Positions 1-64,000 of a DNA stretch of 64,000 nt are shown here, piece after piece. Within the stretch, counting starts at the first letter, position 1. Each line of letters starts with the position of its first letter. A model generated the notes under the pieces. That model had not been told where the DNA came from. It worked only from the letters and a program-made list of their open reading frames with translations, and searched no databases. Source of the stretch: Nocardioides luteus. Its GTDB lineage: Bacteria; Actinomycetota; Actinomycetes; Propionibacteriales; Nocardioidaceae. Location of the stretch: NCBI RefSeq assembly GCF_000960475.2, contig NZ_JZDQ02000008.1, positions 62,001 through 126,000 on the forward strand, written 5' to 3'. The position numbers and the translations under genes were made by a program.

Positions 1-102
1 TCCGAAGGTGCAGCGGCCCTCGGGCTCGAAGAGAGCCGCAAAGCCAGCGGCGTCCTTGGTGTCGACGCGAGCGAACACCTGTTGGGCGAGGTCGCTAACC
101 AT
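1..102 (-). CDS. Partial SnoaL/NTF2-like protein (N-terminal 34 residues)
   Basis: Only the first 34 codons lie in the window; the gene runs off the left edge. The visible start MVSDLAQQVFARVDTKDAAG, followed by a segment FAALFEPEGRCTFG, has the look of the first helix and strand of the NTF2/SnoaL-like fold (nuclear transport factor 2 family), in which small-molecule isomerases and hydroxylase partners occur. It begins 11 bases after the stop of the upstream AtaL-like gene on the same strand, so the two are probably co-transcribed. The family call rests on a short fragment. The exact role is unknown, but the position suggests a part in the aromatic-acid module. Confidence 0.6.
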   Translation of the reverse strand, partial: MVSDLAQQVFARVDTKDAAGFAALFEPEGRCTFG

Positions 103-113
103 GGCGTTGCCGC

Positions 114-578
114 TCACTGTCCGGCCCTCGCCAGGAGACGGTCTCGGCAGGCGGCGATGGTCGTGCGCACCGCATCGAGATAGTCCTCGACCATGGCGTC
201 AGCGAACTTCCTCTCCTGGTCGCTGCCAGCCTCGGCGCCGGGGACGACCAGTCTGAAGCGGAACGTCAACAGCAGGTCACCGTCGTCACTCCGCGAGAGC
301 TCGTTGTCGATCGTCCCGGGGATGCCGCGCATGCGGACGAAGTGGACAAGCTGCTTGGGATAGAAGGTCACTAGCTCGCGCGCGACCTCACCGTGAAGTG
401 CGACCTCTCGCACCAGGCCGCCATCGAACTTCTCAATAATCGTGCAGTCGGAGATGGCCTTGACGTACGGAATCGGGTTGCGTGCCTTCTCCAGCAGTCC
501 CTCCCACATGTCGTCCAGAGACAGGTGGGGAAGCTGCCCGCCGTCGTTGACGGATAGGGTGCGGCTGGCCTCGATCAT
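114..578 (-). CDS. AtaL-like (DUF1857) SRPBCC-fold protein
   Basis: A 154-residue protein with the helix-grip pattern of the AtaL-like/DUF1857 family: an N-terminal strand, a segment LSLDDMWEGLLEKARNP, a central TIIEKFDGGLVREV and a long C-terminal helix. Members of this family sit in aromatic and secondary metabolite clusters; no reaction is established for most. The ATG is preceded by GAGGAG at a normal spacing, which supports this start. It is the first gene of a leftward unit with the SnoaL-like gene, and its promoter region carries two sequence motifs shared with other promoters of the cluster (604-613 and 656-672). The role as a carrier or cyclase-like helper is inference. Confidence 0.75.
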   Translation of the reverse strand: MIEASRTLSVNDGGQLPHLSLDDMWEGLLEKARNPIPYVKAISDCTIIEKFDGGLVREVALHGEVARELVTFYPKQLVHFVRMRGIPGTIDNELSRSDDGDLLLTFRFRLVVPGAEAGSDQERKFADAMVEDYLDAVRTTIAACRDRLLARAGQ

Positions 579-603
579 GTGCGCTCCTCAAGCTGGGGTG
601 AAA

Positions 604-613
604 GTGCGTACAC
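604..613. promoter_or_regulatory. Operator-like palindrome GTGCGTACAC
   Basis: Matches the GTGYRTRCAC pattern repeated in front of the transcription units of this catabolic island. It lies about 26 bases upstream of the AtaL-like start codon, a position where a repressor could block transcription. Assignment to one of the FCD-GntR regulators is inference. Confidence 0.5.
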
Positions 614-655
614 CTTCTCCTCTCTCGTGATGTTCATCACGCGAGCGCCGCGCAA

Positions 656-672
656 ATTTCAGGGTCCGGAAA
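656..672. promoter_or_regulatory. Possible IclR/GenR-type site (ATTTC-N7-GGAAA)
   Basis: Two mismatches from ATTCC-N7-GGAAT, the element I recall for the IclR regulator GenR of gentisate catabolism in Corynebacterium glutamicum. The same spacing recurs at 2040, 11911, 16539 and 16583. Weak as an isolated match. Confidence 0.25.
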
Positions 673-909
673 GTTGTATAGCTCAAACGAGCGTCGCGAT
701 TGGGGGGCCGTGGCGCCCATGTGCACGCTGCTCCACGTTCGATGTCAGCGCCCTGCGCCAACAAGTCGAACGCCTCCAGGCGTGACATGGGCCAGCTCAC
801 CTTCGAAGCCGGTCGCACCCGATCGCCATTCGCGGGTTGGTCCTGAACGAGTAGCCCGCAGTTCCGGCACGCGGTAGGCGGGAAGTTGTTGAGGGTCGCC
901 AGGGCTGGT

Positions 910-1641
910 TCAGCAGTCGCGCGATAATAGGTTGAGGGCGGAGCGGGTGGCCACTGCATCCTGGCGCGGTGCGATGTCGGCCATCGCGGTGAAGGCCGTG
1001 CGGGCCAGATGTTGGGCGATGGTGGAAACCGCGAGGTCGTGGTCCCGGGCGTGGAAGGCCTCGACCAGCGTCTCGTGGTCGGCGTCCCAGCGGTGGCTGG
1101 CCTGGGCATGGCCGAGCCTGGCCAGCCTCAGGAATCGCTCCGCGCGGTCGCCCAGGCCGCGCAGCGAGTCCGCGAGCATGGGTGCGCCCTCCGTGGTGAG
1201 TCGGTGGAACTCTCGGTGGGTCTCTTGCCAACGGTCGATGTCGTCGCCAGCATGCTGGCGCATCTGGGCCAATGACTCGGCGAGACGCTGCACGACATCT
1301 GGGGTTGCGATGCGAACTGAGATGCTCACGGCCACCGACTCCAACGTGAGGCGCGCCGCGTAAACAGCATCAATCTCGCCCGGATCGATCGAGCGCACCA
1401 CAGCGCGTTGATCAGGTTGGCTCTCGATCAGACCCTCCTCCTGAAGCAGGCGGAAGGCCTCGCGCATCGGCGTGCGACTGACATTGAGCGAACGTGCAAG
1501 GACCGCTTGCAGCAGGGGCGCGCCCGGTGGCAACTCCCCGCTAAGGATCATGTTTCGCACGGAGGCGTGAACGTCCAGTGCGAGGCGCCTGCCCCGTTTG
1601 CTCTCGCTCGGCTCGTGCGCCTCGGTAGCATTCACACTCAT
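910..1641 (-). CDS. GntR family transcriptional regulator, FCD subfamily
   Basis: A 243-residue regulator with an N-terminal winged helix (VRNMILSGELPPGAPL, then LNVSRTPMREAFRLLQEEGL) and a C-terminal all-helical FCD ligand domain. The FCD family binds small organic acids through a metal coordinated by Asp and His residues; VYAARLTLESVAV and the HREFHRL segment fit that domain. The ATG at 1641 is preferred over an in-frame GTG at 1659. The GTGYRTRCAC palindrome overlaps that GTG and would lie just upstream of the ATG, which suggests autoregulation. It is divergent from the Rieske oxygenase operon across about 500 bases. Likely controls this island; the ligand is unknown. Confidence 0.88.
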   Translation of the reverse strand: MSVNATEAHEPSESKRGRRLALDVHASVRNMILSGELPPGAPLLQAVLARSLNVSRTPMREAFRLLQEEGLIESQPDQRAVVRSIDPGEIDAVYAARLTLESVAVSISVRIATPDVVQRLAESLAQMRQHAGDDIDRWQETHREFHRLTTEGAPMLADSLRGLGDRAERFLRLARLGHAQASHRWDADHETLVEAFHARDHDLAVSTIAQHLARTAFTAMADIAPRQDAVATRSALNLLSRDC

Positions 1642-1649
1642 GCGGCCGA

Positions 1650-1659
1650 GTGTATGCAC
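1650..1659. promoter_or_regulatory. Operator-like palindrome GTGTATGCAC
   Basis: Exact match to GTGYRTRCAC, nine bases upstream of the ATG of the GntR gene. The position fits autorepression and makes this GntR protein the most attractive candidate for the factor that binds all copies. Confidence 0.5.
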
Positions 1660-1786
1660 GTCGCGCCATGCTTGGGGGCCTGGAAATCCGATCAGGGCGC
1701 GTCCACCGGTTGCTGCTGAGTGCTCCCGACGCCACCGCCGCGATGACCCGTGATGTCACTCACGCTCGAATGTGTGTCCAGCTTGA

Positions 1787-2008
1787 GCCGTAGAGATTCA
1801 GTCAGGACGAACTAAAGACCCGTACAGCGTGACCCAGCATGTTCGTTTCGATGGAGAGGCGTTGAGCATCGACCGGCTCCTGGGCCTCAGCGCTCGGGCG
1901 GCAATCCGCCCTTACGCCAAGACAGTGCTGCTGCCTCGCATCCTCGGGGCCGAGCACGCGGGCACCGTCGCAGCGGTTGGCGAAGGAACCGAGTCGTTAG
2001 CGGACTGA
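1787..2008 (+). pseudogene. Remnant of a zinc-type MDR alcohol dehydrogenase/quinone reductase
   Basis: The open frame from 1787 to the TGA at 2006-2008 has no ATG or GTG start context and encodes a segment with RPYAKTVLLPRILGAEHAG and TVAAVGEGTESLAD. This aligns by eye with the intact MDR protein encoded at 9838-10929 (HPYAKFSFPHVLGAEHSG, then VVAAVG), and covers only the catalytic-domain stretch around the GAEH zinc-binding motif. The preceding part (VRFDGEALSIDRLLGLSARA) also fits the family. The rest of the gene, including the Rossmann domain, is absent. It is best read as a decayed fragment left in the promoter region of the Rieske operon, perhaps after recombination between paralogues. 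Confidence 0.6.
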
Positions 2009-2039
2009 TGATCAATTACCAGAACAGTTCTGACAGCCC

Positions 2040-2056
2040 GTTTCGCACAGCGGAAT
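2040..2056. promoter_or_regulatory. Possible IclR/GenR-type site (GTTTC-N7-GGAAT)
   Basis: The right half-site is perfect and the left half is degenerate relative to ATTCC-N7-GGAAT. It lies about 90 bases upstream of the Rieske oxygenase start. Listed because the same layout occurs in other promoters of the island. Confidence 0.25.
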
Positions 2057-2098
2057 CTGTCTGGCTGCCCGTGACGTCGGCCACGTTGGCGGTCCAAG

Positions 2099-2108
2099 GT
2101 GTATGTAC
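2099..2108. promoter_or_regulatory. Near match to the island palindrome (GTGTATGTAC)
   Basis: One base away from GTGTATGCAC, the site found before the GntR gene. It lies about 34 bases upstream of the start of the Rieske oxygenase, next to an A/T-rich stretch (TTAAGAAATTTC), so it could overlap the promoter of the oxygenase operon. Confidence 0.4.
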
Positions 2109-2141
2109 TTAAGAAATTTCTTGGTCTGACGGAGGTTTTGA

Positions 2142-3242
2142 ATGTTGGAGCGCACGATCCCGGAGGCGGAAAGCCGTAGTTCGACCACGAACAAGACTCT
2201 GAACTTTCCGCTCAACACCTGGTATGTCGCAGCTTGGGACCGCGAAGTGACCCGCAAGCCCACCGCTGTTCGGGTTGCTGACCGGCCGCTGGTGCTCTAC
2301 CGCACCGAGGACAACCGGCCCGTGGCCCTGGCTGATGCCTGCTGGCACCGGCTCGCGCCACTCTCGATGGGCGAGGTGATCGGGGACGACATTCGCTGCC
2401 CCTACCACGGCATCGTCTACAACCCGGCGGGCCGTTGCGTCAGCATGCCCGCACAGGAGTCTCTCAACCCGAGCGCGCTGGTGCCGTCGTTCCCAGTGGT
2501 GGAGCGGCATCGCTTCGTCTGGGTCTGGGTGGGTGATCCGCTTGCCGCGAACCCGGACCTGATTCCGGACATGCACCAGATGGATGACCCGGCGTGGGCT
2601 GGCGATGGCGAGACCATCGAGCTGGACTGCAACTACCAACTCGTCATGGACAACTTGATGGACCTGACTCATGAGGAGTTCCTGCACACCAGCAGTATCG
2701 GCGGCGGCGGTCTCAGCGAGAGTGACTTCACCGTGCAGCACGAGGGCGACACGGTCCGACTGCAGCGCTGGATGATCGACACTCCCGCCGTGCCGTTCAT
2801 GAAGGCACAGATGCGCGCCCAGCACGGTTACGACGGGAACGTCGATCGCTGGCAGTTGATCGAGTACGGCTTCCCCTCTGTGATCCGGATCGACGTCGGT
2901 GTGGCCAAGACCGGCACCGGAGCGCCCGAGGGGGATCGCAGTCAGGGCATCAACGGCTTCGTGATGAATGCGATCACCCCGGTCTCAGCGACAAAGACCA
3001 AGTACTTCTGGGCATGGATGCGCAACTACGACCTGCAGAGCCAGTTGCTGACGAGCCAGATCCGGGCGGGGATCAGCAATGTCTTCAAGGAGGACACGGC
3101 GATGCTTCAGGCCCAGCAGCAGGCGATCGAGTCCAATCCGGACTACGAGTTCTACAACCTCAACATCGACGGCGGCGGCATGTGGATCCGGCGGATCCTT
3201 GAGCGCGCCCTGGAGGCGGAAGGACGTCCGGTCCGTCTCTGA
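2142..3242 (+). CDS. Rieske non-heme iron oxygenase, VanA-type O-demethylase/hydroxylase alpha subunit
   Basis: A 366-residue terminal oxygenase that would use electrons from the next gene to hydroxylate or O-demethylate an aromatic acid. The Rieske [2Fe-2S] ligands are visible as C67-x-H69 and C86-x2-H89 (CWHRLAPLS and CPYHG). The mononuclear iron site follows the pattern N171-x2-D174-x2-H177-x4-H182 (NLMDLTHEEFLH). The length and the N-terminal NTWYVAAW match the vanillate demethylase class rather than the longer dioxygenase alpha subunits. GGAGG lies just upstream of the ATG. The reductase follows after 18 bases. The substrate cannot be read from sequence; because the rest of the island makes and cleaves gentisate, a methoxy- or hydroxy-benzoate is plausible. 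Confidence 0.93.
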   Translation: MLERTIPEAESRSSTTNKTLNFPLNTWYVAAWDREVTRKPTAVRVADRPLVLYRTEDNRPVALADACWHRLAPLSMGEVIGDDIRCPYHGIVYNPAGRCVSMPAQESLNPSALVPSFPVVERHRFVWVWVGDPLAANPDLIPDMHQMDDPAWAGDGETIELDCNYQLVMDNLMDLTHEEFLHTSSIGGGGLSESDFTVQHEGDTVRLQRWMIDTPAVPFMKAQMRAQHGYDGNVDRWQLIEYGFPSVIRIDVGVAKTGTGAPEGDRSQGINGFVMNAITPVSATKTKYFWAWMRNYDLQSQLLTSQIRAGISNVFKEDTAMLQAQQQAIESNPDYEFYNLNIDGGGMWIRRILERALEAEGRPVRL

Positions 3243-3260
3243 CCGGACCAGGAGAATCAC

Positions 3261-4268
3261 ATGGGTGCCACAAACAATGAGGTCTGGCAGTTCGCGACGG
3301 TCGTCGCGACCCGCGCGGTCGCCGCCGACATCCTCCGGATCGAGCTGGAGCCAGACCAGCCCGCGAAGGCAGATCCGGGCACACACGTCGACGTGAAGGT
3401 CCAGATCGGTGAGACCACGGACAAGCGGTCGTACTCGATCGTCGAATCGCTCGACGAGGGCAAGGTGCTGGCGATCAGCGTCCAGCGTGCGCCGGCATCA
3501 CGTGGCGGATCGATCTACATGCATACGCTCACGCCGGGAGACCGGATCGAGATCACCCAACCGCTACAGAACTTCCCGCTGCGCATCGGCGCGCCGAAGT
3601 ACATCCTGCTGGCCGGTGGCATCGGCGTGACTGCAATCGCCGCGATGGCGTCGGCACTCCGTCAGGTCGGGGCGGACTACCACCTCGTCTACGCGGCCCG
3701 CAGCAGTGACGTCATGGCCTATGGCGTCGAGCTTCAGAAGGAACACGGGGAGCGAACCACCCTTCACCTCGACGACGAGGACGGGCTGCTCGACCTCGAT
3801 GCGCTGGTCAAGGAGGCCGGCGGGGCGACCGAGCTGTACATGTGCGGTCCGATCCGACTGATGGATGCCGTCCGACGCAGCTGGGAGGCCGCTGGACACA
3901 GCCTGCCCAACCTGCGCTACGAGACCTTCGGCAACAGTGGCTGGTTCGAGCCCGAGGAGTTCGAGGTCGCGATTCCCCGGCTCGAGGTCAATGTCACCGT
4001 CGGTCCTGGCGTCTCCATGCTTGAGGCGCTCGAGACTGCAGGTGTTGACATGATGTTCGACTGTCGGCGCGGTGAGTGTGGGCTTTGCGAGGTCCGCGTG
4101 GGCGATCTCGACGGCGAGATCGACCACCGTGATGTGTTCTACAGCGAGCGACAGAAGGACGCGTCCGCCAAGATGTGCTGCTGTGTCTCGCGCGTGGTCT
4201 CGCACACTGACGGGGCCGGCAGCACACCGGGTGTCCGCCAACCCCGGATCATCATCGACATTCCATGA
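3261..4268 (+). CDS. VanB-type ferredoxin reductase (FMN/NAD plus [2Fe-2S])
   Basis: A 335-residue electron-transfer partner of the Rieske oxygenase. The flavin-binding motif RSYS is at 56-59, the pyridine-nucleotide region shows GGIGVTAI at 119-126 and CGP at 195-197, and a plant-type [2Fe-2S] ferredoxin domain closes the protein with C268, C273 and C276 (DCRRGECGLC) and a fourth ligand among C306-C308 (MCCCVS). This order (flavin, NAD, ferredoxin) is the phthalate dioxygenase reductase/VanB arrangement. It lies 18 bases after the oxygenase with AGGAG upstream, and a strong hairpin follows it, so the two genes form a closed operon. Confidence 0.93.
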   Translation: MGATNNEVWQFATVVATRAVAADILRIELEPDQPAKADPGTHVDVKVQIGETTDKRSYSIVESLDEGKVLAISVQRAPASRGGSIYMHTLTPGDRIEITQPLQNFPLRIGAPKYILLAGGIGVTAIAAMASALRQVGADYHLVYAARSSDVMAYGVELQKEHGERTTLHLDDEDGLLDLDALVKEAGGATELYMCGPIRLMDAVRRSWEAAGHSLPNLRYETFGNSGWFEPEEFEVAIPRLEVNVTVGPGVSMLEALETAGVDMMFDCRRGECGLCEVRVGDLDGEIDHRDVFYSERQKDASAKMCCCVSRVVSHTDGAGSTPGVRQPRIIIDIP

Positions 4269-4320
4269 CGATGGCCTTCATACGGTGTTGGTGACTGGGC
4301 TGGCAACCTGAACAAACTAC

Positions 4321-4361
4321 GCAAAGGCGCGCGTCCGGGAATACCGGCCGCGCGCCTTTGC
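4321..4361. terminator. Bidirectional intrinsic terminator-like hairpin
   Basis: A perfect 13-bp inverted repeat, GCAAAGGCGCGCG and its complement, with an inner CCGG/CCGG stem in the loop. It lies between the convergent reductase and second GntR gene, so it can end transcription from both sides. Confidence 0.8.
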
Positions 4362-4406
4362 CGCGTCGAATGAGGGCAGTCATCGGCGGGCGCCGAACCG
4401 TTTCCG

Positions 4407-5153
4407 TCAGGACTGCTGGCTCCGGCTCATGAGGTCCACTGCGCACGTGATCGAGTTCGGCTCGAAGTCGCTGTCGAGGTCGGCCAGGACGAGCCGTGCC
4501 GTGGCGGCGAGGTGCGCCGCCATCAGGCGGGTGGCCCGATCTCGGTCGCCGTCGATCACGCTGTCGAGCAGGGCGACGTGCTCCGCGTGGCGTTCTTCGA
4601 CCGCGCTCGGATGCTCGGCGCCGTACAGACGTCTGTAGCGCTCGCTCTGGGCCGAATAGGACGCGATCGTGCGTCCGACGAAGCTGCCGACGCGGATGAC
4701 GAGGAGTTCGTGGAAGCGGTCGTGGAGGGTCGACCACCTGTCGAGGTGATCCGCGCCCCCCGCCTGCTTCATGGCGCGTAGGAGTTGGGCGGCCTCCTTG
4801 CGCTCGGCGGCGGTCAGTCGACCTGCGGTCGCGTGTATGCCGAGGCACTCCAGCGAGATCCGTGCGGCGTACAACGTGTCCAGTTCGTCCGAATCGAAGC
4901 CCTTGACTCGCGGGCGCTGGTTGAGGTCTGCCTCGACCAGCCCCTCCTCCTGGAGCATGCGAAACGCTTCCCGAGTCGGAGTCCTGCTGACCGCAAGGAG
5001 TTTGGCGAGCTCGGCCTGGTTGAGCACCGTCCCCGGTGGGAGGACCCCGGTCATGATCAACCGGCGAAGGTGGCCGTGCACCGTCGCGCTGGTTTGCCGG
5101 GGATCGCTCACCACCGGGACGGGGTGGCCGGCGAGCAAGGTTTGGAGCGACAT
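4407..5153 (-). CDS. GntR family transcriptional regulator, FCD subfamily (second copy)
   Basis: A 248-residue paralogue of the GntR protein at 910-1641. The winged helix (HLRRLIMTGVLPPGTVL, LLAVSRTPTREAFRMLQEEG) and the FCD domain (LYAARISLECLGIHA, HDRFHELL) are clear. The ATG at 5153 is chosen; a TTG at 5162 is in frame but less likely. It lies directly downstream of the flavin hydroxylase on the same strand (28 bases), so it may be the last gene of the dehydrogenase-hydroxylase operon. No copy of the GTGYRTRCAC palindrome was seen immediately before it. It probably senses a pathway acid; which one is unknown. Confidence 0.88.
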   Translation of the reverse strand: MSLQTLLAGHPVPVVSDPRQTSATVHGHLRRLIMTGVLPPGTVLNQAELAKLLAVSRTPTREAFRMLQEEGLVEADLNQRPRVKGFDSDELDTLYAARISLECLGIHATAGRLTAAERKEAAQLLRAMKQAGGADHLDRWSTLHDRFHELLVIRVGSFVGRTIASYSAQSERYRRLYGAEHPSAVEERHAEHVALLDSVIDGDRDRATRLMAAHLAATARLVLADLDSDFEPNSITCAVDLMSRSQQS

Positions 5154-5181
5154 GGCGCTCAAGCTAGCCGTCCTGGCGTCG

Positions 5182-6417
5182 TCAGACCGACGGTTGCATT
5201 CCGGTGATATGGCGGTAGTCCCGCACGAGCGAGGTGATCTCGTCCCGGCTGATGACGTCGTCGATGTTCCCGAACGGCTTGTCGTCGGTGCGCTCGTAGA
5301 CCTCGCGGAGGATAGCGTCGGGCGGGTTTGTGCGATTGGTCAGGACCACCGCTGCCGTGGCGGGTACACGCTCGGCCTCATAGGCCGCGAACGCGTCCTC
5401 GATGGTCGCCTCGGCCTCAAGGGCGGCCCGGAGAGCCCGGGTATCCAGGATGGCCTGGCCTGCGCCGTTCGAGCCACGGGGGACCATCGGGTGCGCCGCG
5501 TCGCCGAGCAGAGTGATGCGGCCAGAACCCCAGTATGGAAGGGGGTCCTGGTCGACCATGGGGTACTCCAAGATGGTCTCGGTCGAGCTCACCAGGCCCG
5601 GCACATCGAGCCAGTCGAACGTCCAGTCGGCGAAGACGTCGATGAAGTCCTCGAGTTGACCGACGCGGCTCCACTCGCGGTCGGTCGGGCGCGCCCGCTC
5701 GACTTCGGCCACCCAGTTGATCAGTTGAGTGCCGTCCGCGTCGGGCGCGGTTAGCGGGTAGATCACCATCTTGCCGCTGGCCAGCCAGCCGGCTCGGACC
5801 ATCGAGCCACCGGTGAGGAACGACGGAGCGCGGACGACTCCGCGCCACATGGTCACGCCCGAGTAGAGCGGGGCGCCGTCGTTGGGGTGGAGCTGTTTGC
5901 GGAGGGCGGAGTGGATTCCGTCGGCCCCGACCACACCGGAAACAGAGATCGTGCGCGTCACCGACTGATCGGCGGTCTGGGCGACGGTCACCTCGACGCG
6001 ATCGTCGTACGACGTTGCCGTCGTGACCGTGCTGCCGAGTTGCACGGCGTCGGCGCCGAGCCGCTCGCGGACTGCTTCGAGGAGGACGGATTGGAGTGCG
6101 CCACGGTGGATGGAGAGCTGGGGAGTGTCATGCCCCGCGTGGCGGCCGGCTGGCTCGGTGTACACGAGCTGGCCGTGGCGGTTGTAGAAGGCGGACTCCT
6201 TCGTCTCAAGAGCGACGGCCGTCAGTTGGTCAAGCAAGCCGAGCTCGGCGAGCACGGCGGTGGAGTGGGGCAGCAGGTTCACTCCGGCACCGATTGGGAT
6301 GAGGTCGGGCGCTGCCTCGTGCACCTGGCAAGTGATGCCAGCGCGGTGCAGCTGAAGTGCAAGGGTGAGGCCGCCGATGCCGGCTCCTGCAATGAGGATG
6401 TCGTTGTTCTCTGTCAT
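5182..6417 (-). CDS. FAD-dependent aromatic ring hydroxylase (salicylate/3-hydroxybenzoate hydroxylase family)
   Basis: A 411-residue class A flavoprotein monooxygenase that uses NAD(P)H and O2 to hydroxylate an aromatic acid. The dinucleotide fold GAGIGG is at residues 11-16, and the second FAD motif appears as LLGDAAHPMVPRGSNGAGQA near residues 300-320. The substrate-domain residues resemble the salicylate 1-hydroxylase/3-hydroxybenzoate 6-hydroxylase group. Because a complete gentisate route lies nearby, a 3-hydroxybenzoate 6-hydroxylase or a salicylate 5-hydroxylase activity giving gentisate is the simplest inference. AAGGAG precedes the ATG. It is the third gene of a leftward operon after the aldehyde and alcohol dehydrogenases. 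Confidence 0.9.
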   Translation of the reverse strand: MTENNDILIAGAGIGGLTLALQLHRAGITCQVHEAAPDLIPIGAGVNLLPHSTAVLAELGLLDQLTAVALETKESAFYNRHGQLVYTEPAGRHAGHDTPQLSIHRGALQSVLLEAVRERLGADAVQLGSTVTTATSYDDRVEVTVAQTADQSVTRTISVSGVVGADGIHSALRKQLHPNDGAPLYSGVTMWRGVVRAPSFLTGGSMVRAGWLASGKMVIYPLTAPDADGTQLINWVAEVERARPTDREWSRVGQLEDFIDVFADWTFDWLDVPGLVSSTETILEYPMVDQDPLPYWGSGRITLLGDAAHPMVPRGSNGAGQAILDTRALRAALEAEATIEDAFAAYEAERVPATAAVVLTNRTNPPDAILREVYERTDDKPFGNIDDVISRDEITSLVRDYRHITGMQPSV

Positions 6418-6444
6418 CTCAGTCTCCTTAGGTGGTTTGCGCGG

Positions 6445-7452
6445 TCACGGGAGGTGGAGGACCGAGCGAAGCGGGGGGATGGGGCGGTCGTGCGAGCTGA
6501 ATGCCTTCTCGAGGTCGCCGAGGTCGTTGATCTCGTGCATCTCGTCGACGAGTGACGCGGGGTCGAGGGTGCCATTGGCGACCGCGGCCAATGCGTCGGC
6601 GTAATGGCCGGCGCCACCTCGAATGCCGAGGAGGTCGATCTCGCGGAGCAGGATGTCGCCTGCAGGAACGTCGGCTGGCGAACGACCCAACAGGATGACC
6701 AATGCTCCGGGAACTGCCGCCGCCAACGCGGCGCGTGTCCCTGGCTCGACGGCCGAGGTGTCGACCACCAGAGTTGCACGCCAGCCGGAGTGTTCACCGG
6801 GCGCTGATGCAGCGAGACCCAGGTTGTGTGCGCGCGCTCGGCGCTCGGCTGACGGTTCCTCGATGGTCACGAGCCAGCCATCGTGGGCGAGGAGCTGGCC
6901 GATCAGGAGGCCGAGCGGTCCTCCGCCGATGAGCAGGGCGGTGCCCGGCGTTATCCTCCGGGCGGCGATCTCGGCGCGAATGCGGAATCCGATCGCGACC
7001 GGCTCGAGGACGGTTGCGGCGTCGTCGCCGACGCTAGGTGGGACAGGGACGACTCGTGCTGCTGGCAGGGCGACGCGCTCGGCGAGCAGGCCGTCCACGG
7101 TCATTCCGAGGTAACCGCCCACCAGGCAAACGCCCGGGTGGCCGGCGCGGCACGACGCGCAAGTACCGCACTGGTCGACGGGGTCGATGACGACACGTGC
7201 GCCGCGCAGGGCCGGGTCTGCTCTGGGGCCCACGTTGGTGACAATGCCGATCCCGTCGTGAGTCGGGACGATCGGCAGGCGGTCCAGCCGGCCCCGCCAA
7301 GCGTGGAGGTCGGTTCCGCAGATGCCGACGGCTGTCGGGTGCACAACGACCTCGCCCGGACGGGGCTCAGGCAGGGGCCGAATTTCCTCGTTGAACGTGA
7401 ACGCATCGGTGAGCTGCCACACCTTGCCGCCTGCGCGGACCCGTGCCGTCAT
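6445..7452 (-). CDS. Zinc-dependent alcohol dehydrogenase (MDR superfamily)
   Basis: A 335-residue medium-chain dehydrogenase. Catalytic zinc ligands are C45 (GICGTDLH), H65 and probably E150. The usual Glu next to the catalytic His is replaced by Asp (THDG, 64-67), a modest oddity. The structural zinc cysteines are C95, C98, C101 and C109. The Rossmann motif GGGPLG is at 176-181. The chosen ATG at 7452 overlaps the TGA of the aldehyde dehydrogenase (ATGA). An upstream extension of the frame lies inside that gene and is rejected. It likely oxidises an aromatic alcohol to the aldehyde used by its neighbour; the substrate is inferred from context. Confidence 0.9.
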   Translation of the reverse strand: MTARVRAGGKVWQLTDAFTFNEEIRPLPEPRPGEVVVHPTAVGICGTDLHAWRGRLDRLPIVPTHDGIGIVTNVGPRADPALRGARVVIDPVDQCGTCASCRAGHPGVCLVGGYLGMTVDGLLAERVALPAARVVPVPPSVGDDAATVLEPVAIGFRIRAEIAARRITPGTALLIGGGPLGLLIGQLLAHDGWLVTIEEPSAERRARAHNLGLAASAPGEHSGWRATLVVDTSAVEPGTRAALAAAVPGALVILLGRSPADVPAGDILLREIDLLGIRGGAGHYADALAAVANGTLDPASLVDEMHEINDLGDLEKAFSSHDRPIPPLRSVLHLP

Positions 7453-8897
7453 GACCGCGCCTCGCGAGCGTGGGCGGGCAGGTGGACGGCGTGGGTCGCG
7501 GTGTACTCCAGCACCGTTGCGGGGCCGAACTCTCTGCCGAATCCGCTCCCCTTCACGCCACCGAACGGGGCACGAAGCGCGACGCCGTCCAGGTTGTGGG
7601 TGTTGACGAACGTGTAGCCCGCCTCCAGGCGTGCTGCGAGTGCGAAGGCCAGGTCCTCGTCTGCCGTCCACACGGACGACCCGAGGCCGAGCTCCGAGGC
7701 ATTGGCGCGACGCACCGCTTCGTCGAGGTCGTCGAAGACCATGACGGGAGCAACAGGGCCAAACTGCTCGAGCCGCGCCACTGGCCAGTCGTCCTCGGCT
7801 CCGACGACGAGCGCCGGCCGCAGGAACGTGCCAGGACCATTCACCAGCTCGGGATCTGGAATCGTGCCAAGTTCAACGACAGTTGCACCGCGCTCGGCCG
7901 CGTCCTTGATGAGCCCGCGCACGAAATCGCGCTGGTTCGGGGTGGCGACGGGACCCATCGTGGTCTCCTCCAGCAGTGGATCGCCGACGATGAGATGCCT
8001 CCGGGAGGCCTCGATGAATCCATCGACGAAGGTGCCTAGGACAGACCGGTGGACGTACCAGCGTTTCGCGGCCATGCAGACCTGGCCACTGGTGCGGAAG
8101 CTCGCCAGGACCGCGCGCTTGAAGAGCTCAGGAGAGAACGGTGCGTCCGGGAGCACGATCGCGGCGTCGTTGCCACCAAGTTCCAGGCTGACGGGCACTG
8201 CGCGGGGTGCGGCTCCCACCATCACGGCGGCACCGGCCGCTTCGCCGCCGGTGAATGCGATCCGGCGCACGCCGGGATGCGCCACCAGTGCGGCTCCAGT
8301 CGCACGGTCGCCCTGAACGGCCCTGACCAGTCCGGCGGGCAACACGGAGCCGATCGCCTCGATCAGGGTGGTGACCGCCGCGGAGGCCACGGGTGACGGC
8401 TTCACAACGATCGCGTTGCCTGCGAGGAGCGCCGGCCCCACTTTCGTGGCGGCGAGGACAAGCGGGGCGTTCCAGGGAACGATCGCAGCCACGACGCCGT
8501 ATGGCTGGTGCATGACTCGTAGGTGTCCACGCTCGTCGTCCTCCTCCTCGTCGGCCAGATGCGCGCCGCCCTCCTCGGCCATCTGCCGGATCAGGGTCAC
8601 CGCCACGCGGACCTCGGCGCGGCTGTCGTTGATGGGCTTGCCGAGCTCGCGTGCCAACGTCGTAGCGATGGCATCTGCCTGCGCCTCTGCCGCGTCCGCG
8701 GCCTGGTGAAGGAGTTCTGCTCGTTCGGTGAGGGTTGTGGCCGCCCACCCGATCTGGGCAGCGGCGGCGTCCGTGACGGCGCGGTCGACGCCGCCCGCCC
8801 CCGACTCCTTCACGATGCTGAGGACCGACTTGCCGTCGGTCGGGTTGATCCGGACGATGTCGGGCAACTTGGTCTGCGCTTCCCCGGTGAGCGTCAT
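7449..8897 (-). CDS. Aldehyde dehydrogenase (aromatic aldehyde type)
   Basis: A 482-residue NAD(P)-dependent aldehyde dehydrogenase. The oxyanion Asn is N143 (PWNAP), the general base E239 (LELGG) and the nucleophile C274 (SGQVCMAAKR). The length fits the benzaldehyde/salicylaldehyde/vanillin dehydrogenase group. The ATG at 8897 has GGAGG upstream; an earlier in-frame start lacks this. It is the first gene of the leftward unit ALDH - ADH - hydroxylase - GntR, and a copy of the island palindrome lies at 8993-9002 in its promoter. Role by context: making the aromatic acid that the hydroxylase then uses. Confidence 0.92.
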   Translation of the reverse strand: MTLTGEAQTKLPDIVRINPTDGKSVLSIVKESGAGGVDRAVTDAAAAQIGWAATTLTERAELLHQAADAAEAQADAIATTLARELGKPINDSRAEVRVAVTLIRQMAEEGGAHLADEEEDDERGHLRVMHQPYGVVAAIVPWNAPLVLAATKVGPALLAGNAIVVKPSPVASAAVTTLIEAIGSVLPAGLVRAVQGDRATGAALVAHPGVRRIAFTGGEAAGAAVMVGAAPRAVPVSLELGGNDAAIVLPDAPFSPELFKRAVLASFRTSGQVCMAAKRWYVHRSVLGTFVDGFIEASRRHLIVGDPLLEETTMGPVATPNQRDFVRGLIKDAAERGATVVELGTIPDPELVNGPGTFLRPALVVGAEDDWPVARLEQFGPVAPVMVFDDLDEAVRRANASELGLGSSVWTADEDLAFALAARLEAGYTFVNTHNLDGVALRAPFGGVKGSGFGREFGPATVLEYTATHAVHLPAHAREARS

Positions 8898-8992
8898 CGG
8901 GTTTCCTCCGTCGATACGTTGAGTCGTGGGTCGGGCGGAGGGAGGCTCGTTCGGCCGTCTCCGTCGCGATGCACGTAGGTCCGATAACCAGA

Positions 8993-9002
8993 GTGCATAC
9001 AC
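8993..9002. promoter_or_regulatory. Operator-like palindrome GTGCATACAC
   Basis: Exact match to GTGYRTRCAC, about 95 bases upstream of the aldehyde dehydrogenase start. It lies between that start and the 3' end of the IclR gene and would control the ALDH-ADH-hydroxylase unit. Confidence 0.5.
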
Positions 9003-9074
9003 CTGGAGTGGCGGTGCCACGGGTCACATGGCAACTTCTGCCCTGCGGAACGAGGAGCGTCGGGGAGGGCTCGC

Positions 9075-9848
9075 TCAGGACAGGGCGTGCGTCAGAGCAT
9101 TGGCAAGCGCGCCTGCGATGCCGGTAGCGCAGGACCGAAGGGCCTGCAGATGCTCGGTCAGAGCAGTCCTGGATGAACGGACCGCGGGTGAGCCGATCAC
9201 GACGGCTCCGGCGGCCCGGCGGGAGGGAAGGACGACCGGAACGCCGACTCCGTAGACCTCCCGCTCGGTCTCGCCGAGGTTGAGGGCGAAGCCCTGCCGT
9301 CGCACGACCGTCAACTCCCGCCTCAGGGCCGCGAGGTCCATGGTGCTGCCGTCGCGACGGTTCACCTTGCCCAAGGGATACAGGGCGGCGAGCTGGGCAT
9401 CCGTGAGGTGGGCTAGGAGCACCTTGCCGCCGGAGACCGTGTGCGCAGGTAGCAGCAGCCCGACCCGGCGGCGCACCCGTGGCGGGATGGTGCCGTCGAC
9501 GCCGTCGATGAACCGCACCCCGTTGCCTTCGAGCGCGACCAGGTGGGCGGTCTCGCCCGTGGTGGCGGCGAGATCGGCGAGGAACGGGTGTGCCGTGCTG
9601 ACGATGTCAGGCATCGGCCCGCCGGAGCGACGCATTTGGGTGAGCCGGGGTCCGGGCACGTATGCACGCTGACGGTCCTGCTCGGCAAACTGATGCTGTT
9701 TGAGGGTAGCGAGCAGACGGTGGGCGGTCGGCGGCGTAACGGCGAGGAGTTCGGCGGCCTCGGCCACTCTGATCCGGTCGCGCTCGCTCAAGGCGACCAG
9801 CAGACGGAGCACGTTCTCCGCCGAGGAAACCTGTTCGCTACGACCCAT
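9075..9848 (-). CDS. IclR family transcriptional regulator
   Basis: A 257-residue regulator with an N-terminal winged helix (VLRLLVALSERDRIRVAEA, TPPTAHRLLATLKQH) and the IclR effector domain (GETAHLVALEGNGVRFID, then GLLLPAHTVSGGKVLLAH, and GFALNLGETEREVYGVGVPV). Members control protocatechuate, gentisate and related pathways. Its start overlaps the 3' end of the MDR dehydrogenase by 11 bases, so it is the last gene of a leftward operon with that enzyme and an FAH-family hydrolase. It is the natural candidate for the GenR-like motifs listed here; that link is inference. Confidence 0.92.
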   Translation of the reverse strand: MGRSEQVSSAENVLRLLVALSERDRIRVAEAAELLAVTPPTAHRLLATLKQHQFAEQDRQRAYVPGPRLTQMRRSGGPMPDIVSTAHPFLADLAATTGETAHLVALEGNGVRFIDGVDGTIPPRVRRRVGLLLPAHTVSGGKVLLAHLTDAQLAALYPLGKVNRRDGSTMDLAALRRELTVVRRQGFALNLGETEREVYGVGVPVVLPSRRAAGAVVIGSPAVRSSRTALTEHLQALRSCATGIAGALANALTHALS

Positions 9849-10929
9849 CTGACGATTCTGCCCCCACGACGAGCGCGACGCGACCCACGTTCAGGTCTTT
9901 CTCGAGGAACTGATGGGCTGCTGCCGCTTCGCTCAGCGCGAAAGTCGTGGTGGCTGGAGCCCGGAATCCCCGCCCGACCTCCGCCCATGCCAATCGAGAA
10001 CTCTCCCGATTGCCGGTGCGGACGCCGATGACCGACTGCCCCAGTGAATAGAGACGCTTGAGATCCACCGGCACGTCGTGCCCCGCGAACGCGCCGCTGG
10101 AGACGACGATGCCGCCCGGCGCGAGCGCGAGCTGGCTATTGCGCCACAGGTCGGGGTCACCGATGTTGTCGACGACGACCTGTGCACCCCCTTCGCTGAG
10201 TGATCGGACCTCGTCTGGGAACTCGGGACGCGTGCCGTCCAGCACGTGCGTGAACCCGAGCCCGCTGAGCCGCTTCCGCTTGTCCTCGTCCCGCGACGTC
10301 ACGATGACGTGCGCGCCGAGGTGCTGTGCAAGGGCAGCCGTAACGCTTCCCAGGGCGGATGTCGCGGCCTGGACGACGACCCAGTCGCCGGCCTTCATTC
10401 CTGCGCGGCGGAGTTGGTTCATCGCGACTGCTGGCCCGAGGGCGAGGGCAACCGCCTCGATCGGATCAAGGCCGTCCGGAACCAGATGGAGGTTCGAGGC
10501 AGGCATGGATACGTACTCGGCGTATGCCCCCGGTCGATGGGTGCCGATGATCTCAAGCGTCTGACACAGCTCGTCGCGGCCGGCCACGCACTGGCGACAG
10601 GTCCCGCATGTGACGACGGGGAAGCCAGCGACTCGGTCGCCGACCTTGACGGAAGTCACCGCGCGACCGACCGCCGCCACGACACCGGAGTGCTCTGCCC
10701 CGAGGACGTGGGGGAACGAGAACTTGGCATAGGGATGCGTGCCTGCTCGTGCCGCGAGATCGAGCAGTCGGCCCACGGCCACGGCAGCGACCTGGACGAG
10801 GACCTCGTCGCCGCCGAGCCTCGGAACCGGCAGAACCTCCGGCTGGAGCACATCGGGTCCCCCGTGCTCGCGGAAGGTCACCGCGGTCATCGCGGCGGGG
10901 ACGGTGCGAAGCTCCGGCCAAGTGTTCAT
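9838..10929 (-). CDS. Zinc-binding MDR dehydrogenase / quinone oxidoreductase
   Basis: A 363-residue medium-chain dehydrogenase with the order GroES-like domain (GAEHSGVVAAVG), structural zinc cluster (CGTCRQCVAGRDELC) and Rossmann domain with an NADPH-quinone-reductase-like ATSALGSVTAALAQ segment. The ATG at 10929 overlaps the TGA of the preceding FAH gene (ATGA), which settles the start; the longer open frame is antisense-free but lies inside that gene. A truncated relative of this protein is encoded at 1787-2008. It sits between an FAH-family hydrolase and IclR in one operon. The substrate is unknown; an acyclic or aromatic pathway intermediate is inferred. Confidence 0.88.
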   Translation of the reverse strand: MNTWPELRTVPAAMTAVTFREHGGPDVLQPEVLPVPRLGGDEVLVQVAAVAVGRLLDLAARAGTHPYAKFSFPHVLGAEHSGVVAAVGRAVTSVKVGDRVAGFPVVTCGTCRQCVAGRDELCQTLEIIGTHRPGAYAEYVSMPASNLHLVPDGLDPIEAVALALGPAVAMNQLRRAGMKAGDWVVVQAATSALGSVTAALAQHLGAHVIVTSRDEDKRKRLSGLGFTHVLDGTRPEFPDEVRSLSEGGAQVVVDNIGDPDLWRNSQLALAPGGIVVSSGAFAGHDVPVDLKRLYSLGQSVIGVRTGNRESSRLAWAEVGRGFRAPATTTFALSEAAAAHQFLEKDLNVGRVALVVGAESSDGS

Positions 10930-11834
10930 CGCTGCACCATCCGCGTTTCGAGCTGGCCCATTCCGTGGATCTCGGCGAGGACGACATCGCCCGGAGTCAG
11001 CCACTCCTGACGAGGGAATCCGACGCCGGCCGGCGTACCGGTGAGGATCACGTCCCCCGGCTCGAGCTGCACGATTCGGCTCGCCGCGGCAATTTGCGCC
11101 GCGACACTCACGACCATGTCGGCAGTCGAGCTCTCCTGCTTGACGACACCGTTGACGCTCAGGCGCAGGCCGACCTGCTGTGGGTCCTCGACGAACCAGT
11201 GCGGCACGACACCAGGCCCCAGGGGCAAGAATCCGTCGAGTGCCTTGTGGCTGACCCAGTCCCACTCGAATGCGGGAAAGACCGCGCTCTTGCGGTGGAA
11301 GAGGCCACGGGCGGACAGGTCGTTGGCGATGGTGTAACCAGCGACGTGGTTGAGCGCCTCATCGAGCGGGATGTCGTGCCCGCCCGTTCCGATCACGACC
11401 GCGAGCTCGACCTCCCAGTCGACGTTCCAACCCTCCTTCGGGTCAGCAATCTCGACCTCAGCGCCAGGTCCGACGACGGTCGTCGTCGGAGGCTTGAAGA
11501 AGAAGTAGGGATCCGCATCCGGGGACGGCCGTTCGGTGCCCATCTCCTCGGTGTGGCTGTAGTAGTTCGCGCCCGTGCAAAGCACCTTCCGTGGATAGGT
11601 CAGGGGGGCGTGTAGTTCCGCGTCCGGCACGATCTCGAGATCAGTCGCCTCCAACGTACGCAGAGCAGGCTCGACCGTTGCCCAGTCGTCGAGCAGCGCG
11701 AGTAGCGGGCGGCTGGTGAAAGATGCGGGTAAACGGCGGACTTGCCGGTCGGCCAGGACGCCGACAGAGGGGGCGGTAAGCCCGGGGGAGGAGTACTGCA
11801 CGAGTGCCCAGTTCGGAGGGGTCATAACGCTCAT
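10926..11834 (-). CDS. Fumarylacetoacetate hydrolase (FAH) family protein
   Basis: A 302-residue FAH-fold enzyme of the hydrolase/hydratase/decarboxylase family that acts on ring-cleavage products. The metal-binding acidic cluster is seen as VDWEVELAVVIG. The second motif reads ANDLSARGLF, where most relatives have ARD; the loss of that Asp is unusual and may change the reaction. C-terminal PGDVILTGTPAGVG is typical. Starts at 11834 (ATG) or 11825 are both possible; an upstream TGC/GTG extension overlaps the operator at 11857 and is less likely. It heads a leftward operon with the MDR dehydrogenase and IclR, divergent from the gentisate operon. Confidence 0.88.
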   Translation of the reverse strand: MSVMTPPNWALVQYSSPGLTAPSVGVLADRQVRRLPASFTSRPLLALLDDWATVEPALRTLEATDLEIVPDAELHAPLTYPRKVLCTGANYYSHTEEMGTERPSPDADPYFFFKPPTTTVVGPGAEVEIADPKEGWNVDWEVELAVVIGTGGHDIPLDEALNHVAGYTIANDLSARGLFHRKSAVFPAFEWDWVSHKALDGFLPLGPGVVPHWFVEDPQQVGLRLSVNGVVKQESSTADMVVSVAAQIAAASRIVQLEPGDVILTGTPAGVGFPRQEWLTPGDVVLAEIHGMGQLETRMVQR

Positions 11835-11856
11835 TCTCTCGATTCGAAGTGACGAA

Positions 11857-11866
11857 GTGCACACAC
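11857..11866. promoter_or_regulatory. Operator-like palindrome (GTGCACACAC)
   Basis: Matches GTGYRTRCAC on the minus strand. Together with flanking TTT it forms a 13-base inverted copy of the sequence at 11968-11980, so the divergent promoter region is framed by two facing sites. Confidence 0.5.
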
Positions 11867-11910
11867 TTTAGGCACCGAGAACGGGTTCCGCGGAGAAACA
11901 TGTGACATGG

Positions 11911-11927
11911 ATTCCGCAGGATGAAAT
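11911..11927. promoter_or_regulatory. Possible IclR/GenR-type site (ATTCC-N7-GAAAT)
   Basis: One mismatch from ATTCC-N7-GGAAT, located midway in the divergent region between the FAH operon and the gentisate operon. It also lies in a TCCGCA-N8-TGCGGA inverted repeat (11913-11932). Confidence 0.4.
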
Positions 11928-11970
11928 GCGGATCTGTCGAACTTGGGACGCGGCCACGGTTGGGCGCAAA

Positions 11971-11980
11971 GTGTGTGCAC
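11971..11980. promoter_or_regulatory. Operator-like palindrome GTGTGTGCAC
   Basis: Matches GTGYRTRCAC, 36 bases upstream of the VOC dioxygenase start at 12016. It is the facing partner of the site at 11857 and would control the gentisate operon. Confidence 0.5.
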
Positions 11981-12015
11981 ATTCACATTCATGCCGCGCC
12001 CCTGAGGAGTTCACG

Positions 12016-12924
12016 ATGCGCGTTCAAGGCCTCCTGCACTACGGACTGCAGGTGCCCTCCCATGAGGTGGGCCACGACTTCTACACCGACTTCGGCCTTA
12101 AGGTCGCCGAGCGCGACAACGCGCTGACCGTCCGGTGCGAGGGCCGCGACCTCGATCAGACAGTCCTCAGCGAGGGGCCTCGCAAGCAACTGCAGTTCGT
12201 GGCGTTCGCCGTCGAGACGGACTCGCTGCCTGAGTGGCAGCGCAGGATTGAGGGCGCCGGGATCACGCTGGTCGACGCCCCGCTTGCGGCGGTAGAAGGC
12301 GGTTTGTGGTTCCGTGATCCCGAAGGAGTCCTCGTCAACCTCCGTGAGGATGCGCTCGCGCCGTGGCGGAAGGCCGCTCCGGAGGAGTCCCAGTTCAACT
12401 TCGGCGACGACATCCAGCGCGTGGATCGCGCACGATGGCTCGATGCAGGGGCGCCCGCATCCCCTCGCCGGCTCAGCCACATGCTGATGTTCACCTCTGA
12501 CCTCGACCGTTCGGAGCGCTTCTACTCCGAGGTGCTCGGACTGAAACTCTCCGACAAGATCACCGGAGCGGCAACGTTCATGAATTCTGGACCCGGCGAC
12601 CACCACGTATTCGGCTTCATCCGCAGCACTCACCCCGGTCTGCACCATTCCAGCTGGGAGGTCACCAACTTCGACCAGATGGCGGTCGGCGCGCGCACCA
12701 TGCACGAGCACGGTCACCAGGACGGCTTCGGCCTGGGGCGGCACACGCTTGGGTCAAACCTCTTTCACTACGTCCGCGATCCGTGGGGCAGTTGGATCGA
12801 GTACAGCGCTGACATGGACCGCATCACCGACGACTGGCAGGCCAACGAATGGGAGGTTCCGCCAGCCGTGTGGTGCCCGATGCCGCCGGAGACCTTCATG
12901 CAGAACTTCGAGGAAAAGAGCTGA
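12016..12924 (+). CDS. VOC-family extradiol ring-cleavage dioxygenase
   Basis: A 302-residue two-module vicinal oxygen chelate protein of the type I extradiol dioxygenase family (catechol 2,3-dioxygenase/2,3-dihydroxybiphenyl dioxygenase group). The iron ligands can be placed at H155 (RRLSHMLMFT), H210 or H211 (GLHHSSWEV) and E262 (WIEYSADMD), the classic two-His one-carboxylate triad in the C-terminal module. GAGGAG precedes the ATG at 12016; the upstream extension is rejected. It is the first gene of the rightward gentisate operon, with the gentisate dioxygenase two bases after its stop. Having a catechol-type and a gentisate-type cleavage enzyme side by side is notable. The substrate is unknown. 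Confidence 0.9.
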   Translation: MRVQGLLHYGLQVPSHEVGHDFYTDFGLKVAERDNALTVRCEGRDLDQTVLSEGPRKQLQFVAFAVETDSLPEWQRRIEGAGITLVDAPLAAVEGGLWFRDPEGVLVNLREDALAPWRKAAPEESQFNFGDDIQRVDRARWLDAGAPASPRRLSHMLMFTSDLDRSERFYSEVLGLKLSDKITGAATFMNSGPGDHHVFGFIRSTHPGLHHSSWEVTNFDQMAVGARTMHEHGHQDGFGLGRHTLGSNLFHYVRDPWGSWIEYSADMDRITDDWQANEWEVPPAVWCPMPPETFMQNFEEKS

Positions 12925-12926
12925 CG

Positions 12927-14057
12927 ATGACAACCGACGTCCGCTCGGAGGGTCCGGTGCGCATCCAAATGGCCGACGGACCGGGGCAACCGCCCGCGAC
13001 TCCGGAGCTCGCGAAGCTTTACCGCGAATTCGAGTCTGAACTGCTGGTGCCGCTCTGGACCGAGATCGGCGACCTGATGCCCGCCGACCCTCGATCGCGC
13101 GCCGCTGCCCACCGCTGGCGGTGGGACCGTCTCCGCGACATGGCTGGGCAGGCTGGCAACCTCGTGCCCGTCGGGCGCGGCGGCGAGCGCCGCGCGATCG
13201 CACTTGCCAACCCCGGTCTTGGCGGGCGGCCGTTTGCGACGCCCACACTGTGGGCTGCGATCCAGTACCTCAACCCAGGTGAGGATGCCCCAGTCCACCG
13301 CCACAGCCAGCATGCCTTCCGCTTCGTGATCGAGGGTGAAGGTGTGTGGACTGTCGTCAACGGTGACCCCGTCTCGATGCGACGTGGAGACTTCCTGCCC
13401 CAGGCTGGGTGGGCCTGGCATGGCCACCACAACCTCAGCGAGACGCCGATGGCATGGATCGACGGCCTCGACATTCCATTCCAATATCAGACCGATGCGA
13501 CCTTCTTCGAGTTCGGGCCGGACGAAGTCCCGACGCGCCAGGCGCCCCATCGGTCGAAGTCCGAGCGCCTATGGGGGCACGCTGGCCTACGCCCGCTGAC
13601 GCACATGGCTCCCTCGCCAGCGTCCCCGTTGCTGGCCTACCGCTGGGAGAACACCGACCGCGCGCTCCACGACCAACTAGCTCTGGAGAAGGATGGGTAC
13701 CCCGCGACTCTGGAGCCCGGGCACGCGGCCGTCCGATTCACGAATCCTACGACGGGCTCGGACGTGCTACCCACGATCCGCGCGGAGTTCCACCGTCTCG
13801 CCCCCGGCACGGCCAGCTCGGGGTCGCGTGAGGTGGGGTCGTCGGTATACACCGTCTTCGAGGGCCAGGGCCGAGTCAACGTCGGCTCAGCTTTCTGGGA
13901 TGTAGAGCGAGGCGACCTGTTCGTCGTTCCCTCCTGGCAGGAGCTCCGGCTTGAGTCCGAGAACGGCATGGACCTCTTCCGGTTCAGCGACACCCCAATC
14001 TTCGAGCGGCTCGACCTGGGCCGCCACCGCGCCATCATCGAGGAGACCCAGGCATGA
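12927..14057 (+). CDS. Gentisate 1,2-dioxygenase (bicupin)
   Basis: A 376-residue cupin dioxygenase that opens gentisate between the carboxyl- and hydroxyl-bearing carbons to give maleylpyruvate. The iron-binding histidines of the first cupin are H124 and H126 (VHRHSQHAFRF) and H165 (WAWHGHHN). A second cupin-like module spans roughly residues 270-370, with FEGQGRVNVG. The length fits the family. The ATG at 12927 follows the previous stop by two bases and GAGGAAAAG serves as its ribosome site. The next two genes supply the downstream isomerase and hydrolase, which supports the assignment strongly. A related 1-hydroxy-2-naphthoate dioxygenase activity is the main alternative. Confidence 0.9.
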   Translation: MTTDVRSEGPVRIQMADGPGQPPATPELAKLYREFESELLVPLWTEIGDLMPADPRSRAAAHRWRWDRLRDMAGQAGNLVPVGRGGERRAIALANPGLGGRPFATPTLWAAIQYLNPGEDAPVHRHSQHAFRFVIEGEGVWTVVNGDPVSMRRGDFLPQAGWAWHGHHNLSETPMAWIDGLDIPFQYQTDATFFEFGPDEVPTRQAPHRSKSERLWGHAGLRPLTHMAPSPASPLLAYRWENTDRALHDQLALEKDGYPATLEPGHAAVRFTNPTTGSDVLPTIRAEFHRLAPGTASSGSREVGSSVYTVFEGQGRVNVGSAFWDVERGDLFVVPSWQELRLESENGMDLFRFSDTPIFERLDLGRHRAIIEETQA

Positions 14058-14878
14058 GGCTTGCAACCCTGCGGACGAGCGAGGGCACCGTTGCTGCTCG
14101 TGTAGAGGAGGAACGCTACGTCGGCCTCGACGCGACCGACGTGGGTGCCTTGCTCGCAATGGAGGGGTGGCAGGAGCGTGCAGCCGTGGACGGGCCTGCG
14201 TACCCCTTGGACACGGAGCTCGACGTGGTCATCCCGCGGCCGGGCAAGATCATTTGCGTTGGCCTGAACTATCGCAGCCACATCCTGGAGATGGGCCGGC
14301 CTCTGCCGGAGTTCCCGACACTGTTCGCTAAGTTCGCCGACACACTCATCGGCCCCCAGGATGACATCGAGCTCTCGGCTGAATCGGATGCTATCGACTG
14401 GGAGGCCGAGTTGGTTGTCGTCATCGGTGCGAAGATCAGGCGCGCCAGCGAGGCTGAGGCGGTGGCTGCGATTGCGGGATTCACCGCGATGAACGACGTA
14501 TCGGCGCGGGACTGGCAGTTCCGCACCCGTGAGTGGCTCCAGGGCAAGAACTTTGACCGTTCCACGCCGCTAGGTCCGGTTGTTGCAACACCCGACGAAC
14601 TGCCCGGCGGTGTGCGGCCGGCTTTGCCTATCAGCGCCACTGTTGCAGGTGAGAAGATGCAGGAGGCCGACACGTCTGACCTCCTGTTCGACCCGGTTGA
14701 CCTCGTCCGATATGTGTCGTCGATGATCACGCTGCGCCCCGGCGATGTCATCGCGACGGGCACCCCCGGCGGCGTCGGCCATGCGCGCAAGCCTCCGCGG
14801 TACCTCCAGGATGGCGAGGTCGTGACCGTGGAAGTTGGTGGCATCGGGCGCCTGGCGAACGTGGCCGTCAGGGGATGA
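14054..14878 (+). CDS. FAH-family fumarylpyruvate/acylpyruvate hydrolase
   Basis: A 274-residue FAH-fold hydrolase expected to split fumarylpyruvate to fumarate and pyruvate, the last step of the gentisate route. The acidic metal cluster IDWEAELVVVIG and the motif MNDVSARDWQ are intact, as is PGDVIATGTPGGVG. Its ATG overlaps the stop of the gentisate dioxygenase (ATGA) and its own stop overlaps the isomerase start, so translation is coupled across the three genes. Direct hydrolysis of maleylpyruvate is a possible alternative, but the isomerase gene next door favours fumarylpyruvate. Confidence 0.9.
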   Translation: MRLATLRTSEGTVAARVEEERYVGLDATDVGALLAMEGWQERAAVDGPAYPLDTELDVVIPRPGKIICVGLNYRSHILEMGRPLPEFPTLFAKFADTLIGPQDDIELSAESDAIDWEAELVVVIGAKIRRASEAEAVAAIAGFTAMNDVSARDWQFRTREWLQGKNFDRSTPLGPVVATPDELPGGVRPALPISATVAGEKMQEADTSDLLFDPVDLVRYVSSMITLRPGDVIATGTPGGVGHARKPPRYLQDGEVVTVEVGGIGRLANVAVRG

Positions 14879-15468
14879 TCACGGGATCCCGCACGTGGGT
14901 CAAGGAAGCCACTCAGCTCTTCCTTGACGGTGTCGATCATCTCGATGACGCGGACTTTGCCTCGCCGACGGGGCTCCCAGGCTGGACGAAGGCTCACCTG
15001 GTTGCACATGTGCACTTCAACGCGCTCGCTCTGCGTCGCCTCGCTCGCTGGGCAGCGACGGGAGACCCCCATCCCATGTACGCCTCGAGCGAGCAGCGGA
15101 ACGATGAGATCGCGTCCGGGAGCAGGTTGCCGCCGGCGACGCTCCGGTTGGTGGTACGGCACTCCGCCGCGCTGCTTGCCGAAGACCTCGCGGCCCTGAC
15201 AGACGAGTCATGGCTTCGCGAGGTCGTAACCGCGCAGGGAAGGATCGTCCCAGCGACCGAGATCCCGTGGCTCCGTGCCCGCGAGGTTGCGATTCATGCC
15301 GTGGACCTCGGGATCGGTGTCACGTTCGATAACCTGCCTGACGACTTCGTGAACGCGTTGCTCATCGACGTCGTACGTCGTCGCTCGAACCTCGGCGAGG
15401 GACCCGGCCTCGCTGCCTGGCTTACCGGGAGAGCGCAATCGGCCCCTCGCCTCGGCCCCTGGCTCTAG
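14875..15468 (+). CDS. Mycothiol-dependent maleylpyruvate isomerase (DinB/MDMPI fold)
   Basis: A 197-residue member of the actinobacterial maleylpyruvate isomerase family, which uses mycothiol and zinc to convert maleylpyruvate to fumarylpyruvate. Candidate zinc ligands are H45 (AHLVAHVHFN), E137 and H141 (AREVAIHAVDLG). The four-residue spacing of the last pair agrees with the known family. The N-terminal DFASPTGLPGWTKAHL region is characteristic. The C-terminal sterol-carrier-like half found in longer members is short here. It closes the gentisate operon and is followed by a terminator. Confidence 0.9.
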   Translation: MITGSRTWVKEATQLFLDGVDHLDDADFASPTGLPGWTKAHLVAHVHFNALALRRLARWAATGDPHPMYASSEQRNDEIASGSRLPPATLRLVVRHSAALLAEDLAALTDESWLREVVTAQGRIVPATEIPWLRAREVAIHAVDLGIGVTFDNLPDDFVNALLIDVVRRRSNLGEGPGLAAWLTGRAQSAPRLGPWL

Positions 15469-15668
15469 CGCGTCGCGGGATCGGTCGGGGTGTTCCGAAT
15501 AGGGCAACGGGGAGCCGTCCGCGTCTGTCGGTTCTCCTGCCTGGAGGCGCGCCACATCCAACGGCGAGCACGGGTGTCTATGGTCGTCCGGTCTCTATCG
15601 GCCGTCGCGAGGCACCTTCGTAGCAATAGGTGCGGCACATCGCCGGCATGACTGCCGGATCACGGCAT

Positions 15669-15704
15669 AAGGGTCGGCCCGATCGTTGCGTCGGGGCGAC
15701 CCTT
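15669..15704. terminator. Terminator-like hairpin between convergent genes
   Basis: A 14-bp stem, AAGGGTCGGCCCGA pairing with TCGGGGCGACCCTT (one mismatch), with an eight-base loop. It ends the gentisate operon on the plus strand and may serve the SDR gene from the other side. Confidence 0.75.
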
Positions 15705-15728
15705 TGCCATTGCCGGATCCGATCCTGG

Positions 15729-16487
15729 TCAGTTGGCCAGGAAGCCGCCGTCAACTGCCAGGGATTCACCAGTGACGAAAGCTGAGTCGCTCGAGAGCAG
15801 CCACGCAACCGCCGCGCCGACCTCGGACGGCTGGCCGAAGCGGTTCATGAGGTGACGCTCACGAAGCCGGGCGAAATGAGCCGAGAGCTGCGGGTCGTCG
15901 ACCAGACGCTCGATCATCGGCGTGTTGATGATTCCGGGGAGAACTGCGTTGACCCGGATACCGAGCTGGCCGTAGTCGGCGGCTGCGGCTCGGGTCAGGC
16001 CGATGACGCCATGCTTAGCAGCGACATACTCGCTTGCGTTCGGGATCGCCACCTTGCCGAGCCCCGAAGCGGTGTTCACGATGGAGCCGCCGCCGGTCTC
16101 GAGCATCGCCTGGACTTCGTACTTCAAGCAGTTGAATACCCCGGTGAGGTCGATCCGTACGGCGCGATCCCACTGCTCGATAGTGAGCTGGTGCAGCGGG
16201 ATGCCGCTCTGCTCGACACCGGCATTGTTGAAGGCTCCGTCGAGACGGCCGAAGTGCGTCACGACTGCCGCGACCATCTCCTCGACCTGTTCCGGGTTGC
16301 CGACATCTGCGATGAACAACTCGGCCGATCCTCCGTCTTCGACGATGCCGTCGACGACGGCCTTGGTCGACGTGCTGATGTCGACGAGTGCGACATGTGC
16401 ACCCATGCCAGCCAGATGGGCAGCGGTGGCAGCGCCGATGCCGCCGCCCGCCCCCGTGACGATGAAGGTCTTCTCGTTCAGTTCCAT
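15729..16487 (-). CDS. Short-chain dehydrogenase/reductase (SDR)
   Basis: A 252-residue classical SDR. The NAD-binding motif TGAGGGIG is at residues 11-18, the structural NNAG motif is present (FNNAGVEQ), and the catalytic Ser-Tyr-Lys set appears as NTASGLG and EYVAAKHG, with the C-terminal AVDGGFLAN. It probably oxidises or reduces a hydroxyl/keto group of a ring or ring-fission intermediate; the substrate is not predictable. The start at 16487 gives a normal SDR N terminus. A longer frame reaching 16697 would overlap the transporter gene and is rejected. It is divergent from the transporter. Confidence 0.92.
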   Translation of the reverse strand: MELNEKTFIVTGAGGGIGAATAAHLAGMGAHVALVDISTSTKAVVDGIVEDGGSAELFIADVGNPEQVEEMVAAVVTHFGRLDGAFNNAGVEQSGIPLHQLTIEQWDRAVRIDLTGVFNCLKYEVQAMLETGGGSIVNTASGLGKVAIPNASEYVAAKHGVIGLTRAAAADYGQLGIRVNAVLPGIINTPMIERLVDDPQLSAHFARLRERHLMNRFGQPSEVGAAVAWLLSSDSAFVTGESLAVDGGFLAN

Positions 16488-16538
16488 GGGCTGAGAGTTC
16501 CCCTGCCTGTCGCGGGGCAGCAATCGGATCTTCAGTAC

Positions 16539-16555
16539 GTTCCGGCATCCGGAAT
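16539..16555. promoter_or_regulatory. Possible IclR/GenR-type site (GTTCC-N7-GGAAT)
   Basis: Nine of ten half-site positions agree with ATTCC-N7-GGAAT. It lies in the divergent region between the SDR and the aromatic acid transporter, a position suited to controlling both. Confidence 0.4.
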
Positions 16556-16582
16556 CCGTTCCGCACCGAGATTGGAGGTCCA

Positions 16583-16599
16583 ATTCGGGATGACGGAAT
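16583..16599. promoter_or_regulatory. Possible IclR/GenR-type site (ATTCG-N7-GGAAT)
   Basis: Second near-match in the same promoter, one base away from ATTCC-N7-GGAAT, centred 44 bases downstream of the centre of the first (16539-16555). Paired sites would fit cooperative binding. Confidence 0.35.
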
Positions 16600-16649
16600 C
16601 TGCGTGGCTTTCGCTGGTGACCCTCGTCACACCCGGAGAAGGTGATGCC

Positions 16650-17996
16650 ATGAACGTCACCACTGTCCTCGGCGAGAGCCGCTTCAACCGATTCCACGGG
16701 GGGTTGGCTACGCTCTGTGGCCTCACCATCCTCTTCGACGGCTACGACCTAACGATCTACGGCGCGGCGCTGCCGTCCATGATCAAGGAGTTCGGGATCA
16801 GCCCGGCACAGGCGGGCGCCATCGGCAGTTGGGCACTCGTCGGCATGATGCTTGGCGCCATCTTCGGAGGCGCGCTGTCAGATAGGGTCGGGCGAAAGCC
16901 GATCATCGTCGGCAGCGTCCTCCTCTACTCGGTTTTCACCGGCGCGGTGTTCTGGGCCGATACTCCGACCGAGGTCGCACTCCTCCGCTTTGCTGCGGGT
17001 CTCGGCATCGGCGGAGTCATGCCGAATGCCGTCGCACTGGTCGCCGACTACGCTCCGGCGAAGAACCGCCACACACTGGTCAGCTCCATGTTCAGCGGCT
17101 ACATGGTCGGCGGCATCCTCGCTTCATTGGTGGCGATTGTCGCCATTCCGGCCTTCGGCTGGCGATCGATCTACCTTATTGGCGCCATCCCACTTGTTCT
17201 CGTGTTGCCAGCACTCGTGCGCTACCTTCCGGAGTCTCCGAGCTATCTTCTGCGTATGGACCGCACGGCCGACCTGTCGGCTGCGGTTCGCCGGGCCAAC
17301 CCGTCTGTACAGATCGTTCCAGGAACAACCTTCCAAGCTGATGTGCAGCGCCAGGAGCGGGCCACGCTCCGTCAACTGTTCGCCGACGGCTTTGCCGCGC
17401 CGACCGCCCTGCTGTGGGTCGCCTTTTTCATGGTCCTACTGATGATCTACGGCCTGCTCACGTGGCTTCCCCAGCTGATGGTGAAGTCCGGCTACGCCCT
17501 AGGCTCAAGCTTGTCGTTCTTGCTCACCCTGTTCATCGCTGCGACGATCGTCAGTTGTGTCGGCGGCTACCTCGCAGACCGTCTCGGCTCACGTCGTGTG
17601 CTGGTCGTCGCGTACCTGCTTGCTGCGGCCCTCATAACGCTGCTCGGGCACCTCGGTGGCGCGCCGCTCATTCTGGTGTACGCGGTGATTGCGGTCGGTG
17701 GAGGTGCGGCATTCTCTGCCCAGATCTTTGCGAACGCCTTCGCTGCCGAGCTGTACCCCCCGGTGCTCCGCACCGCAGGGCTCGGATGGGCGCTCGGCGT
17801 GGGGCGGGTCGGTGCGATCGTTGGGCCGCTGCTCGGAGGAATTCTGCTCGATGCGGCCGTGCCGCTCAGTGCCAACTTCCTGGTCTTCGCGATTCCGGGG
17901 GTGCTGGCCGCTACATCGGTGCTACTGATTCGGACCAACTCCTTCCGTGCGGTGCCCGCAGACGAGCGGTCCCCGGCTCGGCCAGTCCGCGGCTGA
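16650..17996 (+). CDS. MFS aromatic acid:H+ symporter (AAHS family, PcaK/BenK/GenK-like)
   Basis: A 448-residue transporter with about twelve membrane segments. The first helix carries LFDGYDLTIYGAALP, the acidic D-G-x-D motif of the aromatic acid:H+ symporter family, and the loop between helices 2 and 3 reads GGALSDRVGRKP, the major-facilitator signature; a second copy is YLADRLGSRR. It most likely imports the benzoate-type substrate (or gentisate) of this island. ATG 16650 is chosen because it puts the DGYD motif at the usual distance. An in-frame ATG at 16590 with GGAGG upstream is a real alternative. Confidence 0.9.
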   Translation: MNVTTVLGESRFNRFHGGLATLCGLTILFDGYDLTIYGAALPSMIKEFGISPAQAGAIGSWALVGMMLGAIFGGALSDRVGRKPIIVGSVLLYSVFTGAVFWADTPTEVALLRFAAGLGIGGVMPNAVALVADYAPAKNRHTLVSSMFSGYMVGGILASLVAIVAIPAFGWRSIYLIGAIPLVLVLPALVRYLPESPSYLLRMDRTADLSAAVRRANPSVQIVPGTTFQADVQRQERATLRQLFADGFAAPTALLWVAFFMVLLMIYGLLTWLPQLMVKSGYALGSSLSFLLTLFIAATIVSCVGGYLADRLGSRRVLVVAYLLAAALITLLGHLGGAPLILVYAVIAVGGGAAFSAQIFANAFAAELYPPVLRTAGLGWALGVGRVGAIVGPLLGGILLDAAVPLSANFLVFAIPGVLAATSVLLIRTNSFRAVPADERSPARPVRG

Positions 17997-18323
17997 CCGT
18001 CCCTCACCGATGCGCGAGCGGATCTGGAGCCCGCCCCTCACTGCTGTACCGGTCCTTCGGCGCCGAGCACGTTGACCAGGACGGTCCGCCTATTCGTGGC
18101 GCCAAGGATGTTTCGGTCGCGGGCCTTACGACCTCCGAGTTGTGAGCGATGCCACGTCTTCGGCCACAACGCCTGACCGGACGACGATAGGAATCCGCGA
18201 TCGACCTCGATACCGCCGGTGTCATACGTCTGGCCGCCAGCGGAACATCGCTAGATAACACACTGCTAGGACGGGACCTACCCCGGAGTCACCAAGAGCG
18301 GAAGCAACGAAAGGAAACGCACG
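17997..18323. other. Intergenic region without recognised features
   Basis: About 330 bases between the transporter and the SnoaL-like gene. Open frames on either strand are short or shadow the neighbours, and I find no RNA gene or clear hairpin. The GAAAGGAAAC ribosome-binding stretch of the next gene lies at its right end. Confidence 0.4.
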
Positions 18324-18680
18324 ATGTCCGATTCACTCGAAAACCTCATTGTCGCCCACCTCGACGCCTGGAATGCGTACGCGGGCCCCGAACGGGAACA
18401 GGCCATCAAGGAGATCTACTCGCCCGACGTGCTGATCGGCGAGCCCGGCGCTTCCTACGACGGTCACGACGGCATGACCGAAGCAATCTCCGGGCTCCAG
18501 GCGCAGCTTCCCGGCACGGTGATCACCCGAACCGGCCCGATCCAGACCGCCCACGACCTCTCCACCTACACCTGGGCACTGGGCCCAACCGGCCAGGAGG
18601 CCTTGGCCACGGGACGGGACGTACTGATCGTCCGCGACGGGAAGATCGCCAGCCTCTATGTCCTGATCGACGCCCCGTAG
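18324..18680 (+). CDS. SnoaL/NTF2-like polyketide-cyclase-fold protein
   Basis: A 118-residue single-domain protein of the NTF2-like superfamily: an opening helix (IVAHLDAWNAYAGPER), an IYSPDVLIGEP strand region and a closing segment GRDVLIVRDGKIASLYVL, which is the usual end of SnoaL domains. GAAAGGAAA lies upstream of the ATG. Such proteins act as isomerases, cyclases or unknown-function binding proteins. It stands alone at the right border of the island and shares its fold with the partial gene at the left edge, but they are not obviously close homologues. Function unknown. Confidence 0.8.
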   Translation: MSDSLENLIVAHLDAWNAYAGPEREQAIKEIYSPDVLIGEPGASYDGHDGMTEAISGLQAQLPGTVITRTGPIQTAHDLSTYTWALGPTGQEALATGRDVLIVRDGKIASLYVLIDAP

Positions 18681-19025
18681 ACGGAATCCTTGCCCTGCAA
18701 GGCGGGATCAGTGGCAGCGAACATCGCAACCTCTCGTCCATGAGTAGCGGAGCCTTAGTGTCAGGCCTATCCGCGAAGGGATCAGTCGCGTGACGCGGGG
18801 ACAGGCCCAGGAATTAGGACTACTCGTCGGTGTGACCACGACGTCGTTAACGTCCAACGGCCGCTCGTGCCAATCCAAAGGACAGATCTTTTCATGTCGG
18901 TTCGGTGGAGGGCCGATGCATCGGTGTGAATTGACCCCGCCCAAATAGTGGGTCGACGTTGGCTAGGCTCAAAACGATGGATGCTCCGGGCTTGGAAGGA
19001 GCGTCGTTTCCATTATCGTCCTTCC
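18681..19025. other. Non-coding stretch at the border of the catabolic island
   Basis: Roughly 345 bases after the SnoaL-like gene. No intact gene is visible. It leads into the recombinase remnant and could contain further decayed mobile-element sequence, but I cannot name any. Confidence 0.4.
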
Positions 19026-19439
19026 TCAAACATCGCCATCGCTGAAAGTTTCGCAGCCAATTTCTGCATTCGGTCTGCTGCGGCGTGCTGGCACCGAAGC
19101 GCTGGCGTTACGCAGTTCGCGCGGGAAGCTCCGGTGCGCGTGTGGGCATCGAGCTCGGTTCCCCTGGAGGTCGTGAGCACGTGGTCGTTCTCGACCCAGT
19201 CCGATCCGGCGCGGCGCTCCACTGCCCCTGTCGAACGTTGTGCTCGCTGAGAACGGCGGCGAATTGGCGGGGGAGTGCGAGGGTATGCCGAGACTTCTTT
19301 GTCTGTTGTCGCCGCCCTCGCGATCGGGGCGCCACACGAACATGTGCGGCGGGGCGGGCGGGTCGGCGTCGGGAGCATCGTGGAGGTTGACGTGGTCCCG
19401 GCGTAGTGCTCGGCCGGCCCGATAGAGGATTGACGACAC
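19026..19439 (-). pseudogene. Frameshifted tyrosine recombinase (phage-type integrase) fragment
   Basis: No single frame is intact, but reading leftward across three frames gives, in order, pieces of the catalytic domain of an actinobacterial site-specific integrase. The first is DHVNLHDAPDADPPAPPHMF with VWRPDREGGDN. In another frame comes TKKSRHTLALPRQFAAVLSEH. In a third comes WVENDHVLTTSRGTELD, and finally FPRELRNASASV, the degenerate counterpart of the HxLR box. In intact relatives these segments follow each other in the same order. At least two frameshifts and loss of the N-terminal and tyrosine-bearing ends make it inactive. It lies near a change in base composition, so it may be what remains of the element that brought in the island. 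Confidence 0.65.
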
Positions 19440-19542
19440 GAAAGGTCTCCCGCGGTCGGGCTCAACGCGTGATCGAGCTTGGATTCACGCCGATCGTATG
19501 GCGCGATTTACAGACCGCCGGGAAGCCATGCCGACGAAATCG

Positions 19543-21129
19543 TCAAACCTGCCGCTTCGGTCGGGAGCTGGCGAGTCGGGCTCGGCTTCCCGCGATCCGC
19601 TGGGGGCGGAAGGTCGGGGTAGCGGCACAGACCGCGGTCAGGTCGCGGCCTGCGAACATGACCGTTCGATCTGGCCGCACCAACGCGGCGACCACGTGGT
19701 TCTGGATCAGCCAGGCGTGGAGTGGCGAACCGACGGAGGGCTCGACCGCGACTGCGCCCCGGCTGGTCAGGAGGGAGCGTTGAGCGGCAGTGAGGGGCCG
19801 CGCGGAGACGACAGCGAACCGGTGTCCGACGGTCTGGTCGAGCCGGCGGCCGTCGGAGATGAACGCGTTCGGTGCCAGGCGCCCTGCTGGCGAGCGTCGA
19901 AGGCTCGACCTCCTGACGAGCACAGTGCGCGCCAGTGCGGGGGTTTCGCTGTCCAGGATCTTGGACCGGATGCCCGGGATGTGGTGCAGGCGCGGGGCGA
20001 GGAGGCGGCGAGCGGTGTCGCCTGCCCGGCCGCCTTGGGTCATCAAGACGCCCATGAGCTTGGCGACGCGGATCAGTGCGCGAGCGTGCGGTTTGCGTTC
20101 GGCCTCGTAGGTCTCCAGCACGCTCGCGGGGAGGTCTCCGGCCAGCACGCCGGCGATCTTCCAGGTCAGGTTCATCGCGTCTCGGAGGCCTGCGCCCATG
20201 CCCTGGCCGATGAAGGGTGGGGTCAGATGGGCGGCGTCACCCAACACGAACACGTTCCCATCGCGCCACCGGTCCGCGACCTGGGCGCGGAAGGTGTACT
20301 CCGCGACTCGGACGAGCTCGAGATGGGAGATGGCGGTGTCTTTCACCCATGGCCGGATCATCGGAAGCAGCGCTTGGAGCGAGGCGAAGTCGTCCGCGGT
20401 CTCTCCCTGCAGCAGCTGGAACTCCCACCGGTATCGGATGTCACCGATACGCATGTAGGTCGCGGCACGGGCGGCGTCGCAGACCTGGTGGACGCCTTCC
20501 CACTGGTCGAGGTCAGCCGAGGTCGCCACGTCCACGACGAGCCAACGCTGCTCGAAGTGCATGTCCTCCATCCCGGCTCCGATGGAGGACCGCACCACGC
20601 TGTTCGCTCCGTCACAGCCGAGGACGTACGTCGCCAGGACTGACTCGTGGGCGCCGGTGACCCGGTCGGTGAAGTCGAGGCGGATACGGTCGTGGCCGTC
20701 TTGGGCCACGTCGGTCACCTCGGCATTGCCGCGCACGGTGACGCTCGGCTGGTCTTTCAGGTTCGTGCGCAACAGGTGCTCGAGGTCCGGCTGGTCGAAC
20801 ATGTTCGCACGTGGATGCCCGTGGCGTCCTTGCTCGCCTCCCCGGTCGAACTCGGCCAGAACCCGGAGATGCCGGTCTACGAGTCGCAGACCGTGCGCCG
20901 GTCGCGAGATCGCAGCGAACTCGTCTGCCAACCCGAGCTCGGCCAGGATCCGGTAGATCTCGTCGTCCAGATGAACAGCGCGAGGCTGGGGGTAGACCCC
21001 GTCCCAGCGGTCCAGCACGAGACAGTGGATGCCGTATTGCCCCAAGAGTGTCGCCGCGGTGATGCCTGTCGGGCCTGCGCCGACGATGACGACCGGGCAG
21101 GTCTCGGAGGAAGCTGCTGGGTTCATCAC
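19543..21129 (-). CDS. FAD-dependent monooxygenase, MhpA-like (3-hydroxyphenylpropionate hydroxylase family)
   Basis: A 528-residue aromatic ring hydroxylase. It shows GAGPTG at 17-22 for FAD, the DG motif GCDGANS at 171-177 and GDAAH at 297-301 followed by PPFIGQGMGAGLRDA, all diagnostic of the group that includes MhpA, which ortho-hydroxylates phenolic acids to catechols. The C-terminal 150 residues form a divergent thioredoxin-like tail usual in this class. Its ATG overlaps the stop of the DoxX gene. It is the last gene of a leftward operon that also has an extradiol dioxygenase, so a hydroxylation step feeding meta-cleavage is the natural reading. Substrate unknown. Confidence 0.9.
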   Translation of the reverse strand: MMNPAASSETCPVVIVGAGPTGITAATLLGQYGIHCLVLDRWDGVYPQPRAVHLDDEIYRILAELGLADEFAAISRPAHGLRLVDRHLRVLAEFDRGGEQGRHGHPRANMFDQPDLEHLLRTNLKDQPSVTVRGNAEVTDVAQDGHDRIRLDFTDRVTGAHESVLATYVLGCDGANSVVRSSIGAGMEDMHFEQRWLVVDVATSADLDQWEGVHQVCDAARAATYMRIGDIRYRWEFQLLQGETADDFASLQALLPMIRPWVKDTAISHLELVRVAEYTFRAQVADRWRDGNVFVLGDAAHLTPPFIGQGMGAGLRDAMNLTWKIAGVLAGDLPASVLETYEAERKPHARALIRVAKLMGVLMTQGGRAGDTARRLLAPRLHHIPGIRSKILDSETPALARTVLVRRSSLRRSPAGRLAPNAFISDGRRLDQTVGHRFAVVSARPLTAAQRSLLTSRGAVAVEPSVGSPLHAWLIQNHVVAALVRPDRTVMFAGRDLTAVCAATPTFRPQRIAGSRARLASSRPKRQV

Positions 21130-21476
21130 AGGCCCCCCAGCCTGAGTGCGAGGGCGACGACGACCAGGCCGCCGAGCACCAGCGCCGGCGCTGCTTCCTT
21201 GGCGCCGTCACCGGCGCGGAAGTGGACGATGGCCGCTCCACCGAGAAGGAGGAGCAGCCCGATCGCGGCCGCGATGGGAATCGACCTCGAGACCGTGCCC
21301 AGAAGCAGCCCGGCCGCGCCGGCGATCTCGAGAGCGCCGATGCCGCGGTAGGCCGCGACGCCGAATCCGACGTGAGCGGCTCGCTGAACCATGGCGGGCA
21401 CAGCGAGCAGCTTGGCCGCGCCCAACGCTGTAAAGACAGCGGCCAGGGCGACGGTGAGGACAGTCAGTGTGTTCAT
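21126..21476 (-). CDS. DoxX family membrane protein
   Basis: A 116-residue protein with four hydrophobic segments (from VLTVALAAVFTALGAAKLL to LVLGGLVVVALAL) and the DoxX hallmark around FGVAAYRGIGALEIAGAAGLL. DoxX-like proteins are small inner-membrane proteins linked to quinone or thiol redox chemistry and often accompany oxygenases. The ATG at 21476 is preceded by AGGAAC; the longer upstream frame is antisense-like filler within the ligase gene's 3' end and is rejected. It overlaps the hydroxylase start by four bases and follows the acyl-CoA synthetase by 49 bases. Confidence 0.85.
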   Translation of the reverse strand: MNTLTVLTVALAAVFTALGAAKLLAVPAMVQRAAHVGFGVAAYRGIGALEIAGAAGLLLGTVSRSIPIAAAIGLLLLLGGAAIVHFRAGDGAKEAAPALVLGGLVVVALALRLGGL

Positions 21477-21528
21477 CAAGGTTCCTACGGTTGGTCGTTT
21501 GCACGCGGGAGACGGCTGTCGGTCATGG

Positions 21529-23418
21529 TCATGTCCGGGAGGCCAAGCGCCAGGCGATCGGAAAGGACCCCAGAGCGTCCTTGACGAGTGCCTCCTCGAG
21601 TCCGGTCGTGGCCTCGATCTCGGCGACCACACCGCCGTCCTCCACCAGGCCGCGGACCTCAGCGACCTCGTCGACACCGGCGAGGGCGGCCACGACCGCG
21701 TCGCGGGTCGCCTCAGCGCGCAGCGCGGGTTTGTAGGGCTTGCCCACGTCGGTGACCGGCATGGCCTCGAGGACGGTGACGGACTTCGGTGCGGCGGCCT
21801 GCTCCGCCACGTTGGCGCGCGCCCAGTCGCGTAGCTCGGCCGCGGTCGCCGTGGCACCGGGCGCCACCGTGACGAACGCGACCGGCACCTCGCCGGCGTG
21901 CGGATCCGGCCTGCCGACCGCCTGGGCAGCGGTGACGTCCGGGTGGGACAGCAGGGCGTCCTCGATGAGGGCGGGGTCGATGTTGTGGCCGCCGCGGATG
22001 ATCAGGTCCTTGGCGCGACCGGCCAGGTGGACGAAGCCGTCGGCGTCGATCCGGGCCAGGTCGCCGGTGTCCAGCCACCCGTCGCGGAGCTTGCCGAGGC
22101 CGTCGAGCAGGAGGCGTCCCTCGCTGCTGCGACCGGTGACGTAGCCGGGGAAGACCGTCGGCCCCTTGATCGCGAGGATGCCGACAGCGCCGTGCGGCAG
22201 GTCGACCCACTCGCCGCTCGCGGAGATCTCGACGGTCTTGACCTGCTGGTAGGGCAGTCGCTGTCCGACCGCTCCCGGACGAGGGGCGTACGGGAAGCTG
22301 CGGGCGCTGGCGCAGGTGGCCTCGGTGAGCCCGTATCCCTCCACCAACGCGACTCCCGTGTGGGTCTCGAAGCTCTCGCGTACGGCCTGCGGCAGGGGCG
22401 AGGCACCCACGAGCGCGAACCGCAGCGAGGTGATGTCGGCGTCGACCGGGCATCCGGCCAGGAGGGCGTAGACGGTGGGCACCGAGCTCATGGCAGCGAT
22501 CCGGTAGCGCTCGACCAGCCGCCAGAAGCACCCGTAGAGATCCGCGTCGCGGTAACCCTGCGGTCCGGCCCAGACGACGCGCTGCCCCTTGAACAACGGC
22601 GACAGCACGGTCACGACCAAGGCGTTGACGTGGAACAGCGGGAGCGCGGCGAACACGGTGCTGGCCTCGTCGAGCAGGCCGTTGGCCGCGATCATCCAGG
22701 CGTCCGAGACCTCGTTGGCATGCGTGTGCGCGGCCAGCTTCGGAGTGCCGGTGGTTCCGCCCGTGTGGAAGACGGCGGCCAGGTCGCTGCCGGTGGGCTC
22801 GACTCCCGCGAAACCGAAGGCAGGTTCGTCCTGCGCCATCGCGGACAGGTAGCCCAGACGTACGTCCCCGATCGCCGCAAGCGGCTCGGCCGCTCCGTCG
22901 CCGGCGGTGGGTCGCAGCACCAGCAGGGCGTCCACCTCACCCCGGGATGCGATCTCGCGAGCGGTCTGCCACACACCCGGGTCGAGCTCGGGGCCGGCGG
23001 CGACGAGCACGCGTGCACCGGACCTGTTCAGGAGCTGGGTGATGTGGTCGGGCGAAAGACCTGGGTTGATCGGGGCCGCGATGCCCGCCAGCTGCGCAGC
23101 GAGCGTCGCCGTGACGAGCTCGTCGCAGTTCGGGGACAGCAGCGCGACGGCATCGCCTCGGTCGACGCCGAGGCCGTGCAGCAGGTTGGCGACCCGATGC
23201 ACATCCGCGAGAAGCTCCCGGAAGGTCCGCTCGGCGGGCTGCTCCCACCGTGCGGCGTCGGGGAGGACGGAGACCGCCACCCGGTCGGGCCACAGCGAGG
23301 CCGCCCGGCTCAGGAGGGAGTAGGTGGATTCCGGCAGCCCGCGGTCGGTGAGAGGGACCGCCTCGATCGCGGTCAGGTCGCCGGGCGCGTCGTAGGTCGG
23401 CCAGAGCATGCTGTTCAT
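21529..23418 (-). CDS. Acyl-CoA synthetase (AMP-forming, ANL superfamily)
   Basis: A 629-residue adenylate-forming enzyme that would activate a carboxylic acid to its CoA ester through an acyl-AMP. The P-loop-like motif HTGGTTGTPK is at 218-227, YGLTEATC carries the A5 motif, DTGDLARID the A7 motif, and GRAKDLIIRGGHNI the hinge. A lysine near the end (VGKPYKP) is in the place of the catalytic Lys. The ATG overlaps the stop of the FAH gene (ATGA) with GAGGTGAGG upstream. In this operon it may activate the side-chain acid left after ring cleavage or the starting phenylalkanoate; which is unknown. Confidence 0.92.
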   Translation of the reverse strand: MNSMLWPTYDAPGDLTAIEAVPLTDRGLPESTYSLLSRAASLWPDRVAVSVLPDAARWEQPAERTFRELLADVHRVANLLHGLGVDRGDAVALLSPNCDELVTATLAAQLAGIAAPINPGLSPDHITQLLNRSGARVLVAAGPELDPGVWQTAREIASRGEVDALLVLRPTAGDGAAEPLAAIGDVRLGYLSAMAQDEPAFGFAGVEPTGSDLAAVFHTGGTTGTPKLAAHTHANEVSDAWMIAANGLLDEASTVFAALPLFHVNALVVTVLSPLFKGQRVVWAGPQGYRDADLYGCFWRLVERYRIAAMSSVPTVYALLAGCPVDADITSLRFALVGASPLPQAVRESFETHTGVALVEGYGLTEATCASARSFPYAPRPGAVGQRLPYQQVKTVEISASGEWVDLPHGAVGILAIKGPTVFPGYVTGRSSEGRLLLDGLGKLRDGWLDTGDLARIDADGFVHLAGRAKDLIIRGGHNIDPALIEDALLSHPDVTAAQAVGRPDPHAGEVPVAFVTVAPGATATAAELRDWARANVAEQAAAPKSVTVLEAMPVTDVGKPYKPALRAEATRDAVVAALAGVDEVAEVRGLVEDGGVVAEIEATTGLEEALVKDALGSFPIAWRLASRT

Positions 23419-24350
23419 CCGTGCCTCACCTCGGTGCGCTGCCGGCCCAGGTCCAGGGCGCCGTCGTCGGTCGCGATGGCGATCTCGATGACATCGCCCT
23501 CCGCGAGGTACTTCGGGTTCTTGCCCTGGGCCTTGAAGAACATCCGCCACTTGGTCGCGGCCGGCAACAAGGAGCCGATGATCTCGATGGCCTTCGGGGG
23601 TGCGCTGAGCGCCGTGCCGACGGGCGTGCCGGTGAGCAGGAGGTCACCGGGGTCGAGGCGCTGGAAGAGGGACAGCGCCTGGAGCGCCTCGAGGGGGCTG
23701 TAGATCATGTCCGCGACGGTCATGTCCTGGCGTGGCTCGCCGTTGACCCACAGCCGCAGCCGGAGATCGGTGAACCGCTTGAGGTCGTCGGCTTCCAGCA
23801 GCAGGAGCGCCGGGCCGGTCGGGGTGAATGTCGGGTAGGACTTGGCCTCGAAGAACTGGGTCTTCGGCAGCTGCAGGTCGCGCGCGGAGACGTCGTTGGT
23901 GATCACGAGGCCGGCGACGAAGTCTCCGAGGGTGTCCTCGGTGATCGTGGTGCCGACCGGCATCGAGCGTCCGATCACGATGCCGATCTCGGCCTCGTAG
24001 TCGAGCAACCGGACGTGCGGTGGACGTACGACGTCGTCGTAGGGGCCGCTGATCGATCCTGAGGTCTTGCGGAAGAAGGTGAGCGGGATGCTCGCCGGGT
24101 TCATGCCCGCGTCCTTGACGTGGGAGGCGTAGTTTGTCATCTGCGCCACGACGCGGCACGGTGCCGTCACCGGCGAGACCAGGTCGAGGTCTTTCACCGG
24201 GGTCGTGGCCGGCTGTGACAGCGCCGCCATCACGGCGGGCCGGTCGGCCAGCAGATCGGCGGTGGTGAGCGCTGCGGTCTCGACGCGGGTGGCGCCGTCG
24301 GCCTTCTGCACCCACCAGGCGTCGGCGGTACGGAGCACGGAGATGGTCAT
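23415..24350 (-). CDS. FAH-family hydrolase/hydratase of meta-cleavage type
   Basis: A 311-residue FAH-fold enzyme. The metal site LDYEAEIGIVIG and the motif TNDVSARDLQ are intact, and PGDLLLTGTPVGTAL is the C-terminal signature. Relatives hydrolyse or hydrate ring-fission products such as 2-hydroxymuconic or 2-hydroxy-dienoic acids. It starts inside the stop of the VOC dioxygenase gene and ends inside the start of the acyl-CoA synthetase, so three genes are translationally coupled. Together with the extradiol dioxygenase it would form the lower meta-cleavage steps. Confidence 0.9.
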   Translation of the reverse strand: MTISVLRTADAWWVQKADGATRVETAALTTADLLADRPAVMAALSQPATTPVKDLDLVSPVTAPCRVVAQMTNYASHVKDAGMNPASIPLTFFRKTSGSISGPYDDVVRPPHVRLLDYEAEIGIVIGRSMPVGTTITEDTLGDFVAGLVITNDVSARDLQLPKTQFFEAKSYPTFTPTGPALLLLEADDLKRFTDLRLRLWVNGEPRQDMTVADMIYSPLEALQALSLFQRLDPGDLLLTGTPVGTALSAPPKAIEIIGSLLPAATKWRMFFKAQGKNPKYLAEGDVIEIAIATDDGALDLGRQRTEVRHG

Positions 24351-25483
24351 GAGGAGGCAACTTTCAGGAGGCCGCGGAGGCGGGAGAGGTCGAACTCGTT
24401 GTCACCGCGCAGCGAGGTGAGCATCGAACCGAGCTCGCGGAAGGTGTCGGCGCGTCGGGGGGAGACGCCCATGAAGTCGGCGGATGCCGGCGGGCCCCAC
24501 TGGGCCAGACCGGAGGCGGTCATCGGGGACCAGCCGGGCTCGAGGGTGTTGTCGAAGAGATCACCGTCGGTGAAGTGCTCGACGAGAAACCCGTCGGGAT
24601 CGCGCCAGTAGTCGAAGATCTGGCTGCCCTCGATGTGACGGCCGATGCCCCACGACCGGAAGTAGCCCAGCGCGAGCAGGTGCTCCCCGCCCGCCGCGAG
24701 CGCATCGAGATCGGCGACCTGGTAGGCCGAGTGCACGTAGCGGTTGCGAGGTCCCAGCGTCATCGCCAGCGTGTGATGGTCGGCCGGCTCCGAACCGCGG
24801 TCGCAGCGGATGAAGCTCATCGTGGGGCCGCGCTCCCGCTGCCCCTCGAAGTACTTGAAGTCGCTCACGATCAGCCCGAGGTGCTCCAGATACCAGTCGA
24901 GCGTCTCGAGATACGTGGTGGTCTGGAGTACGACGTGGCCCAACCGCTCGACGCGTGCGGGCTCGCGCGCGGGGCGCTGGGTCCGGTTCACCCGCGGGGT
25001 CTGCCGGCCGACGTTGAGCGTCTGCGCCGGCTGAGCGGCCAGCGCCGGATGCTCGTACAGGTCGGCCACCACGCGCACCCGCGCACCGCTCGGGTCGACC
25101 AGGTCGACGCCGAGGCCCCCGAGATTCTCGGGAAGCTGTGCGGCGCTCGCGCCCACCGCCCCCGCGAGCCGCAGGACGTCGGAGGCATCCGCTGCCTGGA
25201 ACGCCGCGCCCAGATACTTCGAGGGTCCCTTGCGCACGATGACGCAGGGGCCGCCGGCCTCGGTGCCGCGGAGCAGGAGCTCGTCCGCGGTGCGGGTCAG
25301 CGTGCTGAACCCGAACGCGTGGGCAAAGCGCTCCGAGGCCGCGAGGTCGGGCTTCTGGAACTCCAGCCAGGCGAGGTCGCGCACCTTGATCACCGGATCG
25401 GTCGCCCGGCCCGGGTGCTCGCCGCGCACGGCGCCCTGCTCACTGTGGAGGTCGTTGTGCGTGCCGTGATGGCCAGCCATCAT
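24347..25483 (-). CDS. VOC-family extradiol dioxygenase
   Basis: A 378-residue two-module type I extradiol dioxygenase, longer than the usual 290-310 residues because of N- and C-terminal extensions. Probable iron ligands are H183 (RLGHVVLQ), H251 (RYVHSAYQV) and E302 (FLVEHFTDGD). It would cleave a catechol made by the MhpA-like hydroxylase. The start region ATGATG has AAGGGAG upstream. It is the first gene of the leftward operon, and its promoter holds TetR-type palindromes at 25503, 25548 and 25634. The protein differs clearly from the VOC enzyme at 12016, so the two modules act on different catechols. Confidence 0.9.
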   Translation of the reverse strand: MMAGHHGTHNDLHSEQGAVRGEHPGRATDPVIKVRDLAWLEFQKPDLAASERFAHAFGFSTLTRTADELLLRGTEAGGPCVIVRKGPSKYLGAAFQAADASDVLRLAGAVGASAAQLPENLGGLGVDLVDPSGARVRVVADLYEHPALAAQPAQTLNVGRQTPRVNRTQRPAREPARVERLGHVVLQTTTYLETLDWYLEHLGLIVSDFKYFEGQRERGPTMSFIRCDRGSEPADHHTLAMTLGPRNRYVHSAYQVADLDALAAGGEHLLALGYFRSWGIGRHIEGSQIFDYWRDPDGFLVEHFTDGDLFDNTLEPGWSPMTASGLAQWGPPASADFMGVSPRRADTFRELGSMLTSLRGDNEFDLSRLRGLLKVASS

Positions 25484-25502
25484 CCACTCCCTTCATCTCA
25501 AC

Positions 25503-25516
25503 TGAGACAATCGTCA
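25503..25516. promoter_or_regulatory. Degenerate TetR-type operator (TGAGACAATCGTCA)
   Basis: Shares the right half TCGTCA and spacing with the clearer copies at 25548 and 25634. It lies about 20 bases upstream of the extradiol dioxygenase start. Confidence 0.35.
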
Positions 25517-25547
25517 CTTACGAGCATATCCTCAGTCAAGACATCGC

Positions 25548-25561
25548 TGACGAAATCGTCA
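25548..25561. promoter_or_regulatory. TetR-type operator palindrome TGACGAAATCGTCA
   Basis: A near-perfect palindrome (TGACGA/TCGTCA) in the divergent promoter region between the extradiol operon and the peroxidase operon. The same sequence type recurs at 25634 and next to the tetR gene at 29548. Confidence 0.6.
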
Positions 25562-25633
25562 TCCTTGAGTCGAAACCGGTCCGCGTGTTTCCGGAAGCCG
25601 GCGAAGTCGAGTGTTTGTCGAAACCAGCAGGAC

Positions 25634-25647
25634 TGACAAATTCGTCA
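25634..25647. promoter_or_regulatory. TetR-type operator palindrome TGACAAATTCGTCA
   Basis: Part of the 16-base palindrome CTGACAAATTCGTCAG, 65 bases upstream of the first gene of the peroxidase operon. It suits repression of that operon by the TetR protein encoded downstream. Confidence 0.6.
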
Positions 25648-25711
25648 GTTTGGAGTACCGTCAGAGCGACGCCTCAGTTCCGGGGCGCCATCCATCAAGC
25701 AAGGGGGAACC

Positions 25712-26320
25712 ATGAGTGACCGCGATCTCGAGAACCGATTCCAGGGTCTGCCGACCACCGTCCGCGAGAAGATCGACGCCGTCATCGACGACGCCAAGAT
25801 CGCGCTGAAGCTGCGGGTGGCCGAGCTGCTGGCCGACAAGGAGGAGATGGCCGAGCACGCGGTCACCTCTGCCGGCCGGGTCGGCGCCAAGAGCGGGGAG
25901 GTGTCGGAGCTGACGGCGATCATGCCGCTGAAGCCGGGTGGCGCCGAGAAGCTGCGCAAGTTCTTCGGCCTCGTCGGGGGAAACCTGGCGGGCGCGGGCC
26001 AGGTCGGCACGCTGCACAACATGCGTTTCGTGTTCCTCGACGACGACACCAAGCTGCTCTTCGCCACCGCCTACGACGGCGAGTGGGATCCCTACATCGA
26101 CGACTTCGCGACCAAGATCCCCGAGTTCATGGACTACCTGTTCGGCAACGTCGAGGGCTGGCCCGGGATCCAGTCGCCGGACGTGAAGGACTTCATCGTC
26201 CAGTACCAGCTCCCGGCCGAGGCCTGGTTCGTCGCCCATCCCACCCTCACGGTCGCGGGCGCCAACCGTCTGAAGCGCCTCGACCGCACGGTGCAGAACT
26301 TCCTCACCGAGCTGAACTGA
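25712..26320 (+). CDS. Conserved protein of unknown function, first gene of peroxidase/catalase operon
   Basis: I do not recognise a named family. The 202-residue protein is soluble, without a signal peptide or membrane segment. It has an amphipathic, charged N-terminal half (VREKIDAVIDDAKIALKLR, LADKEEMAEHAV) and a C-terminal half rich in aromatic residues (NMRFVFLDDDTKLLFATAYD, WDPYIDDFATKIPEFMDYLF). The alternation of strands there suggests an alpha/beta-barrel-like ligand-binding fold such as the dimeric ferredoxin-like fold of DyP proteins; this is speculation. It lies 12 bases before the DyP peroxidase gene and is very likely co-transcribed. It could be a heme or substrate partner of that enzyme. 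Confidence 0.8.
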   Translation: MSDRDLENRFQGLPTTVREKIDAVIDDAKIALKLRVAELLADKEEMAEHAVTSAGRVGAKSGEVSELTAIMPLKPGGAEKLRKFFGLVGGNLAGAGQVGTLHNMRFVFLDDDTKLLFATAYDGEWDPYIDDFATKIPEFMDYLFGNVEGWPGIQSPDVKDFIVQYQLPAEAWFVAHPTLTVAGANRLKRLDRTVQNFLTELN

Positions 26321-26332
26321 CCCTTCGCGGCC

Positions 26333-27676
26333 ATGGACCTGTTCCGCCGCCTGACCAAACAGCCGACGCTCGAACTGGACGACATCCAGGCGGCAGTCCT
26401 GCGAGCGCGGCCCGAGCCGTACTTCGGCACCCACGCGATCCTGGAGATCACCGATGCCGCGGCCGGCAGGGAGCTGCTGCGGCGTCTCGCGCCGCGGATC
26501 ACCTCCGCGGCCCGCTGGGACGAGCCCGTCCCGGCGTGGACCGTCGTCGCGATCAGCTACCCGGGGCTGGAGGCGCTGGGGGTCTCCGAGGAGAGTCTGG
26601 CCTCGTTCCCCGCCAACTTCCGCGCCGGGATGGCGGCCCGCGCCGAGAGGCTTCGCGACACCGGGCCCAACGCTCCGCACCACTGGGAGTTCCCCTTCGG
26701 CACCGGCCGTGCTCATCTCGCTGTCAGCGTCTACGCCGAGAGCAAGGAGGCCTGGCAGGAGGCCGTCGACGGCTACCAGCGAGAGCTGGCCCAGGTGGCA
26801 GGGGTCGACCTCTTGTCGCACCAGGACTTCGGGGCCACCGGGTTCAACGTGTTCGGCTACCGCGACGGCTTCACGCAGCCGGCGGTCGAAGGAAGCGGTG
26901 CGGAGACGATGCCCGGCGACGGTCGGCCGATCAAGCCGGGCGAGTTCGTCCTCGGCTATCCCAGCGAGACGGGCCGACCGTTGCCGATGCCGAGCCCGAG
27001 CGTCCTGGGGCGCAACGGCACGTACGTGGTCTTCCGGAAGTACCACTCCCACGTCGCGGCGTTCAACCGGTTCCTGCACGGCAACGCCGACACCGCCGAG
27101 GAGCGAGAGCTGCTCGCGGCGAAGCTCGTGGGGCGCTGGCGCAGCGGCGCCCCGCTCGCGCTCTCGCCGGACCGCGACGACCCTGCGCTCGGCGAAGATC
27201 CGAGACGGCAGAACCACTTCAAGTACGCCGAGGACCCTCGCGGGCTGCGTACGCCGCTGGGATCGCACATCCGGCGCATGAACCCGCGCGACTCGAAGCT
27301 CGAGATCCTCAGCGACCTCAGGATCCGACGGCTCATCCGTCGCAGCACGTCCTACGGCGACGCCGTCCCCGACAGCGAGGTGCGCGACGACGGGAGCAGT
27401 CGCGGCCTGGACTTCATCGCGCTCAGCGCACGGGCGATCGACACCGTCGAGTTCCTGCAGAGCGAGTGGGTCAACTCGGGCAACTTCGCCGGCCTCGACA
27501 AGGAGAAGGACCCGCTCATCTCCAACCAGGACAAGGGGGCGTACTTCACGGTGCCGGGCACACCTCCGCGCCGCGTCCAGGGCATCCAGAGCTTCAACAC
27601 GCTGCTGGGCGGGGAGTACCTCTTCATGCCCAGCCTGTCCGCCATCGCCTGGCTGAGCCAGGAACCAACGGCCTGA
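26333..27676 (+). CDS. DyP-type heme peroxidase
   Basis: A 447-residue dye-decolorizing peroxidase. The family fingerprint GxxDG is present as GYRDG (175-179, catalytic D178), the proximal heme ligand is probably H312 (GSHIRRMNPRD), and the distal Arg lies further on in the conserved region. No twin-arginine signal is present, so it acts in the cytoplasm, unlike EfeB. It would oxidise phenolic compounds or dyes with H2O2. The gene is the middle one of three in a rightward operon that faces the meta-cleavage operon and shares its operators, which suggests a role in oxidising or detoxifying aromatic substrates. Confidence 0.9.
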   Translation: MDLFRRLTKQPTLELDDIQAAVLRARPEPYFGTHAILEITDAAAGRELLRRLAPRITSAARWDEPVPAWTVVAISYPGLEALGVSEESLASFPANFRAGMAARAERLRDTGPNAPHHWEFPFGTGRAHLAVSVYAESKEAWQEAVDGYQRELAQVAGVDLLSHQDFGATGFNVFGYRDGFTQPAVEGSGAETMPGDGRPIKPGEFVLGYPSETGRPLPMPSPSVLGRNGTYVVFRKYHSHVAAFNRFLHGNADTAEERELLAAKLVGRWRSGAPLALSPDRDDPALGEDPRRQNHFKYAEDPRGLRTPLGSHIRRMNPRDSKLEILSDLRIRRLIRRSTSYGDAVPDSEVRDDGSSRGLDFIALSARAIDTVEFLQSEWVNSGNFAGLDKEKDPLISNQDKGAYFTVPGTPPRRVQGIQSFNTLLGGEYLFMPSLSAIAWLSQEPTA

Positions 27677-27689
27677 ACCGGAGACGATC

Positions 27690-28787
27690 ATGACCGAACC
27701 CGTCGGCTACGTCCGATACCGCGACGACCTCGAGCAGCCCTTCCCGGACGAGGAGGAGCTGACCCGACAGGTCGTAGCAGCCATGCTCGAGGCCAACAAG
27801 CAGGTGGCCGCGAAGCATCGGCACGGCCTGCGCGATGCGCATGCCAAGAGCCACGGTGTGCTCGTGGGCGAGCTGCGCGTCCACGCGGGCCTACCCCCGC
27901 ACCTCGCACAGGGCCTGTTCGAGGCACCGGCGACGTTCCCGATCGTGGTGCGCCTCTCGACCGCCCCCGGGGATCTCCGTTCGGATCAGGTGCCGGTCCA
28001 GCGGGGGTTCGCCATGAAGGTCCTGGGCGTGTCCGGGGACCGGGCGGTCGAGGACGGCTTCAGCACCCAGGACTTCCTCCTGGTCAACCACCCCACCCTC
28101 CCGTTCGGCACGATCGGGGAGTACGCCAAGCTGCAGAACCTCCTCGAGAGCCAGCCCCGACAGAGCGATCAACAGCTCAAGGTCCTCGGCGCGGGGGCGC
28201 GGGTCGCCGATGCCGTCCTGACCCGGCTGCATCGACCGATCCCGCCGGCCGTGGAGACCCTCGCAGCCCGGAACAACCACATCCTCGGCGAGACCTTCCA
28301 CTCGATGGCGGCGGTGCGCTACGGCGACCACGTGGCGAAGCTGTCGGTCGCACCGCGCTCGACCAACGTCAAGAACCTGACCGGGCAACCGGTCGACCCC
28401 AAGCTCGGTGAGTCCGCGCTGCGCGAGCTCGTCGGAGACTTCTTCGCCGAGCTGGGCGCCGAGTACGACCTGCGGGCCCAGCTGTGCGTGGACGTCGAGC
28501 GGATGCCGATCGAGGACGCCTCGGTGCTCTGGCCCGAGGAGCTGTCGCCGCACGAAGTCGTGGCCACCGTGCACCTGCCGGCCCAAGACCCCTACAGCGA
28601 CGCGAGGCGCCGCTACGCCGACGACCTCCTCTCGTTCAACCCGTGGCATGCACTGGCCGCGCACCGGCCGCTCGGGTCGGTCATGCGGTCTCGCCGTAGC
28701 GCCTATCCACACTCGAGCACGTTCCGCCACGACTACAACGGTGTGACCGAGCACGAGCCGGTCAGCATCGACGAGATCCCCGCCTGA
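27690..28787 (+). CDS. Short catalase-family heme protein
   Basis: A 365-residue member of the catalase superfamily, far shorter than classical 480-residue catalases, and so like the minimal catalase/SrpA group. The distal His lies in DAHAKSHGVLVGELRVH (H51 probable), the Asn region reads FSTQDFLLVNHP, and the proximal Arg/Tyr segment is RRSAYPHSSTFRHDY near the end. Such proteins act as peroxidases or peroxygenases as often as true catalases. GGAGACGATC precedes the ATG, 13 bases after the DyP gene. It completes the heme-peroxide operon and ends at a strong hairpin. Confidence 0.88.
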   Translation: MTEPVGYVRYRDDLEQPFPDEEELTRQVVAAMLEANKQVAAKHRHGLRDAHAKSHGVLVGELRVHAGLPPHLAQGLFEAPATFPIVVRLSTAPGDLRSDQVPVQRGFAMKVLGVSGDRAVEDGFSTQDFLLVNHPTLPFGTIGEYAKLQNLLESQPRQSDQQLKVLGAGARVADAVLTRLHRPIPPAVETLAARNNHILGETFHSMAAVRYGDHVAKLSVAPRSTNVKNLTGQPVDPKLGESALRELVGDFFAELGAEYDLRAQLCVDVERMPIEDASVLWPEELSPHEVVATVHLPAQDPYSDARRRYADDLLSFNPWHALAAHRPLGSVMRSRRSAYPHSSTFRHDYNGVTEHEPVSIDEIPA

Positions 28788-28795
28788 CCGCGGCT

Positions 28796-28831
28796 CTCGG
28801 CCGCCTGGGCCTCGGGGCTCAGGCGGCCGAG
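28796..28831. terminator. Bidirectional terminator hairpin
   Basis: A perfect 12-bp stem (CTCGGCCGCCTG with its complement) and a 12-base loop, between the convergent catalase-like and tetR genes. It overlaps the last codons of tetR. Confidence 0.75.
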
Positions 28832-29487
28832 CCGTCCAGGGACACGGTGACTTCAGGCAGCGGTCGGCTGCAGATCTCGGCAGCTTCCTCGGCAGCCAGG
28901 CCGAACGTCCGAAGCAGTGCTTCGGTCGTCTCGTCGGTGGTCTTGGCGTCGTCGCGCTCCGGGTGATCGTGCAGCAGCTGACCCAGTGCGAGTGCGGACC
29001 CTCCTGCCAGTACGAGAGCGATCTCGGGGTCGACCATGGTGAACCGCCCCGTCTCGACTCCGCGGGCGATATCTCGCAGCGCTCGCGGAGTCAGACCCCG
29101 CTTCGAGGTGACAAGACGGGCGCCCGTGGAGATCAGCACCTTGCTGAGCTCGGGGTAGGCGCGATGGAGGCGCCCCGTGAGGCGAAAACTCTGCGCGAAG
29201 GCTTCGGCGGCATCGTCGAGGTCTGCGGTCAGCTCGTCCATGAGGGCGCCATGGCGCTCCAGCGCATCGTCCACCGCAGCGTCGAAGAGCTCTTCCTTGC
29301 TCTCGAAATGGTTGTAGAACGAGCCCATGCCGACGTCGGCGAGCTGGGTGATCTCGAGGATCGCGACGCTCGTGCGCCCTTGTGCGATCAGCTGCTGACC
29401 GGCGCGAACCAGGCTCGCACGAGTGCGAGCCTTGCGCCGCTCGGTGCGAGTCGATCGTTCCTCTGACGGCCTTACCGCGTCTGGCAT
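28819..29487 (-). CDS. TetR family transcriptional regulator
   Basis: A 222-residue regulator. The N-terminal helix-turn-helix shows ARTRASLVRAGQQLIAQGRT and ITQLADVGMGSFYNHFESKE, the TetR signature, followed by an all-helical ligand domain. ATG 29487 is preferred because GAGGGAG lies eight bases upstream; in-frame starts up to 29562 would place the operator at 29548 inside the gene. A copy of the palindrome TGACRAAWTCGTCA upstream of it and three in the 25.5 kb divergent promoter point to this protein as repressor of both the meta-cleavage and the peroxidase operons. The ligand is unknown, perhaps an aromatic acid or its CoA ester. Confidence 0.9.
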   Translation of the reverse strand: MPDAVRPSEERSTRTERRKARTRASLVRAGQQLIAQGRTSVAILEITQLADVGMGSFYNHFESKEELFDAAVDDALERHGALMDELTADLDDAAEAFAQSFRLTGRLHRAYPELSKVLISTGARLVTSKRGLTPRALRDIARGVETGRFTMVDPEIALVLAGGSALALGQLLHDHPERDDAKTTDETTEALLRTFGLAAEEAAEICSRPLPEVTVSLDGSAA

Positions 29488-29547
29488 GCTCAGCACTCCC
29501 TCGTTCTTCATGAACCGAGGATTCATTGTAGCAACGATCACCAGTCC

Positions 29548-29561
29548 TGATGTTTTCGTCA
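29548..29561. promoter_or_regulatory. TetR-type operator (TGATGTTTTCGTCA)
   Basis: On the opposite strand it reads TGACGAAAACATCA, close to the copies at 25548 and 25634. It lies about 60 bases upstream of the chosen tetR start and fits autoregulation. Confidence 0.5.
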
Positions 29562-29581
29562 CTGAATGCGCTGCCTCTTGA

Positions 29582-29776
29582 TCATCCCTGCTCGCGGCTC
29601 AGTGACTGCGGCGGCAGGAGCGGGTGGGGCTGGAGGTCGACGCGACGTACGCCGCACTCGGCGCAGCGGACGTAGATGACGCGACCCTCCGAGGTCTGGT
29701 GGCTGGACTCGGTGAGCCAGCCGTGCTCGTGGAGGGCATCGTGGCGCTGGGACTGTTCGATGGCGCTGTCGGTCAT
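29582..29776 (-). CDS. Small conserved zinc-ribbon-like protein
   Basis: A 64-residue protein with one CxxC pair (VRCAECGVRRVDLQ) and a preceding HGWLTESSHQTSEGRVIYV segment. Short proteins of this appearance are common in Nocardioides-like genomes; I know of no assigned function. A single CxxC may bind metal as a dimer or with nearby His residues. The ATG at 29776 is used; a GTG at 29785 is possible. It is divergent from the CGNR protein gene, with only 26 bases between starts. Confidence 0.7.
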   Translation of the reverse strand: MTDSAIEQSQRHDALHEHGWLTESSHQTSEGRVIYVRCAECGVRRVDLQPHPLLPPQSLSREQG

Positions 29777-29802
29777 GGTCAGCACTTTGCTGTAATGGTC
29801 TT

Positions 29803-30351
29803 ATGCATCTCAACCCTTACGGTGAGTACGCCGTGCTGCTGGCCGGCTCGCTCGCCGACGACTGGCCCGAGGACCGCGCCGGGATCGAGGCCCGAACGCG
29901 GGAGTTCGGGATGACGATGGACTTCTCCGAGTCTCCGGACGACCATCGCCGCACCCGGCAGGTGATCGACGAGTGGCTTCGGGTGGTCGATGCGCCGGGG
30001 CCGGCTGATCGGGCGCGGCTGCTCAACGACCTGATGGCGCAGGCGACCGCGTATCCGAGGCTGACCGACCATGACCAGGAAGGGTGGCATCTCCACTTCC
30101 GCGACGACACCAACGACTCGCTGCCCGACGTGCTGCGGGCGGTGATCAGCGTGGGCACGGCCCTGCACCTGACCACGCGGGGCATCCACCGCCTGAGCCG
30201 GTGCGCTGCGGGGCAGGTCGAGGGGGACCCGTGCACCGCGGTGGTCGTGGACGTCACCCGCAACGGACGTCAGCGCTACTGCTCGGTCCGCTGCGCCAAC
30301 CGGGCTGCCGTACGCCGGCACCGCGCCCGACGCTCCATCACCTCCCACTGA
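29803..30351 (+). CDS. CGNR zinc finger domain protein
   Basis: A 182-residue protein with the ABATE-like N-terminal ligand domain (the segment HLNPYGEYAVLLAGSLAD starts it) and a C-terminal CGNR zinc finger, RCAAGQVEGDPC followed by YCSVRCANRAAVRRHRAR. The family is common in actinobacteria, and members are thought to be stress-linked transcription factors. The finger keeps all four cysteines although the CGNR box itself reads CANR. Its target is unknown. Confidence 0.87.
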   Translation: MHLNPYGEYAVLLAGSLADDWPEDRAGIEARTREFGMTMDFSESPDDHRRTRQVIDEWLRVVDAPGPADRARLLNDLMAQATAYPRLTDHDQEGWHLHFRDDTNDSLPDVLRAVISVGTALHLTTRGIHRLSRCAAGQVEGDPCTAVVVDVTRNGRQRYCSVRCANRAAVRRHRARRSITSH

Positions 30352-30404
30352 TCGGCCTGTCGAGTTCGGTGACGGGCGGGGGAGACGCGGGGCAGACTGG
30401 CCCC

Positions 30405-31367
30405 ATGATCTCTGTGTCCGACAGAGGCCGACCTGAGCTGCGGGTGCGCCTCGCCGCCGAGACCGCCAGCGTCCCCGGTGCGCGCAGGTTCGTCACCGAC
30501 GGGCTCCTGGAGTGGGGCCGCTCGCATCTCGTCGACGACGCGGCGCTGTGCATCACCGAGATGGCGGCGAACTCCGCCCTGCACAGCGGCAGCCCCTACA
30601 TGCAGGTCCGGATGAGTGACCTCGAGCCCGGCGTACGCCTCAGCGTCGAGGACGACGGTGCGCTGATCCCGCTCCCGGCGGTCGCGCCGCCTCCCGTCGC
30701 GAGCCAGGGCACCACCGGGCGCGGGCTGGCGATCGTGTCGGTGCTGGCGAAGTCGTGGGGGATCGAGGAGCGCGTCGACGGCCGGCGCATCTGGGCAGAC
30801 CTCGTCGGCGACGGCGTCGAGTACGACGTACGACCTCCGATCGTGGCGTACGGCGAGCAGGGGATGCCGGAGCCGGTCGCCCTGCCCGCGGACTGGGTGA
30901 CCGTCCGGCTGCCCCGGTGCCCGGTGTATCTCGGGCTCCAGATCGACCAGCGCCTCGACGACCTGGTCCGTGAGCTCCAGCTCATCGACTCCGAGGACGG
31001 CCCGACCCCGCCGCGCGAGCTCGGTGAGCTCATCGAGCGGCTGGTGACCCGGCCGGCGTTCGCGCGTCACATGGGCCGCCGAATCGCCCTGGAGGCAGCC
31101 GCGGCGGGGCTGGAGCACGTCGACATCGAGATGACTCTTCCCCGTGAGATGTCGGCCCTGCTTCCCGAGCTGCTGGCCGCGGACAACCTGGCCGACGAGA
31201 TCGGCGAGACCCACCACCTGCTCACCCTGCGCTCCACCCCGGAGATGGTGTCGCTGCGTACCTGGTTCACCGAGAGCATCGTCGGCCAGGCGGAGAACGA
31301 CGCCGAGCCGGTGGCGTACGACGAGTGGGTCCGGGCGCGAGGTGGCAGGGGAGAACCGCCGAGCTAG
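30405..31367 (+). CDS. HATPase_c (anti-sigma-factor-like) ATP-binding protein
   Basis: A 320-residue protein whose first 140 residues form a GHKL ATPase domain of the type used by anti-sigma kinases: CITEMAANSALHSGSPYM carries the N-box, VEDDG the G1-like motif, and TTGRGLAIVSVLAKSWG the G2/F region. The remaining 180 residues are helical and lack a known domain. Such proteins typically bind anti-sigma-factor antagonists and signal stress. Start ATG 30405 follows a G-rich stretch. The 3' end overlaps the convergent gene at 31364 by four bases. Confidence 0.85.
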   Translation: MISVSDRGRPELRVRLAAETASVPGARRFVTDGLLEWGRSHLVDDAALCITEMAANSALHSGSPYMQVRMSDLEPGVRLSVEDDGALIPLPAVAPPPVASQGTTGRGLAIVSVLAKSWGIEERVDGRRIWADLVGDGVEYDVRPPIVAYGEQGMPEPVALPADWVTVRLPRCPVYLGLQIDQRLDDLVRELQLIDSEDGPTPPRELGELIERLVTRPAFARHMGRRIALEAAAAGLEHVDIEMTLPREMSALLPELLAADNLADEIGETHHLLTLRSTPEMVSLRTWFTESIVGQAENDAEPVAYDEWVRARGGRGEPPS

Positions 31368-31816
31368 CGGGTGAGGTCGGTGCGGGCCTGCTCGAGTACT
31401 CGGTCGAGGTCGACGTAGATCTCGTTGTGGCGTTGCTTGAGGTCGTCGTGACTCTCGACGGCGTTGAGATCGCCGATGGCCTGGCGTACGGCTTCGAACC
31501 GCTTGGGGATCTCACTGCCGGCACTGAGGACGCTCAGCTGACCGATGGCGGCGCGGACGGCCGATCTGATGCGGTAGGCCTCCTGTCGCAGGGGCTCGCG
31601 CTCGGCGTCGGGGAGGGCCTCGAGTCGTGCCTTGACGCGGCTGTAGGTGACGCGCTCGAACTCGTACAGGCTCGCCGCGCACTCGCCGTACACGCGGATC
31701 CTGGCCTCCAGCAGCTGCAGGTTGCGGGTGTTCCGGTGCTGCCAGTACGCGCCCAGCCAGGCGCCGAGGAGGGTGGCGAGGAGACCCATCGCCGCAACGA
31801 TGACAGTGGTACTCAC
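31364..31816 (-). CDS. Hypothetical membrane-anchored protein
   Basis: Starting at a GTG at 31816 gives a 150-residue protein with one N-terminal membrane helix (VIVAAMGLLATLLGAWLGAYW) followed by a charged helical, probably coiled-coil, cytoplasmic domain (LEARIRVYGECAASLYEFERV through DLDRVLEQARTDL). No family is recognised. An in-frame start at 31885 would add an unlikely leader. It is convergent with the ATP-binding protein gene and divergent from putP. Confidence 0.65.
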   Translation of the reverse strand: MSTTVIVAAMGLLATLLGAWLGAYWQHRNTRNLQLLEARIRVYGECAASLYEFERVTYSRVKARLEALPDAEREPLRQEAYRIRSAVRAAIGQLSVLSAGSEIPKRFEAVRQAIGDLNAVESHDDLKQRHNEIYVDLDRVLEQARTDLTR

Positions 31817-31990
31817 AGCGGAAGACCGTAGGGCATCTGAGGCCGCCGCGGAGGCGTACGGCGAGATCGTCCGAGCCGGTGTCAACCGACCTCAGACGCG
31901 GTCCAGCGCGACCGCGCGGCGTCGATCACAGCCAAACGAGGTCTACGGGTTAGGTTCTGCGGCGGCGTTTCCCCCGATCATGGAGTTTTG

Positions 31991-33499
31991 ATGTCCGACC
32001 TGACCTACCAAATGCTCGCGCTCGTGGCCTACATGGTCGCGATGCTCGGCATCGGCGCCTGGGCCTACCGGCGCACCTCGAACCTCGACGACTACATGCT
32101 GGGCGGCCGTGACCTCGGCCCGATGGTGAGTGCGTTGAGCGCGGGTGCCTCGGACATGTCCGGGTGGTTGCTCATGGGCCTGCCTGGCGCGATCTACGCG
32201 ACCGGGCTGATGGAGGGCTGGATCGCCGTCGGTCTGACCGTCGGCGCCTGGCTCAACTGGAAGGTCGTGGCGCCGCGGCTGAGGACCTACACCGAGGTCT
32301 CGGGCGACTCGATCACCGTCCCGAGCTTCCTGGAGAACCGGCTCAAGGACTCCTCGCGGCTGCTGCGGATGGCCTCCGGGGCCGTCATCCTGGTGTTCTT
32401 CACCTTCTACGTGTCCTCGGGCATGGTCGCCGGCGGCGTCTTCTTCGAGAGCTCGTTCGGCACGGACTTCCACACCGGCATGCTGGTGGTGGCTGCGGTC
32501 GTGGTGGCGTACACGCTCTTCGGCGGCTTCCTCGCGGTCTCCTACACCGACTTCGTGCAGGGCACGATCATGCTGCTCGCCCTGGTGCTGGTGCCCGTCG
32601 TCGGCGTCTTCGTGACCGGCGGTCCCGCCGAGACCATCGACAGCATCCGCGCCGTCGACCCCTCGCGGCTGAGCATGCTCGAAGGCGCGACCACCCTTGG
32701 TGTGATCTCCGCGGCGGCCTGGGGCCTGGGCTACTTCGGCCAGCCGCACATCATCGTCCGCTTCATGGCCCTGCGTACGGCAGGGGAGGCCGCCTCCGCG
32801 CGGCGGATCGGCGTCGGCTGGATGCTGCTGAGCCTCTTCGGCGCCGTCGGCACCGCGCTGGTCGGCATCGCCTACTATCAGCAGAACCCCGACGCGAAGC
32901 TCGACGACCCCGAGGCCGTCTTCATCGTGCTGGGCCAGATCTTCTTCCACCCGCTGGTCGCCGGGATCATGCTGGCCGCCGTGCTCGCGGCGATCATGAG
33001 CACGATCTCCTCCCAGCTCCTGGTGACCTCCTCGGCCCTGGTCGAGGACCTCTACAAGGCGGTCTTCAAGAACGACGCCTCCGACCGTCAGCTGGTCCTG
33101 TTCGGCCGGCTGGCCGTGCTCGGGATCGCCGTCGTGGCCGCCGTGCTGGCCTGGCCGAAGACCGGCACCGTGCTCGACCTGGTCGCCTACGCCTGGGCGG
33201 GTTTCGGTGCCTCCTTCGGCCCGATCATCCTGCTGGCGCTGTGGTGGCGGAAGCTCACCGCGCCCGGCGCGCTGGCCGGTCTGGTCGTCGGTGCGGTGAC
33301 CGTCGTCGTGTGGGGCAACGTCGAGGCGCTCAGCTCGCAGATGTACGAGATCGTGCCGGGCTTCGCGCTCAACACGATCGTCGCCGTGGTGGTCAGCCTG
33401 GCCACCTACAAGGCGAACCCGGAGATCGAGGCCGAGTTCGACGAGGCGGTCCGGCTGCTCGGCGCCGAGCGGCCGGTCGAGGAGCCGGCGCGGGTCTGA
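31991..33499 (+). CDS. putP: Sodium/proline symporter (SSS family)
   Basis: A 502-residue sodium:solute symporter with thirteen predicted membrane helices. It opens with MSDLTYQMLALVAYMVAMLG and shows the PutP-like DDYMLGGRDLGP loop, GASDMSGWLLMGLPGA in helix 2 (sodium and proline site residues) and GYFGQPHIIVRFMA further on. It imports L-proline with Na+. GGAG is five bases upstream of the ATG. A TTG three bases earlier is less likely. It stands as a single gene; a hairpin 65 bases after its stop could be its terminator or part of the next leader. Confidence 0.93.
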   Translation: MSDLTYQMLALVAYMVAMLGIGAWAYRRTSNLDDYMLGGRDLGPMVSALSAGASDMSGWLLMGLPGAIYATGLMEGWIAVGLTVGAWLNWKVVAPRLRTYTEVSGDSITVPSFLENRLKDSSRLLRMASGAVILVFFTFYVSSGMVAGGVFFESSFGTDFHTGMLVVAAVVVAYTLFGGFLAVSYTDFVQGTIMLLALVLVPVVGVFVTGGPAETIDSIRAVDPSRLSMLEGATTLGVISAAAWGLGYFGQPHIIVRFMALRTAGEAASARRIGVGWMLLSLFGAVGTALVGIAYYQQNPDAKLDDPEAVFIVLGQIFFHPLVAGIMLAAVLAAIMSTISSQLLVTSSALVEDLYKAVFKNDASDRQLVLFGRLAVLGIAVVAAVLAWPKTGTVLDLVAYAWAGFGASFGPIILLALWWRKLTAPGALAGLVVGAVTVVVWGNVEALSSQMYEIVPGFALNTIVAVVVSLATYKANPEIEAEFDEAVRLLGAERPVEEPARV

Positions 33500-33563
33500 C
33501 CCGCCGGGCCCTCGTGGAAACCACGAACCGGCGCATGATGACGTAGCCTGAGTCATGTTGAAG

Positions 33564-33584
33564 GGACGGCTCTGCAAGCCGTCC
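33564..33584 (+). promoter_or_regulatory. Stem-loop GGACGGCT-N5-AGCCGTCC upstream of the cold-shock gene
   Basis: A perfect 8-bp stem with the loop CTGCA. There is no T-run after it, so it may be a leader structure of the cold-shock mRNA rather than the putP terminator. Its function is unknown. Confidence 0.45.
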
Positions 33585-33672
33585 TGGCCGCACACGATGT
33601 CGCGGCTTGTATCTCTTACTCCTGGTTTTCGGTTCGCTGGACATCAGCACAGATGGATGTCTTCAGCGGCTC

Positions 33673-33687
33673 GGGACACAGTGTCCC
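33673..33687 (+). promoter_or_regulatory. Palindrome GGGACACAGTGTCCC in the cold-shock leader
   Basis: A perfect 7-bp inverted repeat around one base, 23 bases before the cold-shock start codon. It could be an operator or a leader hairpin close to the AAAGGAAATC ribosome site. Cold-shock mRNAs often have structured leaders. Confidence 0.45.
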
Positions 33688-33710
33688 GGCACCGAACAAA
33701 GGAAATCATC

Positions 33711-33914
33711 ATGGCTCAGGGCACCGTCAAGTGGTTCAACGCTGACAAGGGCTTCGGCTTCATCGCGCAGGACGGTGGCGGCGAGGACGTGTTCGTCCAC
33801 TTCTCCGCCATCCAGACCAACGGCTACAAGTCGCTCGACGAGAACCAGAAGGTCGAGTTCGACGTCACCGCCGGCCCCAAGGGCCCGCAGGCCGAGAACG
33901 TCCGCGTCTCCTGA
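33711..33914 (+). CDS. Cold-shock protein (CspA family)
   Basis: A 67-residue single cold-shock domain, [20 protein letters not shown] at the start with RNP1 (KGFGFI) and RNP2 (VFVHFSAI) motifs for binding single-stranded nucleic acid as an RNA chaperone. AAAGGAAATC precedes the ATG. An upstream in-frame start would add 52 residues that do not fit the family, so the space back to putP is read as a long untranslated leader with two perfect inverted repeats. A very strong terminator follows, consistent with a highly expressed monocistronic gene. Confidence 0.96.
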
Positions 33915-33919
33915 TTCAC

Positions 33920-33961
33920 CACGAAGGGCCCCGATCGCTGCTGCGGTCGGGGCCCTTCGTG
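33920..33961 (+). terminator. Strong intrinsic terminator after the cold-shock gene
   Basis: A perfect 15-bp stem, CACGAAGGGCCCCGA and its complement, with a 12-base loop, beginning five bases after the stop codon. Confidence 0.85.
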
Positions 33962-33985
33962 CGTTACGCCTCGAGGCCGGCCCGG

Positions 33986-34336
33986 TCAGTGCAGGTGCGA
34001 CTGCCAGTCCTGCGGGACGCGATCTGCGGGTGCGGGCGCGGACTGCTCCTCGGGACGGCTCGTCGGCTCGGCCAACGCCGGGCCCTCGAGAGCCTCCTGG
34101 TTCTCGAAGTCCCAGAACCACGACTCGCCCGGCTCGAAGCTCTGCATGTAGCGGTGGCCGGTCTCGCGGAAGTGGTGGCTGGCGTGCTGGGCCGGGGAGC
34201 TGTCGCAACAGCCCACGTGCCCGCACTCTGCGCACCGCCGTAGGTGGAACCACCATCCGGAGTCGCTCGCGAGGCACTCGGCGCATCCGGTGCCGGAAGG
34301 CGGAACAGCGACGTCGATTCCTGGAGTGCCGGTCAT
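33986..34336 (-). CDS. UBP-type zinc finger protein
   Basis: A 116-residue protein with a ZnF-UBP domain: CAECLASDSGWWFHLRRC, CAECGHVGCC and HASHHFRETGHRYMQSFEP give the Cys/His ligands in the usual order. In eukaryotes the fold binds ubiquitin tails; bacterial versions occur widely in actinobacteria without known partners. The C-terminal tail is proline- and glutamine-rich and probably disordered. Start ATG 34336 is used rather than a GTG at 34345. It is convergent with the cold-shock gene. Confidence 0.88.
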   Translation of the reverse strand: MTGTPGIDVAVPPSGTGCAECLASDSGWWFHLRRCAECGHVGCCDSSPAQHASHHFRETGHRYMQSFEPGESWFWDFENQEALEGPALAEPTSRPEEQSAPAPADRVPQDWQSHLH

Positions 34337-34364
34337 GCCGGTCACGTTACCGGCTGATGCGCTC

Positions 34365-34907
34365 TCACGTCCGCCGCCCGCCGAACTCCCACCGATGGAC
34401 CTCGATCCCGACGTACGTGTCGGGGGAGAGGACGTGCTGCGCGGCTCGTTCGGGGGCCGCCTCCAGCAGCACCGCCGCGCCGACGATCATGGTCCCGTCG
34501 TCGGAGAGCAGCGGCCCGGCCGCGATCAGCGCATCGCCGCGCGGCAGCTCGATCGGGTCGGTCGTCGGCTCCGTGAACCCGAGGACTAGGTAGCGGTCGC
34601 CGTCGGGGCGACCGTCGAAGTCCCACATGGTCCGGCCGAGCGAGTTGCTCCACCGCCGCAACATCACGTCGCGATAGGCGCCCGCCTGGTAGCCGGGCTC
34701 GTCGAAGGCGAACGCGCGCGCAGCGGAGGCATCCGGGAGGTCGAGGATGTGCACGCTGCCCGTCAGAGTGTCGTCGTCGGTGAAGGTCGGGCCTCGGGCG
34801 ATCATCGTCTCCGCGAAGGCGTCCATGTAGGTCCAGTGCTGCTCCACCATCTCGGTTCGCAACGGCGTCGATCCCGGGCGGTCGCGGTGGTAGCAGAAGA
34901 ACTCCAT
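34365..34907 (-). CDS. YciI-like (YCII domain) protein, duplicated
   Basis: A 180-residue protein with two tandem YCII-like ferredoxin folds: MEFFCYHRDRPGSTPLRTEM with IARGPTFTDD and SVHILDLPDASAARAFAFDE in the first, then RYLVLGFTEPTTDP with AAGPLLSDDGTMIVGAAVLL in the second. YciI-type proteins are small putative enzymes or ligand binders of unknown reaction. The two-copy arrangement resembles an internal dimer. Confidence 0.82.
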   Translation of the reverse strand: MEFFCYHRDRPGSTPLRTEMVEQHWTYMDAFAETMIARGPTFTDDDTLTGSVHILDLPDASAARAFAFDEPGYQAGAYRDVMLRRWSNSLGRTMWDFDGRPDGDRYLVLGFTEPTTDPIELPRGDALIAAGPLLSDDGTMIVGAAVLLEAAPERAAQHVLSPDTYVGIEVHRWEFGGRRT

Positions 34908-34988
34908 GGCCTGAGGGTCACGGGCCTCGGCCTCCTGCGCAATCGGTTATCTCGGCGGTTCCGTAGGGTGAGAGGAAAGGAGGCTGAC

Positions 34989-35405
34989 GTGATCGATCGC
35001 GATCGGAACGAGCAAGGCCGGGCGCAACAGGCCCGACCGCGCGACGCGCTCGGACGCCCGCTGCCCTATGGCGAGGTCGGCGTCGAGCCGATCTCCGAGG
35101 AGCCGCTCCCTCCGGAGGAGACCCTGGCGTACGCCCGCGAGCTCCTCGACGCCGGCCGCCCGTTCGCCGCCCACGAGGCGCTCGAGGTCCGGTGGAAGTC
35201 GTGCCCGGAGGAGGAGCGCGAGCTGTGGCAGGGCCTGGCGCAGCTCTGCGTCGGCCTGACCCACCACGAGCGCGGCAACGCCGTCGGCGCCTCCCGGCTC
35301 ATCGAGCGGGCGGCGCGGCGGCTGGAGGCGTACGGACGGGGTGGCGGTCCCACCTACGGGCTCGACCTCGGATCGCTCATCGGATGTGCCCGAGACCGGG
35401 TATAG
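34989..35405 (+). CDS. DUF309 family protein
   Basis: A 138-residue all-alpha protein with the DUF309 signature: a long helix ELLDAGRPFAAHEALEVRWK, followed by CPEEERELWQGLAQLCVGLTHHERGN split over the next helices. GTG is the start, chosen because AAGGAGG lies six bases upstream; the longer frame upstream overlaps the divergent YciI gene. The ribosome site is followed by a GATCGATCGCGATCG palindrome at the start codons. DUF309 has no assigned biochemical role, although the EExxxxHE-like helix pair suggests metal or ligand binding. Confidence 0.85.
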   Translation: MIDRDRNEQGRAQQARPRDALGRPLPYGEVGVEPISEEPLPPEETLAYARELLDAGRPFAAHEALEVRWKSCPEEERELWQGLAQLCVGLTHHERGNAVGASRLIERAARRLEAYGRGGGPTYGLDLGSLIGCARDRV

Positions 35406-35455
35406 CTCCACCTGCCTATTGACCCCGAAGGCCGACGCCGTGCTTTGGTGGATCC

Positions 35456-36829
35456 ATGACTCGCACGGTCGATGTCGACTACCTGGTGGTGGGGGCCGGC
35501 GCCATGGGGATGGCGTTCACGGACGCCCTGACGGAGCATGCCGACGTACGGGTGGCGCTGGTCGACCGCCGCCACGGCGTGAGCGGGCACTGGCTGGAGG
35601 CGTACCCGTTCGTACGCCTGCACCAGGCCTCCGCCTTCTACGGCGTCGCCTCGACCCTGCTCGGCGGCGGGCAGCTTCAGGAGCGCGGACCCGAGAAGGG
35701 GCTGCAGGAGCGGGCCACCCAGGCGGAGATCTGTGCCTACTACGCCCGGATCCTCGACCGGATGGTGGAGTCGGGCAAGGTCGAGTTCTTCCCGAACAGC
35801 GAGTACGTCGGCGACAACACCGTCGTCTCGCACATCTCGGGGGAGCGGTTCGAGATGCCGGGCGCCCGGGTCGTCGACGCCCGCTACCTGGCCCCCAGCA
35901 TCCCCGCCGAGAAGCCGCCGCCGTTCGACGTCGCCGACGACGCCCGGGTGCTGCCGGTCAACGAGCTCGCGCGGCTGGAGGAGACACCGAGCCAGTACGT
36001 CGTCGTCGGCTCCGGCAAGACCGCGACCGACGCCTGCATCTGGCTGCTCTCGCGCGGCGTCGACCCCGACGCGATCTGCTGGGTACGGCCGCGCGACCCG
36101 TGGATGTTCAACCGGGCCGTCGTCCAGCCGGATCCGGCGATCTTCCTCGGCATGGCCGCCGACACGATGCAGGCCGCCGAGCAGTCGACCACCCTCGAGG
36201 ACTTCTTCCTCCGGCTCGAGGACGCCGGCATCATGCTCCGCATCGACCGCACCGTCATGCCGACGATGGCCAAGGCGCCGACGCTGGCGGCGTGGGAGCT
36301 GGAGAAGCTGCGTACGCTCGAGAACGTCGTACGCCGCGGCCACCTCCGGCACGTCGGCCGCGGTTCCCTCACCCTAGATGACGGCACCGTCGCCGTCGCT
36401 TCCGACGCCCTCGTGGTCCACTGCGCCGCGGACGGCCTGAAGTATCCGCCGCTGGTCCCGGTCTGGGGCCCCGAGGCGATCACGCTCCAGCCGATCCGGG
36501 CCGGCTTCCCCTGCTTCGGTGCCGCGGTCATCGGCTACGTCGAGGCGACCCGAGACTCCGACGCGGAGAAGAACAGGGTCTGCCCGCCGAGCCCTTTCCC
36601 CGACACGATGGCGAGCTGGGCGAGGATGAACGTCCTGGGCACCCAGGCCGCCATGTCGTTCTCCTCCGAGCCGGACATCAAGGAATGGTCCGACCGGGTC
36701 GCGCTGAACCCGGCCCGGGTCCCACCCGGGTATCCCGCATCCGCGGCCCTGGGCGATGCGCGGGAGCGGTTGGCGAAGCACACCAAGCCCGGTCTCGCCC
36801 AGCTGGCTGCGCTGGCCGGACCTCTCTGA
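35456..36829 (+). CDS. FAD/NAD(P)-binding oxidoreductase (flavin monooxygenase-like)
   Basis: A 457-residue protein with a Rossmann FAD motif near the N terminus (VVGAGAMGMAFTDAL) and a second dinucleotide motif (VVVGSGKTATDACIWLL) around residue 185, the two-Rossmann layout of flavin-containing and pyridine-nucleotide oxidoreductases. A segment HWLEAYPFVRLHQASAFYG follows the first motif. The substrate is not known. The gene stands alone, 50 bases after the DUF309 gene on the same strand. Confidence 0.85.
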   Translation: MTRTVDVDYLVVGAGAMGMAFTDALTEHADVRVALVDRRHGVSGHWLEAYPFVRLHQASAFYGVASTLLGGGQLQERGPEKGLQERATQAEICAYYARILDRMVESGKVEFFPNSEYVGDNTVVSHISGERFEMPGARVVDARYLAPSIPAEKPPPFDVADDARVLPVNELARLEETPSQYVVVGSGKTATDACIWLLSRGVDPDAICWVRPRDPWMFNRAVVQPDPAIFLGMAADTMQAAEQSTTLEDFFLRLEDAGIMLRIDRTVMPTMAKAPTLAAWELEKLRTLENVVRRGHLRHVGRGSLTLDDGTVAVASDALVVHCAADGLKYPPLVPVWGPEAITLQPIRAGFPCFGAAVIGYVEATRDSDAEKNRVCPPSPFPDTMASWARMNVLGTQAAMSFSSEPDIKEWSDRVALNPARVPPGYPASAALGDARERLAKHTKPGLAQLAALAGPL

Positions 36830-36899
36830 GTCGGAGACCCGCCCCGCCCCGGCGGAGTGAGCCATTGTCACGGCTCCGGCGCAGTGCCATGGTGGCTCT

Positions 36900-37409
36900 A
36901 TGGCAGCTCAAAGGCCACCCGACGGCGTCACGAACGCCGAGCTCGTACGTTGGGCGTTCGATCGTCTCAACGCGCAGGACCTGGCCAGCCTGCATTCCTT
37001 CTGGACCGAAGACACGGTGGAGTACTTCCCGGACGCCACCTGTCGCGGCGTCGATGAGATCGCGGCGTACTTCTCGGACAAGTTCGCTGCCATCGACGGC
37101 TTCCGTCTCGACCCCGTTGCGATCGCGGACGCCGGCGACGACGTCCTGGCGCACTGGCGGCTGACAGGTCGCCACACCGGCACGTTGCTGGGCGTCGGCG
37201 CCACCGGCAGAACCATCGAGCTCGACGGTTGCGACCACTTCGTGCTGGACGATGGCAAGGTACGGACGAACACCGTCGTCTTCGACCAGATGGCGTTTGC
37301 GCGGCAGGTCGGTCTGCTGCCGCCTGACGGATCCGTGGTCGACAAGGGGCTCAAGGCGGCGTTCAACGCGAAGACGAGAGCCGTGCAGGCACTGCGCCGG
37401 TCCGGCTAG
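36900..37409 (+). CDS. SnoaL-like NTF2-fold protein
   Basis: A 169-residue NTF2-like protein: NAELVRWAFDRLNAQDLASL opens the fold, TVEYFPDATCRGVDEIAAYF and HWRLTGRHTGTLLGVGATGR follow, and HFVLDDGKVRTNTVVFDQM closes it, as in SnoaL-like ester cyclases. Catalytic roles in this family depend on acidic residues in the cavity. The 35-residue tail beyond the domain is atypical. Its substrate is unknown. Confidence 0.8.
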   Translation: MAAQRPPDGVTNAELVRWAFDRLNAQDLASLHSFWTEDTVEYFPDATCRGVDEIAAYFSDKFAAIDGFRLDPVAIADAGDDVLAHWRLTGRHTGTLLGVGATGRTIELDGCDHFVLDDGKVRTNTVVFDQMAFARQVGLLPPDGSVVDKGLKAAFNAKTRAVQALRRSG

Positions 37410-37434
37410 TGCCCACACCCGTGGTCGGCTCGGC

Positions 37435-38652
37435 TCACTCCACGGGTGGGGGACAGGCGATGCGGACGAACTCGTCGTACTCGTCGGCGAGCTCGGTGGC
37501 GACCTTCGCGAGCTGAACGAAACCGGCCTGGCTGGCGCTGCGGGCCTCGGCGTGCATGAGGGCCGCCGACTCCTTGTACTGCGCGCACAGGACTGCCAAC
37601 GGCTCCGGCGCAGGGAGCGACTCGGGCTGTTGCCGTTCCTCCTCCGGCAACGCCTTCCATTCCTGGTTGGCGGACTCGATGGCCGATCCCAGGCGCTCGA
37701 CCGGGTCTCGCGGGATGTTGCTCGTGTCCATCGTGCTGGCCGAGAAGCCGTTGCCGATCTGGTTGCCTTGGTTGGGGCCGTCGAATCCCGACGACCCGGT
37801 CGGGTCCTGCTCGCCGTTGCCGCCGTAGCGGAGCCAGCGCAGGTCACCGTTCGCATCGACGAAGTAGAAGATGCGCGCAGGCGCCGGCTGTCCCTCGAGG
37901 CCGGGGCGGTCGGTCATGCCGCCGAACAGGTGCCGCACCGTGTCGAAGCCGTTGCCGATCTGGTTGCCCGAGTTGTTCTCCACGAACCCGTTGGTTCCGG
38001 ACGGATCGAGCTCGCCGTTGCCGGTGTAGCGGAACCAGAGCATGTCGCCGTTGTCCCGGATCGCCAGGAACGCGCCGTCGCCCACACCCACGATGCGGCT
38101 GAAGCCGAGGAAGCCGTTGCCGATCTGGTTGCCCTGGTTGGGTCCGGGGAAGCCGCGTACGCCGGTGGGGTCGTGCTCGCCGTGGCCCTCGTACTGGAAC
38201 CAGAGCAGGTCACCGTTCTCGGCGACGGCGAAGATGGTGGTCGCCGTGGTCTGCCCCTCGCGGGGTGAGACGAACAGGTGGCGGAAGTTCTGGAAGCCGT
38301 TGCCGATCACGTTGCCGGGGTTGTTCTCCACGAAGCCGTTGGTCCCGGTGGGGTCGTGCTCGCCCGCCCCGGTGTATCTGAACCAGGTGAGGTCCCCGTT
38401 CGGCGCGACGGCGAGGATGATGCCGTTGCCGCCGCCCATGACATGGCGGAAGTGGCCGAAGCCCCGGCCGATCTGGTTGCCGGAGTTGTTCCCGACAAAG
38501 CCGTTCGCGCCCGTCGGGTCCTGCTCGCCGAATCCGTCGTACCGGAAGTAGCGCAGAGCACCGTCGTCCTCGACCGTGAAGAAGCGGCCGACATGAGGAC
38601 GCGCGACGCCCGGAGGCGCGGTGCCGTTACCGGTGTAGAAGATGTGCCGCAT
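37435..38652 (-). CDS. Tachylectin-2-like five-bladed beta-propeller protein
   Basis: A 405-residue protein built from five near-identical blades, starting near residues 31, 86, 147, 202 and 269. Each carries the pattern GDLxWFRYxGxGExDPTGxxGF followed by GNQIGNGF. This is the repeat of tachylectin-2, a sugar-binding lectin with five blades (GlcNAc/GalNAc specificity in the horseshoe crab protein). The C-terminal 95 residues are helical and charged, without a known fold. No signal peptide is seen, so the protein is predicted cytoplasmic or exported by an unusual route. The repeats are similar enough at DNA level to recombine. It is convergent with the SnoaL gene and divergent from a glycosyltransferase, which suggests a glycan link. 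Confidence 0.85.
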   Translation of the reverse strand: MRHIFYTGNGTAPPGVARPHVGRFFTVEDDGALRYFRYDGFGEQDPTGANGFVGNNSGNQIGRGFGHFRHVMGGGNGIILAVAPNGDLTWFRYTGAGEHDPTGTNGFVENNPGNVIGNGFQNFRHLFVSPREGQTTATTIFAVAENGDLLWFQYEGHGEHDPTGVRGFPGPNQGNQIGNGFLGFSRIVGVGDGAFLAIRDNGDMLWFRYTGNGELDPSGTNGFVENNSGNQIGNGFDTVRHLFGGMTDRPGLEGQPAPARIFYFVDANGDLRWLRYGGNGEQDPTGSSGFDGPNQGNQIGNGFSASTMDTSNIPRDPVERLGSAIESANQEWKALPEEERQQPESLPAPEPLAVLCAQYKESAALMHAEARSASQAGFVQLAKVATELADEYDEFVRIACPPPVE

Positions 38653-38803
38653 GGGTCGGCCTCCGATCGCCCTCTACCGTTGCTCGTTCGCCAGCGTGTC
38701 AGCGGGGGCGTTCGTCGGCATCGCCCAGATGGAGGATCTGCGTTCCAGCGAGGAGGACAAAGAAGCTTGCCGGACCTTGTCGGTTCCGGGCACAGTGCAC
38801 AGC

Positions 38804-39913
38804 ATGCGCATCCTGGGCGTATCAACCGCAGGCGCCGGTCATTTCAACCCGATGAAGCCCTGGTTGAAACGCCTCGCCGAGCAAGGGCACGACGTCACGG
38901 TGGTGGGGCCGCCCGGGTTGGCGGCGGCCGCCGGCGGGTTCGACTTCCGGGCCGGGGCCGCGCCAGACCCAGAGTCGGTGGCGGCGATCTGGCAGCGGGT
39001 GGCCGAATCGACGATGGAGGTGTCGCGGGAGCTGGTGCTGCGGGACCTCTTCGGGCGGCTCAACTCCGGGGCGATGATCCCGGCAGTTCGTGCCGCGATC
39101 GATGACCTGCGGCCCGACCTGGTGCTGCGGGACCCCGCCGAGTACGCATCTGCACTGGCCGCTGCCGAAGCGGGAGTTCCCCACGCGCGGCTCGGTGTCA
39201 GCCTCTCCGCGGAGATCGCGTTCTTCGAGAGCACGGCGGCGCCGGTGCTCGAGGACTGGAGACCAGGGCTGCACCGCGAGATCGTCGAGTCGCCGATCCT
39301 GACCAGGTTCCCCGCAAGCCTCGACCCCTCGCCGTTCTTGGCTGTGGTGCGCTACCGGGTCGGTGAGCCCCTCGCGCGCGACGTCAGTCCACGCTCCGTG
39401 TATGCGACCCTCGGCACCGTCGCGCCCACGATGCCCCCGATGCGACCGTGGTTCGAGATCGTCGCCAAGGTTCTGGGCGCTCTTCCGGTCAGCGCCGTGT
39501 TCACCGTGGGCCACGACCTCGACCCTGCACAGATCGCTGCTGCCCCGAACGTACGGATCGAGACCTGGGCCGACCACGCCGACGTTCTCTCCCGGGCGGC
39601 GGTGATCCTCCATCACGGCGGATCGGGAACTGTCCTCGACGCGCTTGCTGCGGGCATCCCGCAGGTGATCGTGCCCCTCTTCGCAGATCAGGGCGCGAAC
39701 GCCGCCGCCGTTGTGGAGGCAGGTGTCGGGACCGCCCTGCCCAACTCCGGAGGCTCCGCCTTCCACATTCCTCAGGGCGGTGAGGTGGAAAGATTGCAGG
39801 AGCTCATCGCCGAGACGATGGCTTCGGAAGCGGTTCGCGAGCGCGCATCTGAGGTCGCCGAGGAGATGTCCCTCCTGCCCGAGCTGGACGTTTCCGTGCT
39901 CGGCATCGTCTGA
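38804..39913 (+). CDS. Glycosyltransferase, UGT/MGT (GT1) family
   Basis: A 369-residue GT-B-fold glycosyltransferase. The N-terminal acceptor domain opens with MRILGVSTAGAGHFNPMKPW, whose HxNP-like segment carries the catalytic His. The donor-binding motif HHGGSGTVLDALAAGIPQV with FADQGANAAAVVEAGVG lies in the C-terminal half and binds the nucleotide sugar. The ATG at 38804 matches the family N terminus; upstream codons are antisense to the tachylectin gene's 5' region and are rejected. Such enzymes glycosylate lipids, macrolides or flavonoid-type aglycones; the acceptor is unknown. Confidence 0.88.
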   Translation: MRILGVSTAGAGHFNPMKPWLKRLAEQGHDVTVVGPPGLAAAAGGFDFRAGAAPDPESVAAIWQRVAESTMEVSRELVLRDLFGRLNSGAMIPAVRAAIDDLRPDLVLRDPAEYASALAAAEAGVPHARLGVSLSAEIAFFESTAAPVLEDWRPGLHREIVESPILTRFPASLDPSPFLAVVRYRVGEPLARDVSPRSVYATLGTVAPTMPPMRPWFEIVAKVLGALPVSAVFTVGHDLDPAQIAAAPNVRIETWADHADVLSRAAVILHHGGSGTVLDALAAGIPQVIVPLFADQGANAAAVVEAGVGTALPNSGGSAFHIPQGGEVERLQELIAETMASEAVRERASEVAEEMSLLPELDVSVLGIV

Positions 39914-39937
39914 GGTCGCTGCGCAGGTCTGGGGCAG

Positions 39938-40822
39938 CTAGGCGGTTTCATCCAGGGTGGCTGGGACCAAGCCGTCCAGGGCAGCGCTGGCCCGGACCGC
40001 ACTCCGGAAGGCCACCACGGCGTCGCGTCGGTCGTGTGCGCCGGTGGCGACGGCGACGGCGGCGGGGGAACCCTGGAGGGGCACGTATCGGACGCCCGGG
40101 TGCGGCAGGAAGCGGATGGCCGGCTCGCCGTGCATGCCGATGAAGCCGGTCGTGACGACCGCAGCCGGGGTGGCGGCGGGGGAGCGTACCTCGACGCCGA
40201 CCTGGACACCTTCGCCCACCCAAGCGGCCAGGCCGGGCTGGCCTGCCGGGAGGACCCATGGTCGGTCGCCGACGTCGCGCACGGTGAGGGAGGGCGCGTG
40301 CGCGAGATCGGACTCGGCCGGGACGACCGCGTAGCGCTGGGTGTCCATGACGCGCTCGACGAGAAGGTCGTCGGCACCGCCGACGTCGTGGACCACCGCG
40401 ACGTCCACCTCGCCGGTGCGCACGGCGTCGTACTGGTTCTCCCAGTTGAGCTCGACGTAGGAGAGCACGAGGTCCCGGTGATGGCGGCCGAGGAGACCTC
40501 GGATCGCGGGCCAGCGGTCGGCGAGCCCGAAGCCGAGCACTCCGACGCGTAGAGAACGTTCCGGGCTGTCGTCCTCGGCCAGCCGCATCAACGCCTCGAG
40601 GTCGGCGAGGACACGCTGCGCCCGGGGCAGGAACCGCTCTCCGGCGGGGGTGAGAGAGACGTGGTGGCTCGAGCGGTCGAAGAGGCGGACACCGAGCTCT
40701 CGCTCGAGCCGCTGGATCCGGCGGCCGAACGGCTGGGCGGCGATGTAGTGCACGCCGGCGGCCCGGCTGAAGTTGAGCTCTTCGGCAAGGGTGAGCGCGT
40801 AGCGAAGCGATTGAATGTCCAT
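39938..40822 (-). CDS. LysR family transcriptional regulator
   Basis: A 294-residue LysR regulator. The winged helix covers MDIQSLRYALTLAEELNFSR, FGRRIQRLERELGVRLFDRS and SLTPAGERFLPRA, followed by a co-inducer-binding domain from about residue 90 (LRVGVLGFGLAD onward). It is divergent from the amidohydrolase-FAH-cyclase unit with about 155 bases between starts. LysR proteins usually activate the facing operon in response to a pathway metabolite, so it likely controls that unit. Confidence 0.93.
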   Translation of the reverse strand: MDIQSLRYALTLAEELNFSRAAGVHYIAAQPFGRRIQRLERELGVRLFDRSSHHVSLTPAGERFLPRAQRVLADLEALMRLAEDDSPERSLRVGVLGFGLADRWPAIRGLLGRHHRDLVLSYVELNWENQYDAVRTGEVDVAVVHDVGGADDLLVERVMDTQRYAVVPAESDLAHAPSLTVRDVGDRPWVLPAGQPGLAAWVGEGVQVGVEVRSPAATPAAVVTTGFIGMHGEPAIRFLPHPGVRYVPLQGSPAAVAVATGAHDRRDAVVAFRSAVRASAALDGLVPATLDETA

Positions 40823-40977
40823 GGCGGTCCACTCGAACGGCGGTGTTCTCGGCTCTCTCCTTGATACCTGGACCGCTGGGCCGGCGCCAGCGCCTGGCGC
40901 AACCGATTTGGCACATGCCCGGCCGGCTCGATCCCCGCATGCTTCTCGACAACCACATCGAAGTGTCGGAGGTCACA

Positions 40978-42435
40978 GTGACAACACATCGCACCCTGAT
41001 CCGCAACGGCCACGTCGTGTCCATGGACCCCACGGTCGGGGACCTGCCCTCGGGCGACGTTCTGATCGAGGACGGCGCCATCGTGGCGGTCGCTCCTTCG
41101 CTCCCGGTCGAGGACGCCGAGATCATCGACGCCACCGGCCACATCGTGATGCCGGGGCTGATCGACACCCACCGCCACACCTGGCAGTCCCTGGTGCGCG
41201 GGATCTGCGCCAACTGGACGCTGGCCGACTACTACTTCGGGATCCGGCTCGGTGTCTCACCGGAGTTCACCCCCGAGGACGTACGTCTCGGCAACAGGTT
41301 CGGGGCGCTCGATGCCCTGAACGCCGGGGTCACGACGTTGCTCGACTTCTCGCACTGCAACAACACGCCCGACCACTCCGACGCCGCCGTGCAGGGCCAC
41401 CTGGAGGCCGGCAACCGCGCCGCGTTCTGCTACGGCTTCTTCGAGAGCTCCCCCGAGGGGAGCAGGTTCGGAGACCATGCCGCCCGGATCGCGGACTTCC
41501 ACCGCATCGCCGACACCTACTTCGCCTCCGACGGCCTGGTCACCCTCGGCGTCTCGCTCTCGGAGCTGTTCGGCCTGCCCTGGGCCGACACGGTCGCGGA
41601 GCTGGCCGCTGCCCGGGAGCGTGAGGCGCTGCTCGTCAACCATGCCGGGTGCGTCTTCGGCAGCCCCCTGGCCAACGGCATCGTCGAGATGGACGCGCTC
41701 GGGCTGCTGGGTCCGGACATGGTGCACGTGCACTGCTGCTCCTTCGGTGACGAGGAGTGGGAGGCCGTCGCCCGGAGCGGCGGCAAGGTGTCGATCTCCG
41801 TCCAGACCGAGATGAACATGGGGTTCGGCCGCCCGGTCTTCCAGCGCTGTGCGCGACACGGGGTCAGGCCGACCCTGTCCGTGGACGTCGTGTCGCTCAA
41901 CAGCGGAGACCTGTGGCACGAGCTGCGCTTCGGGCTCTCGGTCGCCCGCGCCGACGCCGCAGACCGCTTCAACTTCGCAGACCAGATGCCCGAGAAGGTC
42001 AGCACCACCGCGCGCGAGGCGCTCACCTGGAGCACGGTCAACGCGGCCGAGGCGATGGGGATGAGCGACCGCATCGGCTCGCTCACGCCCGGGAAGCGCG
42101 CCGATGTGCTGCTCGTCGGCGGCTCGGCCGTCGAGCAGCACCCGGTCGTCGACCCGTACGCCACCCTCGTCTTCCAGACCTCGGCTGCAGACGTACGCAC
42201 CGTCCTGGTCGACGGGAAGGTGGTCAAGCGCGACGGCGAGCTGGCCGGCATCGACCGGCATCGTCTCGCCGCGGAGGTCGACGCCGCCTCGGACCAGATC
42301 CTCGGGCGGCTCCGGCAGGCGGGGCGCGACCTGCCGGGCACGCCTCCAGGTGCCTGGGCGGCGATCGACCCCGTCACCCAGGCCTTCTACGCCGAGGCCC
42401 GCAAGGCGGTCGAGAACGCCCGGGTCACCGCATGA
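40978..42435 (+). CDS. Amidohydrolase family protein (AtzA/TrzA-like)
   Basis: A 485-residue metal-dependent hydrolase of the amidohydrolase superfamily. The first metal motif is H65-x-H67 in GLIDTHRHTWQS, a further His lies in LVNHAGCVFGSPLANG and VHVHCCSFGDEEW, and a metal Asp in LSVDVVSLNSGDLW. The composite N-terminal beta-sandwich (LIRNGHVVSMDP) and the C-terminal ADVLLVGG return are typical. GTG at 40978 is chosen for the GGAGG six bases upstream; ATGs further upstream are possible. Deamination or dechlorination of a heterocycle is typical of the closest group, but the substrate is not known. It overlaps the next gene by four bases. Confidence 0.88.
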   Translation: MTTHRTLIRNGHVVSMDPTVGDLPSGDVLIEDGAIVAVAPSLPVEDAEIIDATGHIVMPGLIDTHRHTWQSLVRGICANWTLADYYFGIRLGVSPEFTPEDVRLGNRFGALDALNAGVTTLLDFSHCNNTPDHSDAAVQGHLEAGNRAAFCYGFFESSPEGSRFGDHAARIADFHRIADTYFASDGLVTLGVSLSELFGLPWADTVAELAAAREREALLVNHAGCVFGSPLANGIVEMDALGLLGPDMVHVHCCSFGDEEWEAVARSGGKVSISVQTEMNMGFGRPVFQRCARHGVRPTLSVDVVSLNSGDLWHELRFGLSVARADAADRFNFADQMPEKVSTTAREALTWSTVNAAEAMGMSDRIGSLTPGKRADVLLVGGSAVEQHPVVDPYATLVFQTSAADVRTVLVDGKVVKRDGELAGIDRHRLAAEVDAASDQILGRLRQAGRDLPGTPPGAWAAIDPVTQAFYAEARKAVENARVTA

Positions 42436-43376
42436 GGTGGGTGACCTACGACGCGGGAGCCGGACCTCGGACAGGCATCCTGGACGGCGAGGAGATCTTC
42501 GGCCTGGCCCCTGGCGTGACGCTCCTGTCCCTCCTCGAGGGTGATGCCGGCACCCTCGGCGAGGCAGGTGACGCCGCTCGACGGAAGCCGGAGGAGGTGC
42601 GCGCGACCGCGGACGTACGGTTGCTGTCGCCGCTGCCCCGGCCGCCGTCCATCCGGGACGGTCTCTGCTTCCTCGACCACCTTCGCGGCTGCTATCGCGC
42701 GCTCGGGCGCAATGAGGACCTGGACTCGGCATGGTCACAGGTCCCGGCGTTCTACTTCTCCAACGCGGCCGCGGTGGTCGGGCCGTACGACGACGTCCCG
42801 GTCGCCCCGGGCAGCCGGATGTTCGACCTCGAGCTCGAGGTGGGGATGGTTCTCGGCCGTGGCGGCCGCGACCTCGATCCCCGGGACGCCGAGTCGCACA
42901 TCGTCGGCTTCACGCTGTTCAACGACTGGACCGCCCGCGACCACCAGGTCCGCGATCTGGCGCTCGGCATCGGCATGGGCAAGAGCAAGGACAGCGCGAT
43001 CACGCTCGGTCCCGCACTGGTCACCGTCGACGAGCTCGAGCCCTACCGCCGCGACGGACGGCTGGCACTGGAGCTGTCCGCGAGCGTGAACGGCGAGGAG
43101 ATCACCCACGGCAGCCTGGACCGTACGGACTGGAGCCTGGGCGAGCTGATCGCCTTCGTCTCCCGCGGCGTCGACCTCCACCCCGGTGACGTGATCGGAT
43201 CCGGCACGGTGCCGGGCGGCTGCCTCCTCGAGCACGTCGACACCCCGGACATGGCGGACTTCGACCGATGGCTGAAGCCGGGCGACGTCGTCAGCCTCGC
43301 CGGCCGAGGGCTCGGCGAGACGCGGCAGGTCGTACGTCCCGGGGTCGACGTCCTGCCCCTGTCCTCCGGTTGCTGA
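42432..43376 (+). CDS. FAH-family hydrolase
   Basis: A 314-residue fumarylacetoacetate hydrolase-fold protein. The N-terminal MRWVTYDAGAGPRTGILDGE, the acidic cluster FDLELEVGMVLG, the NDWTARDHQ motif and the C-terminal GDVIGSGTVPGGC are all present. The ATG overlaps the stop of the amidohydrolase (ATGA), so the two proteins are made together. It would split a C-C bond in a beta-diketone or open a ring-fission product in the same unknown pathway. Confidence 0.88.
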   Translation: MRWVTYDAGAGPRTGILDGEEIFGLAPGVTLLSLLEGDAGTLGEAGDAARRKPEEVRATADVRLLSPLPRPPSIRDGLCFLDHLRGCYRALGRNEDLDSAWSQVPAFYFSNAAAVVGPYDDVPVAPGSRMFDLELEVGMVLGRGGRDLDPRDAESHIVGFTLFNDWTARDHQVRDLALGIGMGKSKDSAITLGPALVTVDELEPYRRDGRLALELSASVNGEEITHGSLDRTDWSLGELIAFVSRGVDLHPGDVIGSGTVPGGCLLEHVDTPDMADFDRWLKPGDVVSLAGRGLGETRQVVRPGVDVLPLSSGC

Positions 43377-43405
43377 GCCCCCACGCTTCACAGAAAGGAA
43401 GTCGG

Positions 43406-44185
43406 ATGCGCCGACTCATCGACATCTCCGTGCCCCTGCAGACCGGGATCGCGTCTGATCCGCCGGGACTGGGGCCTGACATCGAGTACCACGACCACGC
43501 CGACACCGTGCCCATGCTGCTCAGCATGTTTCCCGGGGTCACCGTGGACGACCTGCCGGACGGCGAGGGGTGGTCCTTCGAGTGGGTGCGGGCGACCACG
43601 CACAACGGCACCCACCTCGACGCGCCCTACCACTACTCCGCGGTGATGAACGGCGACCAGAAGGCGATGACGATCGATCAGGTCCCGCTGGACTGGTGCC
43701 TGAGGCCCGCGGTCAAGCTCGACTTCCGTCACCTCCCCGACGGGTACGTCGCAACCGCAGCCGACGTCGAGGCCGAGCTCGAGCGCATCGGTCACGAGCT
43801 CGAGCCGCTTGACATCGTCGTCGTCAACACCTCCGCCGGTGCGCGCTACGGAGAAGACGACTACGTGACCTCAGGGTGCGGGATGGGCCGCGAGGCGACG
43901 CTCTACCTGCTCGAGCGAGGGGTTCGTCTCACGGGCACCGACGCCTGGAGCTGGGACGCGCCGTTCGCGCACACCGCGGCCCGGTTCGCGCACTCGCACG
44001 ACCCGGCGATCATCTGGGAGGGCCACCGGGTGGGGCGGGACATCGGCTACTGCCACCTGGAGAAGCTGCACAACCTCGAGTCCGTCCCCTCGACCGGGTT
44101 CCAGGTGAGCTGCTTCCCCGTCAAGGTGGAGGCCGCCTCCGGCGGCTGGACGCGCGCTGTGGCCATCGTCGACGACGTGCACTGA
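43406..44185 (+). CDS. Cyclase family protein (kynurenine formamidase/isatin hydrolase fold)
   Basis: A 259-residue metal-dependent hydrolase. The signature HxGTHxDxPxH is present as H66, H70, D72 and H76 (TTHNGTHLDAPYHYS), which binds two metal ions and hydrolyses amides or strained rings, as in kynurenine formamidase and isatin hydrolase. AAAGGAAG precedes the ATG, 29 bases after the FAH gene. With the amidohydrolase it suggests an N-heterocycle or formamide degradation route. Substrate unproven. Confidence 0.88.
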   Translation: MRRLIDISVPLQTGIASDPPGLGPDIEYHDHADTVPMLLSMFPGVTVDDLPDGEGWSFEWVRATTHNGTHLDAPYHYSAVMNGDQKAMTIDQVPLDWCLRPAVKLDFRHLPDGYVATAADVEAELERIGHELEPLDIVVVNTSAGARYGEDDYVTSGCGMGREATLYLLERGVRLTGTDAWSWDAPFAHTAARFAHSHDPAIIWEGHRVGRDIGYCHLEKLHNLESVPSTGFQVSCFPVKVEAASGGWTRAVAIVDDVH

Positions 44186-44265
44186 GACCACGGCCGAGCT
44201 GCCTCTCGACGAGCGGGTATCAGCCGCCCGCAGTCGTACCTCCTTGTTACCAGGAGGTGTTGATC

Positions 44266-44889
44266 ATGTGGATGAGTCGTTCACTCCTCGCTGGCATTGC
44301 CAGCACACTGCTTCTCCTTGCCGCCTGCGGCTCGACCGACGACGGGTCGGGAGGGTCGGAGGTGGAGATCACGGATGCGAGCTCGGCGGCGACCGGCAAC
44401 GTGGACCCCGATCCCGACGATCCGACGGATACCGACGAGCCGGTGGCTGTGCCTGTGCCGACGCTCCCGATCGGCGGTGGGTCGTTCCCGCTCGACGGCA
44501 GTCCCGGTGTGGTCTGCGCCGACGTCAGCTGGCTCTGGCCCGATGGCAACAACCCCTCGGTCCCCGAAGGTGTCTCGGTCCGGGTCACCGACTACGACGT
44601 CGAGCCGGAGGTCTTCGAGCCGGCGCCGGAGGCGTCGTGCGAGGGCGCGTCCTGCCTGGACGGGTTCGTCTTCACCTCGGGCTCGACCGCCTGCCAGGTC
44701 GCCTTGCGCTCCCTGGTGCCCTGGACCGATGAGCAGCAGGGGGAGGACGCCGTGCTCCGGCTCGCCGGCGAGATGACCTGCTCGGTCGAGCCCTGCGAGC
44801 TCGAGAACGTCGAGGGCGGCGACACCGAGGTGACGCTGGAGGCGCCGGAGGTCGACACCGAGCCGTCCGAGTCGACAGAGACCGGCTGA
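44266..44889 (+). CDS. Putative lipoprotein
   Basis: A 207-residue secreted lipoprotein. The lipobox LLAAC-GS puts the acylated cysteine at C21 after a short basic, hydrophobic signal. An acidic low-complexity linker (VDPDPDDPTDTDEP) follows, then a domain with six cysteines (CADVSW, SCEGASCL, CQVAL, CSVEPCEL), which could form disulfides outside the membrane. No family is recognised. GGAGG precedes the ATG. The next gene, a membrane protein, starts four bases after its stop, so they are probably co-expressed. Confidence 0.75.
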   Translation: MWMSRSLLAGIASTLLLLAACGSTDDGSGGSEVEITDASSAATGNVDPDPDDPTDTDEPVAVPVPTLPIGGGSFPLDGSPGVVCADVSWLWPDGNNPSVPEGVSVRVTDYDVEPEVFEPAPEASCEGASCLDGFVFTSGSTACQVALRSLVPWTDEQQGEDAVLRLAGEMTCSVEPCELENVEGGDTEVTLEAPEVDTEPSESTETG

Positions 44890-44892
44890 GCC

Positions 44893-45735
44893 ATGTCCGA
44901 GACGCCGCCGACGGGGATCGATCGCTGGGTGAGCCTGGCGACGAGCTTCGTCGCGCCGGTGACGTTGATCAGCGCCGTCCTCTTCTACTTCGGGTACGTC
45001 GCCGCCCGCGCCCAGTACGACTACTTCGGCCTCGACGTCGACGTGATCGGCCTCAGCACCCGTGACTACGTCATGCGCAGCCCGCAGCCGCTGCTGACCC
45101 CGATGCTGATCCTGGTGCTCGGTGGTGTCGCGGTGGTGGCCTTCGACCACTGGGTCCGCGGACATGCCACGGACGGGTGGTTCCGCCGGCTGGTCACGGC
45201 CGTCCTCGGCGCCGGGCTGGTCCTGCTGGCGGTCGGCACGGCGCTGCTGGCGGCGTTCACCGTCGTCGGCGGCTGGGCCTACTACTCCCTGGTGACGCCG
45301 GTGCTGCTCGGCGGTGGCGCGGCGCTCGTGGCGTACGCCCTCAGGCTCCGCGGCAACCTCGAACCGCGGATCGTGCTGCTCTGGGTGGGGGTCGCCGCGT
45401 GCGTGATCTGGGCGACGGCCACGACCGCGCAGTGGACCGGCCGGGGCCTGGCGATGGAGCAGGCCCGCAACCTGCGCAGCCTCCCGAGCGTCGTCCTCGA
45501 CACCCGGGAGCGCATGCACATCCCGGCCACCGCAGGGGTCCAGGAGGTCGTACGCCCGGATGCCGAGGAGGACGACTACCGCTTCCGCTACTGGCGGCTG
45601 AGGCTGCTGATCCAGGGCGACGACCGGATGTTCCTCGTGCCCGACACCTGGAGCGCCGGTGGCACGACCATCCTGGTCCGGCTGGACGACGACGTACGCG
45701 TCCAGTTCCAGTTCCGGAACTCGCCGCCCGACTGA
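44893..45735 (+). CDS. Four-helix membrane protein of unknown function
   Basis: A 280-residue protein with four hydrophobic segments (near residues 17-38, 68-85, 101-127 and 159-175) and a C-terminal soluble domain of about 100 residues (DTRERMHIPATAGVQEVVRP onward, ending in VQFQFRNSPPD). It resembles small actinobacterial membrane proteins of no known role. It follows the lipoprotein gene by three bases, so the pair may form an envelope complex. Confidence 0.7.
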   Translation: MSETPPTGIDRWVSLATSFVAPVTLISAVLFYFGYVAARAQYDYFGLDVDVIGLSTRDYVMRSPQPLLTPMLILVLGGVAVVAFDHWVRGHATDGWFRRLVTAVLGAGLVLLAVGTALLAAFTVVGGWAYYSLVTPVLLGGGAALVAYALRLRGNLEPRIVLLWVGVAACVIWATATTAQWTGRGLAMEQARNLRSLPSVVLDTRERMHIPATAGVQEVVRPDAEEDDYRFRYWRLRLLIQGDDRMFLVPDTWSAGGTTILVRLDDDVRVQFQFRNSPPD

Positions 45736-45744
45736 GCCGAGCCG

Positions 45745-46074
45745 TCAGTTGCCCCGGCAGGCCTCGCCGGGCGACGGCACGAACTCCTTGAGCCCGGCCC
45801 GTACGAAGATGCCGTAGCTCTGCACCCCGTTGTAGCGGTCGACGCCGGCGGGGCTCTGGTTGCCTCGTGCGGCTAGTGCGTCGTCGTCGAAACCTGGCGG
45901 GTTGTTCTCGATGGAGTCCGCGGTGTCCTGGCCGGAGAACACGCACTCCGAGGAGGCGTGCTCGGGTGCGGGGATGTCGCTGCCGTTGCCGTTCACCTCC
46001 GCAGCGCTCGCGGCGCCGGCTCCCGCCAGCACGAGCCCCGCCGCGATGGCACAGCTTCCGATCCAAAGCTTCAT
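45745..46074 (-). CDS. Secreted hypothetical protein
   Basis: A 109-residue protein with a clear Sec signal peptide, MKLWIGSCAIAAGLVLAGAG then ASAAE, the cleavage site. The mature part is about 85 residues, acidic, with two cysteines (ECVFSGQDTADS and EACRGN) that may pair. GGAAGGAACAG precedes the ATG. No family is recognised. It converges with the membrane protein gene. Confidence 0.72.
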   Translation of the reverse strand: MKLWIGSCAIAAGLVLAGAGAASAAEVNGNGSDIPAPEHASSECVFSGQDTADSIENNPPGFDDDALAARGNQSPAGVDRYNGVQSYGIFVRAGLKEFVPSPGEACRGN

Positions 46075-46352
46075 GACCTCTGTTCCTTCCGTCTTTCGAT
46101 GCCCCTGACCTGACCTGCCGTGGCACCGAAGCTGCGGTTGGCGTTCCGCTCAACCAGACGTGTGGCCAGGAAGGCCGAGATGTCGTGAGGGTTTGCCTTT
46201 TCATCATCAGTCCGGCGTCGAGGGGTTGTCATACGCCAATCTGGGGGAGTCCCATGTGCTACCGACGCGCCGCGTGGGACGCTGTCTAGACCTGTTTCAT
46301 GCGGTTGCACGGGTCCAAGCCGACCAGTTCCGGTCCTCTGGAGGGGATGTCC

Positions 46353-49325
46353 ATGGCTCAGGGCGACGACGCCCGGACCGGCAGCGTGGACTGGGCTCGC
46401 ACCAAGGCCTATCTGCACAGCGACCCGACCAAGTGGAACAGCCTCTCCTGGATCACCGCACGGACCCTCGTCGACTCGGTCAACGACGTCTTGGGGAAGG
46501 GCACGCAGGGGCTGGTGGAGGACCTGCGGACGTACTGGACCAAGAAGGACGTGCCTCTGACGATCCCCGCCGCCGGGGTCTCGAGGTTCCTGGTCATCGG
46601 CGACACCGGCGAGCAGGACCCGTCCCAGTACGTCGTCGCGCCCGCCCTGGCGCGAGCCGCGCGTGGGCGCTCGGACCGGGACCAGGCCGGCTTCGTGCTC
46701 GTCCTGAGCGACGTGATCTACCCGTCCGGCAACGTCAACGACTACGTGGACGGGTTCTACAAGCCGTACCGGTCCAACCGGGTGGAGGGCCTCCAGGCGC
46801 CGGCCGAGGTGCGGGACGAGTTCGCGCTGCCCGAGAACGTCCCGGTCTACGCGGTGCCGGGCAACCACGACTGGTACGACGGGCTCTACGGCTTCGCCCA
46901 CCAGTTCCTGTACGCGGCGGAGCAGCCGCCGACCTGGCCCGGCGTGCTCCTGGCGCCGTCGTTCGACGACGGGCTGGGGCTGGGGCCGCGGATCCGGGAC
47001 CGCTTCGGCCGGATCATGTGGCGCACACCCAGCGAACCGGACGACACCAACGCCCCGGCGCGTTGGGGCGAGCCGGAGCCCGATGGTGACCCGGCACCGG
47101 AGGCCCAGCTGCAGCCGGCGCCATACTTCGTCATCGAGACCGAGCACGTACGCCTGGTGTGCATCGACACCGGCATCGACGGCTCGATCGACCAGGCCCA
47201 GATGGACTGGCTGACGTCGCTGGGTGAGGGCAAGCCGAAGATCCTGATGACCGGCAAGCCGCTGGTGGTCAACGGGGGAGTGCGCACATGCTCCGTCCCC
47301 GGCGAGCAGGGAACGGTGCCCGACCCGGTCTACCGCGTCGTGGCCGACCCGGCGCAGGGGTTCGTGGCGACGATCGGGGGCGACACCCACAACTTCCAGC
47401 TCTACGAACCACCGACCGACACGCAGACCGGCGCCCGGCGCGGCCTGTGGCACATCGTCACCGGTGGCGGCGGTGCCTACACCCACGCGACCCACCCGAT
47501 CAGGACGGCGGAGCCGGACCCGCGGGTGGAGACGACGTTCCCGCCGACCCAGGAGAAGCTCTTCCCGCGGTCCCACGAGTCCCTGTCCTTCTTCGCCCAG
47601 CAGCTCGTCCCGAGCATCTGGCGGCTGATGCTCAGCATCCTCTTCTTCGGCGCCGGCCTGGCGCTGGGCACGTGGTTCGCCAACGGCGGCTGGGCGCGGT
47701 GGACGCTGTATCCGTCGGGCCCTCGCGTCGGTCCGGGCGGTGTCGCCGTGGTGGCGATGATGGCGCTGGTGATGCTGCACCTGCTGCCGAGGCGGCCTGG
47801 CCGTACGCGGTTCTGGTGGCGCCTGCTCTTCCGCCTCGACGCCCTCGTCGCCGGGGTCCTGGCGACGCTCTTCCTGCATCAGGTCCTGCCGGACGACGAT
47901 GCCGAGGCGATGCTGTGGCTCTACGTGACCTGCACGCTGTGGGTCTGCCTCAACGCGTGGGTCCTGCGCATGACGCGCTGGTGGAACCCCGTCGACCAGG
48001 CTGCGGGCTGGTGGAAGGACCTCGCGTTCCTGCTCACCGTGGTCGCGCTCGCGGCCCTGGCGGCGATCCCGACGATGCTGGACGTACGCAGCTCCGAACC
48101 GCCCGGCGGGGAGATCTGGCTGCTGGTGGTGGCGCTCGTCGCCTACCTCGTCGTCATGGGCAAGGGGTGGCTCCACGACCGCAACGTCGGCAACGTGCTC
48201 GGCGACGATGCGGCCCGGTGGCTGAACCGCTCGGTCTGGTGGGCCACCGGCGCGCAGGCCGCCGTCGTCGCGGGGGAGATGCTGCGGGTGATGAGCGACC
48301 ACGACCTGCCGCCGCTGCTGTTCTGGAGCGGACTGCTCAGCCTCCTCCCACTGGTCGTGATCGCGGCGGTGATCGTGGGGCTGATGATGATCCCGGATCT
48401 GCGCACCCGGCACATCGCCGATCTCGAGACTCGACGGAACACCTGGATCGGCTATCGGGGGTGGGTCCGCGGCGCTGTGCTCGCTGCGGCTCCGGTGGTG
48501 ATGATCATCTGGGCCGCGGCGGCGTATCTGTTGAATCTGCCATCGGTGCGCGAGTGGATCGGGACGGCACCGGCCGCGGTGCTGCAGGCCTGCTTCGGGC
48601 TGCCGGCGCTCCTGGTGGCTGCCGCGGTCTGGCTGTTCATCAGCGACTGGATGCGTCGCGACCACCCGGCCTGGCACCGGCGACTGACGGTCGTCGGACT
48701 CCTGGTCGCCGGGATCCTTCTGCTGGGCGCGGCCGTACCCGGCCTGCTCGACGGCACCGGTCCAGTGCCGAGCGGGATCGCCGATTGGCTGCGTACGTCC
48801 TGGCCGGCTGTCGCCGTCGGCGCCGCCCTCTTCATCACGATCGCCGTCGGCTTCGCCATCCTCCTGGCCCACCTCGTGTTCCTCGGTGCGTACTCGCTGT
48901 TCGTCGACCCGAAGGCGTGGTTCGACGGCCTCTACCGCGACGGTCCTGGTGCCTACAAGGACTTCATCAGCGAGCAGGACGCGAAGAGGATCATCCAGGC
49001 CGAGAGGGACCGGGTCGGCGCCGAGCCGGCAGCGGTCAAGGGCGTCGGCTGGTGGGCCAAGCGCCGCGCCTACATCGCCTTCCCCGGTCTGAACCCGCCC
49101 TTCGGACCGATCCAGAGGTTCGTCTCCGAGATCTACTCGCTCGACGAGCCCCCGTTCTTCAAGCACTTCCTGGAGTTCCAGACGAGCTCCGCCGACGGGT
49201 TCACGGACATCGTGGTGAAGATCCACCGGGTCCGCGGGTACGAGACGCTCGACACGGACGACCCCGACGAGGAAGTGGTGGCCTCGATCCGCATTCCCGC
49301 CGACGCGCACGCCGGCGGGGGCTGA
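46353..49325 (+). CDS. Large membrane protein with calcineurin-like phosphoesterase domain
   Basis: A 990-residue protein. The first 400 residues form a metallophosphoesterase domain with GDTGEQD, VLSDVIYPSG, VPGNHDWYDG and a late GGDTHNF motif, the usual two-metal site. Then come about twelve hydrophobic segments (from SILFFGAGLALGTWFANGGW on) and a C-terminal soluble domain of about 110 residues (ISEQDAKRIIQAERDRVGAE onward). No signal peptide precedes the enzyme domain, so it should face the cytoplasm. ATG 46353 is selected for GGAGGGG at a normal spacing; an ATG at 46347 is too close. It faces the caspase gene (28 bases apart). Role unknown. Confidence 0.8.
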   Translation: MAQGDDARTGSVDWARTKAYLHSDPTKWNSLSWITARTLVDSVNDVLGKGTQGLVEDLRTYWTKKDVPLTIPAAGVSRFLVIGDTGEQDPSQYVVAPALARAARGRSDRDQAGFVLVLSDVIYPSGNVNDYVDGFYKPYRSNRVEGLQAPAEVRDEFALPENVPVYAVPGNHDWYDGLYGFAHQFLYAAEQPPTWPGVLLAPSFDDGLGLGPRIRDRFGRIMWRTPSEPDDTNAPARWGEPEPDGDPAPEAQLQPAPYFVIETEHVRLVCIDTGIDGSIDQAQMDWLTSLGEGKPKILMTGKPLVVNGGVRTCSVPGEQGTVPDPVYRVVADPAQGFVATIGGDTHNFQLYEPPTDTQTGARRGLWHIVTGGGGAYTHATHPIRTAEPDPRVETTFPPTQEKLFPRSHESLSFFAQQLVPSIWRLMLSILFFGAGLALGTWFANGGWARWTLYPSGPRVGPGGVAVVAMMALVMLHLLPRRPGRTRFWWRLLFRLDALVAGVLATLFLHQVLPDDDAEAMLWLYVTCTLWVCLNAWVLRMTRWWNPVDQAAGWWKDLAFLLTVVALAALAAIPTMLDVRSSEPPGGEIWLLVVALVAYLVVMGKGWLHDRNVGNVLGDDAARWLNRSVWWATGAQAAVVAGEMLRVMSDHDLPPLLFWSGLLSLLPLVVIAAVIVGLMMIPDLRTRHIADLETRRNTWIGYRGWVRGAVLAAAPVVMIIWAAAAYLLNLPSVREWIGTAPAAVLQACFGLPALLVAAAVWLFISDWMRRDHPAWHRRLTVVGLLVAGILLLGAAVPGLLDGTGPVPSGIADWLRTSWPAVAVGAALFITIAVGFAILLAHLVFLGAYSLFVDPKAWFDGLYRDGPGAYKDFISEQDAKRIIQAERDRVGAEPAAVKGVGWWAKRRAYIAFPGLNPPFGPIQRFVSEIYSLDEPPFFKHFLEFQTSSADGFTDIVVKIHRVRGYETLDTDDPDEEVVASIRIPADAHAGGG

Positions 49326-49353
49326 GGGGCCGATCGTTTGCGACGGGTTGGCG

Positions 49354-51297
49354 TCAGCTTGTGCCGGACCCCGCGCCACCTCGTGTCAGCGACCCGTGGA
49401 TCTGCAATGCCGCGAAGGCGACCAGGAGGCCGCCGGCGATGCCGATCCATCCGGCGGCACGTACCTCGCCTTGCTCGCCGATCGCCTGCAAGGCCGCCAG
49501 GACGACCCCGAGGTAGTGGACCGCGGCGAGGGTACCGGCCGAGAGCAGGACGGCGGTCGCGAACCGACGCCGGGAGGAGAGCGTCAGCAGGCCGACGGCC
49601 AGGCAGCCGACCACGGCCACCGGCTCGAAGATGTACTCGGCGCTCGCGCCTTCCTCGACCTCGGTCCAGAACGAGCTGTAGCCGTCGTAGGGGAGGAACA
49701 GCGCGAGGACGGCCAGCCCTGTGCCCGCCAGGGCCGATACGAGCCAGACGGGCTCGACGTTCCCATGATCGCGGTCCGTCGAGGAGACGCTCAGGCACGC
49801 CCGGCCTGCCACGACGGCCACCACGGCGCCGCCTACGACGAGCAGGCCCAGGACGGCACCGATGACGCCGATGTCCTCGACGGAGAACTTCACCAGTCCG
49901 ATGCCGGCGGCGGCCATGAGGATTCCGACCACCAGGAACAGTCCTGCTGCGCCGGCGGTGGGCAGCTGCTGACGGCGGAGTCGGCCCGCCGCGAGGAGGA
50001 GGGCAACGGCTGCGAGCGCTGCCTCGAACGGCGCGACGACCGCGAACGAGTTCCAGGCAGTCGTGGAGTCGGCCAGCAGCGGCAACGGGACCGCCGCCAG
50101 AAGCGCTACGGCAGCCAGTGATGCGGCGGTCGGCCCCCACGATGGGGGCGGGGGCTCGGTCGCTGCCACCGGCCGCGGTCTGTGCTCGGGTCTGTGCTCG
50201 GGCTCGGGCTCGGGCTCGCGTTCGGGCTCGGGTTCGCGTGCGAGAGGGACTTCGGCCGCCGGTGCAGGTGGTTCCGGTGGGGGCGGCGCGACGGTCGGCT
50301 GCACCGGGGCTGGCGGTGGCGGTGGGGGAGGAGGCTCGGGCCTGCGAGCTCGCTCGGCCGACCCACGTACGACACGCTGTGTGTCGTGCTCAGCCATCTC
50401 GTCCAGCACCGCACGGGCCGCGGCGGCGCGGGCGGGGTCCTCGTCGTCCAGCAGCGCTGCCAGCTCCTCGACCGCACCGAGACGTACGTTGGTGAACGGA
50501 CTGGAGATGGCACCACGCAGGTCGGCCAACAGGTCCACCGGTTCAGGCGGGCGGTTGCTGCGGGCGATGAAGAAGTCCCCCTGCACGTCGAAGACCCACT
50601 TGCCCGGAGTCTGCGACGGCGTGACGGTCCGCACCCGGTCGAAGGCGAAGTCGTACAGCTCGTCGACCGACACGAACCCGTCACGGTCCAGGTCCGCCTC
50701 GCCGGTGGCCAGGCCCTCGACCAGCGCCGAGGTGAACACCGACGGCTTCCCCTGGCCGGCGAGCTGGTCGCCCTCGAACGAGTACTCCATCGCGCTCGAC
50801 GCCGTCAGCACGATCCGCCCGCGGCCGTCGAAGCGCTCCATGATGTCCATGCGCTCGTCGCCGCGATTCATCATCCCGCGCGCGAACGCGCCGCTGTAGC
50901 AGCAGTCGAGGAGCAGCACGATGCGCCGGGACCGGCTCTTCGTCATCTGCCGGTTCACGTAGTCGGCGGGCAGGGACGTGGCGTCCAGGTGGTCGATCTC
51001 GGTGTCCGGCGTCGCGAAGTAGAGCCGCCCGTCCTCGTCCTTCACCCCGTGGCACGAGAGATGCAGCAGGAGAAGATCGTCGGGCCCGCGGTCGTCGAAG
51101 AAGGTCGAGACCTTACGCCGGACCACATGCTCCGGCTCGTTGAGCGACACCTCGACCTCGAAGCCGCCGATCTCGGCGTTCCGGAGTACGCCGGCCAGCT
51201 GCTCGGCGTCGGTGGCGGGCGCGCGAAGCCTGCTCAACCGCTGGTCGTGGTACGTGTCGTTCGCCACCACCAGCGCGCTGCGCCGCCCCGTGGTCAT
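49354..51297 (-). CDS. Caspase-domain membrane protein (conflict-system effector candidate)
   Basis: A 647-residue protein. Residues 1-250 are a C14 caspase-like peptidase domain with the catalytic pair H83 (LHLSCHGVKDE) and C133 (LLLDCCYSGAF). Around residues 202-213 a DLDRDGFVSVDE loop matches an EF-hand calcium site. Helical repeats (residues 255-310), a long proline-rich, charge-alternating stretch (318-385, with EPEPEPE runs) and several membrane helices follow. The gene overlaps the EACC1 gene by four bases, a known pairing in actinobacterial conflict systems. The protein is presumably a protease released by signalling and acts at the membrane; target unknown. Confidence 0.85.
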   Translation of the reverse strand: MTTGRRSALVVANDTYHDQRLSRLRAPATDAEQLAGVLRNAEIGGFEVEVSLNEPEHVVRRKVSTFFDDRGPDDLLLLHLSCHGVKDEDGRLYFATPDTEIDHLDATSLPADYVNRQMTKSRSRRIVLLLDCCYSGAFARGMMNRGDERMDIMERFDGRGRIVLTASSAMEYSFEGDQLAGQGKPSVFTSALVEGLATGEADLDRDGFVSVDELYDFAFDRVRTVTPSQTPGKWVFDVQGDFFIARSNRPPEPVDLLADLRGAISSPFTNVRLGAVEELAALLDDEDPARAAAARAVLDEMAEHDTQRVVRGSAERARRPEPPPPPPPPAPVQPTVAPPPPEPPAPAAEVPLAREPEPEREPEPEPEHRPEHRPRPVAATEPPPPSWGPTAASLAAVALLAAVPLPLLADSTTAWNSFAVVAPFEAALAAVALLLAAGRLRRQQLPTAGAAGLFLVVGILMAAAGIGLVKFSVEDIGVIGAVLGLLVVGGAVVAVVAGRACLSVSSTDRDHGNVEPVWLVSALAGTGLAVLALFLPYDGYSSFWTEVEEGASAEYIFEPVAVVGCLAVGLLTLSSRRRFATAVLLSAGTLAAVHYLGVVLAALQAIGEQGEVRAAGWIGIAGGLLVAFAALQIHGSLTRGGAGSGTS

Positions 51298-51701
51298 GGC
51301 GCCGGCGAGGAAGCAGGCGGGCCCGCCTCCTCTGACGCGTGCAGGGCGGCGACGAACTCATCGATGAGTCGATCCTGCTGCTCCCGCGACGCCGAGTCGA
51401 TCTTGAGCGTCTGGTCGCCGATGGTGAGCTCCACCGCGTGGGCACCGCGGCTGGAGGACATCCATCCCCGTATCGCCCCCACGATGGCGGTCACCGCGAC
51501 CAGCGGCTCCTGGAAGGCCACGATCAGCACCCCGATCGCCGCCAGGTCGATGCCACGGGTGCCGGCGGGCGCCTCGCCCGCGCTCGCGCGCTCGACATCG
51601 TCGACGCCGAGGTCCAGCAGTTCCCTGCGCAGGACCGAACTGAACTCCTCGAGACGCTCCACATCAGGATCGTGGATCGTGATGGTCATCTGCCGACTCA
51701 T
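51294..51701 (-). CDS. EACC1-like effector-associated protein
   Basis: A 135-residue protein with an N-terminal short beta-strand segment, a central membrane-like hydrophobic stretch (IDLAAIGVLIVAFQEPLVAVTAIVG) and a C-terminal VELTIGDQTLKIDSASREQQ motif, matching the effector-associated constant component 1 family. EACC1 proteins are placed next to caspase, TIR and other effectors in actinobacterial conflict systems and are thought to couple them to a trigger. GAGGAG precedes the ATG, and the gene runs directly into the caspase gene (ATGA). Confidence 0.75.
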   Translation of the reverse strand: MSRQMTITIHDPDVERLEEFSSVLRRELLDLGVDDVERASAGEAPAGTRGIDLAAIGVLIVAFQEPLVAVTAIVGAIRGWMSSSRGAHAVELTIGDQTLKIDSASREQQDRLIDEFVAALHASEEAGPPASSPAP

Positions 51702-51930
51702 CCGCGGCTCCTCGCTTCAAACTCCCCCTACTGTCAGTGTCCTCCCAGGCCGTGGGCTCGTCAGCGATTTCACGACAGGATCTGACCGATCTGGAGTAGC
51801 AAGCACCGCCTGCGGGCATCTTGCTTCCGGGTCGCGGCGCGATGGCGCAGGCCGGGAAGTGCGCTGAGCAGGGGGTCCTGATGGCGTGGCCGAGCCCGGC
51901 CCGGGCGGGCTCGGCGAAGAGGCGTGGACG

Positions 51931-52533
51931 TCAGGCCATCTCGGGGACGTGCAGGTGGGCGTACGCGAGGTCGAACTCGTGCACGTCGACGATGTCGCCG
52001 CCCGCGTCGCTCGCGGTCCGGTTGCGCATGTCGTTGGCCGCCGCGCGGCTTGCTTCCATCGCGGCGCGGGACTCCCAGGCCGTGGTGGCGCAGCCCAGGC
52101 CGGAGGACCGGTTCACCAGCAGGCTCGCGCTGCAGAACCCGTCGGTCTGCTCGAGCTGGGGAAGGATCCCGACCCGGAAGGTCTCGGTCATGGTGTCGAG
52201 GTCACCCTGCAGCCAGCTGACTCGGGCGCACTCGCCGTGGTGGTTACGGTGCATGACGACGATCTCCCACTCGTCGACCTGCATGGAGCCGCCGAGGATG
52301 TCCTTCCCCCGATCGCGTAGCGGACGAAGCTGCTCATCGCTGGCGCGCATGGCCGCCTCGTCTTCCCACGAGCTTGTCGCGATGCACTGGCCGGTCTCGC
52401 GGTCGACCAGCATCGAGAGGCCGCGACAGCCCTCGATGCTGTCGAGCGTGGGCCCGGCCTCGTTCTTGACGAACGTGATGCCCGCGTCGATGTTGCCGGG
52501 ACTTCCGTGGAACGTAGTGGAACGTGCGTACAC
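51931..52533 (-). CDS. Antibiotic biosynthesis monooxygenase-like (ABM) protein, tandem
   Basis: A 200-residue protein with two ABM-like ferredoxin folds. The first shows IDAGITFVKNEAGPTLDSIE with ISTSSWEDEAAMRASDEQL-type motif; the second shows MTETFRVGILPQLEQTDGFC with CATTAWESRAAMEASRAAA. Proteins of this kind are stand-alone quinol oxidases or heme-oxygenase relatives, but often no activity is known. GTG start at 52533 is chosen for AAAGGAG upstream; the long N-terminal extension is rejected. Confidence 0.8.
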   Translation of the reverse strand: MYARSTTFHGSPGNIDAGITFVKNEAGPTLDSIEGCRGLSMLVDRETGQCIATSSWEDEAAMRASDEQLRPLRDRGKDILGGSMQVDEWEIVVMHRNHHGECARVSWLQGDLDTMTETFRVGILPQLEQTDGFCSASLLVNRSSGLGCATTAWESRAAMEASRAAANDMRNRTASDAGGDIVDVHEFDLAYAHLHVPEMA

Positions 52534-52786
52534 AGCCCGCTCCTTTCTAGGACAGGGCAGTGCCCGACCGGCACCGCCGGTAGTTCCCTGTCTACCCCTC
52601 TGCGTGCTGGGACGCCATACCCAAGGTCCGTGGTTCTCGGCCCCCGGTTGGGCTGAGTCCGACATTCGTCTGTGGTGGCTGAAGGCCTCCTCGGATGTCC
52701 CCTCGCGGCGGTGCGACGTAGAACCTCTCTGCCAGCCGGGGTTGCACGCCAGATCGAAGTTCGCTGCGTAATGGCAAGATGACTAC

Positions 52787-53119
52787 ATGGCATCGGACTC
52801 CCGGATGGTGGCATTGGGTTTCGGAAAGTTCGCGCGCGCCGACCGCATCTTCGCCCTGGAGCGCATCACCGGGGAGGAACGCGGTGATGGCCGCCGCACT
52901 CGAGTCTGGATCGACGGGGTCACCGACCCCTTGATCGCGTCTCGGACCGAGATCACGATCCTTCGCGATATGGGCCAGGAGTCCGCGGCCACCGCACCCG
53001 CGCTCGACGAGGCAATGGACCTCGCCGCGCGTCTGGCGGCCGCGGCTGAGGAGGGTCGGGTGGATCTGAGCGATCTGGGTCGTCGTGCGCGACGCCTCCT
53101 CGCCACGACGACGCCCTAG
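52787..53119 (+). CDS. RemA-like (DUF370) small protein
   Basis: A 110-residue protein whose first 70 residues resemble the RemA/YlzA family: VALGFGKFARADRIFALERI, GRRTRVWIDG and ASRTEITILRD, corresponding to the family's strand-turn elements. In Bacillus RemA is a DNA-binding activator that wraps DNA. The rest is a helical, alanine-rich tail. The gene is isolated, next to a phage-like helicase gene. Relationship is moderate and inferred by eye. Confidence 0.55.
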   Translation: MASDSRMVALGFGKFARADRIFALERITGEERGDGRRTRVWIDGVTDPLIASRTEITILRDMGQESAATAPALDEAMDLAARLAAAAEEGRVDLSDLGRRARRLLATTTP

Positions 53120-53254
53120 GAACGGGAGACCTCGACCGCCCGCCCCTTCGGTGAGTGACCCATCGCGGCGATGTAGCGCGCTCGCGGCGGAATGCGGCGC
53201 CAGCCCTGCATAGGTTTCTCCACGGTGACGGTGTGACTTGCAGGAGCCGAGAGG

Positions 53255-54988
53255 TCAGTCGCCGCCCTCGGTCAGGGTGGCGGAGGGAAGCCAGTCGGCG
53301 CCGAGGAGGTGGGCGACGCCGGCGAGGCCGGTGGTGTCGCCTCCCACCGTGTCAGAGGCGGCAGCGATCCGCTCGACCATCACCCTGCCGACCTGCTCTT
53401 CGACGGTGCCCTCGGCGTAGGCGATGTGCCACGGCGAGAGCTGGTGGTCGCGGTGGGTGCGGCCGGTCACCTGCCGTCCCGCGATGCCTGAGAAGCGGGC
53501 CTGGTGGAAGACGCCGACCCGCGGCTCGCTGCTGGCCCGGCGACCGTCGGCGAGGGTTTCGCCGGCGTGCAGGCTGATCGAGGCGACAGTGGTGAAGACG
53601 CAGACTTTCGCCTGTCCGGTCTGGAACCGGAGCCGCTCGGCCTCTGCGTCGAACCGGTCGCGGCCGTAGATCGTGGCGACTTCGAGGCCGGAGTCACGCA
53701 GTCGGTCGGCGATCGGGTCGGCGGCGGTCGCGACGAACTCGACCGAGCACGCCACCTGTCGCTCGGCCTCGACCTGCTGGACGATCCAGGCGACCGTGGA
53801 GTCGACGCGTATCAGCCCGGCCTTCTGTCGGAAGCGCAGCAGCGCTGCCCGCCCCTTTGCGACATTGCGGCCACGCCGGGCGATGTCCATCTCGCGGCAG
53901 AACTCTCCCCATTCGGCCTCGTACGCAGTCCGCTCCGACGGCGTGAGTGCCACCGGCATGCCGGAGATCGGCACCGGTCCCCATGGTGCCGCGCGGTGCA
54001 GCATCGCGGGCGGTCGCTCGTCCTCGAGCCAGCCGCGGACCAGCTTGAGGTCGGCGGCGCGCCGCGCCGGGTCGGAGGTCCAGGTTGCGCCGTAGCGTCC
54101 CCGCTCGATCCCGATCCCGTTGCGCTCGAGCGCGGTGGCGAACGTGGCGCCGGGCTGGGTCGCCGAGGTCCACTCCTGCATCGGCTCGCCGAGGACTTGC
54201 GCATAGGCCGGGGCGAGGTAGGGCAGGTCGAGCGGCGTGTGCCCGGGCGTCGCGGTCGTCGCGATGATGAAGGGGGCTTTGTCGTGTGGCCGCCCGTGGC
54301 CCGAGATCCGCGCCCAGAGCTTCCACCGCTTCGTCGTCGTACGTCGCAGCGCGTGCGCCTCGTCCGCGATGATCACGTCCCACGCGTGATCCTTGACCTT
54401 CTCCAGGCGGTCCCATGTGATCACGACCCATTCGAGACCGCCGTCGCCAAGCGCGGCGATCGTGCGGCACCAGTGGCCGATCGTGATCGCGGCAGGGCGG
54501 TCGGCCACGACCAGCACCCGTCGCGCACCGCGGAGGTCGCCCACCGCTGTCGCCCCGAGGACCGCGGAGATCGTCTTGCCCACGCCGGGCTCGTCGGCCA
54601 GCAGGAACTGCCGTCCGCCTGCCGCAGCACGCGCCGCGATAGCGTCAGCAGCCTCGTACTGGATCTGCCGCGGCTCGAGCGCGTCGGTCGGCTCGGGGCT
54701 CCGTGTCGGCATGTCGGGACTGAGGGTGCTCTCGATGAACCGACCGAGCGTGTACGGACGCGGCGCGTAGGGCGCGAGGTGCGCCGGCAGCGCGCGCCCG
54801 ACGTACAGGTGCGTCTTGACTCCCGGGTGCCATGCGGCGCCTTCGACCTGGGTGCCGTAAGGAACGTCGAGCACCCACAGCCGCTCGCCCGGACCGACGG
54901 CGGGCAGCGGCCGGCTCGGTTGCCGCGTCCCGCTACGGCGCGTACGCCCGCCGCGGCGACGAGCACTGGATCGGCGAGGACTGGCCAC
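53255..54988 (-). CDS. Phage-style SNF2/DEAH-type helicase
   Basis: A 577-residue superfamily 2 helicase, short for a cellular SNF2 enzyme. The Walker A motif lies at 132-139 (DEPGVGKT), the Walker B DEAH at 209-212 and the C-terminal motif VI region at VTGRTHRDHQ. There is no accessory domain; such stand-alone helicases are common in actinophages and prophages. A GTG serves as start. The N-terminal basic segment (SSARRRGGRTRRSG) is unusual. It follows HrpB and lies in a run of genes with a mobile look, so horizontal transfer is possible. Confidence 0.8.
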   Translation of the reverse strand: MASPRRSSARRRGGRTRRSGTRQPSRPLPAVGPGERLWVLDVPYGTQVEGAAWHPGVKTHLYVGRALPAHLAPYAPRPYTLGRFIESTLSPDMPTRSPEPTDALEPRQIQYEAADAIAARAAAGGRQFLLADEPGVGKTISAVLGATAVGDLRGARRVLVVADRPAAITIGHWCRTIAALGDGGLEWVVITWDRLEKVKDHAWDVIIADEAHALRRTTTKRWKLWARISGHGRPHDKAPFIIATTATPGHTPLDLPYLAPAYAQVLGEPMQEWTSATQPGATFATALERNGIGIERGRYGATWTSDPARRAADLKLVRGWLEDERPPAMLHRAAPWGPVPISGMPVALTPSERTAYEAEWGEFCREMDIARRGRNVAKGRAALLRFRQKAGLIRVDSTVAWIVQQVEAERQVACSVEFVATAADPIADRLRDSGLEVATIYGRDRFDAEAERLRFQTGQAKVCVFTTVASISLHAGETLADGRRASSEPRVGVFHQARFSGIAGRQVTGRTHRDHQLSPWHIAYAEGTVEEQVGRVMVERIAAASDTVGGDTTGLAGVAHLLGADWLPSATLTEGGD

Positions 54989-55062
54989 CCCTCGACGCTA
55001 TCGGGGTCTCCTTCATGTGCAGAGATGGCTCGCCCACGTCGGTCGGCGAGTCGACCGGCCGC

Positions 55063-57609
55063 TCACCTTCGGCGGCGGGGGTTGTTCGTACGCGCGGTGG
55101 CCGGTGCGCTGCGGGGATCCTCCGGCCAGGCGTGCTTGGGATAGCGCCCGCGCAGATCAGCACGAACGCCGGGGTAGCCGTTGTCCCAGAAGGACTCCAG
55201 GTCTGCAGTGACGGCTGCCGGGCGTCGCGCGGGGGAGAGCAGATGCAGCAGGAGCGGGACCCGGCCGTCCGCGAGGGCCGGCGCTGCGGTCCAGCCGAAG
55301 ACCTCTTGGATGCGCACAGCGAGCACCGGTTGTTCGGCGGAGTAGTCGATCCGCACGCTCGACCCGCTGGGGACCTGAACTCGCTCGGGAGCCAGATCGT
55401 CGAGCCTGCCTGCCTGCGGCCACGGCACCATCGCCAGTAGCGCGGTGGCCACGTCGACGCGACGAAGATCCTGGGCCGAGCGAACCCGCGCCAGCTGGGG
55501 CCCGAGCCACGACTGGAGGTTCTGCGTCAGTGCCGCGTCGCTCACGTCGGGCCACGGGTCGCCGAGCGTACGGTGCAGGAAGTCGAGGCGGGCGCGCAGC
55601 GCCGTGGCCGCCTCCGGCCAGGCGAAGAGAGCGATTCCCTCACGTGCCACCGCCTCTCGGATCGCGTCGGCCACGGCCTGCGCGGGTGGATCGCTGAGCG
55701 GGACGGAGCGGAGTTCGATCGCGCCCAGCAGCGTACGTCGGCGAGCCAGCACCCGCCCTTCGGTCCAGGTGACCTCATCCACCTCGGTCCACAGGGACCC
55801 GGCCGCCTCCAGCGCGAGGTCCTCGGTGAGCGGGGCCGCCGATCGGATCCGGGCTTCACGCTGCCCGGGCCGTCGCTCCGCGTCTCCGACCGCGAGCCAC
55901 TCCATTCCGACCAAGGGCCCCGGAGCACGCGGATCGAGCGCCGCGCCCGTTCCGGACGTCATCAAGTAGCTCGAGGCACTCGAACGCTTGCGCGCAATCC
56001 GGTCCGGATGCGCCAGGGCCACCACCAGCCCCACCGCCACGTCATCGGTGAGTGCTCGGGCTGCCTGGGAATGGTCCGACGCGTTGCTCCGTCCGCCCGT
56101 GGTGCCCTGCTTCTCGACGATCGTCTCCAAGCGGGTGGCCTGGCTGCGCCACGAGCCCGCACGCTGGTTGCCACGGAGCGACCGGAGCGCGGCAACCAGG
56201 TCGCCGCCGGGAGCACGTACGTCCTCGCTCAGCATCGCGACCACCTCTGAGGCGCGCTTGGCTCCGACGAGACCAGCCCCGTCGATGAGGGCACGCGCCA
56301 GCCTGGGGTCGGTCGGCACGCCGGCGATGACCCGGCCTCGCGGGGTGGCTCTGCCGTCCTCGGCCATCGCCCCCAGATCCACCAGCACCTCCTTGGCCGA
56401 CGACAAGGCATGCGCCGGTGGCTGGTCGAGCAGCGCCAGATCGCGCACGTCGAGACTGCCCCAGCACGCCACCTCCAAGGCGAAGGCCGTCAGATCGGCG
56501 GTGGCGATCTCGGGCTCCGGATGAGCGGCCAGATGCGCGTGCTCCGCCTCGGACCAACAACGCAGCACGGCCCCCGGCCCCAGCCGTCCGGCCCGACCTG
56601 CCCGCTGCTCGGCCGCTGCCCGGCTCACCGCGACGGTGACCAGGGAAGCCAGTCCGCGGCGGTGGTCGGTGCGCGGCTCGCGCGAGAATCCGGCATCCAC
56701 CACGACACGTACCCCAGGTACGGTCAGCGACGACTCGGCGACCGCGGTCGAGACGATCACTCGTCGACGCGGGCCCTCGCTGAGCGCACGATCCTGCTCG
56801 GCGAAGGACAGACGTCCGTGCAGGGCGTGCACGTCCGCGTCCACGCCGGCTAGGCGACGTACGGTCGCCTCGACCTCCGCGACACCCGGCACGAAGACCA
56901 GGACGTCACCCTCGTGCTCGACGAGCGCACGTCGTACGGTCGATGCGATATGGTCGTGGAAGGCCGGGGTGATGCCCCGCTCGTCGGTGCGGCGTACCCC
57001 CGCAGGTGGCGGGCACCAGATCGCCTCGACCGGGTGGAGCGCACCCGGGACCCGGATCACCGGAGTGCCGCCCCCACCGAGCAGCGCGGCCGTCCGCTCG
57101 GCCTCGATGGTGGCCGACATCGCCACCAGCGCCAGGTCCTCACGCAGGTTGGCCCTGATGTCGATGAGCAGCGCCAGGGTCAGATCCGCGTCGAGGTGGC
57201 GTTCGTGCACTTCGTCGAGTACGACGGCGCCGACGCCGGGCAGCTCGGGATCGTGTTGGACCCGCCGGAGCAGCAGCCCGGTCGTGACGATCTCGACACG
57301 TGTACGTCGACTGGTGCGTCGGTCTCCGCGCACGGAGTATCCGACCGTCTCGCCAACCGGTTCGCCCAGGAGGTGCGCCAGCCGACGGGCAGCAGCACGG
57401 GCTGCGATGCGGCTGGGCTGCGTGACGACGACCCGTCCGGCGACAACCTCGGCGACCGCGGGCGGGACCAAGGTCGTCTTGCCGGTGCCCGGCGGTGCGT
57501 GGACCACCGCGGCTCCGCGGGCGCGAAGCGCCTGGCCGAGAGCGGCCAAGCCTGCGGTGACCGGCAGATCGGGCGGCGCGGCAAGCAGACTGCGCAGAAG
57601 GTCGGACAC
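55063..57609 (-). CDS. hrpB: ATP-dependent helicase HrpB
   Basis: An 848-residue DEAH-box helicase of the HrpB family. Walker A (PPGTGKTTLVPP) covers residues 39-50, the DEVH-type Walker B lies in LDEVHERHLDADL, and later motifs (VIVSTAVAESSLTVPG, RAGRAGRLGPG) are intact. The HrpB-specific C-terminal region and helicase-associated domains follow. The length is usual for the family. GTG start next to AGGA. HrpB is a broadly conserved helicase of unclear cellular role, and here it is probably a chromosomal gene. Confidence 0.93.
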   Translation of the reverse strand: MSDLLRSLLAAPPDLPVTAGLAALGQALRARGAAVVHAPPGTGKTTLVPPAVAEVVAGRVVVTQPSRIAARAAARRLAHLLGEPVGETVGYSVRGDRRTSRRTRVEIVTTGLLLRRVQHDPELPGVGAVVLDEVHERHLDADLTLALLIDIRANLREDLALVAMSATIEAERTAALLGGGGTPVIRVPGALHPVEAIWCPPPAGVRRTDERGITPAFHDHIASTVRRALVEHEGDVLVFVPGVAEVEATVRRLAGVDADVHALHGRLSFAEQDRALSEGPRRRVIVSTAVAESSLTVPGVRVVVDAGFSREPRTDHRRGLASLVTVAVSRAAAEQRAGRAGRLGPGAVLRCWSEAEHAHLAAHPEPEIATADLTAFALEVACWGSLDVRDLALLDQPPAHALSSAKEVLVDLGAMAEDGRATPRGRVIAGVPTDPRLARALIDGAGLVGAKRASEVVAMLSEDVRAPGGDLVAALRSLRGNQRAGSWRSQATRLETIVEKQGTTGGRSNASDHSQAARALTDDVAVGLVVALAHPDRIARKRSSASSYLMTSGTGAALDPRAPGPLVGMEWLAVGDAERRPGQREARIRSAAPLTEDLALEAAGSLWTEVDEVTWTEGRVLARRRTLLGAIELRSVPLSDPPAQAVADAIREAVAREGIALFAWPEAATALRARLDFLHRTLGDPWPDVSDAALTQNLQSWLGPQLARVRSAQDLRRVDVATALLAMVPWPQAGRLDDLAPERVQVPSGSSVRIDYSAEQPVLAVRIQEVFGWTAAPALADGRVPLLLHLLSPARRPAAVTADLESFWDNGYPGVRADLRGRYPKHAWPEDPRSAPATARTNNPRRRR

Positions 57610-58035
57610 TCCTGCAGTGTGCCTGACGTGCCTCGGTCGGTGTCGCGTCGGCGCCGAGGACTGTCACCACGACGACGCCCGAGCAGAACGAGCTCATCGT
57701 CTGACGCATCGAATCGGGGATTGCGATCCGGGACTGGTGGATGTGGGGAGCAGTGCTGAAAGGGCCATGTGTCTCAGGCTCGTCGCGTCCGCAGCCGGTC
57801 GCTGTCCGGTGTCCACAGCGCTCCAGCCGATCGGCGCAGCATCGGCCACTCGCACCTCCGTCCACCACCGCCTCAAGCCTCGACACAGTTGGTGCGTCCC
57901 ACTGGCGGCGGAAGGACGCAGGTTCGGAGCGCGGTGTTCGCGGCGTGGCCGTGGCGGCCCAACAGCCGATAGAGATGTAAGACGAGCAGAATCGCAGGAG
58001 GGCCGCCCTGCCGCCCGATGCGTAGCTCCATCGAC
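57610..58035. other. Intergenic region between hrpB and the lower-G+C island
   Basis: About 425 bases without a recognised gene; it covers the change from high to lower G+C. I see no tRNA or clear att-like repeat. The right part ends at the stop of the first HEPN-like gene. Confidence 0.4.
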
Positions 58036-59040
58036 TTACAAGACTATATTCGGAGATAAGGCTTCAAGCCCCTGCGACAAACTCCAAGCTAGGCCGCGAA
58101 ACTCCGCTATCGCGCGCCGGAGGTAAGCGGCTGACACGTCAAGCTCGTCACCCTCTACAAGCTTTCCTTGATTGGCGGCAAGACATTGCAGGTACTGGTT
58201 ACTGACGCGACCGCCATGATGAACGAAGACGTTGCGTCGTTCCACGATCTCGTGTACTGTCTGCAAGTTGCCTTTGTCCCCGAGAAGGCTCGCGAAAAAC
58301 TTCTGGTAGCCCGGAAAGCCCTCTCGGGCTAGCCGGCTCAGCTTGTCGTTGACAATCGCTGAGCGTAGGTCGTCCAAGTTTTGGGCATCAAGAACGTCGC
58401 GACTGCTGAACTGTCGGTTCACGTTGCGCAGAATTTGTGGACGCTGTTCGATTGCTGTCTTCGCAGAGAGTGACAGGAACGTGTCGAATGCAGCCACGAC
58501 CGCCATGAGGAGGCCACGCCTTAGCGATGGCCCCGGAGACCCGACATGAGCTAACCCCCGCCACACGCTGTTGAAGACCGCAGCTTTGTCAAGATCGCCA
58601 GGTATTAGCGGGTCAAGAGCAGTGCGTAGTTGGGCTTCCCAGGCCTCGTCGTCGAGGTCCACTTCCATGAAGAATACAACTTCAAATCGCGTAGATTTCG
58701 GGTCTGTAGCTGGTTCGGTGTCCTCGATTATCTCGATCACTCGTTTGTCGCGGGGGTCGCTGAACGACTCTCTCAAGACTTTGGTCTGGTGTCGACCGAT
58801 GGCTTGAGTAAACTTCTCCCTGACCGCATCTGGAAGAGGGTATTCAAGGCGGTCGACAACCCGGCGGATTCGATCGGTTGGGGAATCTTCGATCGCCAAT
58901 AAGCTGGAGGCACGTAGCACGTCCTCGAACGAACTTAGGTTCGCGTCGAAGGCTAAGTAAGTGTCGAGGGGGCCTGACATGGATGGCGGCGCCGGAACGA
59001 TCAATGGCAGCGCGTTCGGCGTAATCTTCTTCTCGTTCAT
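58036..59040 (-). CDS. HEPN-like domain protein of unknown function
   Basis: A 334-residue protein of unknown family. Near its end it has a strong HEPN-type motif R269-N270-x3-H274 in VERRNVFVHHGGRVS, the RNase signature of the HEPN superfamily, on a helix after another long helix (SLLGDKGNLQTVHEIVE). The start is taken at ATG 59040; a GTG extension to 59079 exists. The base composition is unusual for the window (32 of 60 G+C at 58381-58440), which suggests recent acquisition. Together with the neighbour on the same strand it looks like a two-gene defence unit. The target and trigger are unknown. Confidence 0.7.
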   Translation of the reverse strand: MNEKKITPNALPLIVPAPPSMSGPLDTYLAFDANLSSFEDVLRASSLLAIEDSPTDRIRRVVDRLEYPLPDAVREKFTQAIGRHQTKVLRESFSDPRDKRVIEIIEDTEPATDPKSTRFEVVFFMEVDLDDEAWEAQLRTALDPLIPGDLDKAAVFNSVWRGLAHVGSPGPSLRRGLLMAVVAAFDTFLSLSAKTAIEQRPQILRNVNRQFSSRDVLDAQNLDDLRSAIVNDKLSRLAREGFPGYQKFFASLLGDKGNLQTVHEIVERRNVFVHHGGRVSNQYLQCLAANQGKLVEGDELDVSAAYLRRAIAEFRGLAWSLSQGLEALSPNIVL

Positions 59041-59362
59041 GGCAGCAAGAGTGTCATGGCCATCCAGAATGCACCGCACATCAGCAGATCCCGGGGCTCA
59101 AAGGACCTCGAGCAGCCGGCGGTAAGCCGAAACCTGCAGAACTGCACTGGTCGCAGGGTGTGCGACCGTTTCGGGCTGCGGCGCAACCCGTCGATGTCTG
59201 GACCCGCTGCTCTCGTGGGGACGTTCGAAGGTGTCTCCCTCAGAATTGGGGCGCGCTCGCAGAGGCTCCGGTTGTCTGCCTCAGTGAAAGTGGACCGAAT
59301 GACATGACAGTTCTAGTAGCCGCTTCGAGGGACGGGATGCATCGCGAGGCGCGACTGAAGGC
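59041..59362. other. Spacer between the two HEPN-like genes
   Basis: About 320 bases without a recognised gene. It contains the leader of the 334-residue gene and the 3' end of the 625-residue gene to the right. I see no obvious RNA or repeat. Confidence 0.35.
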
Positions 59363-61240
59363 TCAAGGGGTGTTGCCTCTTGGGGTTTGTCGCTGGAACG
59401 GGTTTGGCTCGCGGCTATCGTTCCCTTGACCCTTTCGCAAGCCTTCGAGAATGGCAGTTAGCCCGGCTGCGATCTCAGCCATGCCCGCAGCCAACGTAAG
59501 GTCTCGAACTTCCCTGAATCTGCGGACGCGCTCGACGACCCGCATATCCTTGGTTCCGTTGAAGACCAACATGGCGACGCCGCGCCACGTGTCGCCCTTC
59601 CAGACGGCCTCGCCGTCAATCCGAATCGTCGAGACAACTCGTGCGAGCGCGAGGACGTCGTCGACCTGGTTGGCTGAGGGTGGTCTTCGGGCGTATTCAC
59701 GGAACGGCTGTAGTGGGGCTTCCCAAGAGTGAGCGCTGCCGTTCGACGATTTGATGGCTGCCTGGGCGTGGGTTAGGTCCTCTGGGGATACGGCCGCGAT
59801 GGCCGCAGCGGCAGTCGACAACTGTTGCGGGTCGCCGATGGCGGCTATGCGAAGTACGGTGCCCTCCCGTTCGACGGTTGTGTCGCTAAGACCCAGGAAG
59901 CCGAGCATCAGGCAGATGACGCTGAACAGATCTCGCTCGGGAGTGTGTCGGGACAGCTCGAGCTCGATACCTTGAGTCGCTGTGGCGCGTGTTAGTGCCA
60001 TCATGAGGGACACTGCTGTTTGGAAGTAGCCCAGCACGGCATCAAGGAACTCGTCGATGCTAAGACGGAACTCCTCACCCGGAGACAAGTGGGTGATGAA
60101 GTGGTCGTCGACGATGTCGTAGTCGTAGTGAGCCGCCGCGTGGCGGACAGGCTCAGACAGGTTCTCCTCGAGGAGCAGGTCCGGCCAGCGCTGAATCGCG
60201 CGCTTGATGAGCTTGCCAGCACCCTGCTGGTGGAGGCGTTCATAGTCGGCGTCATCCGTCGCGAACATCGTGGCCAAGCAGTGGCGGATGATGCCGTCAC
60301 GACATTGCATAACTAGGTGAAGGGCGGTGGTCGCGGCCTCGAGGTCATTGCTCTCGTCGATGGTCGAAAGCTTGAATGCCGCGGTGGAGAACTGGGCGGT
60401 GACCACACCGTGCCTGGCCTGCCACTTCGGCGAGTTGCAGACAGGTTGGAGTTGGCCCATATCGCCTTCGGCGATGTCCGCGACTTCGAGCGCCTGCTCT
60501 AGATCAAAGAGGACCAGCATGAGGTGACGCATCAAGAGGAGATTTAGTCCGATTCCCATTTGCGCTGGATCAGTGGATCCGCCGGTCAATTTTCGAAGTC
60601 GTTCATCGAGGGTCGCCAACATCTCGTCGCCCCCTGCGGCGGCGCGCGCTGATTCGCCTATCTGACTGAACGCGGCGTGCCCGGCGAGCAAGCGTTCAAT
60701 TTCGCCGATCTCGTTCAACTTGTCGATCTCGTCGGCCGCGGCGTCGATCAACGGCTGCGCGCGGGCCTGCAAGTCCTGAGCAAGCAGGATCGTCTCCGCG
60801 CCGAGAGCTTCTGCAAAGATCCCATAGCCCTGGCGCAGAAGGCTTAGCGAACGCCCAAAGCTGCGGGCTCGATTGGTTCCCGGGCGTGGGTGACGCCGAG
60901 ACCAATGCGCTACTTGAGCGTCCAGCTTGGCAAACGCCTGAACAACCTCATGCGCATCTCGCCCTCTCCGAGCAGCATGTGACAACGCTTCGCGTATGTC
61001 TGCGATCAGCTTCGGGACCGACGCGATGGCGTCTGTGAGGTCGTCCTTGGCCGGCGGAAGTGGTACGTCGGCATCCAGAAGTTCTCGGAGGATCCTCCGG
61101 CGGCGTTCGAGGTCCGGCTGTGTCTCATGTCGACGGGGCAGGAGTCCGCATTCGGGACACGGCTGAGTCATCAGCCTGGTGCCACCGCACCTGTCGCATG
61201 TGATGCTTGCAAAAGACAGGCTCATCCTTCCTCGAGGCAT
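59363..61240 (-). CDS. Zinc-ribbon protein with a HEPN-like motif, unknown function
   Basis: A 625-residue protein of unknown family. It opens with a zinc ribbon, C15, C18, C28 and C31 (CDRCGGTRLMTQPCPECG), then a helical region. A motif R366-x4-H371 (EPVRHAAAHYDYDI) is again of the HEPN type and lies in a helical block. The rest shows no clear domain. ATG 61240 is preferred, with AAGGGAG upstream. Low G+C codon use contrasts with neighbours. Paired with the 334-residue HEPN-like gene on the same strand (about 320 bases apart). A defence or toxin role is inference from motif and context. Confidence 0.65.
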   Translation of the reverse strand: MPRGRMSLSFASITCDRCGGTRLMTQPCPECGLLPRRHETQPDLERRRRILRELLDADVPLPPAKDDLTDAIASVPKLIADIREALSHAARRGRDAHEVVQAFAKLDAQVAHWSRRHPRPGTNRARSFGRSLSLLRQGYGIFAEALGAETILLAQDLQARAQPLIDAAADEIDKLNEIGEIERLLAGHAAFSQIGESARAAAGGDEMLATLDERLRKLTGGSTDPAQMGIGLNLLLMRHLMLVLFDLEQALEVADIAEGDMGQLQPVCNSPKWQARHGVVTAQFSTAAFKLSTIDESNDLEAATTALHLVMQCRDGIIRHCLATMFATDDADYERLHQQGAGKLIKRAIQRWPDLLLEENLSEPVRHAAAHYDYDIVDDHFITHLSPGEEFRLSIDEFLDAVLGYFQTAVSLMMALTRATATQGIELELSRHTPERDLFSVICLMLGFLGLSDTTVEREGTVLRIAAIGDPQQLSTAAAAIAAVSPEDLTHAQAAIKSSNGSAHSWEAPLQPFREYARRPPSANQVDDVLALARVVSTIRIDGEAVWKGDTWRGVAMLVFNGTKDMRVVERVRRFREVRDLTLAAGMAEIAAGLTAILEGLRKGQGNDSREPNPFQRQTPRGNTP

Positions 61241-61498
61241 ACTCGTCTCCCTTCATCTGGTCTTGAGGCACAAGTCGTTTGGGGGGCCGCTGGTCGCGCT
61301 GTTGCCGATCCTGCTGCTGCATCGAGCACCTGGGTGGACGTAGGGATCACGCACCGACTTCACGCGCTGATCGGTCAGACCCTGTCGTGCGTCCATAGTC
61401 CCAGCGAGGGGAGTCAGCCGCGACGAAATTGAAGCGGATCCAGAGGCTCCCGCCCGCTCGTCGGCGGAGCCATACCGTTGCAGCGCGTCGTTCTGGGC
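61241..61498. other. Non-coding stretch left of the IS110 element
   Basis: About 260 bases between the zinc-ribbon gene start and the probable left part of the IS110 element. It holds the AAGGGAG ribosome site of the zinc-ribbon gene, but no gene that I can support. Confidence 0.4.
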
Positions 61499-61499
61499 T

Positions 61500-61722
61500 A
61501 CTAGAGGATTCCGGTAGGACCGGCGTCCGGCCAGACTCGGTCCAGGTGCCCGGTGGGCTCGCTCTCTATTGGGCTGCCCACCCGCCCGTGCGGGTGTGGC
61601 TCGATTCCGGTATGCAGCCCCCGGGCACCGCTGACGAGGCGTGGCTCAAGAGGGGACTGCCCAGCTCGTAGTAGCAATGCCCACCTCGCCGTCCCAACCG
61701 GAACGAGCGCAGGGAGTAGCGC
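61500..61722 (+). ncRNA. Candidate bridge RNA region of the IS110 element
   Basis: The non-coding end before an IS110-type recombinase gene is where bridge RNAs are encoded in this family. Here several stems are visible: CCGGT-AGG-ACCGG (61511-61523), CACCCGC-CCGT-GCGGGTG (61579-61596) and an enclosing GGTGCCCGG (61545-61553) with CCGGGCACC (61621-61629). The ten-base sequence GATTCCGGTA occurs twice (61507 and 61603), on either side of the first big stem, as would suit two loops with guide sequences. The exact ends are unknown. Confidence 0.45.
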
Positions 61723-62922
61723 ATGGAGCAGGTCGTCATCGGAGTCGATCCCCACAAGTTGTCCGCAACGATCGAGGTCGTCGACCACCAGGAGCAACTC
61801 CTCGGATCTGGTCGCTTCACCACCGATCAGGCCGGCTACGCCTCGATGCGCGCCTACGCCAAGGCCTGGCCGGGTCGAATCTGGGCAGTCGAGGGAGCCA
61901 ATGGTGCCGGGCGTCCACTCGCCCAGCGGCTCCTCGAAGCCGGCGAGCATGTCGTGGACGTGCCAGCCAAGCTCGCCGCACGTGTCCGGCTCTTCGACAC
62001 CGGCCACAACCGCAAGACCGATGCCCACGACGCCCACGCAGTCGCCATCGTGGCCGTGCGCACGACGAACCTGCGGGTGCTGAAGGTCGACGGCGCGCTC
62101 GAGGCAATGCGGATGCTCACCGACCGACGCGAAGCACTCACCAGGCGTCGGGTTCAAACCGTGTGCCGACTTCAGGCGCTGCTCGCAGAACTCCTGCCTG
62201 GTCAGGTCAAACGCGACATCACCACCGGTCAGGCCAAGGCCATGCTGGCCACGGTCCGCCCCAGGGACATCGCCGGAAAGACCCGCCGCCGCATCGCCGC
62301 CGAAGAACTCGCCGAACTGATCGCGGTCGAGGCGAAGATCAAGAAGGCCACCGCAGAACTCAAGGCGATGGTCCTGGCACGCGATTCACGGCTGATGGAC
62401 ATTCACGGGGTCGGTGCCGTGGTGGCCGCCAGAATCCTCGCCGACGTCGGCGACATCGCCAGGTTCGCCGACCGCAACCGGTTCGCGTCCTGGACCGGCA
62501 CCGCGCCGCTGGATGCCTCCTCTGGTGAGCAGAACCGGCACCGACTCTCACGTGCCGGGAACCGCCGGGTCAACCACATGATCCACATCGCCGCGGTCAC
62601 CCAGCTGCGCCTCGACACCGACGGACGCGCCTACTACCGGCGCAAGCGAGCAGCCGGGAAGAAGCCCCAAGAAGCGCTGCGATGTCTCAAGCGACGCATC
62701 TCAGACGCCATCTACAAGCAGCTCGTCAAAGATGCCGCACGCGCTTGTGAGGCGGACCCGGGAGGGCACTACGGGGCGTCTCAAGAATCCAGCGCGGTCG
62801 ACCTGCCCCCGCGAATCGACACTTCGGATCAGCCACTCCCGGACCCGCAGCCCCGACGCTACGCCGCACCGCCCGCCACCCGAAAGAGCCCGGTGGCCGG
62901 ACCCTTCGCAACCGCTGGTTGA
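61723..62922 (+). CDS. IS110 family transposase/recombinase
   Basis: A 399-residue recombinase with a RuvC-like DEDD domain: D9 in GVDPHK, E57 in AVEGANGAG, D100 and D103 in KTDAHDAHAVA. The C-terminal Transposase_20 domain contains LMDIHGVGAVVAARILADVG and the serine-bearing segment ASSGEQNRHRLSRAGNRRVN, which provides the catalytic nucleophile. The protein is about the usual length and appears intact. GGGAGTAGCGC precedes the ATG. The tail beyond residue 340 is proline-rich and dispensable-looking. It should move the element using a bridge RNA. Confidence 0.9.
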   Translation: MEQVVIGVDPHKLSATIEVVDHQEQLLGSGRFTTDQAGYASMRAYAKAWPGRIWAVEGANGAGRPLAQRLLEAGEHVVDVPAKLAARVRLFDTGHNRKTDAHDAHAVAIVAVRTTNLRVLKVDGALEAMRMLTDRREALTRRRVQTVCRLQALLAELLPGQVKRDITTGQAKAMLATVRPRDIAGKTRRRIAAEELAELIAVEAKIKKATAELKAMVLARDSRLMDIHGVGAVVAARILADVGDIARFADRNRFASWTGTAPLDASSGEQNRHRLSRAGNRRVNHMIHIAAVTQLRLDTDGRAYYRRKRAAGKKPQEALRCLKRRISDAIYKQLVKDAARACEADPGGHYGASQESSAVDLPPRIDTSDQPLPDPQPRRYAAPPATRKSPVAGPFATAG

Positions 62923-62981
62923 CAACAGAGGGGAGCCGGAAAGACGTACCTTTCCGCACGCGCTTGCCGTCAGTCAGGGCT

Positions 62982-63365
62982 TCAGCCGTCGAACCCTTCG
63001 GCGAGCTCCGCTGGGGCGGCGGCCAGCCGGGCATCGACCAGCAGGTCGCGTAGGTCGCCCGGGTCGATGACGCTCAGCTCGATGAGGACCGCGGGGTAGT
63101 TGTTGAAGTGCTCGATGGTGAAGACCCCGTCGATGCCGGCGGCGAGGACGCCTTCCTTCTCGTGCAGGTCGGCGGTGTTGACGGCGAGGATCGGCTGGGC
63201 GGGAGGGGTCTGGTCGCCGAAGCGTCTGATGTCTGCCTTGCTGAAGGGGCGGAGCCAGGCGATGCTCTTGCCGCGTACGGACCAGGTCGGGTGTCCGTGG
63301 CGCTCGCCTTCGGTGGCCTCGGGTAGCTCGGCGATGATCCGGGCGAGGTCTTCGAGCGTTGCCAT
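62982..63365 (-). CDS. MmcQ/YjbR family DNA-binding-fold protein
   Basis: A 127-residue protein of the MmcQ/YjbR family: MATLEDLARIIAELPEATEG, HGHPTWSVRGKSIAWLRPF and DLRDLLVDARLAAA are all typical. The CyaY-like fold is often predicted to bind DNA, but no clear function is proven. It lies right of the IS110 element and returns to high G+C, so it is probably part of the old chromosome. Confidence 0.88.
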   Translation of the reverse strand: MATLEDLARIIAELPEATEGERHGHPTWSVRGKSIAWLRPFSKADIRRFGDQTPPAQPILAVNTADLHEKEGVLAAGIDGVFTIEHFNNYPAVLIELSVIDPGDLRDLLVDARLAAAPAELAEGFDG

Positions 63366-63444
63366 TCCTGGAGCGTAACTCCCGGCGCTGCTCGATCGGA
63401 CCGGATCGGCCTAGCACGTGAGTAAGGTCGGTTCGGTGACCTCC

Positions 63445-63519
63445 ATGATCGACTCGGTCGTGCCGCGGATGGTGCGGAACCGGGCCGTGATGGTGAACCT
63501 GAAACTCACAGGAGGCTGA
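63445..63519 (+). CDS. Possible 24-residue leader or small protein
   Basis: The small frame MIDSVVPRMVRNRAVMVN, with six more residues, ends with TGA at 63517-63519, just one base before the next ATG. The ribosome site of the downstream gene (GGAGG at 63511-63515) lies in its last codons, so the two could be translationally coupled. It is too short to judge by homology. Confidence 0.3.
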   Translation: MIDSVVPRMVRNRAVMVNLKLTGG

Positions 63520-63520
63520 G

Positions 63521-63898
63521 ATGCGTCGCAAGTGGCTGTGGTTGCTGAAGAACACGCTCAACCGGGTGACGATCCGGGCGGCGCGCTCCGGGCACGGCCC
63601 GTTCTCGCTCGTGCGTCACGTCGGGCGGAAGTCGGGGAAGACGTACGAGACGCCGATCATGGTCGCGCGGGTGCCGGAGGGGTTCATCGCGGAGCTGACG
63701 TACGGCGAGGATGTCAACTGGTATCGCAACATCGTCGCCGCCGGTCGCTGTGAGCTGCTGGTCGACGGGCAGTGGCATCAGGTCTCCGCCATCGAGCCCT
63801 ATCCGTCCGCGGCCGGCCGGGACGCCTTCGGCTATCCGGCCAAGCTGGTGCTGCAGGTGCTGCAGCGGCATGAGTTCAGGCTGCTGCGTACGGGCTGA
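63521..63898 (+). CDS. Deazaflavin (F420)-dependent nitroreductase family protein
   Basis: A 125-residue split-barrel flavin/F420 protein of the DDN family. The pattern GPFSLVRHVGRKSGKTYETP carries the conserved G-R-x-S-G-K-x-Y segment, followed by NWYRNIVAAGRCELL. DDN-type enzymes use reduced F420 to reduce nitro compounds, quinones or, in this subgroup, unknown substrates. GGAGG lies six bases upstream of the ATG. It sits after the tiny frame at 63445. Confidence 0.9.
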   Translation: MRRKWLWLLKNTLNRVTIRAARSGHGPFSLVRHVGRKSGKTYETPIMVARVPEGFIAELTYGEDVNWYRNIVAAGRCELLVDGQWHQVSAIEPYPSAAGRDAFGYPAKLVLQVLQRHEFRLLRTG

Positions 63899-63914
63899 TC
63901 ATCGTCCACGTCGG

Positions 63915-64000
63915 TCAGGGTGGATCGATACGAACATCGCCGGGATGCTGAAGGGCCCAGGCGAGCCTGACGCGCTGACTTGGATCCATGTCGAGGTCGA
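63915..64000 (-). CDS. Partial gene at the right edge (C-terminal 27 residues)
   Basis: Leftward open frame entering from the right edge and ending with TGA at 63915-63917: DLDMDPSQRVRLAWALQHPG then DVRIDPP. It lies just beyond the deazaflavin protein gene and reads as a plausible C terminus, but it is too short for a family call. Confidence 0.35.
   Translation of the reverse strand, partial: DLDMDPSQRVRLAWALQHPGDVRIDPP

Follow-up and report, generated by a model that had tools for sequence, protein, structure and literature searches.

A predicted bridge RNA in an IS110-group insertion sequence of Nocardioides luteus, and the integron-like gene strings at which it may be aimed

The 64,000-nucleotide stretch of Nocardioides luteus DNA analysed here (the window) carries near its right-hand end an insertion sequence of the IS110 group, ~1.44 kb in size and composed of a left non-coding end of 224 nt, a gene for a 399-aa recombinase and a right non-coding end of 15 nt (Table 1). 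The arrangement, a long left end as opposed to a short right end with the RNA upstream of the gene, is that of the IS110 group; the layouts of the non-coding ends in the IS110 and IS1111 groups are set out in PMC11208160. The marks of the IS1111 group, namely subterminal inverted repeats of 7-17 bp and a long right end, were not found at the ends of this element, which show only the letters GGCT/AGCC and the 15-nt right end. The element is present as a single copy in its own genome, and the copy number gives no sign of recent movement.

Table 1. Features of the element, its predicted RNA and its target in the window
Feature	Position	Strand	Details
IS110-group insertion sequence	61498..62937 (left edge 61498 or 61499, set by exact core)	+	homology limits, variable outer flank, empty sites
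Left non-coding end (LE)	61499..61722	+	224 nt
IS110 recombinase	61723..62922	+	399 aa, ORF without internal stop; PF01548 and PF02371
Right non-coding end	62923..62937	+	15 nt; contains left donor sequence
TTGACA (-35 of putative circle promoter)	62919..62924	+	conserved; overlaps stop codon
Candidate -10 box GAGGAT	61504..61509	+	predicted, weak consensus; 18 nt after TTGACA in excised circle
Ten-mer GATTCCGGTA, copy one	61507..61516	+	upstream of predicted RNA start; not conserved
Predicted bridge RNA	61517..61693	+	about 177 nt, both ends predicted (start 61516/61517, end near 61693)
5' stem-loop	61517..61543	+	both-side changes in 3/10 pairs; 99.0% of cells paired
Target-binding stem-loop	61545..61629	+	both-side changes: basal helix 5/11 pairs, tip helix 4/9 pairs
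Donor-binding stem-loop	61633..61693	+	stem helix 98.6% of cells paired; both-side changes in 1/8 pairs
Left target guide UAUUGGGC	61567..61574	+	same sense as left target 61491-61498
Right target guide AUUCC	61604..61608	+	complementary to right target 62938-62942
Left donor guide GAGGGGA	61650..61656	+	same sense as right-end DNA 62928-62934
Right donor guide GUAGUAGC	61668..61675	+	pairs with element start GCTACTA, 61497-61503
Left half of interrupted target (GCGTCGTTCTGGGC)	61485..61498	+	flank variation, empty sites
Right half of interrupted target (GGAAAGACGT)	62938..62947	+	rebuilt right half: site score 13.6
Second target-like site (GCGTCCCACTGGCGGCGGAAGGACGC)	57893..57918	+	other edge of low-GC cargo

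The recombinase matches PF01548 (2.7e-21), the DEDD RuvC-like domain, and PF02371 (1.3e-22), the Tnp domain with the conserved serine, and scores 172.7 bits with the NCBIfam model NF033542, "IS110 family RNA-guided transposase", for which the cut-off is 140. Residues E57, D100, D103 and S267 each align with the identical residue in the IS621 chain, and D9 was assigned from the GVDPHK motif only. The relatives of solved structure found by sequence were IS621 and ISCro4 only, and PF01548 matches once in the element's own genome. Judged by its domains and uninterrupted frame, the protein is an intact member of the IS110 family, as a first-pass annotation of this DNA had proposed. Two weaker matches were observed in the same gene: one of 42.3 bits to a TIGR-Tas endonuclease model (61723-62919; cut-off 100) and a sub-threshold Rfam match of 39 bits (cut-off 45) to the Mycobacterium sRNA ncrMT1302 at 62743-62838 (-), antisense to the tail of the recombinase.

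A collection of 102 loci, in records that carry the names Nocardioides, Terrabacter, Phycicoccus and others, was used for comparison; by the cut chosen, a homologous left end is present in 89 of them (82 distinct), and 13 are without a full left end. Left-side homology begins at 61482-61500 in most relatives, and the homology of the non-coding right end stops by 62937-62950. The sequence common to nearly all relatives runs from GGCTACTAG (61496 on) to TTGACAACAGAGGGGAGCC (62937), and the letters outside it vary in the manner of a target flank. When joined, the flanks of the element look like homologous empty sites of other genomes, which show a target close to GCGTCATTCTGGGCGGTATGACGC. A comparison of flanks with empty sites had been recommended earlier as a way to find the target core. 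It revealed the target, as the same locus is empty in three of the four genomes fetched (GCGCGTCGATCTGGGCGGAATGACGC, GGGTCATTCTGGGCGGTATGTCGC and GCGTCAATGTGGGCGGTATGTCGC) and the fourth (G038) has no such site at the locus, but it did not fix the exact recombination core, which seems to be C followed by a variable base.

At L038 (about 2692-2776) and L009, an element is inserted within the left end of another copy, precisely where the left target guide is encoded, so that the guide gene itself looks like the target. At L051 (2671-2759), a partial second left end lies immediately 5' of the complete one. In L031 and L032, TACT follows directly after the right end, and their targets may have a CT core as the donor does.

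In the non-coding stretch upstream of the recombinase, the first-pass annotation had noticed an enclosing 9-bp stem, an inner 7-bp hairpin and a repeated ten-mer, and all three are there. The 9-bp stem (GGTGCCCGG/CCGGGCACC, 61545-61553 with 61621-61629, seen in the repeat search as 12-nt arms with 92% complementarity) closes the target-binding stem at its base, with the 7-bp hairpin (CACCCGC/GCGGGTG, 61579-61585 with 61590-61596) at the tip. An alignment of 73 related left ends gave a common fold in which a 5' stem-loop is followed by two stems with internal loops and 98.0% of cells are paired; 13 of its pairs are changed on both sides, where shuffles gave 7.7 such pairs and slid versions 3-8. 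The donor stem is too invariant for such a test and adds little independent support for the fold, and the lone window sequence folds only moderately better than its shuffles (z -2.30; 5/200 as good). An Rfam search gave no bridge-RNA match; Rfam is not known to include a bridge-RNA family.

The two ends of the element appear to be matched in length. TTGACA is found in 56 of 63 right ends, and the distance from its position to where pairing starts in the RNA, summed over both ends, is 31 nt in 46 of the 63 (including L018, which is without TTGAC), 32 nt in 13 and 30 nt in four. Right-end and left-end lengths compensate for each other, a tightness reached by one of 5000 permutations. No -10 consensus was seen at a spacing of 16 or 17. 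The spacing of TTGACA is as for a promoter that would be rebuilt in the excised circle, and the joined ends are a candidate promoter.

The ten-mer GATTCCGGTA occurs in two copies only on both strands of the 64-kb window (shuffle mean 0.02). Copy one coincides in part with the candidate -10 box and the predicted start of the RNA. Among 74 left ends, including that of the window, the two places agree in all 10 letters in the window's left end alone; two left ends have 8 letters in common and the other 71 have 6 or fewer. The proposal that the repeat marks guide segments held for copy two (61603-61612), which contains the right target guide (61604-61608), and was rejected for copy one, which falls upstream of the predicted RNA and is not found as a repeat in relatives.

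The guides themselves were located by covariation with their DNA partners. A scan of flank positions against RNA columns in 75 left ends, with 62 usable right ends for the target test and 63 for the donor and promoter tests, gave its strongest same-sense diagonal between 61567-61574 and the left flank and a complementary diagonal between 61604-61608 and the right flank. Some other cells score equally high, for example 61495 with 61506 or three RNA columns with one right-end position, and these we take for group-membership or single-row effects. For the guide tests, seven distant left ends and L102 were excluded from the 82 distinct ones, and 74 were used. The z-scores, which are inflated by shared ancestry because the guide classes cluster on the recombinase tree, are 8.2 for the left target guide (positions outside the element; -1.2 and -2.0 in slid registers), 7.9 for the right target guide (-1.8 and -3.1), 8.7 for the left donor guide (0 and, on one side, no variance) and 8.0 for the right donor guide in register 61668-61673, for which the two registers tried, both on the 3' side, gave 0 and -2.9. 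A register of 61669-61674 for the right donor guide was rejected with a score of zero, the signal lying one base to the left. Matches to own partners exceed those to shuffled partners for the left target guide (3.14/5 versus 1.98, n=74), the right target guide (3.32/5 versus 2.46, n=62), the left donor guide (6.76/7 versus 6.06, n=63) and the right donor guide (4.67/6 versus 4.49, n=73), and for each of the four, none of 5000 shuffles reached the observed value. In the window itself, the left pairing of UAUUGGGC with TTCTGGGC has, by eye, six Watson-Crick pairs and one wobble out of 8, and the right pairing of AUUCC with GGAAA has four of 5, also by eye; G61609 may also pair with C62937, which would extend the right target guide.

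With its IS110-group layout and with target and donor guides placed in the predicted RNA by covariation, the region that had been called bridge-RNA-like at first sight bears that description out. A structured 5' leader that regulates translation of the recombinase only, and holds no guide, would by itself look alike in structure and would likewise lie directly upstream of the start codon; however, a leader gives no reason for loops that covary with outside flanks and with the element's other end, and we consider this account very improbable.

A further question is whether guide and target match through shared ancestry only, with related elements that have similar left ends residing in similar sites. 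The guide class and target class are concordant in 58 of the 59 loci classable for both (69 loci on the recombinase tree), and the two main guide classes require five changes on the tree of 69 rows. The guide-class groups on the tree are few and a sign test is underpowered, as its three independent pairs, all concordant, give p 0.25 and are too few for significance. Against ancestry alone, the signal is found in a single register and vanishes when the target registers are slid; guide and target match letter for letter at the single loci L051 (TAGTGGGC), L016 (ATCGCGGC) and L067 (CAGCCGGC); and the right donor guide has compensating changes in L055, L067, L068, L072 and L090. Right ends with GAAGGGAGCC are paired with the guide GAAGGGA in 22 of 22 cases. 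Shared ancestry as the whole explanation is highly unlikely in our judgement. That the protein reads the element ends as DNA, with the RNA as a by-product, is suggested by the short inverted letters GGCT/AGCC that flank the ends and is extremely unlikely, since the target side varies with the guide and PMC11208160 and PMC11187229 describe the family as RNA-guided.

Collectively, the limits of the element, the conserved fold, the covariation of four guides, the near-fixed spacing of TTGACA and the empty target make it very probable that 61517-61693 encodes the bridge RNA of the insertion sequence. According to the known mechanism, the recombinase would excise the element as a circle, in which TTGACA of the right end would be joined to the left end and the RNA would be switched on. 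The RNA would then bind the recombinase and pair through one loop with the chromosomal target and through its second loop with the ends joined in the circle, and strand exchange by the recombinase would take place at a short core.

The target recurs well beyond this locus. At three or fewer mismatches, the 22-letter target has 22 copies in 21 of 96 genomes, and its reversed control has none; the copies lie mostly at loci without shared flanks and are not fully independent, because two pairs share a right flank. The 1 kb to the left of the target is poorer in GC than that to the right in 20 of the 22 copies. Within the window's guide class, 18 of 19 occupied sites show the same deficit (p 7.6e-6), and no GC contrast is found outside that class (16 of 37 loci, p 0.22); loci entered this test if at least 700 bases were present on either side. 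Two other accounts of the target were rejected: a high-copy repeat, as the own genome has no copy of a 20-letter version at three or fewer mismatches, and an attachment site of the phage type accompanied by an integrase of its own, as there is no PF00589 match inside the window.

GC content in the window is low from about 58000 up to the element. In blastn, this cargo matches genome G001 only to the cargo edge (69 bases), with homology ending at 57919; tblastx adds a few short weak matches of 23-39 residues among the matches listed. The last 2 kb before the site have no blastn match in four genomes, although the right flanks of these match at 84-89%. At 57893-62947, the window holds one site-bounded unit, whose two genes, 58036-59079 (-) and 59363-61240 (-), belong to no known family. 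Neither gene has a PADLOC, Pfam or NCBIfam match, so no defence content was seen in this cargo.

In relatives, such sites occur in strings. To the left of the terminal site in 20 regions, 42 further half-sites were found in the same orientation and two in the opposite one, distributed over 15 of the regions. In two more strings, 13 of 13 and 10 of 11 sites point the same way. Half-sites of this kind are found repeatedly between variable genes, in a single orientation and often next to an Xer-like recombinase gene, in the manner of integron joints. Integron attC sites end in GTTRRRY; 24 of the present sites show the motif GGCGGNATGACGC instead, and GTTRRRY is absent from these 24. The nearest gene left of the terminal site has a PADLOC match in 9 of 18 regions (e.g., ThsB, HerA, HamA and PDC-S19), some of them generic ATPase matches, and the gene to the right has one in 1 of 10, a weak one; seven of ten chosen left neighbours were scanned. 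A wider scan of 91 frames chosen from 136 open frames, with the best 25 of 88 Pfam and the best 25 of 99 PADLOC families, gave defence models and ordinary enzymes alike. At loci L151-L174, integron-like gene strings were seen with same-orientation GGCGGNATGACGC sites between the genes and defence genes among them. These data from relatives suggest that the element is directed to joints in integron-like gene strings, which include some phage-defence genes.

The Xer-like tyrosine recombinase beside one string (L171:8570-9472, +) has 301 aa and a PF00589 match. It scores 48.6 bits with TIGR02249, the integron integrase model, against a cut-off of 265, and 100.6 with the XerC model against 335; by these scores, the recombinase of the strings is not an IntI-type integrase as found in integrons. 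At 12 fetched loci with an Xer-like gene (L175-L186), a site lies within about 1.5 kb in nine, and the 10 sites there all have one orientation relative to the gene, at 116-118 nt before it in four of the 12 loci and at 165 nt in a fifth; for scale, the first 57.8 kb of the window hold three such sites on both strands. A relative of the Xer-like protein at 1e-40 is found in 55 of 196 genomes, 17 of these having at least 82% identity over nearly the full length; in the window's genome, the only relative has 37% identity.

The guide classes differ in where their targets fall. With a site model derived from the 22 copies that had been found with the consensus of the window's (first) class, rebuilt targets qualify as sites in 24 of 34 loci for the second guide class, 9 of 21 for the window's class and 0 of 7 for others, with a background of 3 of 2121. 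Around elements of the second class, 25 sites lie in the element's orientation and two against it; around those of the window's class the counts are four and one. From the site scores and the GC contrast, the window's class (TTGGGC) therefore probably targets the string end, a point that comes mainly from the GC contrast, and the second class (GCGGC) the inner joints.

We lean, by a modest degree, towards a broader reading of these observations, in which the present IS110 clade lives as an RNA-guided parasite on an integron-like system, so far undescribed, of Nocardioides and its relatives. The system would consist of strings of variable genes, including defence genes, separated by short same-orientation sites (GGCGGNATGACGC after a variable half) and moved by an Xer-like tyrosine recombinase that has a site close before its gene start, with the TTGGGC class directed to the string end and the GCGGC class to inner joints. 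Movement of the cassettes is something we infer. Searches of open-licence PMC papers, at the level of listed abstracts, gave no description of such a cassette system.

The bridge RNA is thus of an ordinary, known type, and the target system may be undescribed. The relatives constitute a natural IS110 set in which all four guides of the bridge RNA change with their DNA partners, including retargeting between two classes of site, and such a covarying set helps to fix the guide registers of actinobacterial bridge recombinases. More unusual is the target system, for the guides, once read, pointed to candidate cassettes with defence genes among them.

Compared to IS621, as described in PMC11208160 and PMC11208158, the element shares several features. 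First, the recombinase domains, the catalytic residues and the long left end are alike. Second, the RNA, here predicted, has a 5' stem-loop and two internal loops, the target loop preceding the donor loop, with the same guide polarity. The joined ends, which in IS621 form a promoter, here form a candidate one. The predicted length of ~177 nt equals the about 177 nt given for IS621 in PMC11208160, an agreement that rests on predicted RNA ends. Unlike IS621, the present element is actinobacterial, its protein has 399 aa versus 328 aa in the matched IS621 chain, its left donor guide has two letters more than the donor (GGGGACTGCC versus GGGGAGCC), its core apparently consists of C and a variable base where IS621 has a strict CT, and its targets are others. 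The upstream non-coding RNA (here predicted) and the position of the bottom-strand match 5' of the top-strand match are shared with the seekRNA of ISEc21 (PMC11187229), which also has a circle promoter where the present element has a candidate one; that paper reports natural redirection through a changed guide for ISMch6. ISEc21 has its target in IS3-family transposase genes (PMC11187229), whereas the site here is attachment-like.

The element also resembles the IS1111-attC elements in its recombinase superfamily and in having cassette recombination sites, here putative ones, as targets. IS1111-attC elements insert in integron cassette sites, and the RNA of the IS1111 group lies downstream; here, the RNA lies upstream and the sites are without the attC motif. 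The strings themselves differ from integrons in their site motif, GGCGGNATGACGC, and in an Xer-like recombinase that scores far below the integron-integrase cut-off, and are like integrons in having short sites of the same orientation between variable genes and a recombinase gene near a site in 9 of 12 loci.
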